Below are positions 1 to 64,000 of a DNA stretch of 64,000 nt, piece after piece. The notes beneath the pieces were generated by a model. The model did no database searches. It was given only the letters and a program-made list of their open reading frames with translations, and was not told where the DNA came from. The stretch covers positions 124,001 to 188,000 of the forward strand of contig JAHJBC010000001.1 in the NCBI GenBank assembly GCA_018813765.1, read 5' to 3'. This DNA is from Gammaproteobacteria bacterium (lineage in GTDB: Bacteria > Pseudomonadota > Gammaproteobacteria > Burkholderiales > Gallionellaceae). How positions within the stretch are numbered: the stretch's first letter is position 1; every line of letters starts with the position of its first letter. A program made the translations under genes and the position numbers.

Positions 1-601
1 TGAGGTAGCCGAACAGGTCGGGCTCGATGTGCAACATGGCTTGTTGGGTGCCGATCTTCTGCAACAGGAAACGCCAGTCGTTGAAGTAGGTGGTTAAAAA
101 TACCTGGTCGTTCAGCGCAGCCGTTTCTCCTGTAACAGATGTCCCTTCAGCCAGCCCGGAAGCGGGCAACACCATGTAGTAAGTGAAATAGGGAATCTGC
201 GGGCGGGACGCGGAGTTCAAGGTGCGAGCCTTGGCTGTGTCGATAAAGCGCTTCGCGAACAAGCCACGCTCCGCGACGTCCTCCTGCCAGGCAATCCAGC
301 CCGAGCACGACGTGTTGGCCACCGTGCCGGCGATGCATCCGGCGTGGTCATAGCTGCTGAAGCTGGCTGAATTGAAATATTGGTACTGCATGTCGAAAGG
401 TGCATCGTCGCCAGCACTGCCGCCGCCGGAGAATCCCACCATTACTTTGGTATGGCCCATGAAAGGCGCACTCAATGTTGAGTTGGCAGGGGTCGTGCTC
501 ACACTGAGATCCATGACTGGATTGTTACTTACCGGCGAACCAACGTTCCCTCCCCCGCAAGCAGACAAGACCAACCCCAACAGCCAAAACCAAACGCGCA
601 T
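1..601 (-). CDS. putative secreted lipoprotein, C-terminus cut by window edge
   Basis: Open minus-strand frame from ATG at 601 off the left edge; N-terminus MRVWFWLLGLVLSACGGG is a lipobox signal peptide; not in ORF track because it is truncated. Confidence 0.7.
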   Translation of the reverse strand, partial: MRVWFWLLGLVLSACGGGNVGSPVSNNPVMDLSVSTTPANSTLSAPFMGHTKVMVGFSGGGSAGDDAPFDMQYQYFNSASFSSYDHAGCIAGTVANTSCSGWIAWQEDVAERGLFAKRFIDTAKARTLNSASRPQIPYFTYYMVLPASGLAEGTSVTGETAALNDQVFLTTYFNDWRFLLQKIGTQQAMLHIEPDLFGYL

Positions 602-1191
602 ACACTTACCCGAGCAAAATAATCAACCGGCCGACGTCGGCTGGTGCACGAAGGATAATCGAAAATTACTGGAGGAAATTTCTTTGTTTGAAGAAATTAC
701 TTGCAGGGGCCATGGAAAATCAGGGGCACAACTTTTCTCGACCGCGTACTAGCCCACCGCCCGTGCGCACTCCCTGATCGCCTTCATCTCGAAACCCCAG
801 AAAACCTCAGTAACGCAGTCGATTTCTTTTCAGCCACGCCTTCATTCCAATCAGTTCGACTCCCAACGACGTGGGGTGCAGCCCAATGTATTGGTACGAA
901 ATATCACACAGGTTCGAATCGAATTTGCCTGGGGACATTTGTGCGGCGTCTGAGTTCAATTTGCATATCACAGTGCCTGAAGTTGCCCATATTTACTGGC
1001 CTGCCGGGTAATTGGCTAGTGCCAAACTGTAGTTGGTCTAAGCAAGGTTCTATACCTTTTGGCATATGGTCTAGTTGTATCTTTGCTGCTAGATTGCGAG
1101 CATGGTTCAAGGGGCGATAATTGTGTTGCGGCAACTTTCCCGCTACCTTGTATGTCAATGCATAGTGTCTACCAGCCAATAAGGAGAACTC

Positions 1192-1743
1192 GTGGGAATA
1201 TTCGATCAAATCAGCGCACTATTAAGACAGGAACCGGAGCAGCTTTCTGATTTGCCTCGTTCCATCGCACGAGAGCGCCGTGGCAAGGAGCGGGTCAATG
1301 CGCGGGAGGGAACGCGGGTACTCATCATCGACGATTCGAAAACTGTCGTCATGGCAATCAAGAAATATTTGCGCTCGGTCGGCTACGAAACTGTTGAGGC
1401 GTTCGATGCCGAAACCGGCCTGAGCATGATCCACGAACATTCTCCGGACCTTATCTTTCTTGACATCATGCTGCCCGGCATGAATGGGTTTGCCGCGCTC
1501 CGCACCATCAGGCGCGATCCGCAGGCCCGCCATATTCCGGTCATCATGATGAGCGGAAACGAGCAGGCGGTGGAGCAGTTTTACGGTTTGCGAATCGGCG
1601 CCGACGACTTCATGAAAAAGCCTTTTTCGCGCGAAGAGTTGTTCTTCCGGATTGAACGTCTGCTCGATAATGAATTGGTTCCGCGCCGCGTTGAATTTGT
1701 TCCAGACACTGTCCCGGAAAGCTCAGTAGCATCCCCTGCCTGA
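1192..1743 (+). CDS. response regulator receiver protein (PilG/PilH-like) with ~40 aa N-terminal extension
   Basis: GTG start after AAGGAGAACTC; VLIIDDSKTVV, DLIFLDIMLPGMNG, KKPF receiver motifs. Confidence 0.9.
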   Translation: MGIFDQISALLRQEPEQLSDLPRSIARERRGKERVNAREGTRVLIIDDSKTVVMAIKKYLRSVGYETVEAFDAETGLSMIHEHSPDLIFLDIMLPGMNGFAALRTIRRDPQARHIPVIMMSGNEQAVEQFYGLRIGADDFMKKPFSREELFFRIERLLDNELVPRRVEFVPDTVPESSVASPA

Positions 1744-1907
1744 TTCGAGTCTCCCGCTGGCGTTATCCACCTGCTAGCGGGAATCGATGGGGTCAGTCTT
1801 TAGTCATCCTCCGTCAAGGATTTGCTGTTTGATTTTATCGCCCGCAAACACCCACCCGGCGCAGCTGTGCTAAATTGCGGTATCACTTCAACCGCAATTC
1901 CACGACT

Positions 1908-2537
1908 ATGACCTACGCACGCAATATTGGCCTCAGCGCTTCGGAAGACCGCATTGAAAAACTTATTGCCGAACGCCTCACACCCGGTGCGGACAAGGCG
2001 AAGATCGACGCCCGCATCTGGGATCTTTTCGGCGAGGAGTGGGCGGTGATGTTTACCGACTTGTCCGGCTTTTCCAGCGGCGTTGCCTCATTCGGCATCA
2101 TCCACTTTCTGCAGATCATCCACGAGTCGCAACGCATTCTGATTCCATCGATCGACCGGCATGACGGTATTTTGCTCAAGATGGAGGGGGACAGCATGCT
2201 GGTGATCTTCCGCAATGTCGCCAAGGCAGTCGAATGCGCGCTGGAAATGCAGCAGATCTCTGCCGATTACAGCGCGACGCACGAACCCGCCGAACAAATC
2301 CGCCTGGGTGTCGGCCTGGGCTTCGGTCGCATGTTGCGCATCGGCGACCGCGATGTCTTTGGTGCAGAAGTGAATGCCGCATCCAAGCTCGGCGAAGACA
2401 TCGCTCGCGCCGGCGAAATCCTCGTCACCGATGCCGTGCGCTGCGCCATCGGAGAGAAGTACCGCTTCACCCCCGTTGACGAGGTGCCTTCCGGTGCAAA
2501 GGCTGCCTTCCGCTTGGAAGTTTTGTTGGTTGAATAG
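1908..2537 (+). CDS. class III adenylate/guanylate cyclase domain protein
   Basis: FTDLSGFS, LKMEGDSMLVIF and GAEVNAASKL motifs; ATG at 1908 preferred over TTG at 1875. Confidence 0.8.
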   Translation: MTYARNIGLSASEDRIEKLIAERLTPGADKAKIDARIWDLFGEEWAVMFTDLSGFSSGVASFGIIHFLQIIHESQRILIPSIDRHDGILLKMEGDSMLVIFRNVAKAVECALEMQQISADYSATHEPAEQIRLGVGLGFGRMLRIGDRDVFGAEVNAASKLGEDIARAGEILVTDAVRCAIGEKYRFTPVDEVPSGAKAAFRLEVLLVE

Positions 2538-2664
2538 ATGCTTTATTGAGTATTCGACTCTGGTTACACCTGCGAGACGGGGATACGGATTTGCTTTCGA
2601 CTTGTGTTTTTTCAAAACTTTCGTGATGCCATAGGTTCTACGGCGTGCGGCCGGGGAGTCAACC

Positions 2665-3096
2665 ATGAGTAGCAACAAGACAGCCGTTATCGTGTCGCTG
2701 GCCCTTGGAGCCGCATTGCTCGCCGGGTCCGCATACATGTATGTGAGCACACAGGAGTTGATATCCACCGCAGTAAAGGTTCCGGGTACCGTGGTGGATT
2801 TTGAGCGGCGATCTTCGAAAGGCGGCAGCACGGACTATCCCGTGATTGAATTCGCCACTGCCTCGGGTAAGACTCACCGCTTCACCACATCCGGCGCGGG
2901 TGACTTTGCCAGGGGTGAATCGGTGGAGGTGTATTACGACGACAGCGACCCCGCCAATGCCCGGGTCAATGTGTTCATCGAGCTGTGGCTGGGCAGTCTT
3001 GCGCTGGGCGCCTTCGGGCTGTTGTGCCTGGGCGTCGGTGTAGGCACTTTGTTATACGAGAGATCACGCACGAATTCCGGCATCGATAACAAATAA
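2665..3096 (+). CDS. DUF3592-type membrane protein
   Basis: Two TM segments flanking a domain with YYDDSDPANARV. Confidence 0.65.
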   Translation: MSSNKTAVIVSLALGAALLAGSAYMYVSTQELISTAVKVPGTVVDFERRSSKGGSTDYPVIEFATASGKTHRFTTSGAGDFARGESVEVYYDDSDPANARVNVFIELWLGSLALGAFGLLCLGVGVGTLLYERSRTNSGIDNK

Positions 3097-3121
3097 CGAG
3101 TCACGGGGATTGGAAGTAGTC

Positions 3122-3141
3122 GGGGACTGATCAGAGTCCCC
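3122..3141. terminator. hairpin GGGGACT-GATCAG-AGTCCCC between convergent genes
   Basis: Perfect 7 bp stem between CDS ends at 3096 (+) and 3154 (-); weak U tract. Confidence 0.4.
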
Positions 3142-3153
3142 AATGAATCTTTC

Positions 3154-3924
3154 TCAATCTTCAACCTCTGACGCACCGCAACACTTCTTGTACTTCCTTC
3201 CGCTGCCGCAAATACACGGTGCATTGCGGCTTATCTTAGGAATCTCATTTGCAGCGGTTTTGCCATTGGCACTGTCTGCGGCACGGCGTTGCGGCGCCCA
3301 GAATTTGTAGATCCAGCCGATGCTGGCCGGGATCTGTTTTGAATGTTCTTCGCGCTGGGCCGGTGTCTTGACCAGTTCTTCTTCCGCCTCGGTGATCTCC
3401 GGCGCACCCAGCAGGTAGATCGGTCGCAATGCCACGGGGCCGTGCTTGGATTCAAACAGGGGCTGCCAGGCAGCGCGTTGCATTTCGATGCCGGTCATGA
3501 AACCGTGCGCCCACATCTCGCCGTCCATGTATTCGCGCTCGTCGCCTTCGAAGACTTGCAGGTCGAAGACGGGTTCGAAGTGTTCCGCGTCCTGTTGCAG
3601 GCTCCAGACGATGGCGTTCATGTGGCGCGTGAGCAGGTCGGTGATGCGTGCTGCCTGGGCGGCGGATGCAAATGTCGGTGTGTCTGCGGCTGTCGGACCC
3701 CATACGCGCGGGATCCATTCTTCCGGCTTGGGCTGCGCGGGGCCGCATGCGAGGGCGGTGAGGAATCCATCCATGCAATCGAGCAGCATGACTTCGTTGC
3801 TGGTGGCGTCTGACATGAGGAAGCTGTCGAGCTCGTCCATCTCTTTTTCGGAGAGGGCGGGGGTGACTTCTTCTTCCTCGAAGGATTCTTGATTTGGCAT
3901 GGTTGCTTTACTTTCTTTGCTCAA
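3154..3924 (-). CDS. UPF0149/YecA family protein with C-terminal SEC-C zinc motif
   Basis: APCICGSGRKYKKCCG C-terminus; YecA-like N-terminal domain. Confidence 0.85.
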   Translation of the reverse strand: MSKESKATMPNQESFEEEEVTPALSEKEMDELDSFLMSDATSNEVMLLDCMDGFLTALACGPAQPKPEEWIPRVWGPTAADTPTFASAAQAARITDLLTRHMNAIVWSLQQDAEHFEPVFDLQVFEGDEREYMDGEMWAHGFMTGIEMQRAAWQPLFESKHGPVALRPIYLLGAPEITEAEEELVKTPAQREEHSKQIPASIGWIYKFWAPQRRAADSANGKTAANEIPKISRNAPCICGSGRKYKKCCGASEVED

Positions 3925-3970
3925 TGATTATTGAATTTTCTACAATTTGCGACAGCGTAAACCTATACCA

Positions 3971-4102
3971 CGTCATTCCGGCGCAGGCCGGAATCCAGCT
4001 TGATCAATAGTTCCGCGTAGCGGACAAAACTGCATCTGATGTAATGTCCCACTACGTGGGGATTTTTTCATTTACTGGATTCCGGCCTGCGCCGGAATGA
4101 CG
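3971..4102. repeat. MITE-like element copy A, 28 bp perfect terminal inverted repeats
   Basis: CGTCATTCCGGCGCAGGCCGGAATCCAG ... CTGGATTCCGGCCTGCGCCGGAATGACG. Confidence 0.9.
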
Positions 4103-4126
4103 GGTGCTGAAGATGCGCGTGATGAA

Positions 4127-4819
4127 TTATGGAGTGATCAACAAGTATCTTGCCTTGAGCGAACTGTAAAGTTCGTCGCGGACGTTTGCAGAATCCAGAT
4201 CGGCGATCTCCAGCACTTCGACCAGGTGTTCGTTGTCTTCGCGCCCGTCCCATATCTTGATGTAGGTCCCGGCCTTGTAGCCGTGGTCCTGGCGGAACAC
4301 GTTGAGCACGTTTTTGCCGATGTATTGTTTGAACAGGTCGTTCCATTCCATGTCGCAGTCGTGCAGCAGGGATTCGAACAGTGCGAAGCTGCTGCGCTTG
4401 GCTGCGGCGAGGCCGACCAGCAGGTCGAGCTTTTGCAACAGGCTCAGTTGCGCGAGTACGCAGGTCTGGCCATCGAACTGGACCGACTTGTGGTGCAGAT
4501 CGAGTTCGGCCTGCATCTCTGCCATCGCCTGCACAACATCGCCATTTTTGCTTTGTATGGATGCGGAGAGGATGAAGTGCCAGATATCGACCAGCTCCAT
4601 GCGCAGTTGCGCCAGGTCGCATTCCTGCTTCTTCCACCATTTCCAGCCGTGGTGCTCGATGGCTTCGACGCCTTCGACCTGGATGGCGCGGTGCCAGTTG
4701 TTGTTGGCGGCAACCCAGGCGGGGTTGACCTTGTTATTCATGCCATCCTGCAGTTCGAGCATGGTGATGAGTTGGGTCTCTGAGATGGTCATGGTTGCGG
4801 CCTTGTGAAAAGCGGGCAT
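4127..4819 (-). CDS. dimeric all-alpha dUTP diphosphatase family protein
   Basis: ITMLELQDGMNNKVNP, ELVDIWHFILS, NVFRQDHGYKAGTYIKIWDGREDNEHL. Confidence 0.8.
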   Translation of the reverse strand: MPAFHKAATMTISETQLITMLELQDGMNNKVNPAWVAANNNWHRAIQVEGVEAIEHHGWKWWKKQECDLAQLRMELVDIWHFILSASIQSKNGDVVQAMAEMQAELDLHHKSVQFDGQTCVLAQLSLLQKLDLLVGLAAAKRSSFALFESLLHDCDMEWNDLFKQYIGKNVLNVFRQDHGYKAGTYIKIWDGREDNEHLVEVLEIADLDSANVRDELYSSLKARYLLITP

Positions 4820-4967
4820 TTTACAGCACGGGCTTCAACATTCCGGCGCCTTCACCGGACACGCCGATCGCTACTAGTGCGCGCTGAATGTTGGTACCAT
4901 CCCTCCTCGCTTGGATCCGAATTTACTGTTCAAGCCCCGCCCTTCACATCGCAACAGGAGAAATCGC

Positions 4968-5564
4968 ATGGGTACCGTATCTATCGTTTTTCTGGTGATC
5001 ATCGCCGTCATCGTTTTTTACATCGTGTCGATCTTCAACCGCCTGGTGGCGTTGAAGAACCGCTTCATGAACGCTTTCGCGCAGATCGAGGTGCAGTTGA
5101 AGCGGCGTTACGACCTGATCCCCAATCTGGTCGAGACGGCCAAGGGCTACATCAAGCATGAGCGGGAGACGCTGGAGGCAGTCATCCAGGCGCGTAATGC
5201 CGCAGCCAGCGGCCTGAATCGCGCACACAACGATCCGGGCAATGCCGATGCGATCCACTCGCTGAGCCAGGCGGAAGGCAACCTCGCCGGCGCGTTGGGT
5301 CGGCTCAACGTGGTGATGGAGGCCTATCCCGATCTCAAGGCCAACCAGAACATGATGCAGTTGTCGGAAGAGTTGACCAGCACCGAGAACCGCGTCGCGT
5401 TTGCGCGCCAGGCTTTCAACGATGCGGTGACCGAGTACAACATCTTCAAGCAGTCCTTCCCGCCGAATTTCTTTGCCGCCATGTTCGGTCACGGCGCGGA
5501 TGCCGCCCTGCTCGAATTCGAGGATCACGCCGCCATTCAGGCCGCGCCCAAGGTGTCGTTCTGA
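4968..5564 (+). CDS. LemA family protein
   Basis: N-terminal TM then RRYDLIPNLVETAKGYIKHE; ACAGGAGAAAT upstream of ATG. Confidence 0.92.
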   Translation: MGTVSIVFLVIIAVIVFYIVSIFNRLVALKNRFMNAFAQIEVQLKRRYDLIPNLVETAKGYIKHERETLEAVIQARNAAASGLNRAHNDPGNADAIHSLSQAEGNLAGALGRLNVVMEAYPDLKANQNMMQLSEELTSTENRVAFARQAFNDAVTEYNIFKQSFPPNFFAAMFGHGADAALLEFEDHAAIQAAPKVSF

Positions 5565-5578
5565 GCTGAACGCGGGCC

Positions 5579-7516
5579 ATGAATTTCTTCGAGGCCCAGG
5601 CCAGGGCGAAAAGCCGGACCGGCTGGCTGTTGCTGCTGTTCGCGCTCGCGGTGGCAGGGATCGTTGTCCTGCTCAATCTGCTGGTGATGGCGGTCATTTT
5701 TTTCAACCGGGGCACCCTCCATACTTCCACGCTGGCCTTCGGTGATCGTTTCGACTGGCAACTGTTCGGTATGGTTGGTTTGGCCACGGTGGCGTTCGTC
5801 GCTCTCGGCAGTCTTTACAAGATGCTGTCGCTTTCCGACGGCGGCCGTGTGGTGGCGGAGATGCTGGGCGGCAGTCTGGTCCCGCGCAACACCGACGATC
5901 CGGCGCAGCGGCGCCTGATCAACGTGGTCGAGGAGATGGCCATCGCTTCCGGCATCCCCGCACCGCCTGTTTATCTGCTGGGCGACATGGGCATCAATGC
6001 CTTTGCGGCCGGCCTCACTCCCTACAACGCCGTGATCGGCGTGACGCGCGGCGCCATCACCTACCTGAGCCGCGATGAGCTGCAGGGCGTCATCGCCCAC
6101 GAGTTCAGCCATATCTTCAACGGCGACATGCGCATGAACATCCGCCTGATGGGCGTGCTGCACGGCATCCTGCTGATCGGCCTGACGGGATACTACCTGT
6201 TGCGCGCGATGCGCCACGCCAGCAGCTCGCGCAGTCGCAACGGCGGCGGCGTCGTGGCCGGCATATTCTTGCTGGGTCTGGGACTGGTGGTGATCGGCTA
6301 CGTCGGTTTCTTTTTCGGCCAGTGGATCAAGGCCTCTGTCAGCCGTCAGCGCGAATTCCTTGCCGACGCCAGCGCCGTGCAATTCACGCGCAACAGGGAC
6401 GGCATCGCCGGTGCCCTGAAGAAGATCGGCGGTTCGAGCTGGGGCTCGCAGCTGAATGAGCCATCGGCGCAGCAATTCAGCCACGCCTATTTCTCCGACG
6501 GCGTCGGCGGCTTCCTCGAAGGATTGTTCGCCACCCATCCGCCGCTGGAACAACGCATCAAGCTCATCGATCCGCGCTGGGACGGCAGTTTTGTCGAACC
6601 CGAAGTTCAGGATGTCGCTGCGGCCAGGGCAGCGACGGATATCGCCGCCGCTCGCAAATCGGTGTTGGCCGGTGCGGTGCTGGCGGGCGTGCTGACGCCG
6701 GACGATGTTGTCGCCACCGTCGGCAAAATGAATCAGGACAATGTCGACCGTGCCCGCGACATTCTGGCGTCCATCCCGGAGCCCTTGCGCCAGGCCGCTG
6801 GCGAACCCTTCGGCGCCCGTGCGGTGATCTTCTGCTTGTTGCTCGACAGCAACGCGGACACCCTGGCAAAGCAGCAGGCAGCGCTGTCCGCCAAGGCTGA
6901 AGCGGCGGTGATGAATCTGACCGAACAATTGCGCGAGCACATGCCGAACTTGCCGGCGGCCGCCCGCCTGCCGCTGGCGGATATCGCCCTGCCGACGCTG
7001 CGCACCTTGTCGAAATGGCAATACGAGCAGTTCCGCGCCATCGTGCAGGCGTTGATCGCGGCGGACAACAAGGTGAGCCTAGACGAGTGGACGCTGACGC
7101 ACTTTTTGATGCGCCAGCTCGACCAACACTTCGGTCTGCAACTGCCCGCCAAGGCTAAATTCGGCGGACTCGGCGACGTGAATCGCGAAGCCGCGCTGCT
7201 GATATCGCTGGTCGCCCATGCCGAACATAAAGGTGCGCCTGACGCAGCGGAACTCGCTTTCAAGGCCGGCATCACCGCTGCGGGTGCCACGGCATTGCAG
7301 TTCGTGCCGCGCGAAGAATTGAAACTGGATGTACTGGATGCGGCCGTCGACAAACTGGCGCAGCTCAAGCCCCTGCTCAAACCGCGCATCATCAAGGCCT
7401 GCGCCGCCGTCATCATGCATGACGGTCAGGCAACCACCCGCGGCCATGAGTTGCTGCGCGTGATCGCCAGTTGTCTCGACATCCCGATGCCGCCTTTGCC
7501 GGCACCTGTGAACTGA
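5579..7516 (+). CDS. M48 family metallopeptidase (HtpX-like)
   Basis: VIAHEFSHIFNGDMRMN zinc motif, multiple TM segments; paired with lemA. Confidence 0.9.
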   Translation: MNFFEAQARAKSRTGWLLLLFALAVAGIVVLLNLLVMAVIFFNRGTLHTSTLAFGDRFDWQLFGMVGLATVAFVALGSLYKMLSLSDGGRVVAEMLGGSLVPRNTDDPAQRRLINVVEEMAIASGIPAPPVYLLGDMGINAFAAGLTPYNAVIGVTRGAITYLSRDELQGVIAHEFSHIFNGDMRMNIRLMGVLHGILLIGLTGYYLLRAMRHASSSRSRNGGGVVAGIFLLGLGLVVIGYVGFFFGQWIKASVSRQREFLADASAVQFTRNRDGIAGALKKIGGSSWGSQLNEPSAQQFSHAYFSDGVGGFLEGLFATHPPLEQRIKLIDPRWDGSFVEPEVQDVAAARAATDIAAARKSVLAGAVLAGVLTPDDVVATVGKMNQDNVDRARDILASIPEPLRQAAGEPFGARAVIFCLLLDSNADTLAKQQAALSAKAEAAVMNLTEQLREHMPNLPAAARLPLADIALPTLRTLSKWQYEQFRAIVQALIAADNKVSLDEWTLTHFLMRQLDQHFGLQLPAKAKFGGLGDVNREAALLISLVAHAEHKGAPDAAELAFKAGITAAGATALQFVPREELKLDVLDAAVDKLAQLKPLLKPRIIKACAAVIMHDGQATTRGHELLRVIASCLDIPMPPLPAPVN

Positions 7517-7591
7517 CAATATATTGAGTTGGAATCGAACGGCCCGGCATGGAAGTTTGGCAGCCTGTTGCTGCCGCAATGCCGTTTGGGG

Positions 7592-7987
7592 TTATGCGGA
7601 CACCAATCGAATGGCTTTGATCAAGGACGAGGGTTCCTTGCTGATGACTCTGGATACTGCCGCGCTGCCCGGATGTGCGAGTACGCCCACCCCGCTACCA
7701 TCGAGTTCGACGATGCTGTCTTCATGGACGGTGAACTGCGGCGGCACATAGACGAGGGCAAACGATGCATCGCCGTAGGCGCCATCATCGATCTTGACGA
7801 CCGCAAAGCGCCCGCCATCCTGCTGACCCGGAGGCAGACCTCGCGCTGCCTTGAATTTCTCCGTCGCTGCCTTGTCGTGGACGGAGAGGATAGTGCCGCG
7901 ATCGCCACCCATGGCCATGGTCGGTGCAGACACCAGCGCCAGAATCGCCACAGCGGTAATGAAGGATTTTCGGATCGGTTTTTTCAT
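7592..7987 (-). CDS. secreted hypothetical protein
   Basis: MKKPIRKSFITAVAILALVSAPTMAMG signal peptide; AGGAGAG upstream. Confidence 0.7.
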   Translation of the reverse strand: MKKPIRKSFITAVAILALVSAPTMAMGGDRGTILSVHDKAATEKFKAARGLPPGQQDGGRFAVVKIDDGAYGDASFALVYVPPQFTVHEDSIVELDGSGVGVLAHPGSAAVSRVISKEPSSLIKAIRLVSA

Positions 7988-8090
7988 GATTGCTCTCCTT
8001 TCGATTAGCGCAAGCCAAGCATTCAAGTCGATAATAAACAGCAGCTTATCTAAATGACGCTTCGCTATAGCTGGGACCACAAAAAACATC

Positions 8091-8107
8091 GTGGGAAATT
8101 TTCCCGC
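8091..8107. promoter_or_regulatory. operator-like palindrome GTGGGAAA-T-TTTCCCGC
   Basis: GGGAAA/TTTCCC arms around central T at 8099. Confidence 0.5.
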
Positions 8108-8150
8108 GCAGGCACATGGTACTTATGCCAATCGTCATGTCAAGAGATTT

Positions 8151-8167
8151 GTGTGAAATTTTCCCAC
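8151..8167. promoter_or_regulatory. operator-like palindrome GTGTGAAA-T-TTTCCCAC
   Basis: Same motif, centre 8159, just upstream of TAGAAT (8175-8180). Confidence 0.5.
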
Positions 8168-8185
8168 GCGATGCTAGAATAATTC

Positions 8186-9040
8186 ATGGAATCAAATAAC
8201 AACACTTCCGAAGCCGGGCCGCAGACGCCCCCTTCCGCGCTGGTTTCGGCTGTACGTCACCTTTTGCGACCCTTGGTCAAGTTGCTGCTGACGCATTCGA
8301 TCACCTACCCTTTTCTGTCAGATCTGCTGAAGTCGATCTATGTTGAAGTGGCCACCGAGGAGTTTCGGCTTCAGGATAAGCCGCAGACGGATAGCCGCAT
8401 CAGTCTGTTAAGCGGGGTTCATCGCAAGGATGTCAAACAGTTGCGTCCGGACAGGAACCTGGAGCAGACGATCCCTGCCTCGGCATCGCTGAGCGCGAAG
8501 CTGGTGAAGGTGTGGTCCAGCGACCCCAAGCGCCTCGACGAAACCGGCCGCCATCGCCCTTTGCCCAGGCTGATGAGCGAAGGCGGGGGTGCTTCGTTTG
8601 AAGGGCTGGTCAACTCGGTCAGCAAGGATATTCGTTCACGCGTGATCCTGGATGAATGGTTGCGCACCGGGTTTGCCCGGATCGATGAGGAAGGCCGCGT
8701 CTGCCTGAATACCGAGCCAGATTTCAAGGCCGGCGATCTGGATGAGAAGGCATATTTTCTGGGCCAGAACATTCACGATCACTTGTGTGCGGCATCGCGC
8801 AGCCTTGAAGGGGATCAGCCGCTGCCGCTCGATGGCAGCGTCCAAAGCAACAGGCTGACTGCCGAATCGATCGCCGAGCTGGAGGCGCTTTCCAGGAAGT
8901 TGGGGATGGAGTTACTGGATGCGGTACACAAGCGCGTCAATGAACTGGAGGCGCGAGATGCCGACAATCCAGACGCACGGCAACGAATGAATTTGGGTAT
9001 CTATTTCCACTCCGGGGATGGAAAAAAACGCGGGCCTTGA
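8186..9040 (+). CDS. DUF6502 family protein
   Basis: ALVSAVRHLLRPLVKLLLTHSITYPFLSDLLKSIYVEVA N-terminus typical of the family. Confidence 0.7.
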   Translation: MESNNNTSEAGPQTPPSALVSAVRHLLRPLVKLLLTHSITYPFLSDLLKSIYVEVATEEFRLQDKPQTDSRISLLSGVHRKDVKQLRPDRNLEQTIPASASLSAKLVKVWSSDPKRLDETGRHRPLPRLMSEGGGASFEGLVNSVSKDIRSRVILDEWLRTGFARIDEEGRVCLNTEPDFKAGDLDEKAYFLGQNIHDHLCAASRSLEGDQPLPLDGSVQSNRLTAESIAELEALSRKLGMELLDAVHKRVNELEARDADNPDARQRMNLGIYFHSGDGKKRGP

Positions 9041-9078
9041 ACTCAAGCAAAGTAGCATGATTGCCAGCCTTCCCGATA

Positions 9079-11097
9079 TCACTCCTGTACACACACCCGG
9101 TTGCGCCCAGAGTATTTTGCCGCATACAAGGCCGCATCGGCACGCCTGAGCATGGCTGCCACACCGTCATCCTCCGCGACCAGGGCGGCAACTCCTATCG
9201 ATACCGAGAATGATATGGACACTTCCGGTTCAAGTTGCACTTCCGTTGCGGCGACAGCTTCCCGCAGCCGCTCCGCCGCTTCCCGCGCTTGCGCTCCGTT
9301 TGCTTCCGGCAACAAGATACAGAACTCTTCGCCGCCGATGCGGCCGATGATGTCGATCTCGCGCATCGTCTGACGGCAGACGTCGCTCAACCGTTGCAAA
9401 ACCGTGTCGCCCGAATGATGCCCATAGGTGTCGTTGATGGATTTGAAGTGATCCACATCCACCATCAGGATGGACAAAGGTTTGCCGTAACGTCTGGTAC
9501 GCACGATCTCCTGTTCGGCCAATTCGTAGAAATGACGCCTGTTGTTCAGCCCGGTCAGCGCATCGATTTGCGCCTGCCGTTCAAGTTCAAGCTCGAATTT
9601 CTTTCTTTCGGTGATGTCATGGAAGGCAACGACAATGCCCGCGGCTTTCTGCTCCTTGATGATCGCGGAGACGCTTACCGAGATTGGCAATGCCTGCCCG
9701 TTCTTGCACCTGAAGAATTCCTCCATCCCGCGGTAGGTGGTTCCGGTCTTTACCACCTGCAGCAGCTTGCAATCTGCCCTGTTGCATGACGAACCGTCTT
9801 CCCGGACATGCAGCAGACCATGCATGTCTCTGCCGAGGAGTTCGTGATCGTTGTAGCCCAGCAGGAGGCCGGCCTCCGGGTTTGCAAATGTGATCTGGCC
9901 GTTGTGGTCGGTAACCAGCAAGCCGTCGCTCATGGTGGTGGTGATCTCGCGCAGACGGGCCTCGTCTTCCTTCAACCGGCTTTGCGCCAGCATGCGGCTT
10001 AACCGGAAATAGGCGATCGCCAGCGATCCGAATGCAAGCAATAGGTAGATAACGCCGAACAGGATGCTTCTGGCCGTCCGGTTGTTTGCGGAACTACCGG
10101 CGAGCTCTTCATCCGAAGTGAACGAAACGATCTTCCATTTGTATTCACTCGCCGTCAGTTCCTGCTGGCTGGATGAGCGCGGCAGCGGAGAGCCGGTTGA
10201 GGAACGCTGTCCGGCCAGCAGCGGATATACCGTGGCATAAACGTACAGGCCCTTCTCGGTTTGCAGGGCGCCGCTCTCGCCGGCCGATATCGCGCTCCAT
10301 TCGGCGGCATGGTCTTGTCCGAACCTGCGCTCGGGTTTGCCCAGCATGAAACCCCATTCGTCTTCGCTCCTTGCACTGTTCAACCAGTATCCATCACGGT
10401 TGAGCAGCATGCCGCTGCTCGCATCGCTGCCGCGCATGGCCTCGCGAAAGTGGCCCAGCAGTTTTTCACCAAAATAATTGAGCAGGATGATCCCGCGCTT
10501 GCGTCCGGCGCTATCGAATACCGGGGTGCCGAAACGGATCATCGGCTTGTAGGGGATCTCCAACTGGTCGTGCTCGACGTTCAGGTCCATGGGCGAGACG
10601 AATATCTCGTTGCGCTCGAGCTTGTAACTGTCACGGAAAAAATAGCGTTCGGATTTGTCCTGCAACTGAGCGCGCGGCACGATGGACGGGCTGCCCGCAT
10701 TGAAATTGATGCGGATGATCTCGCGCCCGGTCGCATCCAGATAGCGCACCTGGTCGTAGCAGCCTTTGGCTCTGGCCATTTCAAGGAACAGATTGGCCAG
10801 ATCATCGGCTCGCCCTGCCCTGTTGTCGCCGTCCAGGTAATGGTGCAATGCGGGGGTGGCGGCAAGAAGTTGCAGGTCCGAGGCGACCGACGAAAAATCA
10901 TGCGTCACCAGGTTCTTCGCGATTTCGATGCGCGCCGCTTCCCTCACTTTGGCCCGATCAATCCGGTCCTGTGCGTCGAGATGCAGGCTGGTGACGATGG
11001 CGATCGAAAGGATTGCCGCTGCAGGCAGATAGATCAATACGAATTGCCGCAGCAATATGGAGCTGCGAATTCTCGCTGTAGTGCGCACAAGAAACAT
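9079..11097 (-). CDS. Cache-PAS-GGDEF diguanylate cyclase
   Basis: Two TM segments around periplasmic domain; PAS block; RIGGEEFCILLPE with RxxD I-site (REID) 5 residues upstream. Confidence 0.9.
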   Translation of the reverse strand: MFLVRTTARIRSSILLRQFVLIYLPAAAILSIAIVTSLHLDAQDRIDRAKVREAARIEIAKNLVTHDFSSVASDLQLLAATPALHHYLDGDNRAGRADDLANLFLEMARAKGCYDQVRYLDATGREIIRINFNAGSPSIVPRAQLQDKSERYFFRDSYKLERNEIFVSPMDLNVEHDQLEIPYKPMIRFGTPVFDSAGRKRGIILLNYFGEKLLGHFREAMRGSDASSGMLLNRDGYWLNSARSEDEWGFMLGKPERRFGQDHAAEWSAISAGESGALQTEKGLYVYATVYPLLAGQRSSTGSPLPRSSSQQELTASEYKWKIVSFTSDEELAGSSANNRTARSILFGVIYLLLAFGSLAIAYFRLSRMLAQSRLKEDEARLREITTTMSDGLLVTDHNGQITFANPEAGLLLGYNDHELLGRDMHGLLHVREDGSSCNRADCKLLQVVKTGTTYRGMEEFFRCKNGQALPISVSVSAIIKEQKAAGIVVAFHDITERKKFELELERQAQIDALTGLNNRRHFYELAEQEIVRTRRYGKPLSILMVDVDHFKSINDTYGHHSGDTVLQRLSDVCRQTMREIDIIGRIGGEEFCILLPEANGAQAREAAERLREAVAATEVQLEPEVSISFSVSIGVAALVAEDDGVAAMLRRADAALYAAKYSGRNRVCVQE

Positions 11098-11316
11098 ACT
11101 GTCCTCCGCTGCGTATCCGGCAGCTTTGTGATACGGGGATGGCCCTGCTCGACGACAAACTGCTTTGCCACAGGCTTCGAATCATTCCGGATATCATAAC
11201 CCAGGTGGCGAATCCGGACCGAATCCCGGAATCAGCATTGGGAGATGCCTCGCCATAGTTTCCTAGTACCATACATGCCCTGCTTGTACCCTCACCGCCC
11301 GCAACTGGAACACTGT

Positions 11317-11991
11317 ATGGATAATTACGATCACACCCCTTTTTATATGCGCAAAACTTTCGTCCAGTTCGTCGCGATGATGGCGCTGGCGGCTATCCTT
11401 GGCGGGTATCTGTTGTCGCAGCTGGTGTTGCGGATGAATGATCTGTCGGCACAGCGCAGCGTGCAGTTGCTGGAGATCGAGGAGTATTTGGATGACGCCG
11501 CCATCACGCTGGGGCAGCAGGTGCAGGAGTGGAAGAATCTGCTGCTGCGCACCGAGAGCCAGGAACTTCATGCCAGGCACATTGAAGCTTTCAAGGAATC
11601 CAGTGTCGGTGTGCAGTATGCGCTGCGCAATACCAAGCGGGCCATGCAGGAGATCGGCATGGATACGGCGGATATCGACAACCTGATCAACGAGCACAGG
11701 TCGCTTCTGGCCATCTATCTGCAGGCTTTCTCCAAGCTGGACCCCAATGATGCGAGCTCCATCGGCGAGGTGGACAGGCAGATCAGGGGGGTGGATCGCA
11801 AGCTGCAGACGAACATCACCACCGTGAAATCCGCCACTTCGAAGTTCGCGAAGAATCAGATGACCGGGAACTCGCCCGCCGAGAAGTACAGGCACCTGAT
11901 GTTCGGCATGCTGGTCGCGATGTGTCTGTTCCTGATGGCCTTGCTCGGATTCGCCCTTGCTTATCGTTATGTGCGGGTGCGCGGCGATTGA
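11317..11991 (+). CDS. membrane protein with coiled periplasmic sensor-like domain, no output domain
   Basis: TM-helical domain-TM architecture; MDNYDHTPFYMRKTFVQFVAMMALAAILGGYLL. Confidence 0.65.
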   Translation: MDNYDHTPFYMRKTFVQFVAMMALAAILGGYLLSQLVLRMNDLSAQRSVQLLEIEEYLDDAAITLGQQVQEWKNLLLRTESQELHARHIEAFKESSVGVQYALRNTKRAMQEIGMDTADIDNLINEHRSLLAIYLQAFSKLDPNDASSIGEVDRQIRGVDRKLQTNITTVKSATSKFAKNQMTGNSPAEKYRHLMFGMLVAMCLFLMALLGFALAYRYVRVRGD

Positions 11992-12067
11992 TTCTGGCGG
12001 ACGGCCGATCTTGAGCGCTCACGTCTGCTGGGCTGCGTGAAGCGACGTCTCTTGTTCTCAGACTGGA

Positions 12068-12946
12068 TCAACCCCTGACGATGAATTGCTCCAGCGCCGC
12101 CGCGACTTGCTCCGGCTGGTCGTGCTGGACGTTGTGGCCGGAGTCGTCGATCTTGACGACCTGTACGTTGGGGAAGCTTTCGATGCGGCTGCGGTATTCG
12201 TCGGGGTCGTTGCCGAAGCGCTGCTGCATGAAGCCCTGATCGGCGGCCAGTACCAGCACGGGCGCGGTGATCTTGCGCCACACTTCCTTGGCGTCTTCCG
12301 CGCGCCACGGGATGGGCGAGGGTATCTTGTGCCAGGGGTCGCAGGCCATCTCGATCTGTCCGTCTTCGCGCGTGCGGCTGACGCTGCGTGAAAGGAAGGC
12401 GGCCCTGCTCTCGCTCAGGCGCGGGTTGCTCGCCATCAGCCGGCGCGCCAGCGATGCGTGATCGGGATAGCTGCGTTGCCGCGGCTGCTCGCGTATCTCG
12501 TCCAGCCAACTCTTCATGGTGGTGGAAATTTCGGCGTCCTTCGCCGCCGGCTTCAGCCCAAGGAAATCCAGCATGACCAGTTGTGCGACGCGTTCGGGGC
12601 GCACACCCGCCACCATGGCGGCGATGTTGGCGCCCATGCTGTGCCCAACGATGCGTGCGGGTTCATCCTTCGAGTAGCGGTCGAGCAGACAGTCGAGGTC
12701 GGCGTAGTAATCGTGGAACCAGTAAGGCCGCGCCAGCCACTCCGATGCGCCGTAACCGCGCCAGTCTGGCGCAATGATGTGCCAGGGCTGCTTGAGTGCA
12801 TCGACGACGAACTGAAAGGTGGCGGACGAATCCATGCGGCCGTGCAGGAAGAACAGCACCGGCGCGTCGGCCGGGCCCCAGTGGCGGATGCAGTAGTTGA
12901 TGCCGCGTATGTTGACGGTTTCGGTTCGGGACGGGAGAAGAGGCAT
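12068..12946 (-). CDS. alpha/beta hydrolase
   Basis: FFLHGRMDSS, IAPDWRGYGAS, IVGHSMGANIA nucleophile elbow. Confidence 0.85.
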   Translation of the reverse strand: MPLLPSRTETVNIRGINYCIRHWGPADAPVLFFLHGRMDSSATFQFVVDALKQPWHIIAPDWRGYGASEWLARPYWFHDYYADLDCLLDRYSKDEPARIVGHSMGANIAAMVAGVRPERVAQLVMLDFLGLKPAAKDAEISTTMKSWLDEIREQPRQRSYPDHASLARRLMASNPRLSESRAAFLSRSVSRTREDGQIEMACDPWHKIPSPIPWRAEDAKEVWRKITAPVLVLAADQGFMQQRFGNDPDEYRSRIESFPNVQVVKIDDSGHNVQHDQPEQVAAALEQFIVRG

Positions 12947-12978
12947 GGCGATTAAACTTCCGGAATGTCCAGGCGCTG

Positions 12979-13545
12979 CTATTTGACGAGTTTTGAAAGT
13001 TTCTTGAAAGAATCGGTGCCGGCTATCTTGAGCAGCTGGAACATGACGGATTCGGTGCTGGTGGGCACTGCGCCGGCGAGCACCATGGCTTCGATCGCGG
13101 TCTGTTTGTTGTCGGGGCTGCGGCTCATCACGGCATCCTTGACCAGATGCACGTCGAAGCCTTCGCCCAGCAGTTCGATGACGGTCTGCAACACGCAGAC
13201 ATGGGTCTCCATGCCGCTGACGATGACCTGTGTTTTGCCGGTGGCCTTGAGTTGTTTGATGAAGTCGTCGTTGCCGCAGCAACTGAAGGTGAGTTTTTCG
13301 ATGCCGGGCGCGGCGGGCGCCCGTTGCCTCAGTTCGCCCAGTGTCGGACCCAGGCCTTTGACATATTGTTCGGTGAAGATGACCGGGAGCGCGAGTTCAT
13401 TCGCGCTCTCCAGCAGGATGCCGATGTTTCTGGTCAGCCGCTGCAGCGCGTTCTGGTCCATGGCGGCGCAGAGTCTTTCCTGCACGTCGATGACAAGCAG
13501 CACGGCTTTGGCCGGGTCCAGTAGGAATTTGTTTCGGACAGACAT
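12979..13545 (-). CDS. isochorismatase family hydrolase
   Basis: AVLLVIDVQERL, VIVSGMETHVCVLQTV. Confidence 0.9.
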   Translation of the reverse strand: MSVRNKFLLDPAKAVLLVIDVQERLCAAMDQNALQRLTRNIGILLESANELALPVIFTEQYVKGLGPTLGELRQRAPAAPGIEKLTFSCCGNDDFIKQLKATGKTQVIVSGMETHVCVLQTVIELLGEGFDVHLVKDAVMSRSPDNKQTAIEAMVLAGAVPTSTESVMFQLLKIAGTDSFKKLSKLVK

Positions 13546-13639
13546 GGTCGCTCCATTCGGTTTCGTCGATCTGAGACCGGATTATGAATGAAGGCGCGGC
13601 CGAATGGGATGGTTGAACGCGCCGGACAGGATGGCAGCC

Positions 13640-14302
13640 CTATCCGGGAACGAGCCGGTATACCTTGTGCTCGGCGCAGCTTGCTGCTCCCGCCTTGTCC
13701 CGCCCTGCTTCCGTTACGCTCTCGACATGGGCCAGTTCGATCTGGAAGTCTTTGCCATATAACGCGGCGATCTCGACGGAGATGCCCATGCGTACTTCCA
13801 GCATCTCGCCGGCTTCGGCATCCTCGACGGTCAGCAGGAACACTTTGCAGGCTGGCGGTAGTATTTTTTTCAGGTGGGCGACATAACGTCGGCGCAGGTC
13901 TTCCGGCAATGCGGTGAGCGCGGCGCGGTCGTAGACGACGTCGATGCTGCCCAGCTCGGCGCGGCTGGCGGTGAAGTAGTCGCCGCACAGGATGGCTATC
14001 TTTCCGCTTTGCCACAGGGTGAATCGCCCGACTGCGCGGCGGGTCGGCTGCATGTGGTTCTCGCGGAAGAATGCGCGCACCGCGACGGGACTCAGTTCCA
14101 GCCCGATCACTTCATGTCCTTGCTGCGCCAGCCAGATCATGTCCAGGCTTTTCCCGCACAAGGGTACGAATACCCGGCTGCCCGGCGCGAGGTCGAGTCC
14201 GCGCCAGAAGCGGGCAAGGAGCGGGCTGACTTCTGTCTGGTGAAAGTCGGTCTGCCGGTCACGCCAGCATTGCTGCCAGAGTGCGTTGTCGCGGCTGGTC
14301 AT
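13640..14302 (-). CDS. tpm: thiopurine S-methyltransferase
   Basis: WRDRQTDFHQTEVSPLL, VFVPLCGKSLDMIWLAQQGHEVIGLELS. Confidence 0.88.
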   Translation of the reverse strand: MTSRDNALWQQCWRDRQTDFHQTEVSPLLARFWRGLDLAPGSRVFVPLCGKSLDMIWLAQQGHEVIGLELSPVAVRAFFRENHMQPTRRAVGRFTLWQSGKIAILCGDYFTASRAELGSIDVVYDRAALTALPEDLRRRYVAHLKKILPPACKVFLLTVEDAEAGEMLEVRMGISVEIAALYGKDFQIELAHVESVTEAGRDKAGAASCAEHKVYRLVPG

Positions 14303-14516
14303 GGTTGTGCACGATTGGTTGCGGGCCTGGAATTCCAGGAGGGATCATGCGTAAGCCGTTAAGGGATGTTGAGTGGTTCAACCTGGTGCAGCGTAACACT
14401 TGTGCCAGCCAGATTGAAAAGATTGACGCAAGCCGTTGTTACGCATAGGCTTGGACATGGCAGAGATGTGCGCAAATGCTGTGCCGCCTGGAAAAGCATG
14501 TGAAAGGAGGTTAGCT

Positions 14517-14777
14517 ATGATCGACAGGGAAACCATTCTGAAGACCTTGCAATGCAACCCGATCGAGTATCCGAAGCTGCTCGAGAGCAAGTTTCCGCAT
14601 GTCTTGGAGAAGATCGTCTGTCTCTGGGGTTCGCCGGAAGCGGAGGGATATTTCACCGACCTGTTGCAGCCCAACGGTCGCGGCGGCGGCAGAATGGATC
14701 GCGACGGTTTTCCGGATCAGGTGTGGCAGGAGATACTGCATCTGAAGGTGCAGCACAGCAAATTGCACCCGGAATAG
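14517..14777 (+). CDS. small conserved hypothetical protein
   Basis: AAAGGAGGTTAGCT ribosome-binding site before ATG; 86 aa. Confidence 0.6.
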   Translation: MIDRETILKTLQCNPIEYPKLLESKFPHVLEKIVCLWGSPEAEGYFTDLLQPNGRGGGRMDRDGFPDQVWQEILHLKVQHSKLHPE

Positions 14778-14831
14778 GTCCTTCTGCATCCACCCATCGC
14801 GTCGTCCGGGTACTCTGGCGTCTCCAGCAGA

Positions 14832-15407
14832 TCAGGCGGTCGGCTTGAACTGCAGGGAGCAAGCCAGGATGCCCGCCACAAAATCATTGCCACTCTGCTC
14901 GGCGATCGCCCCCGGCAACAACTTGAAGCACACCAGCGTGGCGATGGCACTGCGAACCTTGTGATGCGCAGTCAGCTCCCATACGGCGTCGAACTCGCCC
15001 TGTTTGAAGACCATCTCGATACCCAGGCCGCTCCGGTTCGCCGACTCGGCAATCTGCATGCGCCCCATCTCGCCGCTGCTTTTCCCTTTCGCTTGGGCGA
15101 CAAAACCCGAATCGCCGGATGCAATGGAGACCTTCGAGGCATCGAAGGTCGTGTGTGCGGAGAAATAATTGAACAGCTTGTCGTCGAACTCCGTGTCGGA
15201 TTCGCCCTGCGCCTCGTGCTTGCCCGCACCGCCCAGAAATTCGAAATCGGCACTCGGTCTGTTCTCGGTGAGGCGTCGCACCAGGGCGACTTTCTCGCAG
15301 GTAAATTTCAGCGCCCGCTCGGACATCAGGCATGACTGGTCTTCGGACTTCCCCATGCTGTTAACGAGGAAGGAATCGAGCTTCAGTTCGAGGCGGACTT
15401 CAATCAT
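14832..15407 (-). CDS. hypothetical protein
   Basis: 191 aa ORF, start overlaps stop of the upstream methyltransferase gene. Confidence 0.6.
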   Translation of the reverse strand: MIEVRLELKLDSFLVNSMGKSEDQSCLMSERALKFTCEKVALVRRLTENRPSADFEFLGGAGKHEAQGESDTEFDDKLFNYFSAHTTFDASKVSIASGDSGFVAQAKGKSSGEMGRMQIAESANRSGLGIEMVFKQGEFDAVWELTAHHKVRSAIATLVCFKLLPGAIAEQSGNDFVAGILACSLQFKPTA

Positions 15408-16549
15408 TTTGGTCTGTTGCTCCCCGCCACGATCTTGTACTCAAACAACCTGCATTCGATCGCGCCGTTATAGAGTGGAATGCGCTTTGACGGCGTCAGG
15501 CGCATGAGCTTGGTGATGCGCAGGTCGGCGGTGAACAGGTAGGTGTCCCAGCCGCCGAATCTCTGTTTCAGCACGTTGCCCAGTTGCGGATACAGCTCGG
15601 CCAGTTCGTCCTCGTCTCCCATGCGTTCGCCGTAGGGCAGGTTGGCCACCAGGATGCCCTCTTTCTCGGGCGGCGATGCTTCGAGTGCGTTGCACTGTTT
15701 CAGATCCACGGTCTCGCGGATGCCCGCCTCTTCCAGATTTTGGTGCGCGGCCCTGAGCGCATCGCCGTAGAGGTCGCTGCCGTAGATGGGCAATTCGCAC
15801 ACCGGCTTCTGCGCGGCGATGGCGGCCTCGCGCATCGCGGCCCAGGCTTTGGCATCGAAGTTCTTCAGTTTCTCGAACGCGAATTTGCGCGCGATGCCGG
15901 GCATGATGTTGAGCGAGATCTGCGCAGCTTCGATCAGGAAGGTGCCGCTGCCGCACATCGGGTCCAGCAGCGGGATGCCGGGTCTCCAGCCGGTCATCAT
16001 CAGGATGCCCGCGGCAAGGTTCTCGCGCAGCGGCGCGATGTTGGTGTGGATGCGCACGCCACGCTTGTACAGCGCGTCGCCCGAGGTATCCAGATACAGC
16101 GTGAAGTTGTCACCCTCAAAGAAGGCGTGGATGCGCATGTCCGGATCGAGCTTGGCGACGCTGGGGCGCACGTTCTTCTCGGCGCGGAACTTGTCGCACA
16201 CGGCGTCCTTGATCTTGAGCGTGATGAATTCCAGGCTCTTCAACGGACACTTGATCGCGGTGACCTTGACCAGGATGGTGCAGCTCACATCGAACCAGCG
16301 CGTCCACGGCAGATCGTAAACGGCCTTGTAGACATCCTGCTCGTCGCGGAAGCGCGTGGCATCCTTCACGCGCCAGAGGATGCGCGAGGCAAGGCGGCTT
16401 TGCAGGTTGATGCGGTAGCAGGTCGGCCAGTCACCCGCGAATGCAATGCCGCCGGCGCTGATGCGCACGTCGGTGGCGCCGAACGAGCTCAGCTCTTCGG
16501 CGAGGAGCTTTTCCAGTCCGCGCGGGCAGGTGGCGAAGAAATCAGGCAT
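15404..16549 (-). CDS. THUMP-domain 23S rRNA (guanine-N2) methyltransferase, RlmL-like
   Basis: MPDFFATCPRGLEKLLAEEL, LLDPMCGSGTFLIEAA, VANLPYGERM. Confidence 0.9.
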   Translation of the reverse strand: MPDFFATCPRGLEKLLAEELSSFGATDVRISAGGIAFAGDWPTCYRINLQSRLASRILWRVKDATRFRDEQDVYKAVYDLPWTRWFDVSCTILVKVTAIKCPLKSLEFITLKIKDAVCDKFRAEKNVRPSVAKLDPDMRIHAFFEGDNFTLYLDTSGDALYKRGVRIHTNIAPLRENLAAGILMMTGWRPGIPLLDPMCGSGTFLIEAAQISLNIMPGIARKFAFEKLKNFDAKAWAAMREAAIAAQKPVCELPIYGSDLYGDALRAAHQNLEEAGIRETVDLKQCNALEASPPEKEGILVANLPYGERMGDEDELAELYPQLGNVLKQRFGGWDTYLFTADLRITKLMRLTPSKRIPLYNGAIECRLFEYKIVAGSNRPK

Positions 16550-16555
16550 ATCGGA

Positions 16556-16966
16556 TCAGAACGGTTGCACTTCAACAAGGATCAGCACGGCCAACAGCAC
16601 CAGCACCGGTACTTCATTGAAGAAGCGGAACCAGACATGGCTGCGGGTATTGCGGTCTTCGGCAAACACCTTCAGCAGATGGCCGCAATAAAAGTGATAG
16701 ACGACCAGCCCGGCGACCAGGGTGGTCTTCACGTGCAGCCAACCGCCAGTAAAATCGTAGGCGAACCACAACCACAGCCCGGTGATGACGGCGAGCGCGC
16801 CGATGGGCGTGACGAACTTGTACAGTTTGCGTTCCATCAGCTTCAGGCGATCGCGCACGGCCTGCTCTTCCGCCATCGCATGGTTGACGAAGATGCGCGG
16901 CAGGTAGAACAGACCGGCGAACCAGCTGACGACAAAGAAGATATGGAATGCTTTGAGCCACAACAT
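16556..16966 (-). CDS. hemJ: HemJ/CopD-like membrane protein (UPF0093)
   Basis: LWLKAFHIFFVVSWFAGLFYLPRIFVNHA. Confidence 0.85.
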   Translation of the reverse strand: MLWLKAFHIFFVVSWFAGLFYLPRIFVNHAMAEEQAVRDRLKLMERKLYKFVTPIGALAVITGLWLWFAYDFTGGWLHVKTTLVAGLVVYHFYCGHLLKVFAEDRNTRSHVWFRFFNEVPVLVLLAVLILVEVQPF

Positions 16967-16992
16967 GACAATTCTCCAAAACTTAATTTACT

Positions 16993-17109
16993 CGTCATTC
17001 CGGCGCAGGCCGGAATCCAGCAGTCATATATCCCGCGAAGCGGACAAAACCGAAAGGTCTGCTGCGCAGGCCTTCTTCTTACTGGATTCCGGCCTGCGCC
17101 GGAATGACG
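16993..17109. repeat. MITE-like element copy B, 28 bp perfect terminal inverted repeats
   Basis: Identical 28 bp ends to copy A; abuts stop codon at 17110. Confidence 0.9.
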
Positions 17110-17885
17110 TTACCTCGACAACCTGCGCCGGAACAACACCAGCGACACATAGAATGCGGTCAGCGCATATGCCAGCAGCACGCCGATGTGCAGCAGCGCC
17201 TGCGGAGGCACGGTGCCATTCATCAGCGGCCGGGCCAAGTCCACCGCGTGCGTCAGGGGCAACGCGCCTGCCACGATCTGGAACCCTTCCGGCAACTGGG
17301 TGACCGGAAAAAAGACGCCGCATAGTAGCATCATCGGGGTGATGACCAGCGTGAAGTAGTACATGAAGAAGTCGTACGCTGGCGCCAGCGCAGTCATGAT
17401 CAGGCCGATGGCGGCGAAGGCGAGACCGATCAGCAAAGCCAGCGGGATCATCCACAGCGACATCAGCGAATTCGACAGGCCGAGTATCCAGATCACCGCC
17501 AGCACCGCCGCGCCCGACATCAGACTTTTGGTCGCCGCCCACAGGATCTCCGACAGCACCACATCGTCCAGCGACACCGGCGTGTTCAAAATCGCTTCCC
17601 ATGTGCGTTGTTCGTGCATGCGCGCAAAGCCGGAATACAGCGCCTCGAAGCTGGCGCTGTTCATGGTGCTGTAGCACACCGTGCCCGCGGCGAGGAAAGC
17701 CATGTAGGACATGCCGCCCATCTCGGGCAGCAGGCTGCCGAGGCCGTAACCGAGACCGAGCATGTAGATCACCGGATCGGCGAGGTGTCCGAGGATGGAG
17801 GGCGCGGCGATCTTCTTCCACACCAGCCAGTGGCGGCGCCAGATGGGGAAGAAACGCAGGCTCAGCCGAGGCATTGCAAAGTGGT

Positions 17886-17889
<4 letters not shown>
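17110..17889 (-). CDS. ABC-2 type transporter permease, NodJ-like
   Basis: ABC-2 permease with 6 TM; start overlaps ATPase stop. Confidence 0.85.
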
Positions 17890-18800
<911 letters not shown>

Positions 18801-18819
18801 TCAATTAACCCCGCAACTC

Positions 18820-18945
18820 CGTCATTCCGGCGCAGGCCGGAATCCAGTAGTTAATAGATTTCCCGCGTAGTGGGACAACACCTTGGTCTTGTCCGCTTCG
18901 CGGGCTGATTATTTTGGCTGGATTCCGGCCTGCGCCGGAATGACG
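18820..18945. repeat. MITE-like element copy C, 28 bp perfect terminal inverted repeats
   Basis: Identical 28 bp ends to copies A and B. Confidence 0.9.
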
Positions 18946-18965
18946 GAGCAATATTATTTCAGGTG

Positions 18966-19595
18966 TCACAATTCCACTCCACTGAAATGCCGTTTCACGA
19001 TATCGCGCAACTGCGTCAATCGTCCATGAAAGAAATGCTCCGCCCCAGGCAACACCACGATGGGCAGGTGCTGCGGGCGCGCCCAGTCCAGCGCCTCGGC
19101 CAGCGGCACGACGTCGTCATGCTCGCCGTGGATGACCAGCGTATCGGGCGGTACCACGGGCATGTCGCCAGCCGTGAAACGACCGACGGCGGGTGCGGCC
19201 AGTACCAGATGCTGCGGCTTCAACCGTTGCGCGGCGCGCGCCGCAACGTAGCCGCCGAAGGAGAAACCCGAGAGCAGCAGCGGCAGTTCTTCGCCGAACT
19301 GTTCCTGCGCATAGCGCACCACGTCGACCATGTCCTGCTCTTCGCCGTCGCCGCCGGTGAATTCGCCCTCGCTCGCACCGACGCCGCGGAAGTTGAAACG
19401 CACGGCGACACAGCCCAGTTCGGCGAAGGCTTTGGCCAGCGTGACCGCGACCTTGTTGTCCATGTTGCCGCCCATGGTGGGCAGCGGGTGCGCCACCACC
19501 GCGAGCGCACAGGGAATGTCATCCGGCATGTGCACCAGCCCTTCGAGCTGGCCTGCCTTGCCTTCGACGCTGAATCTTTGCAATGCTGTCGCCAT
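18966..19595 (-). CDS. alpha/beta hydrolase (dienelactone hydrolase-like)
   Basis: VVAHPLPTMGGNMDNKV, LLLSGFSFGGYVAAR. Confidence 0.85.
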   Translation of the reverse strand: MATALQRFSVEGKAGQLEGLVHMPDDIPCALAVVAHPLPTMGGNMDNKVAVTLAKAFAELGCVAVRFNFRGVGASEGEFTGGDGEEQDMVDVVRYAQEQFGEELPLLLSGFSFGGYVAARAAQRLKPQHLVLAAPAVGRFTAGDMPVVPPDTLVIHGEHDDVVPLAEALDWARPQHLPIVVLPGAEHFFHGRLTQLRDIVKRHFSGVEL

Positions 19596-19906
19596 CAGAC
19601 CTTCAATCGTTCCACCACGCGCCCGTGGGTGAGGTGTTCTTCGATGATCTCGTCGAGGTCCTGCTGGTCGACATAGGTGTACCAGACCGCTTCGGGATAG
19701 ACCACCAGCACCGGACCGAGGTCGCAGCGCCCGAGGCAGCCCGCCGAGTTGATGCGGATGGTGTTCTGCTCGGTGGAGATGCCGAGCAGCTTGACCTTGT
19801 CCTTGACGTAGTCGCGCGCGGCCTTGGCGTTATGGTTGGCGCAACAGTCGTCGCCAGGTGCACGCTGGTTCTCGCAAAAGAACACATGTTTGCTGTAGAA
19901 ACTCAT
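19595..19906 (-). CDS. (2Fe-2S) ferredoxin domain protein (thioredoxin-like fold)
   Basis: HVFFCENQRAPGDDCCAN, INSAGCLGRCDLGPVLVVYPE. Confidence 0.88.
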   Translation of the reverse strand: MSFYSKHVFFCENQRAPGDDCCANHNAKAARDYVKDKVKLLGISTEQNTIRINSAGCLGRCDLGPVLVVYPEAVWYTYVDQQDLDEIIEEHLTHGRVVERLKV

Positions 19907-20994
19907 TTTTCTCCTTCTTCCCGGTGACGGTGGGTCTGCGCCCACCACAGGTAGCCGCCCAGCAGCAGCGGGAACAGCGACGATACGGTCTGCGACAAGC
20001 CGTTGTAGTTGAGCAGATGGCCGTAACGCCAATGATACAGGCGCATCGCGGCGGACGGGGCGCTGTCGTCCAGCACGAAGTACACCAGCACCAGGTATAT
20101 CACCGCGACCAGCGCGGTCGCGCGGAACAGCCAGCGCCGCGACAGCCAGCCGATGCCCGCCAGCAGCAGCAGACCCAGGACGATGCCGAGCATCGCCTCG
20201 GTGTTCAGCCACAGGAGCAATGCCCATGACTTAAGCAAGGTCGCGGCAGCGGCAAATTTGGCCAGCGCCACCACACCCAGCACCAGCACCAGCCCGACTA
20301 CGGCGTGGCGACGCTCGCGCAGCAGCGTGAGCAGCAGCATGCCGGCCATCATCAGGTTCAGGCTGATGGCCAGGCTCTCCCAAATATCGAAAGGTGTCTT
20401 CGGTATCTCGACGAATGTCCCGTATACCGGCACGGTGATGAACACGCTGCCCAGCATGGGCAGCGTGGGGTTGATCTGCGCGAACATCCACAGCATCACC
20501 AGCGCCAGCCCGAAATCGACACCGGGGTCTTTTCTGAAGAAGCCGATGCGCCACGCGGTTATGCGCGCGAACCAGGTGTGCCTGGCCACGCTAACTGCCA
20601 GTATGGCGCCGACCAACAAGCCGAGACCATTGCTGAGGATGTCCGAATTCGAACTGGTGCGGCTGGGCAGGTACATCTGCAGGTATTCCATCACTGCCGA
20701 GTACAGCAATCCACCCAGTGTCGCCCACAGCACGCTCCATTTTGCGTTGCAGTGGACCCTTATCGTCAGCCCGAGCAAGACACCGAAAGGCAGATAGGCC
20801 AGCAGGTTAATGACGGCATCGAACGCAGTGTAGGTCTGTCTGAACGGGGAAGTGAGCACTTCCAGAAACGATAGCCCCTGCTCCTGCCAGCCCGAGAATG
20901 GCGACAGACTGACGTAGGCGATGAACACAGCATATCCGGCCGCCAGATAGCGTCGTAGCAGGCTGCGTGGTGTCGCGGTATTGTCGAATGTCAT
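19903..20994 (-). CDS. VanZ family membrane protein
   Basis: Polytopic, AFDAVINLLAYLPFGVLLG; overlaps ferredoxin start. Confidence 0.8.
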   Translation of the reverse strand: MTFDNTATPRSLLRRYLAAGYAVFIAYVSLSPFSGWQEQGLSFLEVLTSPFRQTYTAFDAVINLLAYLPFGVLLGLTIRVHCNAKWSVLWATLGGLLYSAVMEYLQMYLPSRTSSNSDILSNGLGLLVGAILAVSVARHTWFARITAWRIGFFRKDPGVDFGLALVMLWMFAQINPTLPMLGSVFITVPVYGTFVEIPKTPFDIWESLAISLNLMMAGMLLLTLLRERRHAVVGLVLVLGVVALAKFAAAATLLKSWALLLWLNTEAMLGIVLGLLLLAGIGWLSRRWLFRATALVAVIYLVLVYFVLDDSAPSAAMRLYHWRYGHLLNYNGLSQTVSSLFPLLLGGYLWWAQTHRHREEGEK

Positions 20995-21113
20995 GAACTG
21001 AATCTGAGGGAAATACTCAAATGAATAACGATTGACTCGCAGTTGAGGGTGATGAACAATGCCCCCCGCTTCACAAAACACTATTATGAATCTGGGCTCC
21101 TCTGGAGGGGATT

Positions 21114-21578
21114 ATGGCATACCTGCATTGGTCGAGTGATCTCGATACCGGGATCGACGTCATCGACAAGCAGCATAGACGCATCGTTGATTACCTCAAC
21201 GAGCTCAACGAGGCGAGCGGTCGCGGCGATGGCGCTGCGACAATTCATGTGCTGAACGAGCTCGTCGACTACACCCTCACGCACTTCGCATTCGAGGAAG
21301 AATTGCAGGAAAGGGCGGCCTATCCCTTCCTGAAAGCGCACAAGCGCGTGCACGAGATCTTCACCAAGCGCGTGGCAGAATTCCAGAAACGCGCCGCCGA
21401 AGGCGAAAACGTGACCCCGGAACTGCTCTCCATGCTCAAGATCTGGCTGGTCAACCACATCAAGGGCGACGATGCCGACTACGTCGACTGCGTGCGCAAG
21501 ACGCTGGGCATGGAAGCAAAAGGCGACATCCACACCGGCGGTTTGCTGGGCAGCATCCTGAAGAAGTTCTTCGGTTAA
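21114..21578 (+). CDS. bacteriohemerythrin
   Basis: DTGIDVIDKQHRRIVDYLN, HFAFEE, HKRVHEIF, LVNHIKGDDADY iron ligands. Confidence 0.93.
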   Translation: MAYLHWSSDLDTGIDVIDKQHRRIVDYLNELNEASGRGDGAATIHVLNELVDYTLTHFAFEEELQERAAYPFLKAHKRVHEIFTKRVAEFQKRAAEGENVTPELLSMLKIWLVNHIKGDDADYVDCVRKTLGMEAKGDIHTGGLLGSILKKFFG

Positions 21579-21889
21579 TCCTCAACACGCGAAGCAGCGT
21601 CCTGCCGCTTCGCGATCACCGCAGGCAAACGTTTCGGCGCAGCGATGCGCAACTGCTTGTTCACGTTGTATACCCCGAACACCACCGTGATCGCCTTCTC
21701 GGGCACATCGAACTCGCCCGCCAGAAAAGTCACCAGATGCGCAGTCGCTTTGCCGCGCACCGGATTTTCGGCGACATGGACCTCCAGTTGTTTGCCGATG
21801 ACCTTGCCGATCTTCGTCTTCTTCGCGCGCGGACGGCCGAGGATGTTCAATACCAGTGTGTCGCCTTCCCACTGGCAGAACGAAGACAT
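21575..21889 (-). CDS. DUF167 (YggU) family protein
   Basis: ARPRAKKTKIGKVIG, NPVRGKATAHLVTFLAGEFDV. Confidence 0.8.
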   Translation of the reverse strand: MSSFCQWEGDTLVLNILGRPRAKKTKIGKVIGKQLEVHVAENPVRGKATAHLVTFLAGEFDVPEKAITVVFGVYNVNKQLRIAAPKRLPAVIAKRQDAASRVED

Positions 21890-21899
21890 CTCCAATCCT

Positions 21900-22616
21900 T
21901 TAGAACTTTTCATGCGGCATCAAATAGCGCCACTGCCCCAGTGGCAACTTGGACATCGACACGCGCCCGATGCGCAGCCGTTTCATCGCCAGCACCTGCA
22001 AGCCAACGGCCTTGCACATATGAGCGACCTGGCCGGGCTTCACGCCCTTGAGCGCAAAGCGCAAATGCGTTTCGTTCTGCCAGCTCACCTTGACCGGCGG
22101 CAGCGGCTTGCCGTTGTAACTGAGCCCGTGATTGAGCAGCTTGAGTCCATCGGCGACAAGATCGCCCGCGACCTGCACGACATATTCCTGCTCGATCGTC
22201 GCCGCATCGTCGGTCAACTTGCGCGTCACGCGATAGTCCTGGGTAAACACCGTCATGCCGCCGGCATGCATCTCCAGCGGCAGGGATTGCGACAGGTGCA
22301 GGAAGTGCTGCTTGAGCAGGCGGATGCCGGAATGGTCGTCTGCCGCGCGCGTCCCGGCACAGAGCAGTTGTTTGATCGCATCTGCATTCATGTCCGCGTC
22401 CGCTGGGTGGTGAAACAGGATGGTCACCGGCTCCACCGGAACCAACACGGCCTCGGGATGCAACTCGATCTTCTGGTCCGCCACCATGAACTGCGGCTCT
22501 TCCACCACCTGCCCGTCCACCATCACCCAGCCGCCCGCGATATACAGCTCCGCCTCGCGGCGCGAGCAATGGACCAATTCGGCAAGACGTTTGGCGAGAC
22601 GGATGGGGTCGGACAT
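21900..22616 (-). CDS. RNA pseudouridine synthase, S4 domain (RsuA/RluF-like)
   Basis: S4 domain LVHCSRREAELYIAGGWVMVDG; KVSWQNETHLRFALKGVKPGQVAHMCKAVGL. Confidence 0.8.
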   Translation of the reverse strand: MSDPIRLAKRLAELVHCSRREAELYIAGGWVMVDGQVVEEPQFMVADQKIELHPEAVLVPVEPVTILFHHPADADMNADAIKQLLCAGTRAADDHSGIRLLKQHFLHLSQSLPLEMHAGGMTVFTQDYRVTRKLTDDAATIEQEYVVQVAGDLVADGLKLLNHGLSYNGKPLPPVKVSWQNETHLRFALKGVKPGQVAHMCKAVGLQVLAMKRLRIGRVSMSKLPLGQWRYLMPHEKF

Positions 22617-22687
22617 TTGATGTGAATCTGGAATCAAGGAGCGCATTGTAAGCGCTCAGCTCCGGCGTTCACCTGTAAAATCCTGAC

Positions 22688-22915
22688 ATGGACGCCGACA
22701 AAAAAACGCGCCCTCCACTGGAGGGCATCACACTCGAGATGATCGTCACGCAACTCTCCGAGAGCATCGGCTGGGAAGCGATGGCCGAAGCCGTGCCGGT
22801 GCGATGTTTCACGCATGACCCGAGTGTTAAATCGAGTTTGAAGTTTTTGCGGAGGACGCCCTGGGCGAGGGCGAAGGTGGAGGAGTTGTATTTGTTGATA
22901 CGGCGCGTTAGCTGA
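22688..22915 (+). CDS. VF530 family DNA-binding protein
   Basis: PLEGITLEMIVTQLSESIGWEAM, CFTHDPSVKSSLKFLRRTPWARAKVEELYL. Confidence 0.85.
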   Translation: MDADKKTRPPLEGITLEMIVTQLSESIGWEAMAEAVPVRCFTHDPSVKSSLKFLRRTPWARAKVEELYLLIRRVS

Positions 22916-22925
22916 CGCTTCTGTT

Positions 22926-22962
22926 CCCTCTCCCTCTGGGAGAGGGCTAGGGTGAGGGAGCT
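22926..22962. repeat. palindromic GC-rich repeat (CCCTCTCCC-TCT-GGGAGAGGG...GGTGAGGG), intergenic copy
   Basis: Same core as intragenic copies in polA, gcvPA, gcvPB. Confidence 0.8.
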
Positions 22963-22994
22963 CTCCTTGCACTCCACCACACTTCAAAACCAAC

Positions 22995-23228
22995 ACCGTC
23001 GGGGGTAGCCCGACAGCTAGTCACTTTTCTCGTCTTGCCGAGAAAAGTAACCAAAAGAGGGCGCCCCCGGTTTGCCGCCCCTTCAGGGTTCCCTCGATAT
23101 TTCGCCAACAAGCGGGGCTGCGCAACTCGCCCTAGCGGGGCACACAAGACGTGCCCCACCGCGGAGCTCGGACAGTGCTCGCCTAAAGCTCCGCTTGTTG
23201 GTGAAATATCGAGGCGGCGCACAGGGGA
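22995..23228 (+). repeat. left arm of 234 bp inverted repeat
   Basis: Near-identical in reverse complement to 24000-24233 (about 11 mismatches by eye). Confidence 0.9.
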
Positions 23229-23365
23229 AAGAAAGTCAAAACCCAAAATCACAGCGCGGGCACTACGTGCCCACGCTATACGTTATGCATCATGATTGGC
23301 CAAATCAATTTGGCTCCAGTACATTGCGCCTTAGTAGTTCCCAAACATATCTGAGGAGAAGAAAA

Positions 23366-23920
23366 ATGAGCAGTCGGTTAAGCTTGATCGCTATTCTTTT
23401 CATAATTGCCATTTGTAACTCTGACAAACTTTATGCAGCAGAAACAAACATGCAATATGTTGGCGACTTTGAATATGTTGATAGCAGCGAAGGATCCTGC
23501 GATGGGTATATCGTTGCGCTCTGGAAAATGAGTGATTCACTTGTTGGTTACCTGAGACACTACAGCAGCGAATGCTCGGACCCGCGCACAGGTATTATTG
23601 AAGATGTACAACACAATCCTTCAACTGGGAACTTAACTTTCAAAGTTAAACTATGGGCAAGTAGCTGTATCGCTTTTAAAGAGGGTAGATGCGTATACTC
23701 GAAAGACCTTCTCACTTTCAAAGGGCTATTGAAAGCTGAAAATCTTTCGGGTTCAATTTCGTGGTACAGCCTTGACCAAAAGAAGAACATATACCTTCAC
23801 CAAGTATCTCTAAAGCTTAAAAAAGATAGCGATGAGTATGATAAGAGTCCAGCAAGCTACGATATGTTTGTTAAAGAGTGGAAAGAAGTATTTGGGCCAA
23901 AATGGAACTCTCCAGATTAA
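23366..23920 (+). CDS. secreted hypothetical protein, cargo of repeat-bounded cassette
   Basis: ATG after GAGGAGAAGAAAA; signal peptide MSSRLSLIAILFIIAICNSDKLYAAE; visibly AT-richer than flanks. Confidence 0.75.
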   Translation: MSSRLSLIAILFIIAICNSDKLYAAETNMQYVGDFEYVDSSEGSCDGYIVALWKMSDSLVGYLRHYSSECSDPRTGIIEDVQHNPSTGNLTFKVKLWASSCIAFKEGRCVYSKDLLTFKGLLKAENLSGSISWYSLDQKKNIYLHQVSLKLKKDSDEYDKSPASYDMFVKEWKEVFGPKWNSPD

Positions 23921-23943
23921 GTGAATATAATTCCAGAATATTA

Positions 23944-23967
23944 GGAAGGGCAACTTGTTGCCCTTCC
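23944..23967. terminator. GGAAGGGCAAC-TT-GTTGCCCTTCC hairpin downstream of cargo gene
   Basis: Perfect 11 bp stem 24 nt after the stop codon; poor U tract. Confidence 0.5.
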
Positions 23968-23999
23968 CTCGCATTTAAGGTTCTGGTTTGCAGTATCCC

Positions 24000-24233
24000 T
24001 CCCCTGTGCGCCGCCTCGTTATTTCGCCAGCAAGCGGGGGTTTAGGCGAGCACTGTCTGAGCTCCGCGGTGGGGCACGTCTTGTGTGCCCCGCTAGGGCG
24101 AGTTGCGCAGCCCCGCTTGTTGGTGAAATATCGAGGGAACCCCGAAGGGGCGGCAAACCGGGGGCGCCTTCTTTTGGTTACTTTTCTTGGCAAGACAAGA
24201 AAAGTGACTAGCTGTCGGGCTACCCCCGACGGT
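24000..24233 (-). repeat. right arm of 234 bp inverted repeat
   Basis: Reverse complement of 22995-23228. Confidence 0.9.
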
Positions 24234-24268
24234 TTTGTGGCGCGCAACGCGCGCCAGTATTTGATTCA

Positions 24269-24296
24269 CTGGATTCCGGCCTCCACCGGAATGACG
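24269..24296. repeat. solitary end of MITE-like family (degenerate)
   Basis: CTGGATTCCGGCCTCCACCGGAATGACG, differing from the TIR consensus in the loop. Confidence 0.8.
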
Positions 24297-24301
24297 GAGC
24301 G

Positions 24302-27067
24302 CTAATGCGCCTCATCCCAATTCCCGCCCTCACCCAACCCAACCTCCAACGGCACCTTCAACTCAGCAACATTGCACATCAACTCGCGCACTTTCTCTTT
24401 CACCAGCGCCAATTCCCCTTGCGGCACTTCCAGCACCAGTTCGTCATGCACCTGCATGATGAGCTTCGTTTCGAGCTTTTCTTTCTCCAGCCAATCCTGC
24501 ACGGCGATCATCGCCAGCTTGATGAGGTCGGCCGCCGTACCCTGCATCGGTGCATTGATCGCCGCACGCTCGGCCGCTTGTCTGCGCATGCCGTTGGCAC
24601 CATTGATCTCCGGCAGCCATAAACGACGACCAAACCAGGTCTCAACAAATCCTTGCGCCTTGGCCTGCTCACGCGTGCTGTCCATGTAGTGCTTCACGCC
24701 GGGGTAGCGCGCGAAATAGAGGTCGATGTATTGCTTGGCGGCGCTGGTTTCGATGTTGAGCTGGCTGGCCAGACCGTAAGCGGACATGCCGTAGATGAGG
24801 CCGAAGTTGATGACCTTGGCATAGCGGCGCTGTTCGCTGCTCACGGCATCGAGCGCGACGTTGAACACTTCGGCGGCGGTGGCGCGGTGGATGTCTTCAC
24901 CGGCGGCGAAGGCTTTGAGCAATCCTTCGTCGCCGGAGAGGTGCGCCATGATGCGCAGTTCGATCTGCGAGTAGTCGGCGGAGACGATGCGCGAGCCGGC
25001 GGGCGCGATGAAGGCTTCGCGGATGCGGCGGCCTTCAGGGGTGCGGATGGGGATGTTCTGCAGGTTGGGATCGCTGGAGGCCAGTCGTCCGGTGACAGCG
25101 ACGGCTTGTGAGTAGCTGGTGTGTACGCGGCCGGTCTTTGCGTTCACCATCTGCGGCAGTTTGTCGGTGTAGGTGGATTTGAGTTTCGCCATGCCGCGAT
25201 GCTCAAGCAGTATCTTGGGCAGCGGATAGTCGAGTGCAAGTTCCTGCAGCACTTCTTCGTCGGTGGAGCGCGAACCGGTGGCGGTCTTTTTCTTTGAGGG
25301 GATGCCGAGCTTGTCGAACAATATCTCCTGCAATTGCTTGGGTGAGGCGAGGTTGAACGGCTGCCCGGCCAATTCGTAGGCCTGCTTCTCGATGGCCATG
25401 ATCTTTTCGCCCAGCTCGTGGCTTTGGCGGCCAAGCATGGTGCTGTCGATGAGTACGCCGTTGCGTTCCATCCTGAACAGCACTTCGCGCACCGGCATCT
25501 CGATGTCACGGTAGACCTCGGCCAGTCTTCCCTGTAGCTGCGGCGACAGGGTCTGGTGCAGTTGCAGGGTGATGTCGGCATCTTCCGCCGCATATTTCGT
25601 CGCCGTTTCCAGATCGACCTGATCGAAACCGATCTGCTTGGCGCCCTTGCCCACCACGTCGGCATAACTCACCGTCGACAAACCCAGATGGCGCAAGGCG
25701 AGGTTGCCCATCTCGTGCGGCTTGTGCGATTCGAGCACGTAGGATTGCAGCAGGGTGTCCTCGGCGATACCGCTCAGGGCGATGCCGTGGTTGGCGAAGA
25801 TGTGCTGGTCGTATTTCAGGTTCTGGCCGAGCTTCTTGTGCTGGTCGCTTTCCAGCCAGTGCCTGAGTTTCTTCAGCGCATACTCGCGGCCGAGCTGGTC
25901 GGGGGCGCCGGGGTAGTGGTGCGCCAGCGGCAGGTAGGCGGCCTGGTGCACTTCGATGCTGAAGGAGATGCCGACCAGTTGCGCGGTCATTTCGTCTAGG
26001 CCGGTGGTTTCGGTGTCGATGCTCACCAGTGGAGCAGCCATCAGTTTTTCCAGCCAGGCGTCGAGCTGGGCGTCGGTGAGGATGGCTTCGTAGTTGGAGG
26101 TGTCGTTGACGGTAGATGGCAGTGGAGCTTGCTCGAACTGGCGCTGGTCTTGCACCTTTGCGCTTCCGCTGGAACGACCCTCACCCCCGGCCCCTCTCCC
26201 GCTTGCGGGAGAGGGGAGTGAGGAGCCCGTGAGTTCGCGCATCAGGCTACGGAAACCGAAGCGTTCGTAAAGGGCTTTCAATTTTTCGGTGTCGGGGGCG
26301 GGTGCAGCCAGTTCGTCGAAGCGTCTGTCCAGCGGCACATCGCATTTCACTGTGACCAGTTGTTTGCCCATCGGCAGCCATTCCAGCGCGGTGCGCAGGT
26401 TGTCGCCGACCGCACCTTTCACTTCGGCGGCATGCGCGATCAGGTTGTCCAGCGTGCCGTATTCGGTGAGCCATTTGACGGCGGTCTTGGGTCCGCACTT
26501 GTTCACGCCGGGCACGTTGTCGACCGTGTCGCCGACCAGCGCGAGATAGTCGACGATGTGCTCGGGCGGAACGCCGAACTTTGCGGTGACCCCCGCAGCA
26601 TCCAGTTTTTCTTCGCTCATGGTGTTGACCCACAGCACCTTCTCGTCCACCAGTTGGGTGAGGTCCTTGTCGCCTGTGGAGATGATGCAGCGCGCGCCGT
26701 TGTGCGAGGCTTGCCGCGCCAGTGTGCCGATGACGTCGTCGGCCTCGACCCCGTCGATCATCAGGATATTCCAGCCGGCCGCGGCCACCACTTCGTGCAG
26801 CGGTTCGATCTGTGCGCGCAGGTCGTCGGGCATGGGCGGGCGGTGCGCTTTGTATTCGGGATACCAGTCGTCGCGGAATGTTTTGCCCTTTGCATCGAAC
26901 ACGCAGGCGCTATAATCCGCCGGGTAATCGGCGCGCAACTTTCGCAGCATGTTGAGCACGCCGTGAATCGCGCCGGTGGGCTCGCCTTGCGGGCTGCGCA
27001 GGTCCGGCATGGCGTGGAATGCGCGATACAGATAGGACGAACCGTCCACCAACAACAGAGTCTTCAT
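24302..27067 (-). CDS. polA: DNA polymerase I
   Basis: 5' nuclease, 3'-5' exonuclease and polymerase domains (SADYSQIELRIMAHLSGD, QVHDELVLEVP). Confidence 0.97.
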   Translation of the reverse strand: MKTLLLVDGSSYLYRAFHAMPDLRSPQGEPTGAIHGVLNMLRKLRADYPADYSACVFDAKGKTFRDDWYPEYKAHRPPMPDDLRAQIEPLHEVVAAAGWNILMIDGVEADDVIGTLARQASHNGARCIISTGDKDLTQLVDEKVLWVNTMSEEKLDAAGVTAKFGVPPEHIVDYLALVGDTVDNVPGVNKCGPKTAVKWLTEYGTLDNLIAHAAEVKGAVGDNLRTALEWLPMGKQLVTVKCDVPLDRRFDELAAPAPDTEKLKALYERFGFRSLMRELTGSSLPSPASGRGAGGEGRSSGSAKVQDQRQFEQAPLPSTVNDTSNYEAILTDAQLDAWLEKLMAAPLVSIDTETTGLDEMTAQLVGISFSIEVHQAAYLPLAHHYPGAPDQLGREYALKKLRHWLESDQHKKLGQNLKYDQHIFANHGIALSGIAEDTLLQSYVLESHKPHEMGNLALRHLGLSTVSYADVVGKGAKQIGFDQVDLETATKYAAEDADITLQLHQTLSPQLQGRLAEVYRDIEMPVREVLFRMERNGVLIDSTMLGRQSHELGEKIMAIEKQAYELAGQPFNLASPKQLQEILFDKLGIPSKKKTATGSRSTDEEVLQELALDYPLPKILLEHRGMAKLKSTYTDKLPQMVNAKTGRVHTSYSQAVAVTGRLASSDPNLQNIPIRTPEGRRIREAFIAPAGSRIVSADYSQIELRIMAHLSGDEGLLKAFAAGEDIHRATAAEVFNVALDAVSSEQRRYAKVINFGLIYGMSAYGLASQLNIETSAAKQYIDLYFARYPGVKHYMDSTREQAKAQGFVETWFGRRLWLPEINGANGMRRQAAERAAINAPMQGTAADLIKLAMIAVQDWLEKEKLETKLIMQVHDELVLEVPQGELALVKEKVRELMCNVAELKVPLEVGLGEGGNWDEAH
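26178..26222. repeat. palindromic GC-rich repeat inside polA
   Basis: CCCCTCTCCCGC-TT-GCGGGAGAGGGG, encoded as SLPSPASGRGAGGEG. Confidence 0.85.
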
Positions 27068-27083
27068 GCTTTAGAGGTCCGAG

Positions 27084-27800
27084 ATGAACAACGATATGAA
27101 ACTTCCGCCCGCGCAATCGCCGGAATTGATGCAGTCGAAGGAGTCCTGGCGGGTGTTCGGCATTATGTCAGAATTCGTCTCGGCGACCGAACGTCTGAAC
27201 AACATCCATCCGGCGGTCAGCATCTTCGGCAGCGCGCGCACGCCGCACGACCATCCCTATTACAAGCTCACCGAGGAGATCTCGCGCTTGCTCTCCGACG
27301 CGGGTTTCGCGGTCATCTCCGGCGGCGGCCCCGGCATCATGGAAGCGGCCAACAAGGGCGCGTTCTACGGCAAGTCGCCCAGCGTGGGCCTCAACATCCA
27401 GTTGCCGCACGAGCAGCACAACAACCCCTACCAAAACATCAGCCAGACCTTCCACCACTTCTTCACACGCAAGGTGATGTTCGTGAAGTTCGCCAGCGCC
27501 TATGTGGTGATGCCCGGCGGCTTCGGCACGCTGGACGAACTGATGGAAGCGCTGACGCTGGTGCAGACCGGCAAGACGCGGCGCATGCCCATCATCCTGG
27601 TCGGCAGCAAGTTCTGGGGCGGTATGGTGGACTGGATCAAGAACAGCCTGCTGGAAGAGAAGATGATCGGCGCCAACGACCTTGACCTGATCAAGGTGCT
27701 CGATGACCCCGAACAAGTGGTCGATGCCATCTTCCAGCATTACGAGACGCGCGGCTTTGAGCCTTCCGCAGCGGAACGCGAGATGCAACTGAACCTGTAA
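27084..27800 (+). CDS. LOG family protein (TIGR00730)
   Basis: ISGGGPGIMEAANKGA, MPGGFGTLDELMEALTL. Confidence 0.9.
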   Translation: MNNDMKLPPAQSPELMQSKESWRVFGIMSEFVSATERLNNIHPAVSIFGSARTPHDHPYYKLTEEISRLLSDAGFAVISGGGPGIMEAANKGAFYGKSPSVGLNIQLPHEQHNNPYQNISQTFHHFFTRKVMFVKFASAYVVMPGGFGTLDELMEALTLVQTGKTRRMPIILVGSKFWGGMVDWIKNSLLEEKMIGANDLDLIKVLDDPEQVVDAIFQHYETRGFEPSAAEREMQLNL

Positions 27801-27847
27801 CGCATATCGGTATAGAATCTCCCCATACCTTTTCATCGGGAAACATC

Positions 27848-28177
27848 ATGCGCCCAATCTATTTCATGGCACTCGCCTGCCTCGCTGTTACCGCTTATGC
27901 CGCTCAGCCGGAAGCGCCGGCCCGTGCAGAGCCGCCGCCTCCGCCGCAGATGAGCGCCGACAATGGCGTCGACGAACCGCAGGTCACCATCATCAAGCAA
28001 TCGGAACTGACCATCGAGGAATACCGCGCCAACGGCAGGCTCTACATGATCAAGGTCACCCCAAAGGTCGGGGCGCCTTATTATCTGGTGGATGATCGCG
28101 GCGATGGCCGGTTCGCGCGCCAGGACAGCATGGATTCAGGCCTGCGCGTACCGCGCTGGATCATCAAGCGGTTCTGA
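27848..28177 (+). CDS. DUF2782 family protein
   Basis: Signal peptide; YMIKVTPKVGAPYYLVDDRGDG...VPRWIIKRF. Confidence 0.8.
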   Translation: MRPIYFMALACLAVTAYAAQPEAPARAEPPPPPQMSADNGVDEPQVTIIKQSELTIEEYRANGRLYMIKVTPKVGAPYYLVDDRGDGRFARQDSMDSGLRVPRWIIKRF

Positions 28178-28196
28178 AGCGGGAGACTTTTCGGTT

Positions 28197-28293
28197 TCCC
28201 CCTTTGCAAAAGGGGGACGGAAGGGGGATTTAGAATCGTGGCACATCATCCTCTCTCAAATCCCCCCACACCCCCCCTTTCTCTAAAGGGGGC
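28197..28293. repeat. G/C-tract inverted repeat between convergent genes
   Basis: CCCCCTTTGCAAAAGGGGGACGGAAGGGGGATTT ... AAATCCCCCC...CCCCCTTTCTCTAAAGGGGG. Confidence 0.75.
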
Positions 28294-28308
28294 TACTACG
28301 GCAAAGCG

Positions 28309-28929
28309 TCAGATGCGCGCGCTGGCCTTGCGGATCTCTGCATCCAGCTCCGCATAGTTCATGGTCACCGGGTACTGCGGGAATTCACGTATCACGTTCT
28401 CCGGCGGATGGAACAGGATGCCGGCATGGGCTTCGCCCAGCATCGCCGTATCGTTGTACGAGTCTCCGGCGGCGATGGTCTTGAAATTGAGTTCCTTGAA
28501 ACGTTTCACCGATTCGCGTTTCTGGTTGGGCATGCGCAGGTGGTAGTTCACCAGCATACCGCTGGAATCCGATTCCAGCTTGTGGCAGAACAAGGTCGGC
28601 ATGCCCAGTTGCTGCATCAGCGGCATGGCGAACTCATAGAAGGTGTCGGACAGGATGATGACCTGGAAGCGCTGGCGCAGGTCGTCGAGGAAATCCTTGG
28701 CCCCCGGCATCGGTCCCATCTCCGCGATCACCTTCTGGATATCGGGCAGGCCGAGCTTGTGCTGCGCCAGGATGGCCAGACGGTATTTCATCAGCTTGTC
28801 GTAATCCGGCTCGTCGCGCGTGGTGCGGCGCAATTCCGGGATGCCGGTGCGCTGTGAAAATTCGATCCATATCTCAGGAACGAGGACACCTTCGAGGTCG
28901 AGACAGACAAGTTGCACGGAAAACTCCAT
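28309..28929 (-). CDS. thrH: phosphoserine phosphatase/homoserine phosphotransferase
   Basis: LVCLDLEGVLVPEIWIEFSQRTGI; AAGDSYNDTAMLGEAHAGILF. Confidence 0.92.
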   Translation of the reverse strand: MEFSVQLVCLDLEGVLVPEIWIEFSQRTGIPELRRTTRDEPDYDKLMKYRLAILAQHKLGLPDIQKVIAEMGPMPGAKDFLDDLRQRFQVIILSDTFYEFAMPLMQQLGMPTLFCHKLESDSSGMLVNYHLRMPNQKRESVKRFKELNFKTIAAGDSYNDTAMLGEAHAGILFHPPENVIREFPQYPVTMNYAELDAEIRKASARI

Positions 28930-29053
28930 AAGTTAAGGCGGCACGCCGCGAGGCGCGATTCTACCATCCCGGAAATATTTCCGGCCAAGCGCGAACCCGC
29001 CTGCCGGCGCTGGCACTCGCCAGCTAGAGCGCGCTTTCGATAATCACATTACA

Positions 29054-29863
29054 ATGGCGCGGGTCGACTTGATCTTTGCAAGAATTCAAATGGAAATCAG
29101 AAAACTGAACGCGGCGCGTGGCTGGACCTGGGTGAAACAGGGATACCAGCTCATCATGTGCAACCCCTTGATGTCCGTCACTTTTGCGCTGATCGGCGCG
29201 CTGGCCGTGTTCGTCGCGATCGGCATTCCGGTGCTCGGCCCGCTGGCCGCAGTGCTGCTGATGCCGGTGATACTGGCCGGCTACATGCGCGTGTGCCGCG
29301 CGCTGGAGGAAGAAGAAGAGGCCGAGCTGCCGCTTCTGTTCGAGGGATTCCGCAAGCATACGATGCAACTGGTCACACTGGGCGCCTTCGCCATGCTGGG
29401 GCTGCTGGGCGCATCGACCGTGATGGTGTTCATCGGCGGCGAGGCGCTTTCCGCGCTGCTGGAGAACTTCCAGTCCAGCAACGATCCGCAGGCGATGGTG
29501 CAGGCGATGTGGGGTGCCGGTTCGGGCGTCGCATTCAGCCTGCTGGTTGGTTTCTCGCTGGTGTTCGTGCTGATGCTGGCGCTGCAATACGCTCCCATGC
29601 TGGTGTTCTTCAACGATATCGCGCCGCTCGCCGCCATGCGCGCCAGCCTGGCCGGAACGATGCGCAACGTCATTCCCTACACCATCTACAACATCGTCAT
29701 GCAACTGCTGGCCATCGTGTTCGGCATCCTGCCCTACAACCTGGGCATGATCGTGCTGCTGCCGCTGGGGCTCACTTCGCTTTATGTCAGTTACCGCAAC
29801 ATCTTCCCGTTCGCGCATGAACTTGCCGCGACAGCACCCGATTCAAACCATCTGGAGGCATAG
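29054..29863 (+). CDS. BPSS1780-like polytopic membrane protein
   Basis: Multiple TM segments, VILAGYMRVCRALEEEEE. Confidence 0.7.
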   Translation: MARVDLIFARIQMEIRKLNAARGWTWVKQGYQLIMCNPLMSVTFALIGALAVFVAIGIPVLGPLAAVLLMPVILAGYMRVCRALEEEEEAELPLLFEGFRKHTMQLVTLGAFAMLGLLGASTVMVFIGGEALSALLENFQSSNDPQAMVQAMWGAGSGVAFSLLVGFSLVFVLMLALQYAPMLVFFNDIAPLAAMRASLAGTMRNVIPYTIYNIVMQLLAIVFGILPYNLGMIVLLPLGLTSLYVSYRNIFPFAHELAATAPDSNHLEA

Positions 29864-29865
29864 CC

Positions 29866-30360
29866 ATGCAATATCCCAACGTAAGCAAGGAGGAAGTCGG
29901 ACAGGCGCAATTCCCGCACAACCTGTTCATTTCAGGCGTGTTCATCTTCGATCTGCTGATGACGCCCGCCGTATTGGCGATGAAGATCGGCATGATCGGA
30001 CTGCTCATCCCGCTGGTGTGCTCCGGCGCGCTCATCGCCTGGATCTACCTGCGCAGCAGGAAGACCACCACCTGGTTCGTGGACATGCACTGGAAGATCA
30101 GCTTCGGCCGCGCCAAATTGCTGATGCTGGGTTACGCCATCTCGGGGACGCTGATCTTCCTGGCCTGGCTGATCAGCATCTCGATGAAGGATCACAACAT
30201 GGGAAGCATCGTGTGGACCGCGCTCACGCGCGTGGGGCTGATGCCGACCGTGATCCTGGTACTGGTCACCGCGGTGATGGAATTCGGTTCCTACGCGCAG
30301 GCCGGCAAGCGCGAGTTGCCGGACAAACTGGTGGCGAAGTTCCCGGCTCCGGCGGTCTAG
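29866..30360 (+). CDS. membrane protein
   Basis: Several TM segments; 2 nt after upstream gene. Confidence 0.7.
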   Translation: MQYPNVSKEEVGQAQFPHNLFISGVFIFDLLMTPAVLAMKIGMIGLLIPLVCSGALIAWIYLRSRKTTTWFVDMHWKISFGRAKLLMLGYAISGTLIFLAWLISISMKDHNMGSIVWTALTRVGLMPTVILVLVTAVMEFGSYAQAGKRELPDKLVAKFPAPAV

Positions 30361-30707
30361 GCAGTCGGCTGCGAGAATTCCTCGAAGGCATGCATCACTT
30401 CGCCCGCGTACATCAGTGACGGGCCGCCACCCATGTACACCGCGACAGCCAGCACCTCGTTGAGCTGATCGCGGGTGACGCCCAGCCGCACCAGCGTGCG
30501 CACGTGATAGGCGATGCAGCCTTCGCAGCGCGTCGCCACTGCGATTGCGGTGGCGATCAGCTCCTTGTCCAGCGCCGAGACCACCCCCGCGGTCATCGCC
30601 GCCTTCGACATCGCGTCGAAGCCGGTCATGGTGTCTTTTGCCTCCTTGCGGAAGGTCGCCAGCGGCGGGTTCAGGTGCTGGATGAGTTCCTTGAATGACT
30701 TGCTCAT
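30357..30707 (-). CDS. carboxymuconolactone decarboxylase/AhpD family protein
   Basis: AIAVATRCEGCIAYHVRTLVRLGVT. Confidence 0.9.
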   Translation of the reverse strand: MSKSFKELIQHLNPPLATFRKEAKDTMTGFDAMSKAAMTAGVVSALDKELIATAIAVATRCEGCIAYHVRTLVRLGVTRDQLNEVLAVAVYMGGGPSLMYAGEVMHAFEEFSQPTA

Positions 30708-30753
30708 GTTTCTTTCCTCCGTTGGTTCAATCAAACTTGCCGTTCCAATTGTT

Positions 30754-31194
30754 TCAGGGTGAGATGACAAACACCGCCGCCTGACCTTGATATGCGCCAG
30801 CCGCATCTTCGAGATTCCATATCGTGCAATCGGCGATCATGAAACGCCTGCCGCTTTTGGCGATGCGCATGCCGGAATAGCCGTCGATGTAACCCTGCTC
30901 CGCCACTTTTCTCAGCGCCTTCTCGCGCGACTCCTGCGCCATGGGTTCGGCCGAAAGCCGCGAGGGCAGACACGTGAACTCGTCAAAATCCATCTCGAAG
31001 CAGCGCAGCGCATACTCGTTGCCGTAGAAGAACACCGGATCGGCCTCGGTGCCGTGTGCGACGATGGCAAAGGGTGCGTTCCACATTGCGCCCACGGATG
31101 GAACCAACTCCTTGCCGGTCAGGCGCCGGTAACTTTCGACGATCAGGCGCAGGCGCGCGTCCAGCGCCGCATCAGATAGCTTCAAGCTTGGCAT
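30754..31194 (-). CDS. MEKHLA domain protein
   Basis: PFAIVAHGTEADPVFFYGNEYALRCFEMDFDEFTCLPSRLSAE. Confidence 0.85.
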   Translation of the reverse strand: MPSLKLSDAALDARLRLIVESYRRLTGKELVPSVGAMWNAPFAIVAHGTEADPVFFYGNEYALRCFEMDFDEFTCLPSRLSAEPMAQESREKALRKVAEQGYIDGYSGMRIAKSGRRFMIADCTIWNLEDAAGAYQGQAAVFVISP

Positions 31195-33346
31195 ATTCCA
31201 GTGCGAGCCATTTGCTGCCCGCGCGTTTGAAATTGACCTGCACGCGGCCGTCATTGCCACCGCCTTCGGTGTCCGTCACCACGCCCTCGCCGAATTTCTG
31301 GTGGAACACGCGCTGGCCGATGCGCCAGATCGAATCCGGCGAAACATGCGGTATCGGCGCCGCCGGAGTGGCAGCGAATGCCTTGGTGTAGCTGCTGGTC
31401 TCGTAAGCGCTGGTATGGAAAGTCTTGCGCGCGCTCACGCGCGGCGTCAGCCAGTGCAGCAACTCTTCCGGCAGTTCACGCAGGAAGCTCGACGCCGTGC
31501 TGTAGTGCGTCTGTCCGTGCAGCATGCGACTCTGCGCGAAGGTGAGATACAGGCGGCGGCGCGCGCGCGTGATCGCCACGTACATCAGGCGGCGCTCCTC
31601 GTCGAGGTCGCCGTTGTCGATGCTGTTCTGGTGCGGGAACAGGCTCTCTTCCAGCCCGGTGATGAACACGGTGTGGAACTCCAGGCCCTTCGCCGCATGC
31701 ACTGTCATCAGGTGCAGCGCATCCTCGCTGTCGCCGGCCTGGTGTTCGCCGGACTCCAGCGTGGCGTGGGTGAGGAAGGCGGTGAGACTGTCGTCCTCGT
31801 TCTCGTACACGAACAGCGTGGCCGAGTTGATGAGCTCGTTGAGGTTCTCCAGCCGCTCCTCCGCCTCGCGCCGCTTCGAGACCGAAGCCTTCTCGGCCTC
31901 GTAGTGCGCGACCAGTCCGCTGTGCTGCAGCACGTGCTCCATGATCTCCGGCAGCGGCAGGCCCTGCGTGCCACTGCGCAGCGACTCGATGATACCGACG
32001 AAGGCGGTGACCTTGCCGCCCGCGCGCGCCGCCGCATCCCACAGCGTGGTGTTGTATTGCTTGGCGGATTCCTGCAACTGCTCGATACTGCGTGCGCCGA
32101 TACCGCGCGTGGGGAAGTTGATGATGCGCAGCAAGGCATTGTCGTCGTCGGTGTTCTCCATCAGGCGCAGGTAGGCCAGCGCGTGCTTGATCTCCTGCCG
32201 CTCGAAGAAGCGCAGGCCGCCGTACACGCGGTAGGACAGACCGCCTGACACCAGCGCATGTTCCAGCACGCGCGACTGCGCATTGGAGCGGTACAGCAAC
32301 GCCATCTCGGACAGGCGGACGCCCTCGCGGTTGAGTTGCTTGATCTCGTCGACGATGAACGCCGCTTCGTCCACGTCGGTGCCCGCCTCGTACACGCGAA
32401 TCTGCTCGCCCTTGTCGGCATCGGTCCACAGATTCTTGCCGAGGCGGTTGCGGTTGTTCTGGATGAGCGCGTTGGCGGCTTCGAGGATGTTGCCGTGCGA
32501 GCGGTAGTTCTGCTCCAGCTTGATCACGTTCTCGACATGGAAGTCGCGCAGCAGCTCCTGCATGTTGCCGACGTTCGCACCGCGGAAGGCGTAGATGGAC
32601 TGGTCGTCGTCGCCGACAGCGAACAAGGCATTGTTCTGACCGGCCAGCAACTTCAGCCAGCGGTACTGCAGCGGATTGGTATCCTGGAACTCATCCACCA
32701 GAATGTGCTTGAAGCGTTCCTGGTAATGCTCACGCAGCGCTGCATTTCTAGACAGCAGTTCGTAGCAGCGCAGCAGCAGCTCTGAGAAATCCACCACGCC
32801 CTCGCGCTGGCACTGCGCGTCGTATTCGGCGAACACCTCCACCTTGCGCCGAGTGTACGGATCGTAGGCTTCTACCTCGTGCGCGCGCAGGCCTTCTTCC
32901 TTGCGGCCGCTGATGAAGTTCTGCATCTCGCGCGGCGGATATTTCTCGTCATCCACGTTCATCGCCTTCATCAAGCGCTTGATGGCGGAGAGCTGGTCGC
33001 CGGAATCGAGTATCTGGAAGGTCTGCGGCAGGTTCGCCTCACGGTAGTGCGCGCGCAACATGCGGTTGCACAGGCCGTGGAAGGTGCCGATCCACATGCC
33101 GCGCGTGTTGATCGGCAGCATCGCCGACAGGCGCGTGACCATCTCCTTGGCCGCCTTGTTGGTGAAGGTCACCGCGAGGATGCCGTGCGGCGAGACCTGC
33201 CCGGTGCTGATGAGGTAAGCGATGCGGGTGGTGAGTACGCGCGTCTTGCCGCTGCCCGCCCCGGCCAGGATGAGCGCGGATTGGGCAGGGAGTTCGACGG
33301 CGGCGCGTTGTTCGGGATTGAGACCGGAAAGCAGGAACGGATTCAT
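31172..33346 (-). CDS. uvrD: DNA helicase II
   Basis: LNPEQRAAVELP, LAGAGSGKTRVLTTRIAYL, VDEFQDTN, VGDDDQSIYAFRGA. Confidence 0.95.
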   Translation of the reverse strand: MNPFLLSGLNPEQRAAVELPAQSALILAGAGSGKTRVLTTRIAYLISTGQVSPHGILAVTFTNKAAKEMVTRLSAMLPINTRGMWIGTFHGLCNRMLRAHYREANLPQTFQILDSGDQLSAIKRLMKAMNVDDEKYPPREMQNFISGRKEEGLRAHEVEAYDPYTRRKVEVFAEYDAQCQREGVVDFSELLLRCYELLSRNAALREHYQERFKHILVDEFQDTNPLQYRWLKLLAGQNNALFAVGDDDQSIYAFRGANVGNMQELLRDFHVENVIKLEQNYRSHGNILEAANALIQNNRNRLGKNLWTDADKGEQIRVYEAGTDVDEAAFIVDEIKQLNREGVRLSEMALLYRSNAQSRVLEHALVSGGLSYRVYGGLRFFERQEIKHALAYLRLMENTDDDNALLRIINFPTRGIGARSIEQLQESAKQYNTTLWDAAARAGGKVTAFVGIIESLRSGTQGLPLPEIMEHVLQHSGLVAHYEAEKASVSKRREAEERLENLNELINSATLFVYENEDDSLTAFLTHATLESGEHQAGDSEDALHLMTVHAAKGLEFHTVFITGLEESLFPHQNSIDNGDLDEERRLMYVAITRARRRLYLTFAQSRMLHGQTHYSTASSFLRELPEELLHWLTPRVSARKTFHTSAYETSSYTKAFAATPAAPIPHVSPDSIWRIGQRVFHQKFGEGVVTDTEGGGNDGRVQVNFKRAGSKWLALEYAKLEAI

Positions 33347-33379
33347 GCGTGGATTATCCCACACGACTGCGGATCTTCT

Positions 33380-33748
33380 TCAGCTTCGGCTCTTGTATTC
33401 CGTGTATTTTTTTGAACTGCCGCGCACCATATCCGCCGGATACTTCGCGGCATTCAGCGCCAGCTTCTTGTCCACGGCAGCGACGATGTCCAGCTTCAGC
33501 TTCTCCGCCAGGCTGATGAGATAGACCTGGATGTCGGCCAGCTCCAGCTCAACCTCGGCGAGCTTCTCCGGCGGCAGAGCACAGCTCTGCTCTTCGGTCA
33601 GCCACTGGAAGTGCTCCACCATCTCGGCCGCCTCGACGATGAGCGCCATGGAGAGGTTTTTGGGCGAATGGAACTGGTCCCAATCGCGCTCGACCACGAA
33701 CTGACGCACCTGTTTCCTGATCCGGTCAAAATCGTTTTCTACCATCAT
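33380..33748 (-). CDS. MazG-like nucleotide pyrophosphohydrolase
   Basis: RDWDQFHSPKNLSMALIVEAAEMVEHFQW, ELADIQVYLISLAEKL. Confidence 0.88.
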   Translation of the reverse strand: MMVENDFDRIRKQVRQFVVERDWDQFHSPKNLSMALIVEAAEMVEHFQWLTEEQSCALPPEKLAEVELELADIQVYLISLAEKLKLDIVAAVDKKLALNAAKYPADMVRGSSKKYTEYKSRS

Positions 33749-33842
33749 TCCCCTCCGCTTCGTTGATGCGCTGATTGTATTGCGCCGCAAACAAAACGGG
33801 GAAGCGTTTCCGCTTCCCCGTCCCGATGCAAACATGGATCCA

Positions 33843-34736
33843 TCAGGCCTTTTTCTTCTTCTCGATCATCTCGTGCATGATCGGCGTCAGGATGACCTCC
33901 ATGGCAAAACTCATCTTGCCGCCGGGCACCACCAGGGTGTTGGCGCGCGACATGAAGGAATCGTGGATCATCTGCAGGTAGTAGGGGAAGTTCACGCCCT
34001 TGGGGTCGCTGAAGCGGATGACCACGAAGCTCTCGTCCGGCGTCGGGATGTCGCGGGCGATGAAGGGGTTGGAGGTGTCCACCGTGGCCACGCGCTGGAA
34101 GTTGATGTGGGTGCGCGAGAACTGCGGGGTGATGTATTTCACGTAGTCCGGCATGCGGCGCAGGATGGTGTCCACGGTCGCTTCGGCGGAATAGCCGCGC
34201 TCGGCCTTGTCGCGGTGGATCTTCTGGATCCATTCGAGGTTGACCACCGGCACCACGCCGATACCCAGATCCACATACTTGCCCGCGTCGATTTCCTCGT
34301 CCGCCACCAGGCCGTGCAGACCTTCGTAGAACAGCAGGTCGGAGTTGGGCTCGATGTCTTCCCACGGCGTGAACACGCCGGGCACCAGGTCGGTCTTGCC
34401 GAAATGCTGGTTGTGCTGTTCGGCTTCCTCTTCGCTGTGCACGTAGTAGCGGCGCTTGCACATGCCGGTCTCGCCGTATTGCTTGAACATCGCCTCGATC
34501 TTGTCGAAGTGGTTGGCCTCGGGACCGAAGTGGCTGAACGAATAGTTGCAATCCTGGGCCGCGGACGCCACGGCATTGCGGAAGGCCTTGCGATCCAGGC
34601 TGTGCAGGCTGTCGCCTTCGACGACTGCGGCTGTCATGCCTTCGCGACGGAAGATGTTCTCGAACGCGCGTTTGACGGTGGTGGTGCCCGCACCGGACGA
34701 TCCGGTGACGGCGATGACTGGGTGCTTAAGGGACAT
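33843..34736 (-). CDS. prkB: phosphoribulokinase
   Basis: VTGSSGAGTTTVKRAFENIFRREG, EGLHGLVADEEIDAGKYVDLGIGVVPVVNLEWIQK. Confidence 0.93.
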   Translation of the reverse strand: MSLKHPVIAVTGSSGAGTTTVKRAFENIFRREGMTAAVVEGDSLHSLDRKAFRNAVASAAQDCNYSFSHFGPEANHFDKIEAMFKQYGETGMCKRRYYVHSEEEAEQHNQHFGKTDLVPGVFTPWEDIEPNSDLLFYEGLHGLVADEEIDAGKYVDLGIGVVPVVNLEWIQKIHRDKAERGYSAEATVDTILRRMPDYVKYITPQFSRTHINFQRVATVDTSNPFIARDIPTPDESFVVIRFSDPKGVNFPYYLQMIHDSFMSRANTLVVPGGKMSFAMEVILTPIMHEMIEKKKKA

Positions 34737-34884
34737 GGTCCACTCTCCTGAACGATATGAATAAAATTTTGAGTGCCGATTTTAGCAGAACCCCCCTGTT
34801 GCCGCTAACACGATGCCGTGTATATGCCCATTACCGATATAATGTCTGCCTCTTTATGCCCGCGTCCAAATAACCACTTTCATC

Positions 34885-37671
34885 ATGCAACAAAGCTATA
34901 CACCCAAAGACATCGAATCCGCCGCCCAGCAACACTGGGACAAGCAGCAGACCTTCCGCGCAGTGATGGAATCCGGCAAGCCCAAGTATTACTGCCTGTC
35001 GATGTTCCCCTACCCCTCGGGCAAGCTGCACATGGGCCATGTGCGCAACTACACGATCGGCGATGTGCTCACGCGCTGGCACAAGATGCGCGGCTACAGC
35101 GTGCTGCAACCCATGGGCTGGGACGCCTTTGGCCTGCCCGCCGAGAACGCGGCCATCGCCAACAAGGTGCCGCCCGCGAAGTGGACTTACGACAACATCG
35201 CCTACATGAAGAAGCAGCTCCAGTCGCTGGGGCTGGGCATCGACTGGACGCGCGAGATCGCCACCTGTCAGCCCGCGTACTACAAGTGGAACCAGTGGCT
35301 GTTCCTGCGCATGCTGGAAAAAGGCATCGCTTACAAAAAGACCCAGGTGGTCAACTGGGACCCGGTGGACCAGACCGTGCTGGCCAACGAGCAAGTGATC
35401 GACGGCCGCGGCTGGCGCACCGGCGCGATCGTCGAGAAGCGCGAGATCCCCGGTTACTACTTCGGCATCACCCAATACGCGGAAGAACTGCTGGCCGACC
35501 TCGACAAACTGCCGGGTTGGCCCGAGCGCGTGAAGACCATGCAGGCCAACTGGATTGGCAAGAGCCACGGCGTGCGCTTCGCCTTCCCGCATGACATCAA
35601 GGACGATGGTAAAGCCATCAACGACGGCAAGCTGTGGGTCTATACCACACGCGCCGATACCATCATGGGCGTCACCTTCGTTGCCGTCGCCGCCGAGCAT
35701 CCACTGGCTGCGCATGCCGCAAAGAGCAACAAGGAAGTCGCCGCCTTCGTCGAGAAATGCAAGCACGTGTCGGTGATGGAAGCCGACATGGCCACCATGG
35801 AAAAAGAAGGCGTGGACACCGGACTCAAGGTGACGCATCCGCTGACCGGCGAACAGGTAGCGGTTTGGGTCGGCAACTATGTGCTGATGGGTTACGGCGA
35901 AGGTGCGGTGATGGCCGTACCTACACACGACCAAAGGGATTTTGAATTTACTCAAAAACACAAAGATCAACTGCCGCCAATCAAGCCGGTGGTCGTTCCT
36001 GCTAATTGGGACTTATCCAAAATCGAAGAAACTAAGGGTGAGTCAGGAGCACCACGTTTGTTCAACGGAATAGATGCTGACATCCGCTCACCAATGGGTA
36101 ACTACACCAACTTTTTGGATTGGGAAGAGTGGAGTGATATTTTTGAGCAGAAGGGCGTCTGCATCAACTCCGGCAAATACGATGGCCTGAATTACCAGCA
36201 GGCCGTGGACGCCATCGCCGCCGACCTCAAAGCAAAAAATCTCGGCGAAAAGCAGGTGCAATGGCGCCTGCGCGACTGGGGCGTGTCACGCCAGCGTTAC
36301 TGGGGCTGCCCGATCCCCATCATCCATTGCGATTCCTGCGGTGACGTACCGGTGCCGGACGATCAGTTGCCGGTGGTGTTGCCCGAAGACTGTGTGCCGG
36401 ACGGTTCCGGCAACCCGCTACTCAAGCACGCCGATTTCCTGAACTGCACCTGCCCGAAATGCGGCAAACCAGCGAAGCGCGAGACCGACACGATGGATAC
36501 CTTCGTGGATTCGAGCTGGTACTACGCGCGCTACGCCAGCGGCTTCAAGAACGATGCGATGGTGGACGCAGAGACCAACCACTGGATGCCGGTGGACCAG
36601 TACATCGGCGGCATCGAACACGCGATCTTGCACCTGCTGTATTCGCGCTTCTGGAGCAAGGTGATGCGCGACATGAAGCTGGTGAGCTATGACGAACCGT
36701 TCGCCAACCTGCTCACGCAGGGCATGGTGCTCAACCACATCTTCTCGCGCCGCACCGACAAGGGCGGCATCGAGTATTTCCCGCCCGATGCCGTGGAGAT
36801 GGTGAAGGATGAAGCTGGCAGGGTGACAGGCGCGAAGCTGGTGAGCGACGGTTCCGCCATCGACTACCAGGGCATCGGCACCATGTCGAAGTCCAAACTC
36901 AACGGCGTGGACCCGCAGGCGCTGATCGACGAATATGGTGCCGACACCGCGCGCCTGTTCATGATGTTTGCCGCGCCGCCCGAGCAGACGCTGGAATGGG
37001 CCGACTCCGGCGTGGAAGGCGCGCATCGCTTCCTCAAACGGCTGTGGGCTTTCTCCAACACACATGAAAATGATTTGCTTGTCGGCATACGCATTGCATT
37101 TAATAAGCCTATCGATTGGAGTGCCGCAACAAAGTCAACTCTAACCTTCAGGAGACAGGTGCATCTTCTGCTTAAACAAGCAAACTACGACTTTGGCCGC
37201 TTCCAATTCAACACTGTCGTATCCGCATGTATGAAGCTGCTCAATTTGCTTGAGAGTGATGGTTTGCCATCCATGGTCAGTTCTGAAGAGATTGCTTCAA
37301 GTAGCGTGGACAATGTCAAAAATGCGCAGTCGTATGCGCTAGCCGAAGCATATTCCATCCTGCTGCGCCTGCTCTCCCCCATCACACCGCACATCGCACA
37401 CGCCTTGTGGAAAGACCTCGGCTATGGCGACGACATCCTCACCGCCGCCTGGCCGGAACCGCTGGAGGCGGCGCTGGTGCAGGATGAGATCGAGCTGGTG
37501 ATCCAGGTGAACGGCAAGATGCGCGGCAGCATCAAGGTGCCAGCCAATGCCGACAAGGCCGCCATCGAACAGGCCGCGCTCGCGCACGATGCGGTACAAA
37601 AGCAGCTCAACGGCGGCACGGCGAAGAAGGTGATCGTGGTGCCGGGCCGCCTGGTCAACGTGGTGGCCTGA
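34885..37671 (+). CDS. leuS: leucyl-tRNA synthetase
   Basis: [35 protein letters not shown]. Confidence 0.97.
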
Positions 37672-37673
37672 CG

Positions 37674-38183
37674 ATGACCAGCCTGCACCGCACTTTGCTG
37701 CTTGCGTTCCTGTTGTCGCTGAGTGCTTGCGGCTTCCACTTGCGCGGCAGCGGTCTCAATGCGGTCGAGTTCGCTTTCAAATCGCTCTACGTGAAAGCCC
37801 CCGGCGTGACGCCATTCGTTGCCGATCTGCGCCGCTCGCTGGAATCCGCCAAGGTCATGCTGACCGATGCACCCGACCGGGCCGATCTGGTGCTTGAGGT
37901 CGTATCGGAACAAACGTCCAAACAGATCCTGTCGCTTTCGGGCAGCGGGCGTGTGAACGAGTATCAGCTGTTCTATCGCGTCTCGCTGCGCGCTTACGAC
38001 AAGCAGCGCATCGACTGGCTGCCTCCGGAGGAGATCGCGCTGTCGCGCATACTTGCCTACAGCGATGCGCAGGTGCTTGCCAAGGAACAGGAAGAGGCTG
38101 TGCTGTTCAAGGACATGCGTTCCGATGCCGTCGCGCAGGCCATGCGCCGCCTGAGCCGGGCCAAGCCGCAGGATCGGGAATGA
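37674..38183 (+). CDS. lptE: LPS-assembly lipoprotein LptE
   Basis: LLSLSACGFHLRGSG lipobox; between leuS and holA. Confidence 0.92.
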   Translation: MTSLHRTLLLAFLLSLSACGFHLRGSGLNAVEFAFKSLYVKAPGVTPFVADLRRSLESAKVMLTDAPDRADLVLEVVSEQTSKQILSLSGSGRVNEYQLFYRVSLRAYDKQRIDWLPPEEIALSRILAYSDAQVLAKEQEEAVLFKDMRSDAVAQAMRRLSRAKPQDRE

Positions 38184-39193
38184 GGATCTCCAGCAACGAC
38201 CTGCCGCAGCATTTGAAGAAGGGCCTGGGGCAGCTCTATGTCATCCACGGCGAAGCGATGCTGCTCGCCATCGAAGCCGCCGACGCCATCCGCGCGGCGG
38301 CGCGCGCGGCGGGTTTCAGCGAGCGCGAGACGCTCATCGCCGAGCAGGGATTCAAATGGGCCGAACTGCGCAACAGCGCGCAGAGCATGTCGCTGTTTGC
38401 CGAGCGCAAGGTCATCGACCTGCGCATCCCGACCGGCAAGCCCGGCACTGAGGGCGCGCAGGCGCTGCAGGACCACTGCGGCAATCTCAACGCGGACACG
38501 CTCACGCTGATCTCGCTGCCGCGCCTCGACGGCACGGCAATGAAGAGCAAATGGTTCAGCGCGCTGGAGCAGCACGGCACCGTCGTCAGCGCGGACGAGG
38601 TCACGCTCGCCGCATTGCCCGCATGGATCGCCGCCCGCCTGAAACGGCAGGAACAATCCGCCGATGCGGACACGCTGGCATTCCTGGCGCAACGTGTGGA
38701 AGGCAACCTGCTCGCCGCGTTCCAGGAGATACAGAAACTCGCCCTGCTGTTCCCGGCCGGACCGCTGTCGTTCGACCAGGTGAAGGATTCGGTGATGGAT
38801 GTGGCGCGCTACGATGTGTTCAAACTGTCGGAAGCGATGCTGGCCGGCGATGCCGAACGCTATGTGCGTATCCTCGAAGGATTGCGCGCGGAAGGCACGG
38901 CCACCGTGTTGATCCTGTGGGCGGTGGCGGAGGATATCCGCGCGCTGGCGCGGGTGTCGCGCGCCATGCAGCAGAGCGGCAACCTTTCCGGGGCATTGCG
39001 CGATGCGCGGGTGTGGGGAGTGAAACAAAAGCTGGTGGAGCGCGCGGTGCGCCGCTTCACGCCGACCTTCGCCGAGCGCGCGCTGCGCCAGGCCGCGCAG
39101 ATCGACCGGCTGGTGAAGGGATTGCGCCAGGGCGATGTATGGGACGAACTGCTGCAACTCGGCGTGCGCTGCGCGCGGGCGGGGGCGAGATGA
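38180..39193 (+). CDS. holA: DNA polymerase III delta subunit
   Basis: YVIHGEAMLLAIEAADAIR; position after lptE. Confidence 0.93.
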   Translation: MRISSNDLPQHLKKGLGQLYVIHGEAMLLAIEAADAIRAAARAAGFSERETLIAEQGFKWAELRNSAQSMSLFAERKVIDLRIPTGKPGTEGAQALQDHCGNLNADTLTLISLPRLDGTAMKSKWFSALEQHGTVVSADEVTLAALPAWIAARLKRQEQSADADTLAFLAQRVEGNLLAAFQEIQKLALLFPAGPLSFDQVKDSVMDVARYDVFKLSEAMLAGDAERYVRILEGLRAEGTATVLILWAVAEDIRALARVSRAMQQSGNLSGALRDARVWGVKQKLVERAVRRFTPTFAERALRQAAQIDRLVKGLRQGDVWDELLQLGVRCARAGAR

Positions 39194-39537
39194 ATGAAGT
39201 GCTGCTGGTCATTAGCAACACGCCCGACCGGGCTACCGCGGAACGCATCGCGGAGGCGCTGGTCACAGAGCGCGTTGCCGCCTGCGTGAACATCCTGGCG
39301 GAATGCACTTCGGTGTATCGCTGGGAAGGCAAGCTGGAGCGGGCGGGCGAGGTGCCGTTGCTGATCAAGACCTCGCGCGCCGCCTTTCCGCGACTGGAAG
39401 CTGAACTGCGAAAACTGCATCCCTATGAACTGCCGGAGATCATCGCCGTGCCTGTGACGGCGGGCTTGCCGGGATATCTGGACTGGGTCGTATCGGAAAC
39501 CGGCGTCCCATATAATCCCGCCAACCTGGGCAAGTAA
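39190..39537 (+). CDS. cutA: divalent cation tolerance protein CutA
   Basis: NTPDRATAERIAEALVTERVAACVNIL, HPYELPEIIAVPV. Confidence 0.93.
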   Translation: MNEVLLVISNTPDRATAERIAEALVTERVAACVNILAECTSVYRWEGKLERAGEVPLLIKTSRAAFPRLEAELRKLHPYELPEIIAVPVTAGLPGYLDWVVSETGVPYNPANLGK

Positions 39538-39538
39538 T

Positions 39539-39597
39539 GTAGGAGCCAGCTTGCTGGCGAATGAATTTGAGATTTCGCCAGCAAGCTGGCTCCTACA
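39539..39597. repeat. REP-like inverted repeat between cutA and dsbD
   Basis: TGTAGGAGCCAGCTTGCTGGCGA ... TCGCCAGCAAGCTGGCTCCTACA. Confidence 0.85.
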
Positions 39598-39623
39598 CCG
39601 ACACCCCTGAAATTTATCTGGAA

Positions 39624-41411
39624 ATGGATATGACACGTCGTTTGCTATTTGTCTTGTTGCTATGTATCGCGCCGTTGGCGCAAGCCGATCTGCTTTCCTT
39701 CGGCAGCAGCAAGCCGAAATTCCTGCCCGCCGATCAGGCCTTTGCCCTGGAAGTCCACTCGGTCGGCCCGCAGAAGCTGGTCGCCAGTTTCAAGGTGACG
39801 CCCGGCTATTACCTGTACCGCGACAAGATCGGTTTCACCGTCGCCGAAGGCAAGGCGCGCATCGCGCGCATCGAACTGCCCAAGGGCGAGGAGAAGGACG
39901 ATCCCAATTTCGGCCTCATTGTGGTGTACCACAACAGTTTCCAGGCAGGCATCGAGTTGGAGCAGGCCGACCCGGCGCAGCCGCTGGTGTTGAACGCCAC
40001 TTACCAGGGCTGCAGCGACAAAGGGTTGTGCTACCCGCCCATCGAAAAGACTTTCACCGTCAGGCTGGCGCAGACGATGGAAAATCCGCCCGCTTCCATC
40101 CCCGCCGCCACTGTCGACAACGAGAACACCCGCATCGCGCAATTGTTCAGCGAGGGCAGCTTCTGGCTGATCATCGCCAGCTTCTTCGGTTTCGGCCTGC
40201 TGCTGTCGCTCACCCCTTGCGTGTTCCCGATGATCCCCATCCTCTCCGGCATCATCGTCGGGCGCGGGGAGAAGATCACCCACCTGCATGCCTTCCTGCT
40301 GTCGCTGGCCTATGTACTCGGCATGGCCATCACCTATGCGGCCGCTGGTGTGGCCGCCGGTTATTCCGGCAGCCTGATCTCCAGCGCCTTGCAGACACCT
40401 TGGGTACTCGGCAGTTTCGCCGCCCTGTTCGTGATTCTTTCGCTGTCCATGTTCGGTTTCTATGAACTGCAACTCCCCAGTTCCCTGCAAAGCAGGCTGA
40501 CCGACACCAGCAACAAACTGCACGGCGGACATCTTTCCGGCGTGTTCGCCATGGGCGCGCTGTCGGCCATCATCATGGGCCCCTGTGTCGCCGCCCCGCT
40601 GGCCGGTGCGCTGCTATATATAGGTCAGACCCACGACGCGGTGCTGGGCGGAACGGCATTGTTCTTCCTCGCGCTCGGCATGGGCGCGCCGCTGTTGCTG
40701 ATCGGCAGCACTTCGGCGGCATTGCTGCCGAAAGCCGGGCCGTGGATGAACTCCGTCAAGAGCATCTTCGGCGTGCTGATGCTGGCACTGGCGATCTGGA
40801 TCGTTTCCCCGGTCATCCCACTCCCGGCGCAGATGCTCGCCTGGGCGGCCCTGCTGATCTTCACGGCCATCTATCTGCGGGCGCTCGACCCGCTTCCGGC
40901 CAATGCGCATATCCGCCACAAAATGGCCAAGGGGCTGGGCATCCTCGTCCTGCTGCTGGGCGTGGCCTATCTGATCGGCGCCCTGTCCGGCGCGCGCGAC
41001 ATCCTGCGTCCGCTCGGTAGCTTGGGCGGCGGCGTCACCGAAGCGCCCGCCACCTTGCGTTTCGAGCGCATCAAGAGCGGCGCCGAGCTGGATCAGCGCA
41101 TCGCCCGTGCCGGGGGGAAAACCGTGATGCTGGATTTTTACGCCGACTGGTGCATCTCCTGCAAGGAGATGGACCGCTTCACTTTCAGCGATGCGGCGGT
41201 GCAGGCAAGGCTCAAGGACACCATCCTGCTGCAGGCGGACGTGACCGCCAACGATGCCGACGACAAGTCGCTGATGCAACGCTTCCAGTTGTACGGTCCG
41301 CCCGCCACCCTTTTCTTCGACAGACAGGGCAAAGAGATGGCCGATCACCGCGTGACCGGCTTTCAGAACGCAAAAGACTTTCTTCAGTCCCTGCAAGGCG
41401 CCGGTTTGTGA
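39624..41411 (+). CDS. dsbD: thiol:disulfide interchange protein DsbD
   Basis: 8-TM domain with LTPCVFPMIPIL; C-terminal DFYADWCISCKEM; start shifted downstream of the REP-like repeat. Confidence 0.93.
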   Translation: MDMTRRLLFVLLLCIAPLAQADLLSFGSSKPKFLPADQAFALEVHSVGPQKLVASFKVTPGYYLYRDKIGFTVAEGKARIARIELPKGEEKDDPNFGLIVVYHNSFQAGIELEQADPAQPLVLNATYQGCSDKGLCYPPIEKTFTVRLAQTMENPPASIPAATVDNENTRIAQLFSEGSFWLIIASFFGFGLLLSLTPCVFPMIPILSGIIVGRGEKITHLHAFLLSLAYVLGMAITYAAAGVAAGYSGSLISSALQTPWVLGSFAALFVILSLSMFGFYELQLPSSLQSRLTDTSNKLHGGHLSGVFAMGALSAIIMGPCVAAPLAGALLYIGQTHDAVLGGTALFFLALGMGAPLLLIGSTSAALLPKAGPWMNSVKSIFGVLMLALAIWIVSPVIPLPAQMLAWAALLIFTAIYLRALDPLPANAHIRHKMAKGLGILVLLLGVAYLIGALSGARDILRPLGSLGGGVTEAPATLRFERIKSGAELDQRIARAGGKTVMLDFYADWCISCKEMDRFTFSDAAVQARLKDTILLQADVTANDADDKSLMQRFQLYGPPATLFFDRQGKEMADHRVTGFQNAKDFLQSLQGAGL

Positions 41412-41486
41412 TTCCTAGGCGACTTGTAAGGTAATTTTCCGCAAAAGTGGACAACCTCACCCTTTTTGCGGCAAACTCCGCCCCCC

Positions 41487-41921
41487 ATGAAGAACATCCT
41501 TGTACTGCACGGCCCCAACCTCAACCTGCTCGGCACTCGCGAGCCGGATGTGTATGGTCGCGTCACGTTGGATGAAATTAACGCCAAGTTGACGGCACAA
41601 GCCCAAAAGAACGGCGCAAAGCTGTCTGCATACCAGAGCAACACCGAAGGGGCGCTGGTCGAGCGCGTGCAACAGGCTCGCACCGACGGCACCGACTTCA
41701 TCATTATCAATCCGGCCGCCTACACCCACACCAGCGTCGCCCTGCGCGACGCGCTGGCGGCGGTCGCCATCCCCTTCGTCGAGGTGCACCTTTCCAACGT
41801 GCATGCGCGCGAGGCGTTCCGCAAGGAATCTTATTTCTCCGACATCGCTGTCGGGGTCATCAGCGGGCTGGGTGCCAAGGGATACGAACTCGCACTCGAA
41901 TTTGCGTTGCAACACAACTAA
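41487..41921 (+). CDS. aroQ: type II 3-dehydroquinate dehydratase
   Basis: [38 protein letters not shown]. Confidence 0.97.
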
Positions 41922-41937
41922 ACATAGGAGCTGATAA

Positions 41938-42390
41938 ATGGACCTGCGCAAACTGAAAACTCTGATCGAACTGGTCGAAAATTCCGGTATCGCCGAGCTG
42001 GAACTCACCGAAGGTGAAGAGCATGTGCGCATCTCGCGCGCCAGTTCCGTTGCCGCTCCCATGCAGCAGCAATACTACGCCGCCGCACCCCAGGCCGCCC
42101 CGGCGCCCGCTGCAGCCGCAGTTGCCGCAGCACCGGCTGCGCCCGCCGCGCCGGAAGGCCATGTGGTCAAGTCGCCCATGGTTGGCAGCTTCTACCGCGC
42201 ACCTTCGCCCGGTGCCAAGTCCTTCGTCGATATCGGCCAGAACGTGAACGAGGGCGATACCCTGTGCATCATCGAGGCGATGAAACTGCTGAACGAGATC
42301 GAAGCCGACAAGACCGGCGTGATCAAGGCGATCCTGGTCGAGAACGGCCAGGCCGTCGAGTTCGGCCAACCTCTGTTCATCATCGGTTGA
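41938..42390 (+). CDS. accB: biotin carboxyl carrier protein of acetyl-CoA carboxylase
   Basis: [15 protein letters not shown] biotinylation motif. Confidence 0.97.
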
Positions 42391-42450
42391 TCCGCCATGG
42401 CCGTATTCGAACGCAAAACACGAGTCCCCGCTCCGCCGGAAAAGCCCGTC

Positions 42451-43806
42451 ATGTTTGAGAAGATCCTCATCGCCAATCGCGGCGAGATCGCGTTGCGCAT
42501 CCAGCGCGCCTGTCGCGAGATGGGCATCAAGACCGTCGCCGTGCATTCCGAAGCGGATGCCGAGGCCAAGTATGTGAAGTTGGCGGACGAGTCCGTGTGT
42601 ATCGGCCCGGCACCATCCAGCCTGAGTTACCTGCATGTGCCCGCCATCATCAGCGCGGCGGAAGTGACCGACGCACAGGCCATCCACCCCGGCTACGGTT
42701 TCCTTTCCGAGAACGCCGACTTTTCCGAGCGTTGCGAAAAGTCCGGTTTCGTCTTCATCGGCCCGCGCGCCGAGACCATCCGCCTGATGGGCGACAAGGT
42801 CTCCGCCAAGAGCGCGATGAAGAAGGCGGGCGTGCCCTGTGTGCCCGGCGTCGAAGGTGCCTTGCCGGACGACCCGGCCGAGATCATCAGGATTGCCAAG
42901 CACATCGGCTACCCGGTCATCATCAAGGCCTCGGGCGGCGGCGGCGGACGCGGCATGCGTGTGGTGCACACCGAAGCGGCGCTGATCAACGCGGTGACCA
43001 TGACCAGGACCGAAGCGCAGGCAGCCTTCAACAATCCCATGGTGTACATGGAGAAGTTCCTCGAGAACCCGCGCCATATCGAGATCCAGATTCTGGCCGA
43101 CCAGCACGGCAATGCGGTGTACCTGGGCGAGCGCGACTGCTCCATGCAGCGCCGCCACCAGAAGATCATCGAGGAAGCCCCGGCGCCGCATCTCAATAGC
43201 AAGCTGCGTGACAAGATCGGCGAGCGTTGTGCCGAAGCCTGCCGCAAGATCGGCTATCGCGGTGCGGGCACGTTCGAGTTCCTGTACGAGAACGACGAGT
43301 TCTACTTCATCGAGATGAACACGCGCGTGCAGGTCGAACACCCGGTCACCGAGATGATCACCGGCGTGGACATCGTGCAGATGCAGATCCGCATCGCGGC
43401 AGGCGAAAAGATGGCGCTACGCCAGAAGGACATCCAGTTCCGCGGCCATGCCGTCGAATGCCGCGTCAACGCAGAGCACCCGTACACCTTCGTGCCTTCG
43501 CCCGGACGCATCACCAACTGGCATGTGCCCGGCGGCCCCGGCATCCGCGTCGATTCGCACGTGTATAACAACTACTTCATCCCGCCGCATTACGACTCGA
43601 TGATCGGCAAGATCATCGCTTACGGCGACACGCGCGACCAAGCCATCGCCCGCATGCGCACCGCTTTGTCAGAGATGGTGGTGGAAGGCATCAACACCAA
43701 TATCCCGTTGCACCAGGAGTTGATGAACGACGCCGCATTCATTCGCGGCGGCACCAGCATCCATTATCTGGAACACAAGCTGGCGGAAAAAGCCAAGGCT
43801 AAATAA
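42451..43806 (+). CDS. accC: biotin carboxylase
   Basis: [25 protein letters not shown]. Confidence 0.97.
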
Positions 43807-43809
43807 CCC

Positions 43810-44700
43810 ATGTCCTGGCTTACGCTGTCGGTGACCGCCTCCGCCGACTACGCTGAGGCCTTGAGCGAGGCGCTGCTGGCCCACGGCGCGCTGTCGGTCG
43901 ACATGCTCGATGCGGACGCCGACACGCCCGATGAGCAGGCCATCTTCGGCGAGCCAGGCGAACCGACCTCCTCCGTCTGGCAACACAATCTCGTCAACGC
44001 CCTGTTCGAAAGCAATGTCGATGTGGCGAATGTGCTGCAAGCCTGCTGCACAGAACTCGGCCTGGCCGCACTCCCACAACACAAGATCGAAACACTGGAA
44101 GAGAACGACTGGGTGCGGCTGACGCAGTCGCAGTTCGACCCCATCCGCATCAGCGACCGCCTGTGGATCGTGCCGACCTGGCACGAACCGACCGACCTCA
44201 ACGCCATCAACATCGCGCTCGACCCCGGCCTCGCCTTCGGCACCGGCAGCCATCCCACCACGCGGCTCTGCCTGCGCTGGCTGGACGGCAATATCAAGGG
44301 TGGCGAGAGCGTACTCGATTACGGCTGCGGTTCCGGCATCCTCGCCATCGCCGCAATGAAACTGGGCGCGGGCAGCGCCATCGGTGTCGACGTGGATGCG
44401 CAGGCCGTGGTCGCCAGCCGCGACAACGCCGCAGCCAACCAGGTGCAGGCCGACTTCTATCTGCCCGATGGCGTCGCGCTCGCCCAATTCGATGTCGTCG
44501 TCGCCAACATCCTCACCAATCCGCTGCGCGCGCTCGCCCCGCTGCTGGCGAATGCCACGAAGTCTGGCGGCCGCATCGTGCTTTCCGGCATTCTCGCCGA
44601 GCAGGCCGATGAAGTGATGCGCATCTACGCGCAATGGTTTGACCTCGCGCCCGCTGTGCTGGAAGATGGCTGGTGTTGTCTGTCCGGTGTCAAACGATGA
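43810..44700 (+). CDS. prmA: ribosomal protein L11 methyltransferase
   Basis: LDPGLAFGTGSHPTTRLCLRWLD, VLDYGCGSGILAIAA. Confidence 0.95.
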   Translation: MSWLTLSVTASADYAEALSEALLAHGALSVDMLDADADTPDEQAIFGEPGEPTSSVWQHNLVNALFESNVDVANVLQACCTELGLAALPQHKIETLEENDWVRLTQSQFDPIRISDRLWIVPTWHEPTDLNAINIALDPGLAFGTGSHPTTRLCLRWLDGNIKGGESVLDYGCGSGILAIAAMKLGAGSAIGVDVDAQAVVASRDNAAANQVQADFYLPDGVALAQFDVVVANILTNPLRALAPLLANATKSGGRIVLSGILAEQADEVMRIYAQWFDLAPAVLEDGWCCLSGVKR

Positions 44701-45539
44701 GCGAAGTCACCCAATGCCCCAAATGCGCCACCCGCTTCAAGGTGACTGCGGCGCAACTCGAAGCGCACGACGGTCTGGTGCGCTGCGGGCGTTGCCATGA
44801 GGTGTTCGACGCCAGCAAACACTTGCACGACGACGAACCCAGCCCGCAACTCAGCCTGCCCATCGAACCCGAGCCGCAGATCGAGGAACTCTCCCCCAAA
44901 GCGCATCAAAGTCCGGAAGATTTCCTGTTCGGGACGCCGCAAGGGCCCGACCTGACACCCATCCCCGGCATTCATGGGCTGGAAGAAGAGACCACCACGC
45001 TGGCACAACGAGTCAGGATATTGGAAGAACTGACCGATGAAGTGCAGGAGCCATCAGCGAACAAGACCGGATGGATGGGCTTTCTGGTGATTCTGTTGCT
45101 GGCCCTTTCGCTGTCCGCGCAGGCAGCTTTCTACTTCCGCGTTGAACTCGCCGCGCGCCTGCCGGGACTCAAACCCCTGCTGGCCGAATACTGCCTTCTG
45201 CTCGACTGCACCGTCGCTCTGCCGCAAAAAATCGAGTTGATCGCCATCGAGTCATCGGAACTGGCTTCAGACCCCAATCAGGCCAACGTGGTCATGTTGA
45301 ATGCGCTGATCCATAACCGCGCCGCCTATACCCAAGCCTATCCCAGCCTTGAACTCACGCTCACCGACACACAGGACCAGCCGCTGGCACGGCGCGTGTT
45401 CGGCCCAGCGGATTACCTGAAGCCCGGCACCGACGCAGCCGCCGGCATTCCCACCAACCGCGACCTAGACATCAAACTGCGGCTGGACACGACCGACCTC
45501 AAGCCGTCGGGGTATCGTTTGTTCCTGTTTTATCCGTAA
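44697..45539 (+). CDS. zinc-ribbon/DUF3426 domain protein
   Basis: TQCPKCATRFKVTAAQL...VRCGRCHEVFDA; TM; C-terminal DUF3426-like domain. Confidence 0.88.
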   Translation: MSEVTQCPKCATRFKVTAAQLEAHDGLVRCGRCHEVFDASKHLHDDEPSPQLSLPIEPEPQIEELSPKAHQSPEDFLFGTPQGPDLTPIPGIHGLEEETTTLAQRVRILEELTDEVQEPSANKTGWMGFLVILLLALSLSAQAAFYFRVELAARLPGLKPLLAEYCLLLDCTVALPQKIELIAIESSELASDPNQANVVMLNALIHNRAAYTQAYPSLELTLTDTQDQPLARRVFGPADYLKPGTDAAAGIPTNRDLDIKLRLDTTDLKPSGYRLFLFYP

Positions 45540-45594
45540 AGACCCTGGTAGGGCACGTCCATTTCTGCCCGCCCGCCCTTTCCACGACTTCCGG

Positions 45595-45600
45595 TATAAT
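45595..45600 (+). promoter_or_regulatory. candidate -10 box TATAAT for gcv transcript
   Basis: Perfect TATAAT 17 nt before riboswitch P1; no convincing -35. Confidence 0.4.
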
Positions 45601-45616
45601 CCTCCCGCCGTTCAAA

Positions 45617-45783
45617 CCGACTGGGAGAGCGTGCCGACTCAAGGCACCGCCGAAGGCGCAATACCCGAAACCGCTCAGGCTCATGAACCAGTCGGAACAG
45701 GCAAATCTGGAGAGCGCTGTTAAGTCAGCCACCGAAGGGGCACACGGCATTTGCCGCAATCTCTCAGGTACCAAGGACAGATG
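45617..45783 (+). ncRNA. tandem glycine riboswitch
   Basis: Two aptamers: CCGACTGGGAGAG...CCGCCGAAGGCGCAA...CCAGTCGG and ATCTGGAGAG...CCACCGAAGGGGCA...CTCTCAGGTACCAAGGACAGAT; upstream of gcvT. Confidence 0.93.
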
Positions 45784-45784
45784 G

Positions 45785-45814
45785 GGGCGAGGCTATGTGG
45801 CCTCGCCCTTTTTT
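45785..45814 (+). terminator. intrinsic terminator after glycine riboswitch
   Basis: GGGCGAGGC-TATGTG-GCCTCGCCC-TTTTTT, perfect 9 bp stem and U6. Confidence 0.85.
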
Positions 45815-45831
45815 ATGTGCGGAAAGCGGCC

Positions 45832-46923
45832 ATGACAACTCTCAAACAGACTCCCTTGAATGCAGCCCACCGCGCCATGGGTGCCAAGATGGTGGATTTC
45901 GGCGGCTGGGACATGCCGGTCAACTACGGTTCGCAGATCGACGAACACCACCAGGTGCGCAACGACTGCGGCATGTTCGACGTGTGCCACATGCGCGTGG
46001 TGGATGCCAAGGGCGACGGCGTGCGCGCCTTCCTGCGCTACCTGCTGGCGAACAACGCCGACAAGATCACCGTGCCCGGCAAGGCGCTGTACTCCGCGAT
46101 GCTGCGTCCGAACGGCGGCGTGATCGACGATCTCATCATCTATTTCATGACCGAACAGTGGTTCCGCATCGTGGTGAACGCAGGCACGGCGGACAAGGAT
46201 ATTGCGTGGATGAGGGAGCAGGCTGCCAAGGCGGCACCGCAACTCACCATCACTTCGCGCGACGATCTGGCGATGGTCGCGATACAGGGACCGAACGCAC
46301 GCGCCAAGGTGTGGGAAGTGCTGCCGCAGACCAAGGCCGCGACCGAAAATCTGGTGAACTTCCAGGCTGCCGATTGCGGCGAGTATTTCGTGGCACGCAC
46401 CGGCTACACCGGCGAGGACGGTTTCGAGGTGATGTTGCCGAAGGAGAAGGTGGAGAAGTTCTGGTATGACCTGAGCAAGGTCGGCGTCAAACCCATCGGC
46501 CTCGGCGCGCGCGACACGCTGCGTCTGGAAGCGGGCATGAACCTGTACGGCCAGGACATGGACGAGACGGTCGGCCCGCTGGAATCCGGCCTCGGCTGGA
46601 CGGTGGACCTGAAGAGCGATCGCGACTTCATCGGCAAGGCTGCGCTGCTGGCCAATCCGCCGACGAAGAAACTGGCCGGTCTGGTGCTGCTTGATCGCGG
46701 CGTGTTGCGCGGCCACCAGAAAGTAAAGACGCCACACGGCGACGGCGAGATCACCAGCGGCACCTTCTCGCCCACGCTGGAAAAATCCATTGCGCTGGCG
46801 CGCGTGCCGAACGGCGTGCAGATCGGCGACACCGTGCAGGTCGAGATCCGCGACAAGTTGCTGAACGCAAAAGTAGTGAAGTATCCGTTTGCGCGCAACG
46901 GTAAAGCTGTTGCGAGCTGGTAG
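45832..46923 (+). CDS. gcvT: glycine cleavage system T protein (aminomethyltransferase)
   Basis: [43 protein letters not shown]-track start at 45751 lies inside the riboswitch. Confidence 0.96.
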
Positions 46924-47014
46924 CCAGTAGCGGGTAGCTTGTAGCTCTTGTGGCCGCGTGAAGCGCGACCCGCTTGGCTACCAGCTACATGCCACAAGCT
47001 ACCAGCTAAAATCG
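46921..47014. repeat. AGCTTGTAGC-type inverted/short repeats between gcvT and gcvH
   Basis: TAGCGGGTAGCTTGTAGCTCTTGTGG ... GCCACAAGCTACCAGCT. Confidence 0.7.
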
Positions 47015-47036
47015 AATTACTAAAAAGGAGAATTGA

Positions 47037-47426
47037 ATGAGCAACCCATCCAACCTGAAATACACCACCACACACGAGTGGGTGAAGACCGAAGCCGACG
47101 GCACGATCACGATCGGCATCACCGACCATGCGCAGGAGTTGCTGGGCGACATGGTGTTCGTCGAGGCACCGGCGGTCGGCCGCAAGCTGAAGGCCAAGGA
47201 AGAATGCGCCGTGGTGGAATCAGTGAAGGCCGCAGCGGATGTTTACGCACCCGTCTCCGGCAACGTAACTGCCGCCAACACCGAGCTGGATGGCGCACCG
47301 CAAAAGCTCAACGAAGAGCCGTACGGCGCATGGATATTCAAAATGAAGCCGGACAATGCTGCCGATGTCGCGGCGCTGCTGGATGCGGCTGCTTATCAGG
47401 CTGTAGTGGACAGCGAAGCGCATTGA
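47037..47426 (+). CDS. gcvH: glycine cleavage system H protein
   Basis: [34 protein letters not shown] lipoyl site. Confidence 0.97.
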
Positions 47427-47430
47427 GGCA

Positions 47431-47553
47431 GTCGTTAGTCGCTAGACTTTAGTCGTTAGTTATACCAGAGTAGCTGGTAGCACCAGCTAACGACTAGTAA
47501 CTAGCAACTGCCATTGCCTCTAACTATCAACTAACGACTAGCTACTAACGACT
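47431..47553. repeat. CTAACGACTA short repeats with inverted ends between gcvH and gcvPA
   Basis: AGTCGTTAGTCGCTAGACTTTAGTCGTTAGTT ... AACTAACGACTAGCTACTAACGACT. Confidence 0.75.
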
Positions 47554-47557
47554 GATT

Positions 47558-48976
47558 ATGCCCTTCATTCCCCATTCCGAAACCGACATCCGCGAGATGC
47601 TTGCCAGCATCGGCGCTGCAAACATCGACGCACTGTTCGACGAGATCCCGCCCGCGCTGCGCAGCGGCAAGCTGACCCAGGTGCCTGCGGGCATGAACGA
47701 GATGCAGGTGACGCGTCTGATGGGCGAGCGCGCGGCGCAGGATGCGCCGCTTCTCAACTTCATCGGCGCCGGGGCGTACGAGCATCACATCCCGTCCGCC
47801 GTGTGGCAGATCGTCACGCGCGGCGAGTTCTACACCGCCTACACGCCGTACCAGGCCGAAGCCAGCCAGGGCACGCTACAGGTGCTGTATGAATACCAGA
47901 CCATGATGGCCTCGCTCACCGGCATGGACGTGTCCAACGCCAGCCTGTATGACGGCGCCTCCGGCCTGGCCGAGGCGATCCTGATGGCGGTGCGCGCGCA
48001 CAAGACATCGCGCAAGGTGTTGTTGCCCGCGACCGTCTCTCCCATCTATCGCAGCGTGGCGCACAGCATCGTCAGGATGCAGGACATCGAGCTGATCGAT
48101 ATCCCCTTCGATGCCGCCAGTGGCACCATCGATATGAAAGCGTTGCAGCAGCACGCGGGCAGCGACATCGCCGCGTTGGTCATCCCGCAGCCGAATTTCT
48201 TCGGTGCGCTGGAAGATGTGGATGCGTTGACCGACTGGGCGCACGCCAACAACGCACTGGCCATCGCGCTGGTGAACCCGCTGACGCTGGCCTTGCTGAA
48301 AGCGCCGGGAAACTGGGGCAGCCTCCCTCACCCCAACCCTCTCCCGGGGGGAGAGGGGGCAAACGCCGCGCTGCGCGCCCAAAGTCCTTCTGGGGCAGAC
48401 ATTGCGGTCGGTGACGGCCAGCCTTTGGGCTCGCCGCTCTCCAGCGGCGGACCGTACTTCGGCTTCATGTGCTGCAAGCAGGCGCTGGTGCGCCAGATGC
48501 CGGGGCGCATCATCGGCCGCACCGTGGACCTGGAAGGCAAGCCGGGTTTCACCCTCACGCTGCAGGCTCGCGAGCAACATATCCGCCGCGCCAAGGCCAC
48601 CTCCAACATCTGCTCCAACCAGGGACTGATGGTCACCGCCGCCACCGTCCACATGGCGTTGCTGGGCCGCGACGGACTGCGCCGCGTCGCGGCGGCCTCG
48701 CATGCCAACACCGCCCAGCTTTCGGTGCAGGCCGCAGGCGTGCATGGCGTGAAGCGGCTGTTCAATTCCCCGCACTTCCACGAGGTCGTGCTGCACCTGC
48801 CCAAACCGTCCGCAGAAGTACTGGCGAAGATGCAGGAGCAGGGCGTGCTGGGCGGCTTCGATTTGCAACCGCACTACCCGCAGCTCGGCAACGCTATCCT
48901 AGTGTGCGCGACCGAGACCAAGACCAGTGACGACATCGAAAAATACGTGGCAGCCCTGCGCCACGCCCTCAACTAG
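47558..48976 (+). CDS. gcvPA: glycine dehydrogenase (decarboxylating) subunit 1
   Basis: [50 protein letters not shown]. Confidence 0.95.
48324..48359. repeat. palindromic GC-rich repeat inside gcvPA
   Basis: CCCTCTCCC-GGG-GGGAGAGGG, encoded as [12 protein letters not shown]. Confidence 0.85.
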
Positions 48977-48988
48977 CAGGAGACAACC

Positions 48989-49510
48989 ATGAGCAAAGAA
49001 ACCGTCAACAAATCCGCAGTCACATTGGGTGGCGCGCCCGTCACGCTGTACGGGACCTTCCCCTCCGTCGGCCAGGTTGCGCCTGATTTCAAGCTGGTAG
49101 CCAAAGACCTGAAGGACGTGGGACTGAAGGACTTCGCGGGCAAGCGCAAGGTGCTGAACATCGTACCCAGCCTCGACACCGCCGTGTGCGCCACCTCCAC
49201 GCGCAAATTCAACGAGGCCGCCAGCAACCTCGAAAACACCGTGGTGCTGGTGATCTCCGCCGACCTGCCGTTCGCCATGAGCCGCTTCTGTGTGGCCGAA
49301 GGACTGGAGAACGTCGTCACGCTGTCTCTGATGCGCGGACGCGATTTCATGCGCAACTACGGCGTGAAGATCGCCGACTCCGCACTGGCCGGGGTGACCG
49401 CGCGCGCCGTGCTGGTGCTGGACGAGAACGACCGCATCCTGCATGCCGAGCTGGTGAGCGAAATCAAGAGCGAGCCGAATTACGATGCGGCGCTGGCGGC
49501 GTTGAAGTAG
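48989..49510 (+). CDS. tpx: thiol peroxidase
   Basis: [39 protein letters not shown]. Confidence 0.95.
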
Positions 49511-49531
49511 CAATAGCAGAAAGGTGATCAT

Positions 49532-51010
49532 ATGTTGATTTTTGAACGCTCCCACCCCGGTCGCCGCAACGCGGCACAGTCGCCCGCGCACATCGCCGAC
49601 GTGACAGGCATCCCAGCCCACCTGCTGCGCAAGGAAGCGCCGCTGCTGCCCGAGGCGTCCGAGATGGATGTGGTGCGCCATTACACGCGGCTGTCGCAGA
49701 AAAACTTCTCCATCGACACCAATTTCTATCCGCTCGGCTCCTGCACCATGAAGTACAACCCGCGCGCCTGCAATTCGCTGGCGATGCTGCCGAACTTTTT
49801 GGCGCGCCATCCGTTCGCGCCGGACAGCACCGGCCAGGGATTCCTCGCCTGCCTGTATGACTTGCAAGAGATACTGAAGGACGTGACCGGCATGGCAGGA
49901 GTCAGCCTCACGCCGATGGCGGGCGCGCAGGGCGAGTTCGCGGGCATCGCGATGATCCGTGCTTACCACGACGCACGCGGCGACAAGGCGCGCAGCGAGA
50001 TCATCGTGCCGGATGCAGCGCACGGCACCAACCCGGCGACGGCGGTGATGTGCGGCTACACGGTGAAGGAGATCCCGACCGACGCCAACGGCGACGTGGA
50101 CCTCACTGCACTGCGCGCCGCCGTCGGCCCGCAGACCGCCGGACTGATGCTGACCAATCCTTCCACGCTGGGCGTGTTCGAGAAACGCATCACCGATATC
50201 AAGAACATCGTCAACGAGGCGGGCGGCCTGCTGTATTACGACGGCGCCAATCTCAACGCCATCCTCGGCAAGGTGAAACCGGGCGACATGGGCTTCGACG
50301 TGATTCACATGAACCTGCACAAGACCTTCTCCACGCCGCACGGCGGCGGCGGGCCGGGCGCGGGCGCGGTGGGCGTGGCCAAACGTCTGCTGCCGTTCAT
50401 GCCTATACCTCTGGTGGGCAAAGAGCCCTCACCCCAACCCTCTCCCAGTGGGAGAGGGAGCTCTTATCGGTGGCTGACCGAGCAGGACCTTCCGCAATCC
50501 ATCGGTCGCCTGTCCGGCTTCATGGGCAATGCGGGCGTGTTGCTGCGCGCCTATGTGTATGCGCGCATGCTGGGCGCAGAAGGCATGCACCGCGTGGCCG
50601 ATTTCGCCACGCTCAATGCCAACTACCTGATGGCGGAATTGCAGAAGGCCGGTTTCACCGTGGCCTTCCCGCAGCGCCGCGCCAGCCACGAGTTCATCGT
50701 GTCGGCCAAGGAGCTGAAGGACGCCACCGGCGTGTCCGCTATGGACATCGCCAAGCGCCTGCTGGACAAGGGCTTCCACGCGCCCACCACCTATTTCCCG
50801 ATGCTGGTGGCGGAATGCCTGCTGATCGAACCGACCGAGACCGAATCGAAGGAAGTGCTGGACAGCTTCGTCGCCGCGATGAAAGAGATACGCGAAGAGG
50901 CGTTCGCCGATGCCGCGATGGTGAAGGGCGCGCCCTACACCCAGCCGGTGCGCCGCCTCGACGACGTGAAGGCCGCGCGCGAGCTCGACCTGGTGTGGAA
51001 GGCAGCATGA
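49532..51010 (+). CDS. gcvPB: glycine dehydrogenase (decarboxylating) subunit 2
   Basis: [41 protein letters not shown]. Confidence 0.96.
50426..50462. repeat. palindromic GC-rich repeat inside gcvPB
   Basis: CCCTCTCCC-AGT-GGGAGAGGG, encoded as [11 protein letters not shown]. Confidence 0.85.
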
Positions 51011-51297
51011 TCCACAAGCGCATCATCGGTTTCCTCTGGCTGATACTCGGGGCGTTGTTCGTCTCCGTTGTGGCGATGAACATGGGCGGCCTGAGTACCC
51101 GCGCCATGATCGCGGGTTCTCTGATCAGCCTGGTCTTCTTTGCTGCCGGGGTCGCATTGCTGGCTAACGTGCGGCGCATGATTCCGCTTTACCTGACCTG
51201 TGCGGTACTGAGCCTGTTCACCTTCCCGATCGGCACGGTGGTCGGCGCCTATTATTTCTGGTATTACTTCACCATCGAAAAAATACATCCGAAGTAG
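51007..51297 (+). CDS. small 3-TM membrane protein, ATGA-overlapped with gcvPB
   Basis: [28 protein letters not shown]...; in-frame part of ORF 50050..51297. Confidence 0.7.
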
Positions 51298-51407
51298 GGG
51301 CTGGAGCGCTTCGATTTCGGGTATGAGGAGGATGCCGAAAGGCACGATCTCTTCCTGACGGGGAATTTCCGCATCCGATTCGGATATGATGCAGCCATTC
51401 ACACTCC

Positions 51408-52499
51408 GTGAGCATCATGATACTTTACCAGACCCTTCGCCCTGCCTTGCATGCCCTGCGCCGCCTGATGCCGCGCATCGCCGCCCTTGCACTGCTATCC
51501 GCCATGGCCGCACCGGTCTGGGCGGCTGCGCCGGTATTGCGCGTACTGGCCTGGCCGGGTTATGCCGACCCGGCTGTGGTGAAGAGTTTCGAGCAGCAAC
51601 ACGGGGTGCGCGTCGAGGTGACGGTGATCGATTCCGATTCCACGCTCTGGCACAAGATCAGCGCCGACGATGCCGCCTACGACGTGTTCGCCGTCAATGC
51701 CGCCGAGTTGCAACGTTACATCGCCTTGAACCTGTTGCAAACGGCCGACCCGGCCCGCATCCCCAACACCGCCCGCCAATTGCCGCGTTTCCGCAATCTG
51801 GCTTCCATTCCCGGACTGGTGCATCAAGGCCATGCCTATGGCATACCTTATACCTACTCGGAGATGGGATTGATCTACGACAAGCGGCAGATATCCTCGC
51901 CGCCGCAATCCATCGCCGCCCTCTGGGATCCGCGCTACCGCGGCAAGGTGCTGGCCTACGACGGCGGCACGCACAACTTCTCGCTCGCCGCGCAGACGCT
52001 GAAGACCGCGAGCCCCTTCCGTCTCGCCCGCGCCGACTGGCCGCGCGCGGTGGATCGCCTGATCGACATGCGCCGCAACGTGCTCGGTTTCTATAGCCAG
52101 CCGGAGGAATCGGTGCGGCTGTTCATGCGCCATGGCGCCGCATTGATGTTTGCCAACTATGGCATGCAACAGGTGCATCTGCTCAAGGCCGCCGGAGCCG
52201 ATATCGGCTATGCGATTCCGCGCGAAGGTGCGCTGACCTGGCTGGATTGCTGGACGATCACGCGCAGGGCGCGCGACCCGGCGCTGGCGCATGCGTGGAT
52301 CGATCACCTGCTCGGCGACCAGGCCAGCGCCCTGCTGGTGAAAGAACAGGGACTTGCCAACACCATCGCCGAGTCGGATGCCAGCCACGGCGACAACCGT
52401 CTGCTCTGGCTGGAACCGGTCGAGGATGCGGAACTGCGCGACAGGCTGTGGCAACGCATCCGTTCCGGGGATCGCGCCGCCAAGGTGCTGGCACCATGA
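51408..52499 (+). CDS. PotD-like periplasmic substrate-binding protein (spermidine/putrescine type)
   Basis: Signal peptide; LRVLAWPGYADPAVVKSFEQQHGVRVEV, GIPYTYSEMGLIYDK, EGALTWLDCWTI. Confidence 0.9.
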   Translation: MSIMILYQTLRPALHALRRLMPRIAALALLSAMAAPVWAAAPVLRVLAWPGYADPAVVKSFEQQHGVRVEVTVIDSDSTLWHKISADDAAYDVFAVNAAELQRYIALNLLQTADPARIPNTARQLPRFRNLASIPGLVHQGHAYGIPYTYSEMGLIYDKRQISSPPQSIAALWDPRYRGKVLAYDGGTHNFSLAAQTLKTASPFRLARADWPRAVDRLIDMRRNVLGFYSQPEESVRLFMRHGAALMFANYGMQQVHLLKAAGADIGYAIPREGALTWLDCWTITRRARDPALAHAWIDHLLGDQASALLVKEQGLANTIAESDASHGDNRLLWLEPVEDAELRDRLWQRIRSGDRAAKVLAP

Positions 52500-54193
52500 G
52501 GTTCTCCATCGTCTGGCGACTGGGACTGCCGCTCGCCCTGCTCGGCGTGCTGGCGACCAGCCTGACCGGCTATTACGCCTACAACGCCAGCCGCGACCTG
52601 CTGGTGAAGGCGGCGGAAGAACGCCTGTTGACGGCAACGCGGGTATTGATGCGCCAGGTCACGGTCACACTGAAGAACACCGCCGCCGATGTGAAGATGA
52701 TCGCCGAACATCCGCAGGCGGCGAACATCCTGAACCGGTCCACCCCCAAGTTCCAGTCCATCGCAGAGAACAACGTGGGCATGCTGTTCGAGCGCATGCT
52801 GGCAGCGCACCCGGAATATTTTCAGATGCGCATGATCGACGCCAGCGCCCACGGTATCGAACGCATCCGCGTGGACCGCGACTCCCACGGCGTGCTGCGT
52901 ATAGGCAACGCCGACTTGCAGGAGAAGGGCCACTATCCCTATGTGTTCGAGACCCTGCGCCTGCCGCGCGGCACCGTGTACATTTCGCACGCCTCGATCA
53001 ACCACGAGGTCGGCGCCCATGCCGGTCTGGAAAAACCCGCGCTGCAGGTCGCGGCCCCGGTATACGGCAACAACGACAAGGTACTCGGCCTGATCGTGGT
53101 CAACGTCGACCTGAACAGATTGTTCTCGCAACTGGCAGCCGACCTGCCGCCGGAACTGGGACTCTATTTGAGCAACGGCAAGGGCGATTTCCTCATCCAT
53201 CCTAACCCGGCACGCGCCTTCGCTTTCGATCGCGGCCAAAGCGCGCTGGTGCAGGAAGAATTCCCCGCTGCCGCCGCGTTGCTGAACGGCAGCGATCAAC
53301 GCAAGGAGTTTGTGGTGACCTCCGGATCAGGGCGATCCGCCAGCGCGCTGGTGGCAGCCTTCATGCACCAGTCGCTGCCCAATCTGGCGGCCGAGGACGA
53401 TTTCGTGCTGGGCCTGGCGCAGCCGCTGGCGAGCGTGGTGGCGGAAAGCGACCGCCTCGCCACCGCCACGATGCGCATCGTGCTCGGCTTCAGCGCGCTG
53501 TCCATCCTGCTCGCCGCCTTGCTGGCGCTCACCATGGTGAGACCGTTGCGCCAGATCATGGAAGCGGTGTCGCGTTTCGCCGCGGACCGTAGCGGCGGCA
53601 CGCTGCCACTTGCCCGCAAGGACGAGATCGGCGTGCTCGCGCGCAGCATAGCCCACATGCAAACGCAGATACGCAACCAGCTCGAAAGCCTGCACGCGCA
53701 ACAGGACGAACTCGATCACCTTGCCAGCCACGACAGCCTGACCGGCCTGCCCAACCGCCGCCTGTTCCTCGACCGCCTCGACCGTGCGCTGGCCAGGGCC
53801 AGACGCAACCACACCACGCTGGCGCTGCTGTTCATCGATCTGGACAATTTCAAGGACATCAACGACACGCACGGCCATGCGGCTGGCGACGCGGTGTTGT
53901 GCGCCGTGGCGCAACGCTTGCAGGGATTACTGCGCGGCGCCGACACGGTGGCCAGGCTGGGCGGCGACGAGTTCGTCATCCTGGTCGAAGGCGCCAGGGA
54001 TGCCGACGCCATCGATCAACTGGTACACAAGGTGAATGAAACACTGGCTGAGCCGATCCGGCATGAGGATCTCGAACTGCCGACCTCGGGCAGCATTGGC
54101 ATCAGCCGCTATCCCGAAGACGGCAAGGATGCCAACGCGCTGCTCGCCGTCGCCGACCAGGCGATGTACCGGGCCAAGGCCGGGAAACGCTGA
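52496..54193 (+). CDS. Cache-HAMP-GGDEF diguanylate cyclase
   Basis: TM, periplasmic domain, TM, HAMP; DSLTGLPNRR, RGADTVARLGGDEFVILVEGA (I-site RGAD); ATG overlaps upstream TGA. Confidence 0.92.
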   Translation: MRFSIVWRLGLPLALLGVLATSLTGYYAYNASRDLLVKAAEERLLTATRVLMRQVTVTLKNTAADVKMIAEHPQAANILNRSTPKFQSIAENNVGMLFERMLAAHPEYFQMRMIDASAHGIERIRVDRDSHGVLRIGNADLQEKGHYPYVFETLRLPRGTVYISHASINHEVGAHAGLEKPALQVAAPVYGNNDKVLGLIVVNVDLNRLFSQLAADLPPELGLYLSNGKGDFLIHPNPARAFAFDRGQSALVQEEFPAAAALLNGSDQRKEFVVTSGSGRSASALVAAFMHQSLPNLAAEDDFVLGLAQPLASVVAESDRLATATMRIVLGFSALSILLAALLALTMVRPLRQIMEAVSRFAADRSGGTLPLARKDEIGVLARSIAHMQTQIRNQLESLHAQQDELDHLASHDSLTGLPNRRLFLDRLDRALARARRNHTTLALLFIDLDNFKDINDTHGHAAGDAVLCAVAQRLQGLLRGADTVARLGGDEFVILVEGARDADAIDQLVHKVNETLAEPIRHEDLELPTSGSIGISRYPEDGKDANALLAVADQAMYRAKAGKR

Positions 54194-55087
54194 TCAGTTC
54201 CCCTGTTCGCCGTTCTTCAGCCCGAGTGCGGGTGCCTTGCCCGGATCGTCCTGCCCGGCATGGATCACGGTCAGATGCGGATAAGGGATCTCGATGCCTT
54301 GCGCATCGAAGGCTTCCTTGATCCGCTTCAGGAACTCGCGGCGCACGCCCCACTGTTCCAGCGCGACGGTCTTGAAGCGGCAGCGCAGCACGATGTCGGA
54401 ATCGCCCCAGTCCTGCACGCCGGCGATCTCGATGTCCTCGAGGATCTTGCCGCCTATCGATTCGTCGTCCCGCATTTGGCCCGCGACCTGCCGCATGACC
54501 TTGTATGCATTGTCGACGTTCTCGCTGTAGGCGATGCTGACGTCGATCACCGCATAGGCATAGCCGCGCGATTTGTTGGTGACAGTGGTGATGAGTCCGT
54601 TGGGGATGTAGTGGACGCTGCCTTCATAGTCGCGCAGGCTGACATAACGCAGGGTGATGTCCTCCACCAAGCCGGTCTTGCCGCCTACCTCGACCACATC
54701 GCCCTGGCGGATCTGGTTCTCCAGCAGCATGAAGAAGCCGTTGAAATAATCCTTGATCAGGCTCTGCGCGCCGAAACCCACGGCCAGGCCGACCACACCG
54801 GCGGCACCGAGGATGGGCGCGATGGAGATGCCGATCTCGCTCAACACCAGCATGCCCGCCACCAGCGAGATCACCACGGTGGAGATGTAGCGGAACACGC
54901 GCGCCAGCGTCTCGATGCGGCGTCTGTCTTCCGCCGAGTCCGCATGCCGGTTCATGTAATCGCGGAACATGCGGATCAGCCTGCGGCTCAGGTGCAGCAA
55001 TACCCAAGCCAGCACCAGAATGACAACGACATGCAACAGGTCTTTGGAAAGATGCAGGTAATCGAATATGCCAGCTTTGTCGTTCAT
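54194..55087 (-). CDS. small-conductance mechanosensitive channel (MscS family)
   Basis: GAAGVVGLAVGFGAQSLIKDYFNGFFMLLENQIRQGDVVEV. Confidence 0.94.
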   Translation of the reverse strand: MNDKAGIFDYLHLSKDLLHVVVILVLAWVLLHLSRRLIRMFRDYMNRHADSAEDRRRIETLARVFRYISTVVISLVAGMLVLSEIGISIAPILGAAGVVGLAVGFGAQSLIKDYFNGFFMLLENQIRQGDVVEVGGKTGLVEDITLRYVSLRDYEGSVHYIPNGLITTVTNKSRGYAYAVIDVSIAYSENVDNAYKVMRQVAGQMRDDESIGGKILEDIEIAGVQDWGDSDIVLRCRFKTVALEQWGVRREFLKRIKEAFDAQGIEIPYPHLTVIHAGQDDPGKAPALGLKNGEQGN

Positions 55088-55896
55088 GGCGTTTCCCGTC
55101 CCGTCGGTGGTTGCGGTAAGTTGGCACCGGAAGCCGGATCGTCGGTAGCGAGCTGCAACTCGGCGCGCATCAGGCGCATCAACAGCTCCTCGAAAGTGTA
55201 AAAACCCTTGTCGCAGTTCGCGAGATGGCTCAACGCGAATGCCGCGCCGGTACCGAAAGCCTCGCGCCGGATCGAATCGTGGATCAGGCGCACGGTCTGG
55301 TGCGGAAAGCCGAAAATGACCTCGTGGTGGCCGACGATGCCGCCGAAGCGCAGTGAGGTGATCTGGTCCGCGTCCACTTCCAGCGTTTCGGCGATCTTGC
55401 GCGCCGTGCCCGAGATCTCCGGTTTGTCGCGGAAGTGCTGCTCGACGATCTGCACGTCGGCGAACGGCGCGGCCCTGCGCAACAGCTTGGCCGCCACGAT
55501 CAAAAAGTTGATGCCGAGCGTGATGTTGGGCGAACACATCACGCGCGTGTCCTGCCCGAGCTCGCGCGCATAGGCCAGGTCGTCTTCGGTGTAGGCCGAG
55601 ATCGCGCTGAGCAGCATGATGCCGCGTTTGCGCACTTCCTCGCCGTAGGCGCGCAGGCTCTGCGGCGAAGAGAAATCCACCAGCGCATCCACCGGCGTCT
55701 CGTCGAACAGCGTGGCAAAGGGAAACTGCTCCAGCGAGAGCACGGGCACTTCCGTGCCGGGATGGGTCAGCCGTCCCTCGACCGGCGTGCGCCGCGCGAT
55801 CCAGCGCAGGTCGAAGCGCTGGTCGCCGCCCAGTATGTTCGCCACGGCCTGTCCCGCCCTGCCGTAGCCCACCAGTCCTACCCTGATCTTCTCCAA
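55084..55896 (-). CDS. DapB-like dihydrodipicolinate reductase family protein
   Basis: RVGLVGYGRAGQAVANIL, DFSSPQS, CSPNITLGINFLI, EQHFRDKPEISGTARKIAE. Confidence 0.75.
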   Translation of the reverse strand: MEKIRVGLVGYGRAGQAVANILGGDQRFDLRWIARRTPVEGRLTHPGTEVPVLSLEQFPFATLFDETPVDALVDFSSPQSLRAYGEEVRKRGIMLLSAISAYTEDDLAYARELGQDTRVMCSPNITLGINFLIVAAKLLRRAAPFADVQIVEQHFRDKPEISGTARKIAETLEVDADQITSLRFGGIVGHHEVIFGFPHQTVRLIHDSIRREAFGTGAAFALSHLANCDKGFYTFEELLMRLMRAELQLATDDPASGANLPQPPTGRETP

Positions 55897-56000
55897 AACG
55901 TCTGCCTTTCTGAAATCCAGTTACAATTTTGACGTGCTGTCACGCCCAGGGGAATACTGTTTTACCCTCCACATCCCGGCTCACCTCCGGGCGGGCCGCC

Positions 56001-57953
56001 TCACTCCATCAGCCAGAAGAACGCGAGCGGCGGAATGAGCAGCGCGTCGTTTTCCACCCTGATGCGCTCTCCGGCGCGGATGTCGGTCAGTGCATCCTGT
56101 CGACACAGTCCGATCGCTTTCAGCACCCCGGTATCCAGCACCTGGGGCTCGTTGTTGAAATTGCACAGCACCAGCACGCAACTGGCCGGAGTCCGGATGT
56201 CGGTCCGGCAATAGGCCAGCAGGTTGGGGTTGCCGGTGTCGATCATGCGGCGGTTGTCGAAGTCGGCGAACGCGGGCGTCTCCTTGCGCAGTGCGATCAG
56301 TTTCTTCAGGCCGCTGAAGATGCGCTGCTCTACCGTGCCTTTTTCATGCCTGCGCGCGGCCTTGGTCCAGTCGAACGACGCACGGTGCACCCAGCGGGAA
56401 TCGTTGCGCCTGAGCGGGTCGGCCAGATATTCCAGGTTGTTCAGCATGCCGATGGCATCGCCGCCATACAGCAGGGGGATGCCGCCGAACGACAGGATCA
56501 CACTGTGCAGCAGCAGGATGGTATCGACGGCCGCGGTGATCGCCTGCTCGTCCCCGCTCTCCAGCGCGCTCTCCAGTCCGACCAGCGATGCGAGCGCGCC
56601 CGAGATGCGCGCGTCCCCGGTCTCGACATTCTCGCCGAACGGGAATCCGCGCGCCGGCGAGCTGGCGAACCTGCCGGTGAAATAATCGACCAGGAAGCGC
56701 CGGTGCGCCGCCGGGTCGTATCCGGCCAGTCGGGCATCGTTGTCGTCGAAGCCCAGGCCGATGTCGTCATGGCAGCGTACATAGTTCAGCCAGGTCGCGC
56801 GCTCCAGCTTCTGCGGCAGGTTGCCCGTCCCGAGATTGAGCAATTTGGCATTCTTGGTCGCCACGCCGTCCCACAGCAGCGACATCAGCACCGCGTTGTA
56901 GGCGATCTCGCATTCCTTCGCGCTCAGCGCGTCCTCGCCGAAATACTTGGCGATCTCGGCGGGCGCCACGATCGCCTCGGCGATGAACAGCACGCCGGGC
57001 GCAGTCACCTGGCAGCAGTCCTTCATCAGTTGCAGCAGCAGGTGCGCCTCGCGTTCGTTCTGACAGGTGCTGCCGATCTTCTTCCACAGGAAGGCGACCG
57101 CATCCAGGCGCAGGATGTCGGCGCCCTTGTTGGCCCAGAACAGCATGATGTCCACCATCTCGACCAGCACGGCGGGATTGTGATAGTTCAGGTCCCACTG
57201 GTATTCGTTGAACACCGTCATCACCCATTTGCCCATCTGTTCGTCCCAGGTGAAATTGCCGGGCGCGGTGTTGGGGAATATTTCCGGCATGGTCTCTTCG
57301 TACAGATCGGGCGTGTCGCGGTTGTCGAAGACGTAGTAGTAATCCTGATAGTGCTGTTCGCCCGCGCGCGCGCGCTGCGCCCACTCGTGCTCGTTCGAGG
57401 TATGGTTGACCACCACATCGAGCACCAGCAACATCTCGCGCTTTTTCAACGTGGCGGCGAGCGCATCGAGATCCTCTATCGTGCCGAAGCGCGCATCCAG
57501 CTTGTGGAAATCGCGCACGGCGTAGCCGCCGTCGCTGTGCTGCGGCGGACAATCGAGCATCGGCATGATGTGCAGCAGGTTGATGCCGAGCTCCTGCAGA
57601 TAGGGCAGGCGCGCACGCAACCCCCGCAGGTCGCCGGCGAAGCGGTCGCAATAGAGCGCCATGCCCACCCATTTCTGGCTCATGAACCAGTTGTAATCGC
57701 GCTCGCGCGCCAGGTCGGAGCGGCGCAAATGCGGCAAGCGCTCGATGTAGCGAAAGGCCATGGTCTCGACCAGCCGCACCATGTGTTGCTTGAAATCCGG
57801 GCGCGTGCCGTAGAGCAACTGGAACAGACGGTGGATGGAATAGAAGTTCGCGCCCAGCCGGGTGTAAAAATGGCGCAGGCGATAGTTGCCGAGCTCGGGA
57901 TTGAGCTCGGCCAGGATTTCGTTCATCAGCGCATGCGATGCCTGCTCATACAT
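56001..57953 (-). CDS. ams: amylosucrase (GH13)
   Basis: LLHIMPMLDCPPQHSDGGYAVRDFHKLDARFGT, VLDVVVNHTSNEHEWAQRA, DILRLDAVAFLWKKIGS. Confidence 0.92.
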   Translation of the reverse strand: MYEQASHALMNEILAELNPELGNYRLRHFYTRLGANFYSIHRLFQLLYGTRPDFKQHMVRLVETMAFRYIERLPHLRRSDLARERDYNWFMSQKWVGMALYCDRFAGDLRGLRARLPYLQELGINLLHIMPMLDCPPQHSDGGYAVRDFHKLDARFGTIEDLDALAATLKKREMLLVLDVVVNHTSNEHEWAQRARAGEQHYQDYYYVFDNRDTPDLYEETMPEIFPNTAPGNFTWDEQMGKWVMTVFNEYQWDLNYHNPAVLVEMVDIMLFWANKGADILRLDAVAFLWKKIGSTCQNEREAHLLLQLMKDCCQVTAPGVLFIAEAIVAPAEIAKYFGEDALSAKECEIAYNAVLMSLLWDGVATKNAKLLNLGTGNLPQKLERATWLNYVRCHDDIGLGFDDNDARLAGYDPAAHRRFLVDYFTGRFASSPARGFPFGENVETGDARISGALASLVGLESALESGDEQAITAAVDTILLLHSVILSFGGIPLLYGGDAIGMLNNLEYLADPLRRNDSRWVHRASFDWTKAARRHEKGTVEQRIFSGLKKLIALRKETPAFADFDNRRMIDTGNPNLLAYCRTDIRTPASCVLVLCNFNNEPQVLDTGVLKAIGLCRQDALTDIRAGERIRVENDALLIPPLAFFWLME

Positions 57954-58797
57954 CTGTCGTTCCCTCCCGTCCCGGCGCGCGCAGCCAGTCGTCGATCTCC
58001 GGCCAGAAATGCGCGACGCCTTCGATGATACCCGCGCTGTAGTTGCCGTTCATCCCGAGGTAGCCGCCCCTGGCCACATACAGCGCATCGTTTTGCGCCT
58101 TCAGCGCCTGCTCCCTGGTCGGCGCATCGGCATTGGCCACCAGCACGGACGGAATCTCGCTCAGCATCACGTCCAGGTCGTTGCCGCTGTCGCCGGCGAA
58201 CAGCGTGTTGCGCAGCCCGAAGCCGTTGCAGCGCATCAGGAAACGGATCGCCTGCAGTTTCCCGGCGCTGGACGGCAGTATATCCAGCAATCCGCGCCTG
58301 CCCGGCATCTCCATGCTCCAGACCAGATTGGCCTTGATGCCGCCCGTGTCCAGGCGCGCGCGCATCTCGCCGAGCAGCGCCTCCGCATCCACGTCGGGAT
58401 CGGCGTAGTAGCTGAGCTTGTGGCGATTCTGCTTCGCTTCTTCCTGCGGCTGCAATCCCGGGAATTCGCCCAGCAGGCGGCGCAGCTCGTCGCAACTCCG
58501 GCCTTGCCAGTCGGCGGCTATCCAGTCGTCCCACGCTTTCCAGCGCTGCCACGCGGCAGGGTCGATCCGGTAGATGGTGCTACCGACATCCGAGATGACG
58601 AACTGCGGACGCGGCAGTTCGAATTCCGCCATCGCCTGTTCGACCAGTGCGCGCGAGCGGCCGGAGACATAGGCCAGCGCCACATCGTGGCGGCGCGCCA
58701 GCCGATCGAAGCACGCGCGCGCACCTGGCGACTCGGGTTCGATGCCGTTCGGCAGCAACGTCCGGTCGAGGTCGGTGCACAGCAGCAGCCGTTTCAA
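57946..58797 (-). CDS. spp: sucrose-6-phosphate phosphatase (HAD family)
   Basis: LLLCTDLDRTLLPNG, AYVSGRSRALVEQA, LFAGDSGNDLDVML; TTG start overlapping sps stop. Confidence 0.88.
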   Translation of the reverse strand: MKRLLLCTDLDRTLLPNGIEPESPGARACFDRLARRHDVALAYVSGRSRALVEQAMAEFELPRPQFVISDVGSTIYRIDPAAWQRWKAWDDWIAADWQGRSCDELRRLLGEFPGLQPQEEAKQNRHKLSYYADPDVDAEALLGEMRARLDTGGIKANLVWSMEMPGRRGLLDILPSSAGKLQAIRFLMRCNGFGLRNTLFAGDSGNDLDVMLSEIPSVLVANADAPTREQALKAQNDALYVARGGYLGMNGNYSAGIIEGVAHFWPEIDDWLRAPGREGTTDV

Positions 58798-60947
58798 GTC
58801 TGGCCCCCGCACTCTTCGAAAAAGGCGTAATGCTGCATCGCCTCCATGATGCCCGCCGCACCGCGGCTGCCGGAAAAATAGATGCGTTCCATGTTCACCA
58901 GGCCGGACAGCTCGGCCAGATGCTGGCTGTCCACCACCACGCCCATGGTGTTGCCCATCAGCATGTCGGCGTCGGCAGCGGTCACTCCGGCGACGAGCGT
59001 GCGCTCCAGCGCAAAATCCAGTCGCGACGCGACCCAGCGCAGCGCCAGCCCCTTGCTGGCCCGGATCGGCAGCACATCGAGGAACTGGCCGAACGAGAAC
59101 ACGGTGTTCACGGCCTGCTCGTTGCGCAACAGCAACTGGCGTATCTGCTGGATGTCCGCCACGCCGGGATCGATGTAATAGCTGAGCTTGAACGCACCCT
59201 GGAATCGTTTTGACTGCATCTCGAGGCCGGGCACCTCTTTCAGCAGTTCGCGCAATGCCGCCGGGTTCCACAGATGGTTGATGTGCCGCTCCCACGCTTC
59301 GTCCTGATTCAGTTCGGGGCCGTAGTAGATCTCCGTGCCTTGAGAAGCGATCAGGAAATCCGGTTCGCGGATTCGGTGCTGGCGCAATACCGCCAGCGCA
59401 TCGTCCAGCCTGCGGCCGGTCGCCAGTCCGAACATGATCCCGCGCCGATGTTCCTGCAGGACCTGCATGAGTGTCGGCAGCGACTCGCTGTCGCCGGTCA
59501 GGTTCAGGTCCAGGCTGCTGATGAACACCCGCTCGCAGGATGGCGTCCTGCGCTTGCCTTTCATGACCCTGGGCGGACGCGCGGCCTTGTCGGCGAGCGG
59601 CCGGATCGCAGCCAGATAACTTTCCGCATGCGCCTTCCATGAATAGTGCTGCCGCACGCCCCGCATGCCGTTTCTCGACAGTTTGCGCCAATTCTCGCGG
59701 TCGCCCAGCAACGCCAGTATCCTGGCAGCCATCGCGGCCTTGTCGAGCGGATCGATAAGATAGCCGTTGCTGCAATTCCCGATGATGTCGACCGGCCCGC
59801 CGTCTTCGGTCGCGACGATAGGCAAGCCGCAGGCGGCGGCTTCGATCAGCGTCAACCCGAACGGTTCGGTCAGCGCCGGATTGACGAACACGCCATGTCC
59901 GGCGGCAGCCAGCCGGTACAGTTCGGCCACTTCCTCCGGGCGGTGATGTTTGGGATAGGCCACCTTGCCGTACAGGTCGTTCTTGTCGATCGCCAGCAGG
60001 ATCTCGTTCAGCACGCCGCGTGCCACCGGCTCCATCTCCTGGATGTCGTCGCGATTCCCTGCCACCACCACCAGGTTGGCGGCCTGCTGCAACTCGGCCG
60101 ATTCGCCATAGGCGTCGATCAGGGTCGCGATGTTCTTCTTCGGGTCCGGTCGCGACAGCGCCAGGATGAGCGGTTTCTGCGGCTGTTTGAGGAAGCGGCG
60201 CAATTCCAGCGCGATCCTGCTTTGCTTCTCGTCGCCCCGCGGCGGGAAGAACTGCCCGGTATCCGTACCGGGCGGGATCGTCAGCATGCAGTCCGGCTGG
60301 TAGAAATCATACAGCGCGTATTGCTGCTCGATCTCCTGCCTGGTGCTGGTAACGACGCGTTCGGCGACACCCAGCGTCATCTCCTCCGCCTCGATGCGGC
60401 GCGACATGTTGTAGACCGATTCCAGTTCGGACTGTTTGACGCCGCCGGCCATCAGACGCTTGCGCTTGCTCCGGCCCAGCGAATGTCCGGTATGCACCAG
60501 CGGGATGCCGAGTTGCAGCGACAGCCGCGATGCCACATAGCCGGAATCCGCATAATGGCTGTGCAACACGTCGGGCAGGCGCGCTTGCGACTTGAGATAG
60601 CCCAGCACGTTGTCGGAATAACTCTCCAGTGAATCCCACAACAACTCCTTGCGCAGATATCCCTGCTCGCCGCAGCGGATGCGCACGATGCGCGACTTGC
60701 CGCACAGCGGTTCGACCGGTTCGGCGTAGTCGGGACTGACCTGCGGGTCCTCGACCAGCCGGGTCAGCAGATCCACCCTTTCCACATCCGCATGCGCGCC
60801 CAGTGCGCGTGCAAGTTCGACGACATATTTGGTCTGTCCGCCGGTATCGGCATCGCGCCCGAGTTCGAGATCGTGACCGCGTATCAGGCCGTGGATGCTG
60901 ACCAGCACGATGTACAGCGGCCTGTGCGATTGGCGCCGGCGCTTCAC
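58794..60947 (-). CDS. sps: sucrose-phosphate synthase (GT4 plus C-terminal HAD-like domain)
   Basis: YIVLVSIHGLIRGHDLELGRDADTGGQTKYVVELARAL; ALSRPDPKKNIATLIDAYGE; GTG start overlaps pfkB stop. Confidence 0.94.
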   Translation of the reverse strand: MKRRRQSHRPLYIVLVSIHGLIRGHDLELGRDADTGGQTKYVVELARALGAHADVERVDLLTRLVEDPQVSPDYAEPVEPLCGKSRIVRIRCGEQGYLRKELLWDSLESYSDNVLGYLKSQARLPDVLHSHYADSGYVASRLSLQLGIPLVHTGHSLGRSKRKRLMAGGVKQSELESVYNMSRRIEAEEMTLGVAERVVTSTRQEIEQQYALYDFYQPDCMLTIPPGTDTGQFFPPRGDEKQSRIALELRRFLKQPQKPLILALSRPDPKKNIATLIDAYGESAELQQAANLVVVAGNRDDIQEMEPVARGVLNEILLAIDKNDLYGKVAYPKHHRPEEVAELYRLAAAGHGVFVNPALTEPFGLTLIEAAACGLPIVATEDGGPVDIIGNCSNGYLIDPLDKAAMAARILALLGDRENWRKLSRNGMRGVRQHYSWKAHAESYLAAIRPLADKAARPPRVMKGKRRTPSCERVFISSLDLNLTGDSESLPTLMQVLQEHRRGIMFGLATGRRLDDALAVLRQHRIREPDFLIASQGTEIYYGPELNQDEAWERHINHLWNPAALRELLKEVPGLEMQSKRFQGAFKLSYYIDPGVADIQQIRQLLLRNEQAVNTVFSFGQFLDVLPIRASKGLALRWVASRLDFALERTLVAGVTAADADMLMGNTMGVVVDSQHLAELSGLVNMERIYFSGSRGAAGIMEAMQHYAFFEECGGQT

Positions 60948-61888
60948 AGATGCCACTCCGCGATGAAAGGCGCATAGAAATCCGCCTGCTCCGGCACCGC
61001 GCCGCGCACCCGGCACAGCGCAGCCGCAAAGGCGTTGGCGCGCCGCAGCGTGTCCGCCATCGTCCAGCGCCGTAGCATGCCCAGTATGTAGACGGCGGCG
61101 AAGCCGTCACCGGCCCCGACCGTGTCCACGGTGTCGCCCGAAGGCGGGGGCGGGACGGCCTCGATATCCTTGCCGTCCCGGCTGGTCAGCCAGGCGCCGC
61201 GGTCGCCGCAGGTCACCACGATCCGTTCCAGATCGTAGCGCTGCATCAATTCACGCGCCTGTTCCCGGGCCGGGCGATCCGCCAGCCCCGTCATCGCGGC
61301 CACGCTGGCGAGCTCTTCCTCGTTCAGTTTCAGGATGTCCGCACTTTCCAGCGACGATTTGATGATCGCCTCGTCCACCCAGGGTTGGCGCAGGTTGATG
61401 TCGAGGAATTTGGGCGCGTCGGTACTGCGCAGCATGGCCGACAGCGCGCGCCGCGACATCTCGCCGCGTTGCGCCAGCGTGCCGAAATACACCAGCGCGG
61501 GATGGACCGAAAGCGTGCTCATGCGCACCACGCCGGGATGGATGAAATCGTAGGCCTGCAAGGGCAGGATCTCGAAGCGGTGGCCGCCCTCGTCTTCATG
61601 CACTTTCACCTGTCCGGTCGGGCGGTTCTTGTCGGTCTGTATGCCGACCGTCTCCATGCCGCGCTCGCCCATCCTTTCCAGCACCCGGTCGCGCAACGCA
61701 TCATGGCCGACCCGCGATATCAGCACCGGACGCAGCCCAAACGCCTGCAGGTGTGTCGCCACATTGAACGGCGCCCCGCCCAGCACCGTGCGGTCCGGAA
61801 AGACGTCCGCCAGCACTTCGCCGTACAGCATGACCGGCAATTTCGGGGCGTTGCGTGATGGCGGGAATTTTCCGCGCTCCGCTGTCAC
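60944..61888 (-). CDS. fruK: PfkB family fructokinase
   Basis: GEVLADVFPDRTVLGGAPFNVATHLQAFG, DTVDTVGAGDGFAAVYI; GTG start. Confidence 0.9.
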   Translation of the reverse strand: MTAERGKFPPSRNAPKLPVMLYGEVLADVFPDRTVLGGAPFNVATHLQAFGLRPVLISRVGHDALRDRVLERMGERGMETVGIQTDKNRPTGQVKVHEDEGGHRFEILPLQAYDFIHPGVVRMSTLSVHPALVYFGTLAQRGEMSRRALSAMLRSTDAPKFLDINLRQPWVDEAIIKSSLESADILKLNEEELASVAAMTGLADRPAREQARELMQRYDLERIVVTCGDRGAWLTSRDGKDIEAVPPPPSGDTVDTVGAGDGFAAVYILGMLRRWTMADTLRRANAFAAALCRVRGAVPEQADFYAPFIAEWHL

Positions 61889-62001
61889 CGGTCCGACTCC
61901 CGATCAAATGCGATGCCGGAACGATATGCCCGTCCGCGCGGCGATACACAAAATGGAAATGCGGCAGCCGGAGCGGCTGCCGTGACCAACGGCTTGCTCA
62001 T
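61885..62001 (-). CDS. 38-aa upstream ORF overlapping fructokinase start (GTGA)
   Basis: CAGGAGGAGTTCC-ATG; MSKPLVTAAAPAAAFPFCVSPRGRAYRSGIAFDRESDR*. Confidence 0.5.
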   Translation of the reverse strand: MSKPLVTAAAPAAAFPFCVSPRGRAYRSGIAFDRESDR

Positions 62002-62030
62002 GGAACTCCTCCTGGTTGGCGCAGATAACG

Positions 62031-62050
62031 ATATATTGGTGTGAATATAT
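62031..62050. promoter_or_regulatory. candidate MarR operator ATATATT-GGTGTG-AATATAT
   Basis: Perfect 7 bp half-sites in the divergent fruK/marR intergenic region. Confidence 0.5.
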
Positions 62051-62125
62051 TTGATATAAATGTTTTGTGCAAACCTTATAATCCGCCGCACATCAAGGCA
62101 ACCGCAACAACGACAGGGGAAAGAC

Positions 62126-62602
62126 TTGGGCAAACACAACAAAGCGCTTCCGGCTCAGGTCCTGAAGAAATTCCGCATCATCTACGGTTCGGTGCGCCAG
62201 CACTTCCGCGAAATCGAGCAGGTGTGCGAGGTCAGCGGCTCGCAGTTGTGGGTGATGAAGGAGGTCGCGCTCACGCCCGGCATCGGCATTTCGGAATTGT
62301 CCGCCCGGCTTTCCATCCATCAGTCGACCTGCAGCCAACTGGTCGAGAAACTGGCGGGCCGCAGCCTGATCATCAAGGAACGCAGCAAGGAAGACCAGCG
62401 CCGCGTCGGTCTGCGTCCCACCGCCAAGGCGCTCAAACTGATCGCACTCGCGCCCGGCCCGGCCGAAGGCATCCTGCCCGAAGCGCTCAATTCCCTGCCC
62501 GCAGACACCATCCAGACGCTGGATACGGCGCTCGACCAGGTCCTCAAACAGCTCCAGATCAAGGACAACAAGCTGGGACAGAAACCCTTGTCGGAGCTGT
62601 GA
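62126..62602 (+). CDS. MarR family transcriptional regulator
   Basis: GISELSARLSIHQSTCSQLVEKLAGRSLIIKERSKEDQRRVGLRPTAKA; TTG after CAGGGGAAAGAC. Confidence 0.9.
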   Translation: MGKHNKALPAQVLKKFRIIYGSVRQHFREIEQVCEVSGSQLWVMKEVALTPGIGISELSARLSIHQSTCSQLVEKLAGRSLIIKERSKEDQRRVGLRPTAKALKLIALAPGPAEGILPEALNSLPADTIQTLDTALDQVLKQLQIKDNKLGQKPLSEL

Positions 62603-62653
62603 CATCTGCGCGATGTTATAATCGCGCCCCATCAAACCGGAGGGATAACGCAG

Positions 62654-63910
62654 ATGTCCACAACGATCCTGGTCATCGGCCTGATGGTGTTTTTCGCGCA
62701 CTTTCTGTCGCTGCAATTCCGCAAGACCAATATCCCCGACGTGCTGGTACTGATGCTGCTGGGCATCGTGATCGGTCCGCTGCTGGGCATCGTCACGCCG
62801 GATGATTTCGGCAAGATCGGCTCGCTCATCGCCACCATCGCGCTGGTGGTGATCCTGTTCGAGAGCGGCACCTCGCTCGACCTGGGCGTACTGGGCAGGT
62901 CGCTGGGGCCCACCGGTGTGCTGACGTTCCTGTGTTTCTCGGTGACTGCCACCATCGTCGGCCTGCTCGGACATTACCTTCTCGAACTGGCTTCGCTCCC
63001 TGCCACCATACTCGGGGTCACATTGGGCGGCACCTCATCGGTCGTGGTCATCCCGATGGTCGGCGCCCTGCGGCTGTCGGATAAACCCGCCACCGTGCTG
63101 GTGCTCGAATCGGCGCTGACCGATGTGCTGTGCATCGTCGGCGTATTTGCGTTGTTGCAGTTCCATACCCAGGGCGGCCTGGAACCTGGACGGGTAATCG
63201 GCGGCGTGATGGCGGCACTGATCTTCGCGGCGGTCATCGGCGTGCTCGGCGGCATCGGCTGGCTGCTGGTGCTGGGCAAGATCCGCGACTTCCCCAACAC
63301 CATCTCCTCCACGCTCGCCTATGTGTTCATCGTCTACGGCCTGACCGAGTTTCTCGGTTTCTCCGGCGCCATCGCCGCACTCGCCCTCGGCATCACGCTG
63401 ACCAATTTCGAAAAGCTCGGCCTGCACCGCATCCAGCAACTGGATCGACAGATCGAACCGCTGAACGAGATGGACATCACTTTCTATCGCGAGGCAGTGT
63501 TCCTGCTCAAGACCTACTTCTTCGTCTATCTCGGCGTCTCCATCCATTTCGGCGAGGCATTCCTCGCCCTGGTGGCAATCGCCATGGTGGTGCTGGTCTT
63601 TGTGATGCGGCTGTCGATCACCCGGATCGCGTTGCGCGCCGACGTCTACAGCCTGCGCGACACCGCCTTCGCCTCGATGATGGCGCCAAAAGGCCTTGCC
63701 GCCGCAGTGCTGGCCGCATTGCCGCTGCAAGCCGGCGTCGCCGGCGGCGAGGTGATCCGCGACACGACCTACATGGTGGTGCTGGTCAGTATCGCGTTGA
63801 CCGCTATGCTGGTGATGATTTTCCCGCAACCCTCGGTGCAACGCTTCTACCAGCGCGCACTGGGCAAACCGGCCACACCGGCTGAAACGGCTGAAACGGC
63901 TGAACCGTAA
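62654..63910 (+). CDS. cation:proton antiporter (CPA family)
   Basis: Polytopic; IPDVLVLMLLGIVIGPLLG, LFESGTSLDL, GTSSVVVIPM. Confidence 0.92.
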   Translation: MSTTILVIGLMVFFAHFLSLQFRKTNIPDVLVLMLLGIVIGPLLGIVTPDDFGKIGSLIATIALVVILFESGTSLDLGVLGRSLGPTGVLTFLCFSVTATIVGLLGHYLLELASLPATILGVTLGGTSSVVVIPMVGALRLSDKPATVLVLESALTDVLCIVGVFALLQFHTQGGLEPGRVIGGVMAALIFAAVIGVLGGIGWLLVLGKIRDFPNTISSTLAYVFIVYGLTEFLGFSGAIAALALGITLTNFEKLGLHRIQQLDRQIEPLNEMDITFYREAVFLLKTYFFVYLGVSIHFGEAFLALVAIAMVVLVFVMRLSITRIALRADVYSLRDTAFASMMAPKGLAAAVLAALPLQAGVAGGEVIRDTTYMVVLVSIALTAMLVMIFPQPSVQRFYQRALGKPATPAETAETAEP

Positions 63911-63945
63911 GATAGGACGGCAACTAGCGAAAGTTGCAATTTGAT

Positions 63946-64000
63946 TTAGCCGACGCCGCGCGCTTCCGCGCACCCCGCGCAAAACACGACCGCCGGGTCG
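63946..64000 (-). CDS. C-terminal end of a minus-strand gene entering from the right edge
   Basis: Open frame ...DPAVVFCAGCAEARGVG*; only 17 codons visible. Confidence 0.3.
   Translation of the reverse strand, partial: DPAVVFCAGCAEARGVG

Follow-up and report, generated by a model that had tools for sequence, protein, structure and literature searches.

The window, a stretch of 64,000 nucleotides from a Gallionellaceae genome, carries between VF530 and polA a single AT-rich gene enclosed by two long inverted repeats, which raises the question of what kind of element this is and how it came to stand there. The preliminary description of this DNA had offered two answers, a passively mobilised single-gene cassette and a hotspot created by recombination between repeats, and both appear to be true together. 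Beyond that description lie the size of the family, the covarying folds of its multicopy arms, the empty sites, the scars and the reassortment of arms. It is probable that the window element is a member of a large non-autonomous family of single-gene cassettes in which the arms are the shared recombination ends.

The repeat search placed the two arms at 22991-23243 (inward-reading strand +) and 23985-24237 (inward-reading strand -), each 253 nt long, 93% complementary to one another and separated by 741 nt. The near-identical inverted arms described earlier are real; over the 234 bp then noted, the identity was 95%, with about 12 mismatches. The family matches also identified both as copies of a folded repeat of about 240 nt, the family core of the left arm lying at 22989-23094, and the repeat search detected a long hairpin inside each arm. 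The ends have the sequence CCAACACCGTCGGGGG. Outer hairpins were read from the sequence at 22998-23014 on the + strand of the left arm (GTCGGGggtagCCCGAC, a type which, standing alone, forms the "scar" at other sites) and at 24214-24230 on the - strand of the right arm (GTCGGGctaccCCCGAC as written on the + strand). Inside the arms, two palindromes were read, GCGcGGGCACtacGTGCCCaCGC at 23254-23276, 5′ of the cargo gene, and GGAAGGGCAACTTGTTGCCCTTCC at 23944-23967, 3′ of it, and both positions are kept in other cassettes. The gene had been credited with a hairpin terminator of its own; the palindrome at 23944-23967 is indeed perfect, but it is followed by no good T-run and has a similar counterpart on the 5′ side, at 23254-23276, which was itself picked up as a terminator-like stem on the - strand. 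An Rfam search of the window region gave no match in the arms and one sub-threshold match outside them.

The outer flanks of the element are also repeats. The sequence ccctctccctctgggagagggctagggtgaggga at 22926-22959 on the + strand, recognised by reading and by comparison of element ends, belongs to a hairpin family that often abuts arms, and tggattccggcctccaccggaatgacgg at 24270-24297 on the - strand, beside the polA stop, is common to the polA sites of G016, G045 and G048. The mirrored flanks were considered as halves of one target palindrome, an explanation that found no support, as each side carries a complete hairpin module.

A single gene was found between the arms, as had been described: an ORF at 23366-23920 on the + strand, encoding a likely secreted orphan of 184 aa with an N-terminal hydrophobic stretch. 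Its low GC was likewise borne out (0.38-0.43 across the cargo segment vs 0.55-0.63 in the surroundings), and the reported absence of a transposase between the arms held. Upstream of the gene, at 23300-23326 on the + strand, lies a leader, CCAAATCAATTTGGCTCCAGTACATTG, which agrees at 22 of 27 positions with the leader TCAAAACAATTCGACTCCGGTACATTG of many other cassettes. The cargo protein matched nothing in Pfam or PHROG, nor was it matched in the plasmid collection; a single-sequence fold prediction gave an N-terminal helix and about eight strands, at a mean pLDDT of 49, a prediction too weak to serve as a query for similar folds. Conservation of the gene at this locus in arm-free relatives was not seen: only one distant homologue turned up among 60 relatives, in G009, with 27% identity, at a different locus and without arms. 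This homologue (L087:1381-2110, on G009:C22) stands in an apparent integron attC array with GTTGGGC ends and the hairpin GGACTCG/CGAGTCC, and no integron integrase over the cut-off was found in G009. Arm cassettes and integron cassettes may draw on one gene pool.

The arms turned out to be a multicopy family. Twenty arm matches were obtained in the genome of the window, with the outer ends outward in every neighbouring pair listed. The arm was present in 26 of 41 relatives, among them all but one of the 25 genomes of the genus in that search, its own included; the genus here comprises the Sideroxydans/Sideroxyarcus relatives, and the labels from G000 (the genome of the window) upwards denote the sampled genomes. 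Across the order, matches at E below 1e-9 occurred in 58 of 399 genomes and 29 of 158 genera, the named hosts including Gallionella, Sideroxydans, Thiobacillus, Polaromonas and Collimonas. The arm was absent from the 72,556 plasmids and 50,697 phages searched. A profile of the core, about 109 bp long, retrieved 279 distinct arm sequences from the DNA fetched. Many of the sampled genomes are MAGs with breaks inside arms, and the assembly of the window itself has contigs that end inside them (G000:C4:37, C5:8365, C8:37 and C11:1); counts from draft genomes therefore probably miss some cassettes.

These copies were not scattered at random. Among 97 distinct neighbouring pairs at most 2.5 kb apart, 91 were convergent, that is, with the outer ends outwards, six were tandem and none was divergent; the count is not unbiased because part of the pairs came from regions chosen for a suspected pair, and the unselected lists show the same orientation. 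The distances within pairs fell into two classes. Short elements of about 460-580 bp are GC-rich and hold two palindromes and no gene, and long elements of 0.9-1.9 kb hold one gene, occasionally two small ones, in an interior with a GC of about 0.45-0.50 vs 0.55-0.60 outside. The layout of a cassette is a folded arm, a short palindrome, often a promoter-like leader, one gene, a second palindrome and the inverse arm.

Alignment of 32 arms yielded a consensus fold of 46 pairs, 23 of which showed changes on both sides. In this fold 98.5% of the cells were paired, vs 86.0% (sd 0.5) in shuffled and 35-49% in slid controls, and 193 cells carried two-sided compensatory changes vs 62 in the shuffles. 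G-U cells outnumbered A-C cells by 63 to 6, a count inflated by related sequences, and this excess points to the strand read from the flank inwards as the one that folds. Two unpaired motifs, AACTCGC and GCTCA.ACA, were near-invariant; by eye, both are apparently kept in Thiobacillus arms, the inner stems of which otherwise differ in sequence.

The two arms of an element are seldom each other's closest kin. The partner was the nearest relative for only 7 of 120 arms, which speaks against concerted evolution of the pair, as of terminal repeats kept identical, as the rule. Median identity between partners was 0.66 in cargo elements and 0.63 in short elements; the nearest relatives of arms were typically 0.92-0.96 identical and often belonged to another element or species. 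Since partners are of different subtypes, each close to arms elsewhere, the arms have been reassorted between cassettes. The 93-95% identity of the pair in the window is unusual within the family. Judged from the sequences, the subtype pattern differs from that of ordinary terminal repeats and is the one to be expected if arms recombine within a common pool, and the reassorted arms would fit exchange by homologous recombination after transformation.

With polA as the anchor, the site of the window element was recovered in 30 of 34 genomes of the genus. The comparison was between related species, with polA proteins 85-99% identical, and not between strains, which leaves it uncertain when and in which direction each change took place. 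The VF530-polA interval proved to hold other genes in other species, and in about ten congeners an arm element with a different cargo occupied it. Apart from the secreted orphan of G000, these cargos were a lipoprotein in G014, unrelated orphans in G007, G043 and G017, HEPN-like proteins in G045 and G019, the likewise HEPN-like AbiU2 in G024, a 259-aa protein in G004, a DUF5677 protein in G015 and a CoiA_N protein in G013. The gene-free form was present in G006, G018, G022 and G048, and no arm was seen at the polA site in G020, G012, G002, G047 and G041. Orphan genes also lay beside polA outside arm pairs, in G018 (DUF3800), G006 and G022. The DUF3800 gene at the polA site of G018 (L256:3995-4828) is 91% identical in protein sequence to the L043 cargo and has no polA-side arm, so this cargo occurs both with and without arms.

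Two further sites behaved in the same manner. Site A carried different cargos in G000, G003, G045 and G014 and was empty in G008 and G044, where the neighbouring genes almost abut. Site B held a lipoprotein in G000, a KilA-N protein in G003, a secreted protein in G045 and one 236-aa orphan in both G024 and G013. Conversely, one cargo can occupy several sites. A cargo of 137/145 aa was found at two unrelated sites, in G024 (L049) and at site A of G003 (L080), and the two sequences are alike over L049 2365-3381, which is exactly arm to arm, and unlike outside. A RelA_SpoT cargo stood at three sites in three species, contig 10 of G005, site A of G014 and the polA site of G042, the copies being 88-92% identical in protein sequence. 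What varies from site to site and from species to species is thus the segment that runs from one arm to the other.

Scars were observed as well. At site B of G005 only CCAACACCGTCGGGGGTAGTCCGACGGTGTTGG, a solo palindrome, remains, and in G007 a deletion joins one arm end to the other arm. Allowing up to one mismatch, 15 solo palindromes were found in 10 of 34 genomes, two or three of them being ends of longer arms, and a reversed control pattern gave none. Such a palindrome is the expected product of a deletion between direct copies of CCCGAC (or GTCGGG) in the outer hairpins; at most sites it may be either a scar or a target that was never invaded. Neither a comparison of the ends of all elements nor one with the empty site A allowed a target-site duplication to be defined, the outer flanks being repeat modules too.

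These observations bear on whether the element is a classical non-autonomous transposon, MITE-like with cargo, the arms being terminal inverted repeats served by a transposase encoded elsewhere. The cassettes do, like MITEs, have terminal inverted repeats with no transposase inside; the mobile unit runs from arm to arm, empty sites exist, and gene-free forms of about 550 bp occur beside filled ones. Arm partners are usually of different subtypes, however, with a median identity of about 0.65, which is unlike repeats whose two copies a single transposase has to recognise together after every transposition, and the arms are folded and about 240 nt long. Moreover, no target duplication could be made out, there was no autonomous copy among the 44 cargos collected, and many species use the same sites. 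We regard this explanation as unlikely, and a shared pool of recombination ends as the reading to be preferred.

The 44 cargos are mostly unrelated, with a few related pairs. A Pfam scan was run on 41 proteins, namely the window cargo, 39 others of the set and the site A cargo of G045, and ten of them passed the curated cut-off: KilA-N, RelA_SpoT, DUF3800, HEPN_RiboL-PSP (two), HEPN_AbiU2 (two, one in Thiobacillus), DUF5677, CoiA_N and Mrr_N. None of the 41 was a transposase or recombinase. The RelA_SpoT cargo matched the candidate defence family PDC-S33 at 1.6e-104, and PADLOC gave no match for nine other cargos tried. By these similarities several cargos, the HEPN/AbiU2, RelA/SpoT-like PDC-S33, KilA-N and Mrr_N proteins, would be of kinds found in phage defence.

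Candidate enzymes were sought in the same genomes. Movement of the arms as single-stranded hairpins by a tyrosine (Y1 HUH) transposase of the RAYT/TIRYT type would agree with the GTAG-tagged hairpins among the outer flanks of elements and with the Y1 transposases of 20 of 34 genomes, and long terminal inverted repeat families flanking Y1 transposases have been described (PMC3733652). Yet the arms are much longer than REPs, and no Y1 gene lies between or beside them in the genomes compared; G004, complete in one contig, has 16 arm matches and neither a Y1 match nor an integrase over the cut-off. The presence of neither the RAYT nor the integron integrase tracks the arms, as G004 illustrates, so that neither is supported as the mover, and we think it very improbable that the cassettes depend on a Y1 transposase.

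Nor does it seem at all likely that the arms are independent intergenic repeats, 3′-end structures of fixed orientation that act as terminators or stabilise mRNA, with orphan genes between them by chance. That idea would explain why elements almost never stand between divergent genes (1 of 35), why it is the strand running inwards from the flanking gene that folds, and why the outer flanks are repeats too. It leaves unexplained the homology, from arm to arm, between two unrelated sites with the same cargo, the 44 cargos with one gene each, matching inner palindromes and a leader, and the convergence of 91 of 97 pairs, which holds even where the genes flanking the element are tandem. It is very improbable that the arms are folded-strand recombination sites of an integron integrase: 15 of 34 genomes of the genus, that of the window among them (G000:C3:726-1667), encode full-length integrases over the cut-off, the one relative of the window cargo lies in an apparent attC array (G009), the range of cargos is similar to what chromosomal integrons carry and the arms fold on one strand, but the complete genomes G004 and G024 have many arms and no integrase over the family cut-off, the arms are inverted around single genes rather than repeated directly in an array, the polA site has no array, and the flanking palindromes do not, by eye, fit the attC core-site consensus.

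Because neither integrase nor Y1 transposase tracks the arms, homologous exchange through the arms is proposed as the main process, and the reassorted arms and fixed sites would point the same way. Incoming DNA with another cassette would recombine through the conserved arms already present at a site, and the cargo would be swapped. The source of such DNA would most likely be chromosomal DNA taken up by transformation, as no plasmid or phage copies were found. Slippage or deletion between the short direct repeats of the arms (CCCGAC/GTCGGG) would remove a cassette and leave a solo hairpin. First arrival at an empty site, the weakest step of this scheme, might require a putative trans-acting enzyme for which the arms, folded as single strands, are the substrate. 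The host would benefit by access to accessory genes, several of phage-defence kinds.

The same sites carry different packets in different species, and the whole therefore looks like a gene-exchange system with no recognisable transposase or integron array. The elements form a new variety of mobile gene cassette that occurs widely in the Burkholderiales. A wider proposal, possible and put forward here only tentatively, is that these cassettes constitute a wholly new kind of exchange platform of Burkholderiales chromosomes, in which the long folded arms of each inverted pair serve as universal adaptors, or as recombination sites on which a putative enzyme acts in single-stranded form, and any member of a large pool of single-gene cassettes, often defence-like, can be swapped into dozens of fixed intergenic sites with no linked recombinase. 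No published description of such elements was found in the open-access literature, a scope that excludes most subscription journals and all preprints.

Several known systems share part of this behaviour. The minimal mobile elements of Neisseria have a variable gene content, flanked by conserved genes at set places in the chromosome, and recombination is the presumed means of their exchange. The arm cassettes resemble them in placing different genes between the same conserved neighbours (the polA site, sites A and B), but in minimal mobile elements the homology lies in the conserved flanking genes, whereas every arm cassette is enclosed by a folded repeat that is dispersed and inverted, by which one cassette can occur at many sites. 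With integron gene cassettes they share single mobile accessory genes, folded recombination sites and a reused platform, and differ from them in the inverted arm pair of each gene, the lack of an array and of IntI dependence, and the many dispersed sites. Correia elements and other MITEs are like the gene-free form of about 550 bp, being intergenic inverted repeats with no ORF; in the present family no target duplication could be made out, and long elements have genes between these same arms. REP/BIME, RAYT and TIRYT-associated inverted repeat families (PMC3733652) likewise consist of hairpins scattered through intergenic DNA as inverted pairs and intermixed with other repeats, but the arms described here are about 240 nt long with a multi-helix fold, one-gene cargo and no Y1 link. 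Mobile insertion cassettes and TIMEs (PMC4619425, PMC4133298), which are derived from Tn3, also hold cargo between inverted repeats with no transposase; they have short Tn3-type ends served by a Tn3 transposase, in contrast to the long, folded ends of unequal subtype found here. The name minimal mobile element, for the Neisseria system above, appears for example in PMC2649163 and PMC8627216.

If the cassette reading is true, it would explain the spread of many lone orphan and defence-like genes in chromosomes with no plasmid, phage or integron nearby, and it would add a class of mobile cassette that current annotation overlooks because it encodes no transposase. The arms offer a sequence handle for scanning genomes for new cassettes, which may yield new phage-defence genes, and as the same sites exist empty, scarred and filled, the mechanism can be tested directly.

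Some minor features were recorded along with the cassettes. The leader of about 27 nt precedes many cargos and also some genes without arms; it was therefore rejected as a cassette-specific motif, and probably acts as a promoter and does not belong to the mobile ends. A leader variant, CAATTCGACTCCGGTACCTTT, is multicopy in G045, G016, G005, G001 and G042, and on G005:C34 the distance between it and a Y1 transposase gene is about 70 bp. Further integron integrases of the genus are found in L267-L272. In the Thiobacillus elements L154, L190, L140 and L156, an inverted repeat of about 25 bp, GTCAAAACCAGGGTGGTGATGACTGG, just inside the arms replaces the palindromes, and in L154 it extends into cassette-specific sequence. 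Finally, a repeat of about 60 bp, GATGGAACTACTAGCCATTCGACTAGGCTG...CAGCCAAGTCGCTGGTTAT, was found inserted within the CCCTCTCCC/GGGAGAGGG hairpin repeats and is another small mobile repeat; its insertion places are the right flanks of L046 and L021 and the right end of L043.
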